Source of the DNA: a virus | Reading direction: 5' to 3' (one strand) | DNA: 21,813 nt | IMG/VR virus record: IMGVR_UViG_3300044608_001966 | Span: 1 to 21,813 of that record | Shown: positions 1 through 21,813 of the stretch, one piece after another | Position numbering within the stretch: position 1 is the stretch's first letter | How the letters are laid out: each line of letters opens with the position of its first letter | Position numbers and translations under genes: made by a program | The notes under the pieces: generated by a model | The model's database searches: none | Told to the model about the DNA's origin: nothing | The model's input: the letters and a program-made list of their open reading frames with translations, nothing else

Positions 1-2
1 CT

Positions 3-869
3 CGGGCCAGGGCCGTTTGGGTCAGCACCCCCAACGGCCGCTCGGGCAGGTTTCACGAGCACTGGAGCACCGACCACGGTGAGAAGCAGATCGGGGAGGG
101 CACCGTCAACGGGATCCCAACTCTGCGCTGCAGCCCCAACGGGGAATTTGCGAAGGTCGCGATCCACTGGAGCCAGCATCCGATCTACTCCCGGGATCCG
201 AACTACGCGGAGAACACCCGGCGCAAGTTCCAGCTCACTGAGCAGCGCTACCGGCAGGAGTTCGAGCTCGACTTCGCCGCCACCGATGCCGAGGTCTACC
301 CGCACAATCTGATCGAGGCCGCCGAGGCCATCGGCGGGGTGGATCTGCCCACCAGGGGCCACAACTACGTGTTCGGGATCGACCCGAACGGCTCCGGCAA
401 CGACGAATGGGTCACCACCGTGCTCGACGTCACCACCAACCCCTGGCAGGTGGTGGCCTACTTCAACGACGCGCGCCGCAGCCGCGACTACGGCCTGCAG
501 CGCACCGCGCGCCTGATGGATCAGTACAACCCCGAACTGGTGATGATCGAGAAGAACGGCGTCGGCGCCGCGGTGGGTGAATCCCTGGCCCGTCTCCGCC
601 CTGGGGTGCCCATCGAGGAGTTTGCGACGTCGAGGCCATCGAAGATTTTCATGACTGATCGAGTGCTGCTGCTGCTCGAGCAGGGAGAACTGGGCATCCC
701 TCCAGACTGCATCTACGGCGAACAGATGCGCGTGTTCCGCCAGAAGCCCGATGGCAACCGCGAGGCCGCGGCCGGCTGCCACGACGATGCGGTGATGAGC
801 CTGGCCGCGGCCTGCGAAGCCGGCGCCAGGGTGCGCCCCATGATCGCCGACTGGATCAACATGGCCTGA
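3..869 (+). CDS. terL: Phage terminase large subunit, C-terminal part (5' end outside window)
   Basis: The frame is open from the first bases of the window, so the gene begins upstream; 288 residues are visible. Large terminases power DNA translocation into the prohead and cut the concatemer. Only the end of the ATPase domain is present: VSTPNG at about 21-38 fits the coupling motif that closes the motor domain, followed by the linker signature QEFELDFAATDAEVYP. The RNase H-like nuclease domain follows with its acidic residues in order: D in GIDPNGSGND (codon 381), E in MIEKNG (codon 549), and HDDAV (780-794). An internal GTG at 339 is not the start, because conserved sequence lies before it. 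The stop (867-869) abuts the stop of the convergent gene at 870. The nuclease part looks intact. Confidence 0.93.
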   Translation, partial: RARAVWVSTPNGRSGRFHEHWSTDHGEKQIGEGTVNGIPTLRCSPNGEFAKVAIHWSQHPIYSRDPNYAENTRRKFQLTEQRYRQEFELDFAATDAEVYPHNLIEAAEAIGGVDLPTRGHNYVFGIDPNGSGNDEWVTTVLDVTTNPWQVVAYFNDARRSRDYGLQRTARLMDQYNPELVMIEKNGVGAAVGESLARLRPGVPIEEFATSRPSKIFMTDRVLLLLEQGELGIPPDCIYGEQMRVFRQKPDGNREAAAGCHDDAVMSLAAACEAGARVRPMIADWINMA

Positions 870-1199
870 TCACGCTGGCTGATCCACTTCTGGGCGTGGC
901 CATAGCACCCGGACAGACCGTGGGACATGCTGTCGCAGTTCGATGGCGCCCAGAATCTGCAGACTCTTGAAATGAACTTGCACCGATGACGTCGATGCAT
1001 ACCCCAACTGTTGGCATACATCGCGAATGGATGGGGGGATTCCATTTTGGTCGATGTAACTGCGGATGGCATCGAGACAGCGCTTTTGCGCCTGCGTCAG
1101 GCCTTGCTCCTTGTCGATTTCTGCTGGCTCCTTGTCGATTTCTGCTGGCGATGGTGATGGCGACATGGATTGGTGATGTCGTTGGCTGGGCATGACCAT
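870..1199 (-). CDS. LexA-type winged-helix DNA-binding protein without peptidase domain
   Basis: The protein has 109 residues. Residues about 34-98 match the N-terminal DNA-binding domain of LexA: opening LTQAQKRCLDAI, then GIPPSIRDVCQQLGY with the recognition helix ASTSSVQVHFKSL, then a beta-wing ending HVPRSVRVL. The C-terminal S24 autoprotease of true LexA is absent; the protein ends 11 residues after the wing, so it cannot self-cleave by the usual route. The N-terminus is low-complexity (SPSPSP) and holds a duplicated heptapeptide, PAEIDKE twice. Start is the ATG at 1197-1199; later ATGs at 1193 and 1166 are possible. It lies 21 nt downstream of the sigma gene on the same strand, so the two are probably co-transcribed. 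It could be a repressor or a competitor for host LexA sites; the target is unknown. Confidence 0.82.
   Translation of the reverse strand: MVMPSQRHHQSMSPSPSPAEIDKEPAEIDKEQGLTQAQKRCLDAIRSYIDQNGIPPSIRDVCQQLGYASTSSVQVHFKSLQILGAIELRQHVPRSVRVLWPRPEVDQPA
1106..1147. repeat. Perfect 21-bp tandem duplication inside the LexA-like gene
   Basis: A 21-bp unit at 1106-1126 is repeated exactly at 1127-1147. Its length keeps the frame and doubles the heptapeptide PAEIDKE in the N-terminal tail, outside the winged-helix fold. Confidence 0.95.
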
Positions 1200-1220
1200 A
1201 TCCCGAATGATGCACCAGTG

Positions 1221-2183
1221 CTAGGGGGGTGTCGGGAGGAGGGACGGCTGCCAGAACTCCCCGGGGTTTCTCGGCTCCTCAGCCTCTGTCTTCGCCTGTG
1301 GCTTTTCAGTGTGCTTCCCGTTGTCTAGCAAATCTCGGGCCATCAGGATCGCGAGTTCCTCTTGCCTCACGGCCGTTCGCACAGTGATTCCCATCGCCAC
1401 GCTGATCTCCTTGTAGCACTGCCCTGCTAGTCGCCGCTCCATCACCTCCTGCAACAGCGGCCAGGGCCGCAACACTGCGACAACCACTTCCCATTCGCTC
1501 CCATCAGCGCTCGTCGCTTGATTGCCTGCTGGCGCTACGACGAAATTCATCAACGGATCGCTATTCTCATCCCTGGCGGCATCAAGCGAAACCACTTGAT
1601 ACGCGGCAGCCGCTTCTCGCAAAATCACCAGGTCGCCAACCGTGCTCACTCCGGCAATCCCCGCTTCAAGCGTCTCGGCAGCGGTGGGAGGCCTGCCTGC
1701 ACGTACAGTAAATGCCTCTACCCATTGCCGTAGCCGATGCATGGATTGGCTGCGTTTTGTCGGGATGCGAATTCCGCCGCTGGAATGGATCAGTCTTGTC
1801 ATGCTCTGCCGGATCCACAGGCTGGCATAGGTAGAGAATGTGTATCCCAATGCCGGGTCGAACTTTTCGGCAGCCCGGCACAGGCCTATCGCCCCCTCCT
1901 GAATCAGATCCTCAACATCAAGCACCGCTACCGATCTCACCGAAAATGAGCGAGCTTCTTTGGCCACAAGCAACATGTTCCGACTGACCAACTGATCTCG
2001 TGCGCGCTCTCCTGCTCGCTGGAGTTTCCAGGGTGGTTTCGTGACGCCTGCTGCTCTCTCCTCCATTGACGGCTCCCAGTCCAGCCAGGCCCTGATGGCG
2101 CGGCCCAGCAGCACCTGTTCCTCCCGCGTCGGGATTGGCAGCCGCCCGTAGGACTGCAGCATCGCATCGAGCGAACCACCCAC
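1221..2183 (-). CDS. Sigma-70 family RNA polymerase sigma factor, phage-borne
   Basis: The protein has 320 residues. Residues 5-35 resemble region 1.2. Residues 65-141 are region 2: LVSRNMLLVAKEA, then LDVEDLIQEGAIGLCRAAEKFDP, then the core-binding and -10 recognition stretch YTFSTYASLWIRQSMTRLI ending IRIPT. Residues about 145-175 are a region 3 remnant (RAGRPPTAAE). Region 4 (about 235-285) is recognisable but divergent: YKEISVAMGIT is followed by VRTAVRQEE where the usual factor has RERVRQIE, so -35 recognition should differ from consensus. The insert between regions 1.2 and 2 (AWLDW...RAGERARDQL) resembles alternative sigma factors of marine and freshwater Synechococcus. The start is GTG at 2183; ATG at 2162 is an alternative, and neither has a clear ribosome-binding site. 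It diverges from the portal gene. Role inferred: a switch to phage promoters. Confidence 0.88.
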   Translation of the reverse strand: MGGSLDAMLQSYGRLPIPTREEQVLLGRAIRAWLDWEPSMEERAAGVTKPPWKLQRAGERARDQLVSRNMLLVAKEARSFSVRSVAVLDVEDLIQEGAIGLCRAAEKFDPALGYTFSTYASLWIRQSMTRLIHSSGGIRIPTKRSQSMHRLRQWVEAFTVRAGRPPTAAETLEAGIAGVSTVGDLVILREAAAAYQVVSLDAARDENSDPLMNFVVAPAGNQATSADGSEWEVVVAVLRPWPLLQEVMERRLAGQCYKEISVAMGITVRTAVRQEELAILMARDLLDNGKHTEKPQAKTEAEEPRNPGEFWQPSLLPTPP

Positions 2184-2283
2184 CGAGCCAGATCTGATGT
2201 TCGCCCCAGCCTATGAACTGAAGCGTTCTCAGCCAAGGACATCCCTGATTCGCGATCTACCCTGACTCTGTGCGCGACGTCTC

Positions 2284-4230
2284 GTGACAATCGGTTTCCT
2301 GCGGTCGGATCCCGGGTCTGGGTATCGCCTGGACGGTGCGCTGATCAACGTGCTGACGGGCCTGGGCACAGCCAAGGACCGAAATGAGGCCATTGGCATC
2401 AAGCGCAGCCAGATCCTTTCCGAGGCGCAGGTCAACGCGCTGTATGAGCAGTCCTGGCTGATTCGTCGCATCGTCGACAAATTGCCGCAGCAAGGCACCC
2501 GCAGCGGCTGGGACCTCAGCGTGGGCGACGACACTTCGAGCCGAATGAAAAAACAGCTGGACGATCTTGTCGGCTGGACTGAAGAGCTGAAATTGCGTAA
2601 GGCGCTGAACGCGGCCGCGGCCTACAGCCGCCTTTACGGCGGCGGGGCCATCGTCATCGTCGCGGATGACCGAACCCCAATCGATCAGCCCCTCAATCTC
2701 AAGCGGTTGAGGACGTTGCACGGCTTATACGCGATCGATCGCCACCGGCTTTACCCCTCCGCCGGCTGGTCAGGCATTGGCGAACCGGAGCGATACTGGT
2801 TTTGGACCCAGCACGATCGGGACCTGCAGACGCTGGACAAGCGGGCCGCCGCCAGTCAGGTCACGAGCGCCTGGGTGGCCATCACCGACGCCACCCAGGT
2901 GGACATCCATGCCAGCCGGGTGATTCGCCTCGAGGGTTTGCCCTGCTCCTGGCGCTCTCAACAGGAGCGGCAATCGTGGGGCGTTTCCGTGGTGGAATTG
3001 TGCTGGGACGTCTTCAAGCGCTACGAGACCGGCCAGCAATCGGCTGCCGACATTCTCCATGACTTCGATCTGGTGGTGCATAAGCTGCCTGGCTTGGCCA
3101 ACATGCTCGCCGCCGGCGGCGAAGACAAGCTGCGTCAGCGGTTGCAGGCCAATGCCATGGCCCGCAGCACCATTGGCGCCTACCTCCTCAACGACAACGA
3201 GGAGCTGACCAACTTCACCCGTTCGGCGGCTGGGATCGCCGACATCCTCGCCAGCCTCAAGAGCGAGATCACCGGCGCAAGTGGCCTCCCCCACACCCTG
3301 CTGTGGGGCGAAAGCCCCTCTGGGCTGGGTGCTGATGGCCGCAGTGAGCAGGCGGCATTCGGCAACGACGTGGCCGACTGGCAGGCCCAACACCTCATGG
3401 AGCCGCTGAAGCAGATCTACAAGATCGCCATGGCTTGCTCTGATGGCCCCTGGAAGGGGAAGGCGCCGCCGCCAGATTGGGAGATCTCCTTCCGCCCCAC
3501 CTACACCCCCACGGAGGATGAGCAAGCCGATCTGCGGCAGAAGGTGACCGCGTCCGACAGCCAATACATCCAGGCTGGAGTTCTGCAGCCCAACGAGGTG
3601 GCCCTGGCACGGTTCGGGAAGCCGCGGTTCAGCCTGGACACCACCCTGCTGAACCGCGAGGCCGACGGATCGATCCCTCAGCCGGAGCAGCAGCCCGTGG
3701 AGTTCGGCGGCAGCCTCGCAACTGATCCGGCTGCGGCCATTGATCAGCCGCCTGCAGATCTTGCTGTGCCCGATGTGGCGCCATTGGAGCCCCCAGAGCG
3801 TCGCGACGCGGAAGACGACGAGCCCTGCTGTGACGCCTGTGAAGCTCGTGCAGAGGCGCTGGCACAGCAGATCACCAACCACCGCGGCCGCCGCCGCCGC
3901 CGGCGTGATGAGGAGCCTCGGAACGATGCCGCTGGCCAGATCCATCAGATCCTCGGAGTGAGCGTGCGGATGGATGGTCCTGGCATCGGCCGCCTGCAGG
4001 GCCCCTATGGACAGAACCTCCCTTATCCCGTGGCGGTGGGGCCGGACCTGAGTGGGGCCTGGGAGGTATTCGAGCCCTCCACCGGCGCCTATCTGCTGGC
4101 CCTGGGGCACCAGCACCAGCGGGGCCTGCGGGATGCCGTCGGACCCCAGGTCAGCATTCGCCGAATCGACGCGGTTGATCTGGTGGCCATGGGCGCGATC
4201 TGCGATGCCTACCTTGCCGGGGACACTTGA
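2284..4230 (+). CDS. Phage portal protein, DUF1073-type, with C-terminal extension
   Basis: The protein has 648 residues. Portals form the dodecameric ring at the packaging vertex. The first ~450 residues fit the DUF1073 portal family: EAQVNALYEQSWLIRRIVD, a glycine-rich YSRLYGGGAIVIVADD, ASRVIRLEG, SWGVSVVELCWDVFKRYE and TLLWGESPSGLGADGRSEQ. The family usually ends near residue 450-480. Here about 150 more residues follow: an acidic stretch with CCDAC, an arginine run (GRRRRRRDEE, encoded by a GCC-type repeat at about 3885-3905) and a distinct C-terminal piece of unknown role. The GTG start at 2284 is chosen because an in-frame TGA lies at 2263 and conserved sequence begins soon after. No strong Shine-Dalgarno is visible. 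It is the first gene of the head operon. Confidence 0.88.
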   Translation: MTIGFLRSDPGSGYRLDGALINVLTGLGTAKDRNEAIGIKRSQILSEAQVNALYEQSWLIRRIVDKLPQQGTRSGWDLSVGDDTSSRMKKQLDDLVGWTEELKLRKALNAAAAYSRLYGGGAIVIVADDRTPIDQPLNLKRLRTLHGLYAIDRHRLYPSAGWSGIGEPERYWFWTQHDRDLQTLDKRAAASQVTSAWVAITDATQVDIHASRVIRLEGLPCSWRSQQERQSWGVSVVELCWDVFKRYETGQQSAADILHDFDLVVHKLPGLANMLAAGGEDKLRQRLQANAMARSTIGAYLLNDNEELTNFTRSAAGIADILASLKSEITGASGLPHTLLWGESPSGLGADGRSEQAAFGNDVADWQAQHLMEPLKQIYKIAMACSDGPWKGKAPPPDWEISFRPTYTPTEDEQADLRQKVTASDSQYIQAGVLQPNEVALARFGKPRFSLDTTLLNREADGSIPQPEQQPVEFGGSLATDPAAAIDQPPADLAVPDVAPLEPPERRDAEDDEPCCDACEARAEALAQQITNHRGRRRRRRDEEPRNDAAGQIHQILGVSVRMDGPGIGRLQGPYGQNLPYPVAVGPDLSGAWEVFEPSTGAYLLALGHQHQRGLRDAVGPQVSIRRIDAVDLVAMGAICDAYLAGDT

Positions 4231-5690
4231 TGACCATCCTGCATACCCACGACTTCAGACCTGGGGACATGATTCAGAGTCTGACGCCTCCTGGCAACCA
4301 AGCACCTCAAGCTGAAAATGATGGCAGCCATAAGACAGTCCTACCCTGGCTGTCAAAAGGCGAGCCGATGCATTTATCTCAGTCCTTGCCGGAACGGATT
4401 GACGCATTGCAGCGCAAGTGCACCACCGGCTACGGCTGCGGCGCGGCATGCATCAGCCTGCGAAAAGAGTGCCGCACCAGCCCCCGGGACACGATCGGCA
4501 AGGTTCGGCTGAACCGGCTGCTGGAGCTGGCTGCCGTGGGTGGATCGAACCAGAAGGGCATCAACCAGGTGAAGCCGAAAGAGGCCGCTGAGCTGGCTGA
4601 GGGCATTTCAGCCCAGCGAGGCGAGCGTGCAGCACAGCTGCGCAACGCACGCCAGCAAACAAAGGCGCCGCCATCAAACCAGGAGGCCGCGGCGGAGCAG
4701 AAGCCTGCCGTAGCCCCCAAGCCTTCCGCAGAGCAAGCGCCCCAGAAGGGCGGTGCCTTGGCGCTGCGCCAGCAACCACAAGAGCAGCGGCGGTCGGGCC
4801 CAGCTACGCCGGATGAAAAATATGCGGGCAAAGCAGATGATGCAAGCGTTACAGCCTATGCAAAGGAAAAGGCAAAACAACTCTTGAACGATCCACAAGC
4901 ATGGGAAAACTCTGTATTTGTACAAAACCAGACCAAGGATGATCGCTTTGGTCATGCTGTAGTAAATGGCGACGACGCCACGGCTCGCCGAGCATTTAAC
5001 TCATATTTCAATGGTATGCTTAAAACTCGAGAGGCCGAGCTGAAGCGGGGTCACTCATTCTCGACTGACAGGCCGGACGAAATCGAAAAGAAACTCGAGA
5101 AAGCAAAAGTGTCTAAGAGTAAAAACAAAGAGAAGACAGTGGCGAGCCTCACAAAGAAGCTTGCCGAAGCCAAGCAGCAGTTAGAGGATGCCAGGGTTTT
5201 TGTTGAAGAAACGTACCCACGTATGAAGGCAATGTCGGACGACGAGAAAATTGCCTACGCCAGAAACCGCGCTAAAAAGAACGTGGATAGGGTTATTCAG
5301 TACGGCATACGTGATCTTAAGTCGGAAAGCCGTGGCGGCAATGAGGTTGCTGCAGTTGCAGACTTTCTACGTGTTGAGCAAGGCGGCAAGCGCAAGGGAG
5401 TCGCCGAGCTGCTAGGGGAGGATTCAGCAGATGATATGGATGTGATTCGTGCTCAGCTCACCGGCAAGGGCACATCAGAAGGAGCGTTGGGGCTCAAGCC
5501 CGGCGTTCAGCCCACACGAAATGAGCTGAAGTCCGCCTACCGGAAAGCCGCTGCCAAGAGCCACCCCGATGCTGGCGGCTCGCCTGAAGAGTTCAGAATG
5601 ACCCAGCAGGCCTATGAGCGACTGAAGAAAAAGTACAAATATGATTCGCTCATGGCACGGCTTGATGCGCTGCGCGCCCGTTGCTGCTGA
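4230..5690 (+). CDS. Four-cysteine module protein with C-terminal J domain (putative polyvalent/ejected protein)
   Basis: The protein has 486 residues from the ATG at 4230, which overlaps the portal stop as TGATG. An alternative ATG at 4368, with AAAAGG 7 nt upstream, gives 440 residues and places the module near the N-terminus. From 4230, residues about 56-110 hold the CX5CX3CX6C module (Cys 64, 70, 74, 81) and its basic helix. A Gln/Pro/Ala-rich linker (about 135-200) and a charged, coiled-coil-prone middle (EIEKKLEKAKVSKSK) follow. Residues about 421-473 resemble a J domain: ELKSAYRKAAAKSHPDAGGS with the invariant HPD (H445), then EEFRMTQQAYERLKKKY. J domains stimulate Hsp70 ATPase, so a link to host DnaK is plausible. 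The middle (about 4810-5450) is more AT-rich than its surroundings. The protein ends DSLMARLDALRARCC, like the start of another module. Confidence 0.8.
   Translation: MTILHTHDFRPGDMIQSLTPPGNQAPQAENDGSHKTVLPWLSKGEPMHLSQSLPERIDALQRKCTTGYGCGAACISLRKECRTSPRDTIGKVRLNRLLELAAVGGSNQKGINQVKPKEAAELAEGISAQRGERAAQLRNARQQTKAPPSNQEAAAEQKPAVAPKPSAEQAPQKGGALALRQQPQEQRRSGPATPDEKYAGKADDASVTAYAKEKAKQLLNDPQAWENSVFVQNQTKDDRFGHAVVNGDDATARRAFNSYFNGMLKTREAELKRGHSFSTDRPDEIEKKLEKAKVSKSKNKEKTVASLTKKLAEAKQQLEDARVFVEETYPRMKAMSDDEKIAYARNRAKKNVDRVIQYGIRDLKSESRGGNEVAAVADFLRVEQGGKRKGVAELLGEDSADDMDVIRAQLTGKGTSEGALGLKPGVQPTRNELKSAYRKAAAKSHPDAGGSPEEFRMTQQAYERLKKKYKYDSLMARLDALRARCC
4389..4530 (+). repeat. Cys-module copy 1 (in the J-domain protein)
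   Basis: Encodes ERIDALQRKC..., then CX5CX3CX6C with cysteine codons at 4419, 4437, 4449 and 4470, then a TSPRDTIGKVRLNRLLELAA helix. Bases 4411-4484 are identical to 6695-6768 in the next gene. Confidence 0.93.
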
Positions 5691-5691
5691 G

Positions 5692-8265
5692 ATGAATCGG
5701 CGGGCTTCGGCTGATAGGGCGGTGTTGTTGCAGCACCGGATCGATGCCGTGCGCCGTCAGGTTCAGTCCCCTGATCAGCTAGCGCTGGATCTGAGTGGGG
5801 GGGGAGCCACAGACGGAAACCAGGCGGGCAACGGCGAACCCTGTGGGCAGGGCTGGATCAGCCGGGACAAGACCTGCCACAAGGGCCAAGGAGCAGCCAG
5901 CCCCGCCAACCGGCCCAACGAGGCCAAACGCAGCAAGCCAAAGGAGACCATCCTCTTCCCGGAGCCCATCGTGGGGCCCAGCGGCGCCAAGCTCACCGCC
6001 TACACCTGGCAGTGGACGCTTACCGAGGACGTGGATCACCGCGGGGAACCGGTTGAGAAGCGGGTGTCGGATTGGGAGAAAAGCATCGCCAGCGTCGAAA
6101 CCGGCAGGAATGTCGTCCATCAATTTCAGGTGGACGTGAACGGCGAAACCCGCACTGTTAGCGCTGAATCCGCCCTGAAGCTGATGGGCTTCCTCAGCGA
6201 AGGCGACCGCAAGGCCTTCGGCAGCCTCAAGAGCTCCGCCAGGACAGTGGCCCGTCTGCGCATGGCCCAGCAAGAGCTGGACCAGCTGGAAAAACGTTGG
6301 CAGAAAGACTGGGACGATGTGGAGGCGCTGCCTCGCCCCCCAGTGGAGGTTGGCGAGTGGTCAGAGGAACCGCCCGGTTGGCCACGGGAGGGCTATCGAC
6401 GCCGCACCTGGCGAGCCGGAGACGTTGAGGTAGAACAGATCTGGAATCAACTTGGTGTTGATAGCGACCAGGACGAGGCTGCGCACTTATTTGCCCAATG
6501 GAAGGCCAGCGAGATGAAGAAACGCGGCTGGGACTACACAGGCCAAAGACAGAGATCAATGAGGCGCCACATTGATTACAACCGAGGCGACTTGATCAAG
6601 CGGCTTGCCAGGGCGGAGGCCAAGCTGATGAACCAGGCCCAGTTCGATCGCAATAGCAAGGTCGACGGACTCAATGCACGCATTGACGCCCTCAAGCGCA
6701 AGTGCACCACCGGCTACGGCTGCGGCGCGGCATGCATCAGCCTGCGAAAAGAGTGCCGCACCAGCCCCAGCTCGACGATTGGCAAGCAACGCCTCAGGCG
6801 ACTTTTGGCCATTGCCGCTGGAGAGAAGGCGAAGCAGCGGGGCATTGCGCCAGTGAAAGCCACCGAAGCCAGCGCGATGGCCGCGGCCATCACCGACCAG
6901 CGCAGGGAAACGGCCCAGCAACTGAAAGGGCAGAGAAAGCAATCTGGGCTGATCCCCACCGCCCTGCCGTTCACCGATGCCATGGCCGCCCGGATCCGGA
7001 AGGGCATCGAGGAGCGCACCGCCACCACCGGCACCGTCAACTACGACGGCAAAGATCTGGCCGCGGCAATGCTCAAAGTGGCGCAGACTCCGGAAGGTGA
7101 AAACATGCGCAAGGCCCTTGCCTTCATGGAAGAGGCGGGAATCCTGGTGAACATCAATGCGAAGTTCACCGATGAGGTTGAGCGCATCACCGGCAAACCG
7201 GCCAGCGAGCTGCCGTGGACTCGGCCGCTGGAGCTCGCCAAGTTCGTTCGAGAGGCTGGCCTGGTCTCAGATGAGCGACTGGAGTGGCTGAAAAGAGACC
7301 AGACACAGGCAGGTCGGGCAATGTTGAGAAAAGCCGAAATCATCCGCAACCCGCCGAAACCAAGTCCAGAGGAAAAGGTCTACAAGAAAAATTACGAAGG
7401 CATGAAGGCTATTTACAAGGAAAAAGAGGAAGAGTTTGAGCGCAGCGTGCGTGATGGTTGGAGATCGCCAGAGGAGAAGAAAGATGTGCTGTGGATGGTG
7501 AAAAGAGATCTGGACAACCAGCGCAAGCGCTATCTTGCCCATCGGGACGGCAGACTGAATGAGATCAAGTGGGCGGCGCAGGACTTTATCAATGGTGATA
7601 CAGTAGGGCTTTCGGCACGTGACAACGGTGGAAGCTATGCGTCAGGGCAAAAGAAATACAACGCCGTCAGCGGGGATGATAAATCATGGGCTGGCGTGTA
7701 TCGAGTCAACGCAGGAGAAACAGAGTTTGCAAACATGCAAAGTCTTTATAGCAAGCACCTGGCTGCATACCTGCCGGAAAAGCTGAAAGGCATTGAAGAC
7801 AACTCCCGAAACTTTGACCTGCTGAACGGTCCTATTGGCTTCGGCAAGGGGTTTACACACGCCGAACAGGCGCTCAACATCCACATTCACGAGCTTGGCC
7901 ACGCTGTCGACAATTTTGCCGATGTCATTGTCCGCAAGGTTTCTGACATGGAAAGCAGAACAGCAGATGGAGCCTGGTCCGGCGCGACAAAGCAAGTGCT
8001 GTCTCACGGTGTTTCCTGGCATAATCACAAAAGCAATAGGCCAGAGGCTGTGTTGAGGTCACTTTCCCAGCGACGTGGCCCATCGGAGTATTCTTTAACC
8101 AATGACAATGAATTGTTTGCCGAATCATTTGCTTCCTGGGTGGTCGCACCGAAGGCGTTGAAGCAACATCACCCCGATCTCTATGCCTGGGTGGAGGACC
8201 GCTTCACAAAGGCTCGGCATACCATGGTCAAACATGGCCACCTGCGATTCGAGGAGGAGCGCTGA
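5692..8265 (+). CDS. Four-cysteine module protein with C-terminal HExxH zinc metallopeptidase domain
   Basis: The protein has 857 residues. The start is the ATG at 5692, one base after the previous stop; the frame extends upstream to 5641 but inside the preceding gene. Residues 51-62 (CGQGWISRDKTC) match the second half of the cysteine module, with Trp in place of one Cys. Residues about 325-400 carry a full module (Cys 338, 344, 348, 355). The last ~200 residues hold the zincin: IHIHELGHAVDN (H733, E734, H737), then NDNELFAESFASWV (E807, E811) and HPDLYAWVEDRF near the end. The HExxH plus downstream ExFA helix is typical of anthrax-lethal-factor-type gluzincins in polyvalent phage proteins. 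Role inferred: proteolysis during morphogenesis or after ejection into the host. The region about 7320-8150 is clearly more AT-rich than the N-terminal half. Confidence 0.82.
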   Translation: MNRRASADRAVLLQHRIDAVRRQVQSPDQLALDLSGGGATDGNQAGNGEPCGQGWISRDKTCHKGQGAASPANRPNEAKRSKPKETILFPEPIVGPSGAKLTAYTWQWTLTEDVDHRGEPVEKRVSDWEKSIASVETGRNVVHQFQVDVNGETRTVSAESALKLMGFLSEGDRKAFGSLKSSARTVARLRMAQQELDQLEKRWQKDWDDVEALPRPPVEVGEWSEEPPGWPREGYRRRTWRAGDVEVEQIWNQLGVDSDQDEAAHLFAQWKASEMKKRGWDYTGQRQRSMRRHIDYNRGDLIKRLARAEAKLMNQAQFDRNSKVDGLNARIDALKRKCTTGYGCGAACISLRKECRTSPSSTIGKQRLRRLLAIAAGEKAKQRGIAPVKATEASAMAAAITDQRRETAQQLKGQRKQSGLIPTALPFTDAMAARIRKGIEERTATTGTVNYDGKDLAAAMLKVAQTPEGENMRKALAFMEEAGILVNINAKFTDEVERITGKPASELPWTRPLELAKFVREAGLVSDERLEWLKRDQTQAGRAMLRKAEIIRNPPKPSPEEKVYKKNYEGMKAIYKEKEEEFERSVRDGWRSPEEKKDVLWMVKRDLDNQRKRYLAHRDGRLNEIKWAAQDFINGDTVGLSARDNGGSYASGQKKYNAVSGDDKSWAGVYRVNAGETEFANMQSLYSKHLAAYLPEKLKGIEDNSRNFDLLNGPIGFGKGFTHAEQALNIHIHELGHAVDNFADVIVRKVSDMESRTADGAWSGATKQVLSHGVSWHNHKSNRPEAVLRSLSQRRGPSEYSLTNDNELFAESFASWVVAPKALKQHHPDLYAWVEDRFTKARHTMVKHGHLRFEEER
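5842..5877 (+). repeat. Degenerate half-module, CGxxWISxxKxC
   Basis: Twelve residues align without gaps to the CGAACISLRKEC half of the full module: the first Cys, Gly, Ile, Ser, Lys and last Cys match, and the middle Cys is Trp. It lies near the N-terminus of the metallopeptidase protein. Confidence 0.6.
6676..6820 (+). repeat. Cys-module copy 2 (in the metallopeptidase protein)
   Basis: Encodes ARIDALKRKC..., CX5CX3CX6C with cysteine codons at 6703, 6721, 6733 and 6754, then SPSSTIGKQRLRRLLAIAAG. Bases 6695-6768 equal copy 1 (4411-4484), while 6762-6800 equal copy 4 (20713-20751), so the copy is a mosaic. Confidence 0.94.
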
Positions 8266-8266
8266 A

Positions 8267-8509
8267 ATGGCTGGAGATGTCAGGGCTGCACAGGAGCTGA
8301 TCACAGCCATGGATGGCAAGTTTGACCGCTCCGCTGTCGTGCGCTGGGCGGCCATCAAGGGGCGTGCCACCGGCAGGGAGCGGCAGACCATCGAGTGGAT
8401 GTCAGAGGCCTTCTACCTCATGGTCAACAGCGAGGAGGATCGCCGCTGGCTGTCCGCATTCCTCAGCGGGATCCCGGCCCTGGTGCAGGAAGCCCGGCTG
8501 AGTATCTGA
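8267..8509 (+). CDS. Small unknown protein of the head operon
   Basis: The protein has 80 residues. The start is the ATG at 8267, one base after the metallopeptidase stop, with GAGGAGG at about 8251-8257 upstream; the frame runs further upstream (to 8183) only inside the previous gene. It looks like a soluble alpha-helical protein (RAAQELITAMDGKFDRSAVVRW, split by charged turns). I recognise no family. Its position between the module proteins and MuF, with 4 nt to the next start, suggests co-expression with head assembly genes. Confidence 0.72.
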   Translation: MAGDVRAAQELITAMDGKFDRSAVVRWAAIKGRATGRERQTIEWMSEAFYLMVNSEEDRRWLSAFLSGIPALVQEARLSI

Positions 8510-8513
8510 GCCC

Positions 8514-9899
8514 ATGGCTGACCGGTCCCTAGAGCTGCTCGAGGAGCTCGACCAGCAGCTGCAGGGCCTGGAGAGTGCCCAGCTGCGCAAGCTGCGCGGG
8601 ATCTTCGATGAGGCACTGCGCCGCACCATCCGGAGCATCACCGATCGGCTGGAGCGGATCGCCGAGCAGCCCGAGTACGACCCGGCCACCACCCCCGGCG
8701 CATTTCTCGGCAGCACTCCCGACGGCCCGGTGCCCATCACCCCCCTGCAGAAGAACCAGGCCAGCCTCTACCTGCAGGGCCAGCTCGCCCAGGATCTGCA
8801 GGCGATCATCAACCGCTTCCCGGCCGACCGGGCCGCCAACGCAGGCCTCAACCGTGAGCTCACGGAGCTCTACAACCGCGCCCAGGACCTCGCCACCGAG
8901 TACGCCCTCGAGCTCTCTCGCGACATGCTCCCCCCGGCCGCCGTGCTCTCCGGCAGCCACCCTGCTCTGCAGGATCCCCAGCTGCCGCCCGCCGCCCCCC
9001 CGGCCCCCACCGATGCGCCCGCCCCGGGCAGCCCCTACCAGGAAGGGCAGAGCTTCACCCGGCTGCTCAACATGGGCGCCACCATCGCCGCGGCCGAACG
9101 CGACTTCAAAACCCTCAGCGCCAATTACCGGCGCCAGCGCAACGCCGCCACCGATGAGCGGGTGAGGGCATCGAAGGATTACTTCTTCCGCTGGTGGCGC
9201 GACTGGGGCGACACGGTGCAGTTCGAGACCGCCACCCAGCTGGCCACCGGCGTGGACAGCCGCAAGCTGGCGCGCACCCTGAGGGCACGCCTCCCACACA
9301 TCAACGACGCCTTCCGAGGCCGCGCCGAAACCATCGCTCGCACCGAAACTCACATCGCCGCTGGCGAGGCCCGCGAGCGCACGTTCCGCCGCGTCGGCGC
9401 CGGCTTCGTGCGGTACGTGGCCACGGCCGACGATCGGGTCTGTGAGTTCTGCGCCCCCCGGATGGGGTGCCTCTACTACGCCGGCAGCGTGAAGACCCCC
9501 ATCCACCCCCGCTGCCGGTGCGCCCTGTCCCCGATCACCCTGGAAGCCCTGGTGATCCAGAACGAGCTGGCCAGCGGCCGCGGCGAGCGTTGGGAGGCGC
9601 AGCAGCAGGCCCTGGCTGCGGCGACACGTCAGAAGTACGACCAGGCCAGCAGCAGGCCATGGCGGCCGATCGGCGGCACCGGTGAGCCCCGCGGCCCGGG
9701 GGACTTCCCTCTGATGGAGCGCACCGCTCTGCCGGCCACCACCCCCCGGCCGAACCAGGCCAACAACCCGGCGAACGGCGGCGCCAGGCCCTGGCCATCG
9801 GGGGATCCGGTGTGGTCCCCCTCCAGGGGCTGGATCAATGCCGCCGCCCGCGAGGCCTACGAGGCAATGGTCCGCGAGGTGGCGGAGCTGGAGGCGTGA
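8514..9899 (+). CDS. Phage head morphogenesis protein, MuF (Mu gpF-like) family
   Basis: The protein has 461 residues. Residues about 190-340 are the MuF domain: KDYFFRWW..., then GRAETIARTETHIAAGEARER, the core DDRVCEFCAPRMGCLYYAG (C310, C313, C319) and the closing IHPRCRC (H331, C334, C336). This Cys/His arrangement is the family hallmark and probably binds a metal. MuF proteins are minor head proteins near the portal in Mu- and SPP1-type phages, needed for head assembly or DNA ejection. The N-terminus (1-60) is a charged helix, and about 145-180 is Pro/Ala-rich. A ~120-residue Pro/Gly-rich tail follows the domain, with no fused toxin visible. It is the last gene of the head operon and is convergent with the gene at 9901-10281, the stops being one base apart. 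Confidence 0.92.
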   Translation: MADRSLELLEELDQQLQGLESAQLRKLRGIFDEALRRTIRSITDRLERIAEQPEYDPATTPGAFLGSTPDGPVPITPLQKNQASLYLQGQLAQDLQAIINRFPADRAANAGLNRELTELYNRAQDLATEYALELSRDMLPPAAVLSGSHPALQDPQLPPAAPPAPTDAPAPGSPYQEGQSFTRLLNMGATIAAAERDFKTLSANYRRQRNAATDERVRASKDYFFRWWRDWGDTVQFETATQLATGVDSRKLARTLRARLPHINDAFRGRAETIARTETHIAAGEARERTFRRVGAGFVRYVATADDRVCEFCAPRMGCLYYAGSVKTPIHPRCRCALSPITLEALVIQNELASGRGERWEAQQQALAAATRQKYDQASSRPWRPIGGTGEPRGPGDFPLMERTALPATTPRPNQANNPANGGARPWPSGDPVWSPSRGWINAAAREAYEAMVREVAELEA

Positions 9900-9900
9900 A

Positions 9901-10281
9901 TCATGCCGTCACCGGATTTGGGTAGAGGCGGCTCACCAGCCGCTCCAGCGCTTCGCGTGCAGCGGCCAGCGTGGCAGTGATCGGTGCGATCGCTGGGACC
10001 GGCTGCTGGGGCAGGAGCGCTGCTGAACGGCGGCTCAGCCCGTCGATTGCCTGATGAGTCCAGCAGCCGGCCTCATAGCTGAGCTGGGCAGCAAAAATGA
10101 CGGCGGCGATGGCAACGACGACAGCCTGCCGAATTTGCTGTCGGTGCTCCCAGGCGATCTCGCTGAGCAGCACCAGCACAAAGGCGATCAGCTGGATCGT
10201 GAGCCAGCAGACGCGGCCTACGGCCACCCAATCGATCGAACGCAGCACCAGAGCGACGAGGCGCAGGATGGTTTTGATCAT
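9901..10281 (-). CDS. Small membrane protein with two predicted TM segments (holin-like in layout)
   Basis: The protein has 126 residues from the ATG at 10279-10281; the frame stays open upstream to 10596, but that sequence is rich in Arg/Pro/Trp and looks non-coding. Two hydrophobic segments are visible, about residues 18-43 (VAVGRVCWLTIQLIAFVLVLLSE) and 53-72 (AVVVAIAAVIFAAQLSYEAG), separated by a short charged loop (EHRQQIRQ). A C-terminal amphipathic helix (AAAREALERLVSRLY) follows a Pro-rich hinge. Size and topology would suit a class II holin, but no lysin gene is nearby and the gene faces against the head operon. Another inner-membrane accessory role is equally possible. No family is recognised. 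Confidence 0.62.
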   Translation of the reverse strand: MIKTILRLVALVLRSIDWVAVGRVCWLTIQLIAFVLVLLSEIAWEHRQQIRQAVVVAIAAVIFAAQLSYEAGCWTHQAIDGLSRRSAALLPQQPVPAIAPITATLAAAREALERLVSRLYPNPVTA

Positions 10282-10634
10282 GGACACGAAAATCTCCGGC
10301 CAGTGCCGGGCGAGTGGTTGATCGGTGGCGGGCCAGGCCCTGCGCTTCCGATGACCAGACCATAGCACGAACTGATGTGCCTGCGATGAACCGACACTGA
10401 AACCGGCTGCGGTGTCAGGGCTGGAAATACGACATACGAGAGATACCGGAAGATCTCTACATGGCGGTTTTGGCCAGGCGCCAGGCCGAAAACGCAGCGG
10501 ACGACAGGGATTCTGCCAGGCATCCCGAAATGGCCGAAGGGACTGGAGGGGACTGGAAGGGACTCGAAATGCAAAGGTTATGAACCGCCCATCCATCGGG
10601 TTGTTGTCGGCCTGCCGTCCGTTTCGTATTCGCC
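10282..10634. other. Non-coding stretch upstream of the integrase
   Basis: I see no convincing gene or tRNA here. It holds two short inverted repeats (GACAC/GTGTC around 10393-10416; AGAGAT/ATCTCT at 10439-10458) and a triple 10-bp repeat at 10538-10567. It probably contains the integrase promoter and perhaps integrase-binding or attachment sequence, but no att core can be identified without the other end. Confidence 0.5.
10538..10567. repeat. Three tandem 10-bp units just before the integrase gene
   Basis: The units AGGGACTGGA, GGGGACTGGA and AGGGACTCGA lie head to tail, about 70 bp before the integrase start. One helical turn of spacing suits a protein-binding array (arm-type integrase or excisionase sites, or an operator). 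This is inference from position only. Confidence 0.75.
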
Positions 10635-11636
10635 ATGGCTTCGATCAATGTCCTGCGCAACCGCCTCTATCTGCTGGCCAAGGTGCCGAGGCGAGACGGC
10701 GGCCCAGGCCTTGAGCAAACGCGGATAGCACTCAGGCTCGACGACACGCCGGTCAATCGCAGGGCAGCAGCCAAACAGCTGCAAACCCTGGAGCGGCAAT
10801 TGGAGCGCGGAGAGTTCAGCTGGGCCTACTGGAGTGATGCGCCAGAAGGAGTGACGTGGCGTGAAGCGATCGCGCGCCTGTATCGGGCCAAGGTTGTTTT
10901 GGGGCACACGGGGGAGAGCACCTGGCAGATCAACTATTTGGGCCGGTTGCGACAGATCCCCCCGAGCAGCCTCTGCACAACTGAGAGCCTGGCGGCCGCA
11001 TTGCAGCGCTACGACAGGGCCAGCTGCAGCTACAAGGAGCTGTACTACCTGTTGCGGCACATTGCCAGGCTGATCTCGGTGCCGTTCCCGGAGGTGCCGT
11101 TGCCCAGCTATCGGGAGGCTCAGCTGGTTGCGGTGCCGACGGATCAGCAGATCATCGACTGGGTGGAAAGCGCGCCAGCCAGCAGTCGCTGGTACTGGGG
11201 CATGATGGCGACTTTTGGGCTGAGACCTCACGAAATTGAGGGCTCCACACTGATTGATCGCGATTACTGCCAGGTCAGCGAAAACACCAAAACTGGATTC
11301 CGAACTGTGGTACCCCTGCCGCGGGAATGGGTTGACCGGTTTGGGCTGCAGGATCGGCGGTTAAGGCCACGGCTGGAGGGCAGCACCGACCGACCGGATA
11401 ATGCATCGAAATGGCTAAGCAAGGAATTGCGAAAAATGAATATTCCTTGGCGACCCTATGCCTTGCGGCATGCCTATGCAGCCAGGCTGTGGAGAGAAGG
11501 CGGTTCGCGGCTGGACATCTTCACCGCTGCTCGGCTGATGGGCCATAGCCCGCAGCAGCACAGCAAAACCTATCGATCCCACATCCAACCCCATCACATC
11601 GCCGAGACAGCCGAGCGTGCGTTACGAGGGGGATAG
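10635..11636 (+). CDS. int: Tyrosine recombinase / phage integrase
   Basis: The protein has 333 residues. The catalytic set is visible in the C-terminal half: R197 in FGLRPHEIEG, a lysine candidate K219 in ENTKTGFRTVV, box II YALRHAYAARLW (R278), H304 in LMGHSPQQHS and the nucleophile Y313 in KTYRSHI. The usual first histidine of box II is Tyr (Y275). Residues about 70-150 form the core-binding, SAM-like domain (WREAIARLYRAK...). The first ~65 residues are a basic region that may be the arm-binding part. Length is normal for the family. The start ATG at 10635 is well placed, though no strong Shine-Dalgarno precedes it. Its 3' end overlaps the convergent HTH gene by 15 bp, an arrangement that could couple integrase and excisionase expression. 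It would integrate and excise the phage genome. Confidence 0.9.
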   Translation: MASINVLRNRLYLLAKVPRRDGGPGLEQTRIALRLDDTPVNRRAAAKQLQTLERQLERGEFSWAYWSDAPEGVTWREAIARLYRAKVVLGHTGESTWQINYLGRLRQIPPSSLCTTESLAAALQRYDRASCSYKELYYLLRHIARLISVPFPEVPLPSYREAQLVAVPTDQQIIDWVESAPASSRWYWGMMATFGLRPHEIEGSTLIDRDYCQVSENTKTGFRTVVPLPREWVDRFGLQDRRLRPRLEGSTDRPDNASKWLSKELRKMNIPWRPYALRHAYAARLWREGGSRLDIFTAARLMGHSPQQHSKTYRSHIQPHHIAETAERALRGG

Positions 11637-11843
11637 AGGAGGCACAATCGCCGCCGCGTTGATCCGGATCATGCGGCGGCTTGAACCTTGAGCAGACAGA
11701 TCGATCAGCTCCCGATTCCAGCGCCACCGGCTGCGGCGATTGACGTCAGCCTCTGCAACCAGTCGTTTGATGTGTTTTTCGCTGCAACCCAAGGCCTCAG
11801 CCGCCTCCGGGATCGTCAGCAAGAGTCGGGTCATCTTGGCCAT
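11622..11843 (-). CDS. Small HTH protein, probable excisionase
   Basis: The protein has 73 residues from the ATG at 11841-11843; a GTG directly before it would add one residue. Residues about 7-45 (LLLTIPEAAEALGCSEKHIKRLVAEADV...) fit the MerR-like helix-turn-helix of phage excisionases and DNA-binding 'helix-turn-helix 17' proteins. A basic RSRWRWNRE segment follows at the wing. Its position, tail to tail with the integrase and overlapping it by 15 bp, supports a recombination directionality role; an integrase repressor is the alternative. The start overlaps the stop of an upstream small ORF as TGATG, suggesting translational coupling. Confidence 0.68.
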   Translation of the reverse strand: MAKMTRLLLTIPEAAEALGCSEKHIKRLVAEADVNRRSRWRWNRELIDLSAQGSSRRMIRINAAAIVPPLSPS

Positions 11844-12037
11844 CACCGTGGCACCTGCTGCTGCAAATGGCTGGGATGCGGACCGATGCGGCTGTGATCA
11901 GCCGTGATGCGAATTGCAATCATGCCCCCCAAAAACAGCAGCAGGCCGACAGCCGCACAGATGCAGTCACAGAGTGATCGACGACCAATGACGCTCCGGC
12001 AAAAGTGCGAGGGGCCAGATTTGTGACGAAAAGCCAT
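11843..12037 (-). CDS. Possible small single-TM protein coupled to the excisionase-like gene
   Basis: The ORF has 64 codons, starting with ATG at 12035-12037. One hydrophobic segment (about residues 22-44, CDCICAAVGLLLFLGGMIAIRI) is preceded by a basic stretch (GRR), as expected for an inner-membrane protein. The stop shares its A with the ATG of the downstream HTH gene (TGATG). No family is recognised, and the short length leaves open that this is only leader sequence. Confidence 0.4.
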   Translation of the reverse strand: MAFRHKSGPSHFCRSVIGRRSLCDCICAAVGLLLFLGGMIAIRITADHSRIGPHPSHLQQQVPR

Positions 12038-12138
12038 TGCAGGATCGTGACGCTCCAGAATCGGAATGGGCCGAATCGTAGCCGATCAATCCGAACTGGT
12101 GTACGGTTGCCCCTGCCCAGCAACGTTGCCGCTCTGTA

Positions 12139-12402
12139 ATGGCCAATTCCGTTCCCCGCCGCTCTCCGGAACTGCCTCGGCTGCGGCCAGCAGTGACCCA
12201 AATCGATGGCGGCCTGTCCGCTGCTGAAAGGCGCCGCCGCGAAATGACAGCAGCCCGTCACTCCCATCTGTGGCAAGCGGGAGTGTTGGCCGCCTGTGCT
12301 GTTGCCGTCTCGACGGTGGCCGTCGTGCTGGTGTTAAGGATCCTGCAGCAGAGCAGCTGCCAGAACCAGTTGGATCCAGCTGCTGCCTCTCTGGTTCGCT
12401 GA
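12139..12402 (+). CDS. Small single-TM protein
   Basis: The protein has 87 residues. The N-terminal ~43 residues are polar and basic (ERRRREMTAARHSH); a hydrophobic segment spans about 44-68 (LWQAGVLAACAVAVSTVAVVLVLRIL), and a ~19-residue tail contains one Cys. By the positive-inside rule the N-terminus should be cytoplasmic. It diverges from the 11843-12037 ORF and is followed after about 95 bp by a strong hairpin, so it may be a single-gene unit. A lysis or superinfection-exclusion role is possible, but no family is recognised. Confidence 0.5.
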   Translation: MANSVPRRSPELPRLRPAVTQIDGGLSAAERRRREMTAARHSHLWQAGVLAACAVAVSTVAVVLVLRILQQSSCQNQLDPAAASLVR

Positions 12403-12495
12403 ACTACGATCGGGCTCAAGCACTCGGGTCCCTCCGGGTGGGTCCCTGGTCGCTGCTCAGTCCTGAGAAAACGGACAGCGCCGGGGTTTGTTGTG
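12403..12495. other. Short intergenic stretch with a direct repeat and a palindrome
   Basis: GGGTCCCT occurs at 12426-12433 and again at 12440-12447, and CTCAG/CTGAG forms a 12-bp inverted repeat at 12456-12467. No gene is seen. These could be regulator sites or secondary structure ahead of the terminator hairpin. Confidence 0.4.
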
Positions 12496-12523
12496 AGAAG
12501 GGCTCCCCTCGGGGGGCCCTTCT
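12496..12523 (+). terminator. Strong GC-rich hairpin, probable transcription terminator
   Basis: The arm AGAAGGGC at 12496-12503 pairs perfectly with GCCCTTCT at 12516-12523, and CCCC/GGGG extends the stem around a very short loop. The following bases (TCATTGC) are not a run of T, so efficiency is uncertain. It separates the lysogeny/accessory segment from the tail operon. Confidence 0.6.
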
Positions 12524-12620
12524 TCATTGCTGACACCGGTCCAGCCGGTCGGCTTCATTGCGGCTTGGGATTGGTCTGAGCCTGTGTCGTTCCTACGTTG
12601 AACGCAGCCACAGCACCTGG

Positions 12621-12938
12621 ATGACCTCTGCCGACCGCGAGCACGCCGCCGCCCTCCTTGTGCTTTTTCTCGAAGCGGTGGGACCCCGTGAAGCCGTCTG
12701 GGCGATGACTACGGCGCTGGAGGCGTTGCAGGATCTGCCAGCTGACGCCGATCACGTGGCCGCGGCGATCCGATCACTTGCAGAAAGCCATGACGAATTC
12801 ATCGAGCTGAAAAAGCTGCCAGGCGAGCCTGAAACCTGGGCAGACGGCGAGCCTGAAACCTCGGCAGACGGCGAAGCTGAAGCCAGGCCACCAACCACCA
12901 AAAAGGCAGCAGCAGCAGCAAAAGGAGAGCAGCCGTGA
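12621..12938 (+). CDS. Small unknown protein, first gene of the tail operon
   Basis: The protein has 105 residues from the ATG at 12621; the frame is open back to 12558, but that upstream part has no support. The N-terminal ~70 residues look helical and acidic (ADREHAAALLVLFLEAVGPREAVWAM). The C-terminal third is low-complexity: a duplicated EPET(W/S)ADG octapeptide, then EAEARPPTTKKAAAAAKG, like alanine/lysine tails of phage structural accessory proteins. Its stop overlaps the GTG start of the next gene (GTGA), so the two are coupled. No family is recognised. Confidence 0.65.
   Translation: MTSADREHAAALLVLFLEAVGPREAVWAMTTALEALQDLPADADHVAAAIRSLAESHDEFIELKKLPGEPETWADGEPETSADGEAEARPPTTKKAAAAAKGEQP
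12825..12872. repeat. 24-bp in-frame tandem duplication
   Basis: 12825-12848 is repeated at 12849-12872 with one mismatch, giving EPETWADG followed by EPETSADG; a decayed third unit (GAAGCTGAA) follows. Confidence 0.93.
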
Positions 12939-13285
12939 CAGCGGGCTTCATGCTGCCTGATGTCTACGAGGGTTCAACCTGGGAAGGTATCAACCTGATT
13001 ACGCTGACCAATCGAACCACGAACAGACCAATAAATCTCAGGGAGGCTGACGCCACCATGGTTTATCGACGGACAGGTGAAAGGCATCAGCGATTAAGCC
13101 TTGGCCTGGGCTCTGGCATCAGTATTGTCTCTGATGTCGAAGGCAAATTGCGAGTGGAATCGCAAATCTTGCCGCTTCCTGCCGGGATCTACTTCTTTGA
13201 ACTGGTTGTGCAACTGGTAAATGGCTTCAGGGTGCCAATCCTCGCCGGCACACATCAAATCGTCAGGCTGGGGGTGCCATCATGA
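12935..13285 (+). CDS. Small beta-rich tail/baseplate-associated protein
   Basis: The protein has 116 residues, starting with the GTG at 12935 that overlaps the previous stop. The pattern is a short beta-sandwich: DVYEGSTWEGINLITLTNR, then RPINLREADATMVYRR, an SGISIVSDVEGKLRVES strand pair, LPAGIYFFELVVQLVNG and a final ILAGTHQIVRLG. This order (ligand loop, 'pidL' strand, 'LpaG.Y.f.l', closing 'G...v') resembles the Ig-like N-terminal fold of baseplate upper proteins found beside tail-fibre genes. That assignment rests on pattern similarity only. It overlaps the next gene by ATGA. Confidence 0.65.
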   Translation: MTAGFMLPDVYEGSTWEGINLITLTNRTTNRPINLREADATMVYRRTGERHQRLSLGLGSGISIVSDVEGKLRVESQILPLPAGIYFFELVVQLVNGFRVPILAGTHQIVRLGVPS

Positions 13286-14886
13286 CGATGCCTGCCGTTC
13301 TCGCGCAGATCGAGATCACGCAAACGCTGATTCAGGCTGGCATCACCCCGCCGCCGGAATCGGGGGATGATCACGAGCCAAGGATCTTTTATGTGCGCTC
13401 TGATGGATTAAATCAAAGCGATGGCCGCAGCGCTCGGACTGGGCTCCGCAACGTTGAGGAGGCCCTAGAGCGAATCTGGGACTTCGCCGAGCCAACGCCC
13501 TGGACCGTCAAAATCCTGGACAACTTACTGCCGATATCTGGCGAGTTGGATGTTCCGGACTTCGTGACGATCATGGGAGAAAACTTTCAACGCCGCACAA
13601 TTGTCAGGCCAGCGGCCGGCAGCGAAGTCGCGAATGTGTTTCGCGTCGGCAATGGCTGCCATCTGGTGAACCTGAAGTTTAGCGGTTGGCGGATTGATGA
13701 TTTCAGCAATCCCACCAAAGGCTTTGCGATGGTGTTCCGCCCTGGAGCGCTGATCCTGCCAGGTGGTGTGCCCTATGGCCAGAACTGCGTGGTGACCAGC
13801 GCGCTCACCGAGGTGCCCACGCCACTGCCGATGGACGCTGCAGCCGGCAACCCAGCCCAGCCCAAGGGTGGCGGCTGTGTGCTGGCGGATGGGGCGGTGC
13901 TCTCCGCCTATTCCGTATTTCCCAACATGATGACCTGGGGCTTCACGCCCTCCAGTCATAACGGGATGGGCTATGTGGCGAAAAACAGAGGCTTTATTAA
14001 CCCGGTCAATGCCATCGGAGTAGGCGCCCATAAGCACTTTGTCTGTTTGTCTGGCGGCCAAATGGTGGTATCTGGCAGCAGCAGCCAGTTCGGCGACTTC
14101 AGCTTCTGGAGCGAGGGCTCAACGCAAAAGATCCAACCGCTGAAGGTGCCCCAGACTGTGCTGGTCACCCAGGCCAATGCAGCGGCAGTGATCAACGCGG
14201 CCCGCACAACCTTGATCAATGACATGTGGCAGTTTCTGGTCTCCAGCCAATGCGCCTGCGATTGGCCGGAGAATTACGAAACCTTGACCAGAAAGGATGG
14301 GGGTCTGTTCCTAGATGCGATCGCCGCTTCGCTGGTTCACGGCTTCCAAAGGCCGATGGAGAACTTCGCCGAGGGCATGTTCAGGTTCGATGGAACCTGC
14401 GTCTACAGCTATGCCTTCCACGCCGGTTTTACAGCCAGCTGGGACCGGCTGACAGCCCAGCTGATCGCAGGAGGCCAGCTCACCACTGCCGCTGCCGCAA
14501 TGGTGCTGGCACTGGTGGCCCGGCTGAAGGCCACCATGAACAACCACTGGTTTGAGGTGGGAGTCGGGCCGCCGCCTTCCCCTGTTGAGCCGGTGCGGCG
14601 CAAATTGCGGTCGATGATCACGGCCATCAATCACCAGTGGACCGCCCCAATGGCGGGGGTCGAGTTCTACCGCGTGCCGCCCGCCCGGGCTGCCCGGAGG
14701 ATTCAGCGGTCTATCCGCCAGCTCAATGGCGGGCGAGTTCGGTTCAGCGGCCAGGACGATGCCGGCAATGCCGTGTTTGTGGGCGGCCTGACCATTGATG
14801 CCCGCAGCGGCCAGCTGGGCGGGCCCCCCTTCGATTCAGCGCTGCGCGGGCGCCTCACCCGTGGCGTCATCTCCAGGAGCTACTGA
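13282..14886 (+). CDS. Virion/tail structural protein with beta-helix-type N-terminal half
   Basis: The protein has 534 residues. Residues about 34-130 resemble the pectate-lyase-like repeats of cyanophage virion proteins: FYVRSDGLNQSDGRSARTGL, VPDFVTIMGENFQRRTIVRP and NVFRVGNGCHLVNLKFSGW. The next part (PYGQNCVVTSAL, GGGCVLADGAVLS, NGMGYVAKNRGF) follows the order seen in cyanophage proteins with 'nC...G.G..vdG' repeats. The C-terminal ~230 residues are helical, then mixed, ending in VRFSGQDDAGNAVFVGGLTID, and I do not recognise them. Such proteins sit in baseplates or fibres and may contact surface polysaccharide. The start ATG at 13282 overlaps the previous stop (ATGA); a second ATG two codons on is possible. 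Confidence 0.8.
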   Translation: MTMPAVLAQIEITQTLIQAGITPPPESGDDHEPRIFYVRSDGLNQSDGRSARTGLRNVEEALERIWDFAEPTPWTVKILDNLLPISGELDVPDFVTIMGENFQRRTIVRPAAGSEVANVFRVGNGCHLVNLKFSGWRIDDFSNPTKGFAMVFRPGALILPGGVPYGQNCVVTSALTEVPTPLPMDAAAGNPAQPKGGGCVLADGAVLSAYSVFPNMMTWGFTPSSHNGMGYVAKNRGFINPVNAIGVGAHKHFVCLSGGQMVVSGSSSQFGDFSFWSEGSTQKIQPLKVPQTVLVTQANAAAVINAARTTLINDMWQFLVSSQCACDWPENYETLTRKDGGLFLDAIAASLVHGFQRPMENFAEGMFRFDGTCVYSYAFHAGFTASWDRLTAQLIAGGQLTTAAAAMVLALVARLKATMNNHWFEVGVGPPPSPVEPVRRKLRSMITAINHQWTAPMAGVEFYRVPPARAARRIQRSIRQLNGGRVRFSGQDDAGNAVFVGGLTIDARSGQLGGPPFDSALRGRLTRGVISRSY

Positions 14887-14888
14887 CC

Positions 14889-15374
14889 ATGCGCATCAGA
14901 ACCGACCAGCCTTCCAGCGGCAAGCCGTTGCAGCTGCTGATCCCTTCAGCGGGGTTTGTGCCCAACGGCTGGACCACCCTGGCTGAGGCTCCAGATTTCT
15001 CCATCCCGAGCACTGGCGACGCAGGGGTTAGCCTGGATCCGGCGGACACCGGTCGAGAGCTCAGGCCTGGAGAGGTGTTCCTCGAGGCCCCGCTGACGTG
15101 TTTGAACCTCGATACGGCGACCCGCTGGGTGGAGTTGCAGATTCTCTCCCAAGCGAATCATGCGGTGCCGCTGACCCCTCAAATCAGCATCCCGGCCAAG
15201 GAATCGGTCTATCTGCCGATTCAGGGCTTGCGTTTGCTGAAGACCAGCTTTGCTGCGGCCAGCGGCGATCGGCTGCAGATCAGGGCCAGCACTGGAAGCT
15301 CGATCAAGGTGTTCGGCTCTGCGGTCGAGCTTGAGGCGCTCACCCATGCGCCGGATTCGGAGGCCCAACCATGA
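14889..15374 (+). CDS. Unknown structural protein between virion protein and tail fibre
   Basis: The protein has 161 residues, beginning 2 nt after the previous stop. Its composition suggests a compact beta-rich fold (VFLEAPLTCLNLDTATRWVE, TPQISIPAKESVYLPIQG, DRLQIRASTGSSIKVFGSAV). The pattern of a short hydrophilic N-terminus followed by alternating strands suits a fibre-attachment or baseplate accessory protein, but no family is recognised. Its stop overlaps the next start as ATGA, so its dosage is probably linked to the fibre. Confidence 0.72.
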   Translation: MRIRTDQPSSGKPLQLLIPSAGFVPNGWTTLAEAPDFSIPSTGDAGVSLDPADTGRELRPGEVFLEAPLTCLNLDTATRWVELQILSQANHAVPLTPQISIPAKESVYLPIQGLRLLKTSFAAASGDRLQIRASTGSSIKVFGSAVELEALTHAPDSEAQP

Positions 15375-17338
15375 ACAACCTCCGCCTGGGCTCAGGTCGA
15401 CAATTTCGCAGCGCGGCGTTGGTGGAGATGCCGCTACCGCTGGCCTATGACGCGGCCCTGCTGCCTGGCACTCGCATCCTCGGGAGCGACGGCCAGATCT
15501 ACGAGTCCATGCGCGATCCCGTCAGCGGGTTGTACCAGTGGAGGGTGAGAGCCCAGGGTGAACGCGGCCCAGCTGTTGAGCTGCAAAAGAGCGCCACCCA
15601 CATTCAGTGGCGGCCAGAGGGCAGCACAGGGCCATGGTTTGATCTGGTGCCGCTGGAGGACTTGCTGGGGCCCCAAGGTGACCAAGGCGACCCCGGGCCG
15701 CAGGGGGCCGGGCTGAGCTTTCAAGGCAGTGTCAACTCTGTGGCCGATCTGCCCACATCGTCGACGCTGGGATATGGCTATTTGGTGCTTGCCACCACCC
15801 CCCCGCACCTGTGGCTTTTCAACGGCACAACCTGGTTGGATGCCGGCCCGATTCAGGGTCCCAAGGGGGACGACGGCGATCCAGGCCCAGCTGTCGAGCT
15901 CCGCACCACCGCAACCGAAATCCAATGGCGCATCGCCGGGGCCGCGAACTGGACCACGTTGCTCCTTCTTGCCGACATCAAGGGCGATGACGGCACCGAC
16001 GGCGCTGACGGCTCATCGGTCGAGCTGCGGAAAACCGCGTCAGAAATTCAGTGGCGGCTGGTTGGTGCGCCAGCCTGGATCACGCTTGTCACACTGGACG
16101 ACATCCGAGGCCCTGCCGGAGACCAGGGCGACCAGGGCCCTCCAGGTGCCGGTTTTGCCTATCAAGGCTCCGTGGCGACGGTGGCAGCGCTGCCAGTGCC
16201 ATCGTCGCAGGGCTTCGGGTTCAAAGTGCAGGCCACCGGAGATCTGCACATCTTCAATGGCATCGCCTGGGTCAACGCGGGTCCGCTGCAGGGACCCAAA
16301 GGCGACACGGGCGACCAGGGCAACCAGGGGCCAGCCGGTCCTGGTTTCAGCTATCAGGGCACGGCGGCTTCGGTTGCAGCCTTGCCGACGCCATCGACAC
16401 AAGGGTTTGCCTTCAGAATTGGCTCAGATCTCTACATTTACAACGGCATCGATTGGGTCAATGCGGGGCCGTTGCTGGGCCCCAAAGGTGACCAAGGTGA
16501 CCAGGGCGTCCAAGGGGTGCCCGGTAACGGTTTTGCCTATCAAGGCTCCGTGGCGACGGTGGCAGCGCTGCCAGTGCCATCGACGCAGGGCTTCGGGTTC
16601 AAAGTGCAGGCCACCGGAGATCTGCACATCTTCAATGGCATCGCCTGGGTCAACGCGGGTCCGCTGCAGGGGCCCCAGGGCGAGAAAGGCGACAAGGGCG
16701 ACACGGGCAACACGGGCACAGCAGCGACGATTCAGCTGGGGACTGTCTCAACGGGTGCTGCCGGCAGCGCTGCTTCGATCACAAACTCTGGAACCCCTCA
16801 GGCTGCAGTTTTTAACTTCACCATCCCTCGGGGCGACAAGGGCGACAAGGGCGACGCGGGCACAGCCGCCACTTATTCCAGCAGCAATCCACAGCCATTA
16901 GGCCCCCAACCGGCACCTGGCTCAGATGAAAGTGCGGCTCGGATCGATCACGTCCACCAATTGCAGTCGATAACTGGAATTGTGCCATTGTCGACGCCAA
17001 CCGGAACAATCGCTTTAGGCGAACTGGATAATTCTATATTTCCCGAAGCGCGGACGCTGGTGTCAATCCCGATCTGGAGCGTCAAAACAGCACCAGCCGG
17101 TTTAGCCCTGCAATTTGACATTCGGGTGGGAGGAACAAGCATCTTTTCGACGTTGCCAACCATTGCAATAGGCGGCACAAGCAGCAGCTCAACTACACAG
17201 GCTGTGTTTTCTACAGCATTCTTGGCTGCAAATCAATTGATCTCTGCCGGATCAGTTGTGACGTGGCATTGCACACAAGCCGCAACCAGCGGAGGGGCAG
17301 GCCTGAAATGCGCAATGACTACAAGGAGGGCAGTATAA
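15371..17338 (+). CDS. Collagen-like modular tail fibre protein
   Basis: The protein has 655 residues. Short collagen-like Gly-X-Y runs (GPQGDQGDPGPQG, GPKGDDGDPG, IKGDDGTDGADG, RGPAGDQGDQGPPG, GPKGDTGDQGNQGPAGPG, GPQGEKGDKGDTGNTG) alternate with two kinds of small beta modules. One is a (V)ELRKTASEIQWR type, present three times; the other is an (A/S)YQGSVATVAALP...GDLHIFNGIAWVNAGPLQ type, present four times. Near the end is GTPQAAVFNFTIPRGDKGDKGD, then IDHVHQLQ before a unique ~150-residue C-terminus that is probably the trimer head or receptor-contact part. The layout suggests a long trimeric fibre. Module number could vary by recombination because two modules are nearly identical in DNA. 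The start overlaps the previous stop; the stop overlaps the next ATG (TAATG). Confidence 0.9.
   Translation: MNNLRLGSGRQFRSAALVEMPLPLAYDAALLPGTRILGSDGQIYESMRDPVSGLYQWRVRAQGERGPAVELQKSATHIQWRPEGSTGPWFDLVPLEDLLGPQGDQGDPGPQGAGLSFQGSVNSVADLPTSSTLGYGYLVLATTPPHLWLFNGTTWLDAGPIQGPKGDDGDPGPAVELRTTATEIQWRIAGAANWTTLLLLADIKGDDGTDGADGSSVELRKTASEIQWRLVGAPAWITLVTLDDIRGPAGDQGDQGPPGAGFAYQGSVATVAALPVPSSQGFGFKVQATGDLHIFNGIAWVNAGPLQGPKGDTGDQGNQGPAGPGFSYQGTAASVAALPTPSTQGFAFRIGSDLYIYNGIDWVNAGPLLGPKGDQGDQGVQGVPGNGFAYQGSVATVAALPVPSTQGFGFKVQATGDLHIFNGIAWVNAGPLQGPQGEKGDKGDTGNTGTAATIQLGTVSTGAAGSAASITNSGTPQAAVFNFTIPRGDKGDKGDAGTAATYSSSNPQPLGPQPAPGSDESAARIDHVHQLQSITGIVPLSTPTGTIALGELDNSIFPEARTLVSIPIWSVKTAPAGLALQFDIRVGGTSIFSTLPTIAIGGTSSSSTTQAVFSTAFLAANQLISAGSVVTWHCTQAATSGGAGLKCAMTTRRAV
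16151..16293 (+). repeat. Tail-fibre module repeat, copy A (143 bp)
   Basis: Matches 16529-16671 across 143 bp with one mismatch that I could find (TCGTCGCAG versus TCGACGCAG). It encodes the YQGSVATVAALP...NAGPLQG module. Confidence 0.93.
16529..16671 (+). repeat. Tail-fibre module repeat, copy B (143 bp)
   Basis: Second copy of the 143-bp unit at 16151-16293, 378 bp downstream. The module between them (16350-16480) is related but diverged, so the two identical copies point to recent conversion or duplication. Confidence 0.93.
17323..17330 (+). promoter_or_regulatory. Strong Shine-Dalgarno fixing the start at 17338
   Basis: AAGGAGGG lies 7 nt before the ATG at 17338. Most other starts in the window have weak or no such site, so this gene may be translated at a high level, or it may retain signals from another background. 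Confidence 0.8.
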
Positions 17339-18015
17339 TGGAATGGTTGGGCAGTAGTTTTAGATTTAGCCAGGACCCATTCTCTTCAAATAACCACGTA
17401 TTGATTCACGGGAACGGAGCGAATGGCAGCCAAGCAATCACCGATAGCAGTCCTTCGCCAAAAACAATAACGGTCCGTGGTACGACTGCGATTAGCACCG
17501 CACAGAGCATGTTTGGTGGATCTTCAATCTATTTCGACGGGTCTAGCGGCCAAGGGCTGTCAGTACCAGGATTTGTTTTTTCAGGTGGTTTTACTTGGGA
17601 AATGTTTGTAATGAAGACTCGAAGCCAGGATGAGGTTTTGATGGCATCCTTTTCTGATGCGGCTTCGCCTCAATGGTTGTGGCGGTCACTAGCAAGCGGT
17701 AGAATTCAGTTAGAAGGCTGGGGCCTGCCGACAATAGTATCGACACTTACAATACCTAACAACACTTGGACTCATATAGCAATCTCGCAAATCGGCACCT
17801 TGGTTCGGCAGTTCATAAACGGTCAGCTCAGCGGCCAGGCTAACGTAACTACATATGGTCAAAGTGCCGGCGTTCCCATAACCTTTGGTTATTATGCTCA
17901 GGCGCCAAGCACCGCTCTCTTCCGTGGGTCACTTGATGAAATCAGGCTGACAAAAACGGAAGGGAGGTATTCAGCCAACTTCACTGTTCCTGCTCAGCCG
18001 TTCCCCGACCTATAG
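17338..18015 (+). CDS. LamG / concanavalin-like lectin-fold tail protein
   Basis: The protein has 225 residues. The ATG at 17338 overlaps the fibre stop (TAATG) and has the best ribosome-binding site in the window, AAGGAGGG at 17323-17330; the frame upstream of it lies in the fibre gene. The body follows the LamG-type (Laminin_G_3) pattern: LIHGNGANGSQAITDSS, FGGSSIYFDGSSG, FTWEMFVM, NNTWTHIAISQIGTLVRQFINGQL, ITFGYYAQ and FRGSLDEIRLTKTEGRYSANF, ending in TVPAQPFPDL. In phages this fold serves in fibre tips or accessory adhesins that bind sugars. It is visibly more AT-rich than the genes around it, suggesting recent acquisition. Role inferred: host-surface binding. Confidence 0.85.
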   Translation: MEWLGSSFRFSQDPFSSNNHVLIHGNGANGSQAITDSSPSPKTITVRGTTAISTAQSMFGGSSIYFDGSSGQGLSVPGFVFSGGFTWEMFVMKTRSQDEVLMASFSDAASPQWLWRSLASGRIQLEGWGLPTIVSTLTIPNNTWTHIAISQIGTLVRQFINGQLSGQANVTTYGQSAGVPITFGYYAQAPSTALFRGSLDEIRLTKTEGRYSANFTVPAQPFPDL

Positions 18016-18023
18016 GCACAACC

Positions 18024-18530
18024 ATGACCAAACTCCTTTATGACACCAACACCAAACAGCTTTTGGCCTATCCCCGACAGGACGACATGCCTCTGGTAGG
18101 ACTGGATCCTGCCTTGGTGGTGCTGGAACTGATCGAGCAGGCCGCACCAGCGCACGATCCAGCAACCCAGCAACTGGAGCACACAAATACAATCGACCTA
18201 GATACGCATACAGTTCGACGAGAATGGATTGCCAAACCATTGCCAGTCCAGCCACTTATTGGGCCCAACTTTTTAGGATTTTACCAGGCTGTCTCAACTG
18301 ATTCTGGCGTCAACACGATGCTTGGCAGTGTTTTGGCTGCAGCGCCAGCCATCTATGGAGGCCTGATCGTAGGGCTGAGTAAGGTCGGCGAGGGTGACAC
18401 ACAGCTATTCCTGGTTACATGGTCAAACATTAAAGCATTGATTCCACTTCAGGCAGAACTTGTGACCTACCTGCAGGCCACGGCAACGTCGTTTGGCCTG
18501 CCGCCAGATTTCATTGCTGCTTTGGCATGA
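18024..18530 (+). CDS. Unknown protein of the tail-fibre cluster
   Basis: The protein has 168 residues, starting 8 nt after the lectin-like gene. The first half is strand-rich with a short repeat-like segment, HDPATQQLEHTNTIDLDTHTVRREW, a pattern I associate with small proteins near phage fibre genes. The second half has mostly helical hydrophobic stretches (VNTMLGSVLAAAPAIYGGLIVGL, ALIPLQAELVTYLQATATSFGLP) and resembles a small helical domain rather than a TM protein. No function is recognised; a fibre-assembly or fibre-decorating role is possible from context. Confidence 0.72.
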   Translation: MTKLLYDTNTKQLLAYPRQDDMPLVGLDPALVVLELIEQAAPAHDPATQQLEHTNTIDLDTHTVRREWIAKPLPVQPLIGPNFLGFYQAVSTDSGVNTMLGSVLAAAPAIYGGLIVGLSKVGEGDTQLFLVTWSNIKALIPLQAELVTYLQATATSFGLPPDFIAALA

Positions 18531-18566
18531 CCTGAGCCCCATACTTGCATCAGTGTCTGCAAACCA

Positions 18567-18836
18567 ATGGATCGCCGAACCGAGATGGTGCAGTTGGCAA
18601 CTCAGCTTCTTAGCGAGCAAATCAGGCCGGTGCAGATCGTTTCGATCTCTGACGCCAACGGTGAACCCCAGGGGGAGTTCATCTCCAATCAGCAGCGGTT
18701 CACGTTCAAATTCACAAAGAGTGGCATGATCACCTACCGACCTAAGGCGCAGGGCGGCAGCGAGGAAGGTCGCTCAGATAGTGCGCGAGAGCGTCTTGAA
18801 CGCATAAAGGCTCGCTTGCGGAGTCTCTATCGATGA
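18567..18836 (+). CDS. Small unknown protein before the giant module gene
   Basis: The protein has 89 residues. The N-terminal half looks beta-rich (VQIVSISDANGEPQGEFISNQQRFTFKFTKSGMITYRPK). The C-terminal third is a charged helix with regular leucines (SARERLERIKARLRSLYR). The start is ATG at 18567 after a 36-nt gap with no clear ribosome-binding site. Its stop overlaps the next ATG (ATGA), linking its expression to the large gene downstream. No family is recognised. Confidence 0.66.
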   Translation: MDRRTEMVQLATQLLSEQIRPVQIVSISDANGEPQGEFISNQQRFTFKFTKSGMITYRPKAQGGSEEGRSDSARERLERIKARLRSLYR

Positions 18837-21813
18837 GCCGCGCTCAGAGGCTGCAGGAGCGACTCTCAGCCGTCGAATCTCGACTGGCGCTCAGCCTCCG
18901 CAGACCAATGCACACTGGCCTCGCGCATCTGGCGCCTTTGCGGCAACCGGGCCTGCGGCAGGACTCTGGCGACCCGGTTTCGTCCCTGCTCCGTTCCCTG
19001 CTGGCGGAAGTGCTGCCGGGCGCACAGGTGTTGGACTGGCGGCAGGAGGCCGGCGGCCACACGGGCCGAATGGTGGCCGATGGGCTGGTGTATCGCTGGC
19101 GGGTGGATGGTGATGGTGTGGCCTATCGGCCTGCCTGGGATGGAGTGCGTCAGCGTGGCTGGGAGCTGCGCAGCGATTCGTTCCTGGAGCTGCGCAGCGA
19201 TTCGTTCCTGGAGCTGCGTGCACCTGGTGCCCGGATGGACAGGCGGGGCAGCTCCCAGCCAACAAGCGGCACAAAGCGCAAGTGCAGCACCGGCTACGGA
19301 TGCGGCGCGGCATGCATCAGCCTGCAGAAGGAGTGCCGGATCAACCCTGGTAGCGCCATCGGGAAAAACCGTCTGCGGCGCCTCCAGCAGCTGGCCGCCA
19401 CGGGCGACAAGGGCGCCGAGACCACCGCCACAGCGCTCTCAGCCTCCAGGGGGGCCCCGGCTGCCGAGCGGCTGCGGGATCGCAACGCCAAGCGGGTAGA
19501 GCAGCTTCTGGCCCGGCCCGAAATTGCAGAGTTCTTGCGCACCGGCAAGCTGCCCCAGGGCGCCAGCGCTTCCACTGAGCCCGGCACCGTTCGGAACATG
19601 AGCCCCGGCGAGATCGTTTTCGACCCGGGACGCTTCCAGTACAAGCTCAACGCGACAGAGGGCACAGGAGAGGTGGGCAGCCTCTCTGGCGTTCGGAAAT
19701 GGGATCCGAACCTCGCCGGCGTGATGAGCGTCTGGAAAGACCCTGCCGATGGCAGGATCTACGTGGTGAACGGGCACAACCGGCTCAGCCTGGCGAAACG
19801 CCTTGGCGCCGAAGAGGTGACCGTGCGATTCCTCAAGGCAGCCAACGCCACGGAGGCCCGGGCGATCGGCGCCATGCAGAACATCGCCGAAGGTGCCGGC
19901 ACCCCCATGGATGCCGCCAAGTTCTTCCGCGACACCGGCATCAAGACCCAGAAGGATGTTGAGGCCCGGGGCCTGCCGCTGGGCAGCGGCCAGGCAGAAA
20001 AAGGCCTGCGGCTCAGCAAGCTGCCCAGCGACGTGTTCAACGCCGTGGTGCGTGGCGATCTGAGCGTGAACCGCGGCGCGATCCTCGGCGGCTCCGGCCT
20101 CGATGAGGTGAAGCAGCGCGAGGTGTTCAAGATGATCAGCTCCCGAAAGGCGATCGCTGATCAGACCCTGCTGGAGCTGGTGGAGCACGCCGCTGCGAGC
20201 GAGCAACGCACCCAGACCACGATCGACCTCTTCGGGATGAGCCAGGAGGCCAAAGACAACCTGTTCACCCGGGCCAAGCTCTCCGCCGGCCTGACGGCCA
20301 AAATCGCTCGCGAGAAGCGGTTGTTCAGCACCGTCTCGAAGGCCAAGGCGGCCACCAGCCTGCAGGAGAAGGGTGGCAACGTGATCAACCAGGAGCAAAG
20401 CTCCAAAGTGGCGAGTGAAGCCAGCGAAGCACTGGATGTGTTCAAGCGGCTCAAAAGCGCCAGCGGACCGATCAGCTCCGCTCTCAACCGCGCGGCCGAC
20501 CGGGTGGAGGCGGGGGAATCCGAGAGCACGGTGCGGCAGGAACTTGAGCGGGAGGTGTTTGCCGCTGTGGAGCAAGAGCTGACATCGGCCGGCCTGCGCA
20601 AGCGGCCACGGGCTGACAGCCTGCAGGAGCGGATCGACGCCCTTAAGCGGAAGTGCAGCACCGGCTATGGCTGCGGCAGCGCCTGCATTTCGCTGCGGAA
20701 GGAGTGCCGCAGCAGCCCCAGCTCGACGATTGGCAAGCAACGCCTCAGGCGTCTTTTGGCCATCGCCGCCGGGGAGGGCCCCAAGCAGCGAGGCATCGCT
20801 CCCGTGAAAGCCAAGGAAGCCGGGGAGCTGGCTGCTGGCATTGGGAAGCAGCGGGGGGCCAAAGCCGCACAGCTGCGAATGGTGCGCCAGATCAGCGCTG
20901 AAGCGCCAAACATGACGCCTCGCGAACAGCGGCTGGTCGACCTGGCGAAAAAGCAGCTGACTGCGGCCGATAAGGTGCCAACGCAGTCACCCAAGGCCGC
21001 GGCCAGCCCAGGCGATTTTGGGCTCACCAACCCAAGCCCTCAGACTCCAGGCCAGGCGCCAAAACCGAAGGAGCAAGGTCTCACGACCCAGGACGTGACC
21101 ACCAGCAGCCAACAAGCGGCCTTTGCGCGGCAACAGCAGCAGGCCGCCAGGGCCGCCGGGGATGAGCGCGGCGCACAAGCCTGGCGACAGGAGGAACGCA
21201 CGGTGGAACGCAACCGGCTGGCCAATGCCATCACCACCCGCAACCAAAGCCAGACCGCGCTGTTCGGCGCGACCGAATACGACCAATCCATGCCGCTGCT
21301 TCAGCAGCAGCCTGCCGGGGCCGTTCAACCGCGGCAGACCCCGAAGATCGCTGACGTGTTGAGGCAGACCACCGCCCAGCTCAAGGCGGCGGATGCTCGT
21401 CAAATGGGCATGATCGCCGAGCAGTTGTTCGAGACTTCGTGGACGATCGACCGTCGCACCCGCTTTCGGGGCATGAGCAAAGACCAAGCTCGCGACCAGT
21501 TCAAGGCGGATTTGCTTAAACAAATGCAAGAGCAGGCTGCGTCCCCTGAGGCAGCTGAGCGGGCCGCCGCCATGCGCGACCGCGCTGCAGCGTCTGGTTC
21601 GGTCTCCGGCGCCATGAAAGCTGTGCTCGAGGCCATGCAGGCCCAGGACAAGCGGCTGGAAGACCTGCAACGCAAAGCGATTGATTTGCGCCTTCAGGCG
21701 GAGGAGCAGTTCGGCGACCAAGGCGCGGATCCAACCCTGGGCGGTGGCCGGCCGCGGCGTCGCCTCGGCGGCAGCAAGCGCCGTGATGGCGTGGCTGACA
21801 GCCTGGAGGGCAG
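18833..21813 (+). CDS. Giant Cys-module protein with ParB-like domain (3' end outside window)
   Basis: The frame from ATG 18833 is open to the last base: at least 993 residues, stop not seen. The start overlaps the previous stop (ATGA). Residues 1-110 are unknown, then an ELRSDSFL octapeptide is duplicated (111-126). Module copy 3 follows (Cys 151, 157, 161, 168). Residues about 255-420 resemble ParB-superfamily domains of phage polyvalent proteins: FDPGRFQYKLN, IYVVNGHNRLSLAKRLG (GHNR at 314-317), then EARAIGAMQNIAEG and a helical part. Residues about 420-590 are helical and charged. Module copy 4 follows (Cys 608, 614, 618, 625), then a long Gln/Ala-rich helical segment (YDQSMPLLQQQ, LFETSWTIDRR, LKAVLEAMQAQD-like heptads). 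The visible end, RRDGVADSLEG, looks like the lead-in to another module. Role inferred: virion-borne, multi-domain protein delivered with the DNA. Confidence 0.82.
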   Translation, partial: MSRAQRLQERLSAVESRLALSLRRPMHTGLAHLAPLRQPGLRQDSGDPVSSLLRSLLAEVLPGAQVLDWRQEAGGHTGRMVADGLVYRWRVDGDGVAYRPAWDGVRQRGWELRSDSFLELRSDSFLELRAPGARMDRRGSSQPTSGTKRKCSTGYGCGAACISLQKECRINPGSAIGKNRLRRLQQLAATGDKGAETTATALSASRGAPAAERLRDRNAKRVEQLLARPEIAEFLRTGKLPQGASASTEPGTVRNMSPGEIVFDPGRFQYKLNATEGTGEVGSLSGVRKWDPNLAGVMSVWKDPADGRIYVVNGHNRLSLAKRLGAEEVTVRFLKAANATEARAIGAMQNIAEGAGTPMDAAKFFRDTGIKTQKDVEARGLPLGSGQAEKGLRLSKLPSDVFNAVVRGDLSVNRGAILGGSGLDEVKQREVFKMISSRKAIADQTLLELVEHAAASEQRTQTTIDLFGMSQEAKDNLFTRAKLSAGLTAKIAREKRLFSTVSKAKAATSLQEKGGNVINQEQSSKVASEASEALDVFKRLKSASGPISSALNRAADRVEAGESESTVRQELEREVFAAVEQELTSAGLRKRPRADSLQERIDALKRKCSTGYGCGSACISLRKECRSSPSSTIGKQRLRRLLAIAAGEGPKQRGIAPVKAKEAGELAAGIGKQRGAKAAQLRMVRQISAEAPNMTPREQRLVDLAKKQLTAADKVPTQSPKAAASPGDFGLTNPSPQTPGQAPKPKEQGLTTQDVTTSSQQAAFARQQQQAARAAGDERGAQAWRQEERTVERNRLANAITTRNQSQTALFGATEYDQSMPLLQQQPAGAVQPRQTPKIADVLRQTTAQLKAADARQMGMIAEQLFETSWTIDRRTRFRGMSKDQARDQFKADLLKQMQEQAASPEAAERAAAMRDRAAASGSVSGAMKAVLEAMQAQDKRLEDLQRKAIDLRLQAEEQFGDQGADPTLGGGRPRRRLGGSKRRDGVADSLEG
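19163..19210. repeat. Perfect 24-bp in-frame tandem duplication
   Basis: 19163-19186 is repeated exactly at 19187-19210, doubling ELRSDSFL; the first 8 bases of a third unit follow. It lies between the unknown N-terminal part and module copy 3. Confidence 0.95.
19274..19395 (+). repeat. Cys-module copy 3 (giant protein, first)
   Basis: Cysteine codons at 19283, 19301, 19313 and 19334 give CX5CX3CX6C; downstream INPGSAIGKNRLRRLQQLAA matches the helix of the other copies. The upstream RIDAL lead is missing here, replaced by SQPTSGTKRK. Confidence 0.93.
20621..20770 (+). repeat. Cys-module copy 4 (giant protein, second)
   Basis: Full form: ADSLQERIDALKRK, cysteine codons at 20654, 20672, 20684 and 20705, then SPSSTIGKQRLRRLLAIAAG. 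Bases 20713-20751 equal 6762-6800 of copy 2. Confidence 0.94.

Follow-up and report, generated by a model that had tools for sequence, protein, structure and literature searches.

J-domain proteins encoded by phages (Rki; the DnaJ of jumbo phages, PMC7824862) and polyvalent proteins are both already known. Rki (057w) of phage RB43 was the first functional phage J-domain protein, and established that such a domain, when phage-encoded, is able to act on the DnaK of the host; it is small, comes from a T4-like phage and has its J domain at the N-terminus, and neither head genes nor a peptidase are linked to it in that study (PMC3486835). The DnaJ proteins of jumbo phages have been reported as cochaperones that occur sporadically and on their own, serving folding and assembly and lying outside polyvalent proteins, and their J domain is thought to recruit host HSP70 (PMC7824862). 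Polyvalent proteins are large, multi-domain proteins of portal-terminase phages and are predicted to be injected. Zincins are their commonest domain and a paucity of such proteins has been reported in cyanobacteria, while DnaJ or J domain occurs 0 times in the main text of that study (Iyer et al. 2017, PMC5512222). In MuF polymorphic toxins, effector domains are tied to head-block genes beside the portal (PMC5576092).

Here we describe a protein of 487 residues as an ORF, encoded at 4227-5690 (+) of a 21,813-nucleotide stretch of viral DNA (the window), and compare it with these systems. Like Rki, it is a phage-encoded class III/C J-domain protein with an HPD motif and is predicted to use host DnaK, a role resembling the recruitment proposed for jumbo-phage DnaJ. 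The pairing of an N-terminal J domain with an Rki-type C-terminal domain, which marks the Rki family, is absent from it, and outside the J region we found no similarity to Rki kin, only residues 420-480 matching Aeromonas phage 65 and its kin. Taken with its relatives, the locus resembles those of polyvalent proteins in its zincin, LPD1 (a polyvalent-protein domain by its Pfam name), ART and ParB-like domains and in having these genes near portal and MuF, with terminase, portal and MuF all inside the window. It differs from them in the J domain, in a four-cysteine (Cys4) module outside Pfam and in that the 487-residue protein itself lacks an enzyme domain. As in the MuF polymorphic toxins, effector domains are tied to the head block, but MuF is a separate gene here and no PF04233 match was obtained in the 487-residue protein. 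A literature search, mostly of papers outside subscription, returned no virion-borne J domain. No description was found either of a J domain as a C-terminal polyvalent module coupled to zincins or of the Cys4 module as a hub, the main text of PMC5512222 being within the scope.

The C-terminal J domain and the rest of the protein

The first-pass annotation had proposed, from two peptides, a helix II-HPD-helix III order at the C-terminus of a protein encoded between portal and MuF. Both peptides, ELKSAYRKAAAKSHPDAGGS and EEFRMTQQAYERL, were located at residues 433-466 of ORF 4227-5690, and the C-terminus is confirmed as a genuine J domain whose HPD is intact. The domain lies at 5484-5636 (+), at residues ~420-470 of 487, with the HPD at residues 446-448 (5562-5570), and was recognised by Pfam, phmmer, AlphaFold2 and structure matches. 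In a six-frame search of the window, Pfam DnaJ (PF00226) matched 5487-5636 at 32.4 bits (E 2.1e-9; curated cut-off, 27.8 bits); when the 487-residue protein was searched alone, the score was 27.6 bits (E 3.3e-6), slightly below that cut-off. Human DNAJA1 was a phmmer match of the protein (E 2e-7), and a J profile of the phage relatives matched E. coli DnaJ chains including 5nro_B (E 4e-17), the J domain whose structure was determined in complex with DnaK. Against a profile of other phage J domains, built without the window protein and its sister, the protein scored 53.1 bits, as compared to a best score of 6.3 bits among 2000 whole-protein shuffles and 16.3 bits among 2000 shuffles that kept the HPD. 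Thus, the match cannot be ascribed to chance.

The AlphaFold2 model gave the helix II-HPD loop-helix III hairpin, as the earlier reading of the peptides had anticipated, with pLDDT of 90-96 across residues 421-470. Helix II spans residues 431-445 and carries four K/R against one D/E, and helix III begins at residue 453 and runs to the end of the protein; helix I is vestigial, being reduced to EGAL at residues 417-420. Foldseek matched the model to Tim14 (2guz_A) with probability 1.00 and rmsd of 1.4 A over 53 residues; the accompanying E-value (0.44) is weak, the query having been the full-length model. VIA-align listed many J domains over residues 405-485, including 5nro_B (rmsd 2.7 A over 58 residues), and its best match was Tim16 (2guz_B), a J-like protein without HPD. 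The HPD is invariant across 24 phage J domains, which partly reflects how most of them were found, and it is present in all relatives, including the divergent ones and those found by the Cys4 module alone. In comparison with the sister phage L002, dN/dS of the J region was low.

A DnaJ ortholog was ruled out, since no DnaJ-type domains besides J are present in the 487-residue protein; DnaJ equivalog models reached 20.6 bits against a cut-off of 377, and did so over the J region only. The class A/B layout of N-terminal J domain, G/F region and substrate-binding domain is not seen here, where J is C-terminal, and a J domain without other DnaJ domains, whatever its position, is what defines class C, to which this protein belongs.

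The real start of the protein is likely the ATG at 4368, giving 440 residues, because relatives begin at the matching residue; residues 1-46 of the ORF were modelled with pLDDT under 50. The Cys4 module follows at 4392-4658 (+; residues 56-144), scoring 161 bits to the module profile and also supported by an alignment, and then a middle helical, coiled-coil-like region at 4809-5456 (+; residues ~195-410) with long helices and pLDDT up to 97. Beyond the J domain, a C-terminal extension (5637-5687, +) ends in SLMARLDALRARCC and is common to ~925-residue fusion proteins of related phages. The only recognisable modules are Cys4 and J, and no enzymatic domain was seen.

The window and L002 are identical in DNA at 3500-4300 and from 5600 on (~100% outside the divergent stretch), and 65-80% identical at 4600-5450 within the J-domain gene. 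The boundary of this mosaic is sharp and falls inside one gene, and dS is saturated: the middle region gave dS 2.1 and dN 0.14 (dN/dS about 0.07), as against dS 0.07 in the J part. On these comparisons, we read the middle region as an older allele swapped in by recombination between the conserved Cys4 and J ends. Diversifying selection was ruled out, as an old recombined allele under purifying selection accounts for the divergence. The strength of this purifying selection argues that the gene is functional.

The four-cysteine module and the proteins that carry it

The J-domain ORF begins with a previously unnamed four-cysteine module, CTTGYGCGAACISLRKEC, in which a core of C-x5-C-x3-C-x6-C precedes a basic helical stretch (consensus KC[TS]TGYGCGxACISLxKECR...IGKxRLxRL). 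Four copies occur in the window, at 4392-4658, 6673-6942, 19268-19492 and 20624-20890, distributed over three otherwise different large proteins: the J protein, the zincin protein at 5641-8265 (residues 345-434) and, twice, the ParB-like protein that runs from 18833 to the end. The DNA of these copies is 72-81% identical over 130 nt and is therefore material for recombination. No Pfam family matched the module, and nothing in the PDB matched its model, which is of middling quality (pLDDT 73), at an E below 0.001. The module is part of PHROGs 33618 and 16619 ('minor head protein', also matching the MuF protein).

Outside the window, the module occurs in 34 or more other virus records as well as in the cyanophages PaV-LD and CL131; other Cys4 proteins carry ART (ADP-ribosyltransferase), zeta-toxin, LPD1 and ParB-like domains. 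PaV-LD has seven occurrences of it, of which five fall in genes located between capsid and tape measure. One of these genes is ART-like, and among them are also genes that bear, by annotation, the names 'virion structural protein' and 'minor virion protein'. In CL131, for which 23 virion proteins were identified by LC-MS/MS (PMC6293099), gp044 (weakly), gp047 and gp048 carry the module, again between capsid and tape measure. Both phages thus share with the window the presence of the same module in several proteins, but differ from it in that their genomes are without a J domain, as is that of S-CBS4, another portal-related cyanophage. The proteins that share the module may use it for loading into the virion or for binding zinc.

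Other small elements were noted in these proteins. A second cysteine motif, GEPCGQGWISRDKTCHKGQ, follows the RIDAV stretch at 5695-5900 of the window (residues ~30-90 of the zincin protein); the same type of motif recurs in Cys4 proteins of three other viral loci (L055, L056 and L057) and resembles another small shared module. An 89-residue ORF at 18567-18836, before the ParB-like gene, is kin to the N-terminal domain of the J protein of L055 (35% over 75 aa), where the related domain lies at 5400-5610, and is another shuffled module. Directly 3' of its J gene, L055 also encodes a fusion of a zeta-toxin-type kinase (PF06414, E 6e-25) with Cys4 at 6362-7438.

Relatives, gene neighbourhood and probable host

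The window genes are ordered as terminase, sigma factor (encoded in the opposite direction), portal, J protein, zincin protein, small ORF, MuF and integrase. Terminase lies at 3-869, the sigma factor at 1221-2183 (-) and the portal (PF06381, E 9e-63) at 2284-4230 (+). The MuF minor head protein (PF04233, 37.3 bits) is encoded at 8514-9899 (+), so that the placement of the J gene between portal and MuF in the first-pass annotation holds; a metallopeptidase gene and a single small ORF separate it from MuF. The metallopeptidase, a zincin protein of polyvalent type (5641-8265, +), starts inside or just past the J gene end. It has an N-terminal CGQGWISRDKTC motif, the Cys4 module and, at residues ~736-853, a C-terminal zincin with HELGH...NELFAESFA; Peptidase_M90 (PF06167) matched above cut-off, at 29.3 bits against 26.2, and PF07737 scored 25.2 bits. 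The third Cys4 protein (18833-21811, +), which runs off the window, has its modules at residues 146-220 and 598-686 and a ParB-like domain (phrog_21, E 4e-54).

Some further features of the window were recorded. Between terminase and portal, 870-2183 (-) encodes a LexA-like DNA-binding ORF and the sigma-70-like factor, both strongly divergent from L002, unlike the neighbouring genes; a sigma-like gene between terminase and portal is also present in the viral locus L110. A tyrosine integrase at 10635-11636, in an unusual place between MuF and the tail genes, suggests a temperate phage. A 655-residue collagen-like Gly-X-Y repeat protein (15371-17338), with a 212-nt unit duplicated at 16118 and 16496, is probably a tail fibre.

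Relatives of the J protein were gathered by a Cys4-module search of viral contigs (36 loci) and by a J-based search. The search for the same architecture in other phages, which had been proposed as a check, recovered Cys4-J proteins in other viral loci: a J domain was found in 9 of 33 further records from the Cys4 search, always inside a Cys4 protein. Known isolates with this architecture were not found among 50,697 phage records. The first architecture (window and L002) is Cys4, helical region and J. In the second, known from 19 IMG/VR loci in the J-based search, a single polypeptide of ~925 residues carries Cys4, zincin, LPD1 (45 bits), Cys4 and J, and ends in RLDALRARC like the window protein. 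Such relatives unite LPD1, zincin and J in one protein, as expected of a several-domain polyvalent protein; in the window only Cys4 and J are joined and the zincin is in the next gene. The third comprises proteins of ~340-360 residues, in which a short N-terminal beta-type domain and Cys4 precede J (L055, L056). In another lineage of this type (L110, L111, L117), an RDxxGQF N-terminal tag takes the place of the beta-type domain and Cys4. In L110, the portal is followed by a HEMGH protein and then by the J protein, the latter two sharing the N-terminal tag. In L057, the gene directly 3' of the J fusion encodes a 1238-aa ortholog of the window zincin protein (49% identity over 518 aa). A different fusion, of a J domain with a Kdo/APH-type kinase domain, is seen in a 740-residue viral protein at 3-2225 of L116.

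When all 26 phage J clusters were considered, a zincin motif was fused to J or lay within 3 kb in 4/4 clusters of these architectures and in 0/22 of the others, against a background of 1 in 403 ORFs. The four associations were not accepted as independent, since the window and ~925-residue types share synteny, with an orthologous zincin by the J end, and independent support for the link between J and zincin is estimated at about two genomic settings. In the J tree, the J domains of the ~925-residue type formed one clade (98/96) with those of L055, L056, L110 and L117, and the window J was placed outside it with weak support. A single phage J ancestor for the window and ~925-residue types is thus not supported by the tree, though both genes end in RLDALRARCC, and the separate placements suggest that the slot was filled more than once.

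The phage most likely infects cyanobacteria, a host call made from phage relatives only. The best-scoring portal relatives are those of Synechococcus phage S-CBS4 (the nearest named one, 36.7%), Aphanizomenon phage CL131 and Planktothrix phage PaV-LD; matches to the ParB-like part come from Prochlorococcus phages, and the N-terminal half of the zincin protein matches a Dolichospermum phage. Scans of bacterial genome contigs confirmed no relative.

Possible roles of the J domain

A genuine J domain whose HPD is intact, placed C-terminally in a protein encoded between portal and MuF, is most naturally read as a recruiter of host DnaK. The repeated Cys4 module shared with two other large proteins, the metallopeptidase partner in the next gene and the cyanophage setting add to the first-pass annotation, which mentions none of the three. 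Because relatives fuse J with zincin-LPD1 or place it beside a tagged zincin protein, we take the J domain to be, in all likelihood, a payload of presumably injected phage polyvalent proteins, coupled to a metallopeptidase and present here in cyanophages. The 487-residue protein would then be a class C J-domain protein in a set of Cys4-tagged polyvalent proteins of a cyanophage head-gene block, the module tying it to its zincin and ParB-like sisters and probably marking a shared place in the virion. The tagged proteins would be packaged, leave with the DNA and reach the cell unfolded or partly folded. There, the C-terminal J domain would dock host DnaK through its HPD and basic helix II and trigger ATP hydrolysis close to the delivered polypeptides. 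DnaK may then help to pull in, refold or present them, and the partner metallopeptidase may process either the delivered proteins or host targets. J proteins are known to recruit Hsp70 at translocation channels, as do Tim14/Pam18 and Sec63, which serve us as a working analogy and not as kin. Taken whole, this account of a Cys4-tagged, ejected effector set has, in our estimate, about an even chance of being right.

A late-encoded J protein might just as well work ahead of packaging. As a co-chaperone of the assembly phase, it would recruit DnaK in the producing cell to solubilise the large Cys4 proteins or to load the procapsid at the portal, with no role after ejection. The placement of its gene among the head genes, after portal and before MuF, fits such a function, and so does the prediction that jumbo-phage DnaJ recruits host HSP70 for folding and assembly (PMC7824862). 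Yet the J domains of the relatives are covalently joined to conflict-type domains (zincin, LPD1) and not to capsid or portal domains, and a general need in assembly would be expected to be more widespread, whereas J is not conserved in the portal-related cyanophages S-CBS4, PaV-LD and CL131. Since zincins and LPD1 are hallmarks of polyvalent proteins, the evidence leans to the second role offered in the first-pass annotation, with ejected proteins, over the first, head assembly, and head assembly as the sole role, though not favoured, is retained as a somewhat unlikely rival.

It is also conceivable, and we consider it distinctly unlikely, that the protein serves host takeover, either sequestering or redirecting DnaK in the manner of Rki, a toxic DnaK binder that stabilises sigma32 (PMC3486835), or bringing DnaK-bound host clients to the metallopeptidase and so altering host physiology. 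The coupling of J and zincin in two genomic settings would suit such a takeover, as would the effector-like ART and zeta-toxin domains of sister Cys4 proteins; but Rki is small with an N-terminal J, its relatives (Aeromonas phage 65) match the 487-residue protein in the J region only, and the copies expected in a virion would be few for tying up a chaperone this abundant. That the fold is a mere spacer or docking hairpin acting without Hsp70, as the short helix I and the best VIA-align match to the HPD-less Tim16 might hint, is very improbable in view of the HPD in all relatives, even divergent ones, the basic helix II and the low dN/dS of the J region.

Returning to the ejected-protein role, the more general proposal that a family of cyanophages, along with one or more other lineages of phage, deliver a J-zincin chaperone-protease pair with the genome, fused or co-encoded, and that Cys4 is a common virion-loading tag, is put forward tentatively and is more doubtful than the account of the window itself. 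The question addressed is how large ejected phage proteins fold and become active after passage through a narrow tail. If the proposal is true, host Hsp70 would supply the force for ejected proteins to enter or become active, comparable to what J proteins do at mitochondrial import channels, and the HPD of a J domain carried within such proteins would be a direct point for mutation in asking whether host Hsp70 is involved. The repertoire of phage polyvalent proteins gains from the present finding a J domain together with a new hub module, Cys4, and cyanophages are seen to hold a rich set of polyvalent-type proteins where scarcity had been reported (PMC5512222).

Follow-up and report, generated by a model that had tools for sequence, protein, structure and literature searches.

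The window analysed here, a virus record of 21,813 bases containing the C-terminal part of a terminase and portal, MuF and tail genes, ends in an open reading frame (ORF), 18833..21811, that encodes a ParB-like domain of the Noc/ParB type. A four-cysteine module (C-x5-7-C-x3-C-x5-6-C) flanks this domain on both sides. With a probability of about one half, we regard the product as a modular, probably virion-resident polyvalent protein, whose ParB/Noc core would serve as a long-lived DNA clamp and whose cysteine modules would serve as adaptors. The fold, the family, the fusions, the modules and the grouping of modules across genes in a module tree were computed here. The parts of the window are as follows, with the basis of each assignment in brackets.

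18833..21811, + strand: modular ORF, at least 993 aa (993 codons read), open at the 3' end of the window (ORF list)
18974..19132, + strand: N-terminal domain of a helix and a four-strand meander (AF2 of alignment A5, pLDDT ~90)
19256..19417, + strand: cysteine module 1, CSTGYGCGAACISLQKEC plus helix (HMM match; repeat family D2)
19586..19894, + strand: ParB nucleotide-binding fold (AF2 model, structure matches, profile alignment to Noc)
19637-19639, + strand: Box I Gln, within the nucleotide-binding fold
19772-19783, + strand: Box II GHNR, within the nucleotide-binding fold
19877-19882, + strand: Box III QN, within the nucleotide-binding fold
19895..20203, + strand: helix-turn-helix (HTH), DNA-binding domain of ParB/Noc type (structure match to model residue 262; HTH_ParB)
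20204..20587, + strand: family-specific beta-hairpin and helical region 3' of the HTH (AF2 secondary structure; conserved in A4)
20621..20791, + strand: cysteine module 2 (HMM match; module tree)
4392..4556, + strand: cysteine module in the DnaJ-domain ORF 4227-5690 (repeat and HMM; DnaJ domain E 3.3e-6)
6664..6849, + strand: cysteine module in the M90/ATLF-type zinc-peptidase ORF 5641-8265 (Peptidase_M90 E 8.2e-7)
2284..4230, + strand: portal protein gene, part of the setting (Phage_portal_3 E 9e-63)
8514..9899, + strand: MuF minor head protein gene, part of the setting (Phage_Mu_F E 5e-9)

The ParB-type domain and its fold

An earlier note on this DNA had read a ParB-like domain at 19590-20090 from two stretches, VVNGHNRLSLAKRLGA and EARAIGAMQNIAEG, both of which lie inside ORF 18833..21811, and had placed it in a module protein of at least 993 residues running off the window. 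The frame is indeed open through all 993 codons read. In close relatives, the gene either stops soon after or continues with a further module and another domain, for example ART; beyond the window one would thus expect either a stop after no more than a few dozen codons or one additional module with an enzyme domain. The ParB-like domain itself is confirmed, and its proposed membership of the ParB superfamily is borne out by both profile search and structure. Residues 244-557 match phrog_21 (E-value = 4.4e-54), only at positions 1009-1324 of the 1362 in the profile, and residues 309-345 weakly match phrog_620, named 'ParB-like partition protein' (E-value = 0.031), which the relative L122 matches with an E-value of 6.5e-4. 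Pfam recorded HTH_ParB below threshold in the window ORF (E-value = 0.048), and Pfam and NCBIfam gave this ORF no ParB-like name above threshold.

The AF2 model of 19418-20620, built from an alignment of 16 related sequences (A3), is of middling confidence (mean pLDDT 71.4, pTM 0.53). The top Foldseek ranks for this model are Noc, ParB and KorB (7nfu, a Noc structure, E-value = 2.5e-7; 21 matches with E <=0.001), and VIA-align placed it on Noc with a Z of 9.4 over 194 residues at 4.2 Å rmsd. Z is 9-10 across Noc, ParB and KorB, and several ParB matches have an rmsd of 11-12 Å, which we read as probable hinge differences between domains. The structure match spans model residues 57-262 (window 19586-20203) and includes both the nucleotide-binding fold and the HTH; the extent given earlier thus covers the nucleotide-binding part but cuts the HTH, since the match runs to 20203. 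A profile of 43 divergent family members (A4) reaches Noc by sequence alone (E-value = 0.0058), and in this alignment GHNR falls opposite GERR, while the EN of Noc is matched by QN/TN. The dN/dS of the region is 0.16–0.20 against four close relatives (L001, L002, L003 and L008), 0.24 against L101 and 0.47 against the distant L085, and the gene is therefore under constraint here.

The N-terminal meander domain and the cysteine module have no clear fold match in the PDB (Foldseek best E 0.2; VIA-align best Z 5.0). An eight-residue unit, ELRSDSFL, stands in tandem at about 19166-19230 and occurs at most once in each of the other 17 sequences of A5. Directly upstream of the ParB ORF, an 89-aa ORF (18567-18836) resembles, on inspection by eye, a stand-alone form of its N-terminal meander domain. 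Between the terminase and the portal, sigma-70-like (1221-2183) and LexA-like (870-1199) ORFs were recognized by eye on the opposite strand. An integrase-like ORF (10635-11636), with an Arm-DNA-bind domain below the cut-offs, lies inside the late gene cluster, and in L008 there is a serine-recombinase-like ORF (by eye) nearby.

Family membership and the nucleotide pocket

On sequence comparison, this ParB domain is a separate family, distinct from DdrB-ParB, with at least 288 relatives in IMG/VR: the scan with A3 confirmed 288 of 322 pattern matches, the best 80 of which were kept, so that distant members are under-sampled. The 'ddrB-like' assignment of the earlier note did not survive. PF18763 (ddrB-ParB) found the phage P1 DdrB with an E-value of 5.9e-42 and matched none of the 13 other records, and hhalign of A4 against P1 DdrB gave a probability of 0.4, that is, no relation; DdrB membership was rejected on these two results. 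PF02195 (ParB_N) matched none of 14 records, compared with 11 of 14 control genomes, but this miss is weak evidence because P1, which carries its own ParB, was likewise missed.

The family shares the ParB/Srx superfamily and a phage polyvalent setting with the DdrB-like ParB proteins, as well as an Asn or Asp at the strand end before the Box II Gly (N in 41 and D in two of 43 members here; for DdrB, the available part of PMC5512222). It differs from them in lacking any profile or hhalign relation and in continuing from the domain into an HTH. With the ParB/Noc/KorB CTPases it has in common the nucleotide-binding fold plus HTH and the retained GxxR and Asn, whereas its Box II Glu is changed to His, its Box III Glu is replaced, and it sits in large virion-type proteins missed by PF02195. 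In the domain figure of a survey of the ParB-CTPase fold published in 2025, this fold carries the label PF02195, and the words 'portal' and 'polyvalent' are absent from the survey's available text (PMC12704722). The ParB of the cyanophage Mic1 is described, in the available part of PMC7156551, as belonging to a ParABS partition system. Among plasmids, there were no matches to the module-ParB stretch.

The C-terminal part of phrog_21, a profile named 'portal protein', is this ParB family. The profile joins a lambda-type portal to the ParB part, and ParB-only proteins are therefore likely to be mislabelled as portals. Unlike phrog_21 portals, the window ORF has no portal part: profile positions 35-523 are unmatched, and a portal label was rejected because only positions 1009-1324 match.

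In the numbering of 19418-20620, Gln74 of Box I, Gly119, His120 and Arg122 of Box II and Asn155 of Box III are invariant in all 43 members, and Arg148 is invariant in the family. GHNR replaces the GERR of ParB, placing His at the catalytic Glu position in 43/43, and the Box III Glu position is occupied by T (19), Q (18), K (2), A, I or V, and by Ser in L017, with Glu seen in none of the 43. Both catalytic glutamates of ParB (Box II GERR, Box III ENxxR) are thus absent. According to the available portion of PMC8494293, these two glutamates are required for CTP hydrolysis in the ParB of B. subtilis, its E78Q and E111Q variants bind CTP and close the clamp without hydrolysis, and initial results with histidine or alanine in place of Glu were similar. 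Weak hydrolysis is predicted for the phage domain because of the His in Box II and the replaced Glu in Box III, and binding of CTP or another NTP is plausible given the invariance of GxxR and of the Asn in Box III. The domain is therefore expected to bind a nucleotide and to hydrolyse it weakly or not at all. Binding is not a given for this fold, however: according to the accessible text of PMC12704722, 17 of 28 purified ParB-fold proteins bound no NTP in vitro, and the identity of the nucleotide is unreadable from sequence.

A different reading, along the lines suggested for DdrB-like ParB domains, would make this domain a DNase or nickase under the control of an NTP; it might cleave the DNA of the host or of rivals, or introduce nicks into the incoming genome. 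Iyer et al. refer to nuclease activity in several ParB-like proteins and locate ParB-like domains in the late-gene clusters of phages (PMC5512222, available text), and the invariant His of GHNR together with the invariant Arg148 could serve catalysis. However, the family falls outside ddrB-ParB by both profile and hhalign, and the model continues into the ParB/Noc HTH, which points to DNA binding. We consider such a nuclease unlikely.

The four-cysteine module, its partners and its exchange

Four module copies exist in three proteins of the window; the earlier note on the ParB-like domain makes no mention of this repeated module. An iterated HMM recognized the module in 127 ORFs of 89 records, of which 79 ORFs are distinct and hold 107 modules. 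The four-Cys pattern occurs in 104 of the 107, and the Cys content is 7.6% inside the modules compared with 0.37% outside. The stretches between modules fall into 28 clusters. Pfam domains in these ORFs are DnaJ, M90/ATLF peptidase, APH/RIO-type kinase, ART, zeta toxin and LPD1, and the ParB domain is also found in them, joined with ART in L008, with kinase in L009 and with M90 in L065; several of the module ORFs scanned with Pfam had no named domain.

The module is also found in isolated phages. It is present in six ORFs of PaV-LD, two of them annotated as virion proteins by the depositors, and in gp044, gp045, gp047 and gp048 of CL131, the last of which has esterase/lipase-like domains. In gp048 (L170 2706-8138), at least four modules are separated by these domains. 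The CL131 portal, gp012, has no ParB domain. For the CL131 virion, 23 proteins were identified by LC-MS/MS (available part of PMC6293099). S-CBWM1 has the module at the N-terminus of a RIO-type kinase, gp113 (L172 7974-8939), whose annotated start looks too late, since the upstream open frame holds an ATG and the cysteine module. The minor head protein of cyanophage PSS2 combines MuF and zeta-toxin domains and has no cysteine module. A sequence search of the PDB with the module gave only designed armadillo repeats (via the module helix), conotoxin and other chance matches. Narrow patterns from two module alignments, run over 84,980 genomes, produced 41 and 13 pattern matches, with none confirmed. 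In the literature titles and abstracts searched, mostly outside subscription journals, the module and the portal-ParB fusion are undescribed.

The polyvalent-protein setting proposed earlier was upheld by the ART, kinase and M90-type domains in module and ParB ORFs. Single proteins carry at least two disparate domains, and virion genes (portal and MuF) are neighbours in the window. As in the phage polyvalent proteins of Iyer et al. (2017), several unrelated enzyme-like domains exist in one late-gene protein, the ART, kinase, zincin, ParB and LPD1 domains recur, and there is an association with MuF; here, in contrast, a repeated four-cysteine module precedes the effector domains in several genes of a single phage. 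According to its available text, which nowhere uses the word 'cysteine', that study sees in polyvalent proteins no counterpart of the fixed layout that secreted toxins follow (PMC5512222). We judge the whole system to be a variant of the phage polyvalent proteins.

A nucleotide tree of 23 modules, with the short basis of 144 bases, crosses gene boundaries. Module 2 of the window ParB gene clusters with a module from the same window, the one in the M90 gene (83.3% identity, support 0.975), rather than with its positional counterparts in relatives (identity at most 72.2%), and the module before ART in L008 groups with the one before the kinase in L009 (support 1.000). This suggests exchange of modules between genes. 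Half modules, RLDALRARC for example, form the end of several ORFs. Because the tree crosses genes and ORFs end in half modules, we think it probable that cassettes have been gained and lost through recombination at the modules; the same picture would result from gene conversion.

Virion setting and proposed action

Clustering at 90% identity reduced 118 ORFs with a ParB core of at least 250 residues to 40 representatives. The ParB domain is fused to a portal in nine of them, to MuF in one and to a tape measure in one, as called by comparison with query pieces taken partly from members themselves (L122, L143 and L140). Pfam confirms the fusions in L143, L130, L168 and L140, and also in L122, which is closely related to the representative L123. 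A module stands directly upstream of the ParB domain in 23 of the 40, including all nine portal fusions, compared with 14 of 6,413 other ORFs, although the 40 are biased in that some were recruited through the module. By hand count, 15 of the 28 representatives from the ParB-only scan have an upstream module, as do none of the four from the phage collection. The module is not required for the ParB domain, since T7-like and giant versions are without it.

T7 ejection proteins sit after the tail tubular genes, and in the T7-like phages P-SCSP1g and uvMED S31-C1 the ParB domain lies in a long protein after these genes. In the Prochlorococcus phage P-SCSP1a, it is found within gene 21 (g21), whose product the authors, judging by its size and position, propose to be an internal virion protein (PMC9860041, available part). 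P-SCSP1u carries the ParB protein too, as the product of PSCSP1u_00023. DUF2213 and major capsid genes follow downstream in L008. The window's ParB-domain protein is probably virion-resident, because its relatives include portal, MuF and tape-measure fusions and the predicted internal virion protein g21. The fusions and the gene position further point to possible delivery into the host together with the DNA.

In the reading we prefer, the core, a ParB/Noc-type nucleotide-binding fold with HTH missed by Pfam ParB_N and ddrB-ParB, would load a nucleotide and close around DNA, either phage DNA in the vicinity of the portal or the genome as it enters. The clamp would then stay shut, because both catalytic glutamates are replaced (Box II Glu by His, Box III Glu by Gln or Thr), and could organise or protect the first DNA to enter. 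The four-cysteine modules would act as reusable adaptors that join effector-like domains to virion proteins and are exchanged among them. Speaking against this reading, neither a partner nor a parS-like site was identified, nor was a dimerisation domain at the C-terminus.

A structural role is conceivable too, in which the domain organises DNA in the portal crown or internal core and serves packaging or gating rather than delivery. It accords with the position of the domain on the C-terminal side of portal domains in nine of the 40 representatives, always with a cysteine module between. However, the window and its closest relatives have a separate gene with exchangeable enzyme-like domains, and the T7-like phages have the domain at the position of ejected proteins; we thus find this role doubtful. 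A further option, that the ParB part has degenerated from a DNA- or nucleotide-binding domain and survives as a spacer beside joined effector domains that alone matter, would fit the loss of the catalytic Glu positions but is very improbable, as the pocket Gln, GxxR and Asn are invariant in 43/43 and dN/dS is low against the four close relatives.

Returning to the clamp-and-adaptor reading, we tentatively extend it, at low confidence, to the possibility that the four-cysteine module serves generally as a tag by which exchangeable effectors are loaded into virions or anchored there, with the ParB unit as a natural non-hydrolysing clamp on phage DNA. If so, the tag's cargo would include ADP-ribosyltransferases, kinases, peptidases, zeta-type kinases, hydrolases and ParB clamps, and the module would be a virion counterpart of the trafficking modules in secreted toxin systems.

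For annotation, the results carry a warning that matches to phrog_21 can be wrongly called portals. They also suggest how part of the gene 21 product folds in P-SCSP1a, an MPP-C Prochlorococcus phage; the paper on this phage could give that gene no annotation (PMC9860041, available part). In short, the cysteine module marks, at the sequence level, proteins that are probably taken into the host by phages, and the ParB family represents a virion-associated branch of the ParB fold with natural substitutions at both catalytic glutamates.
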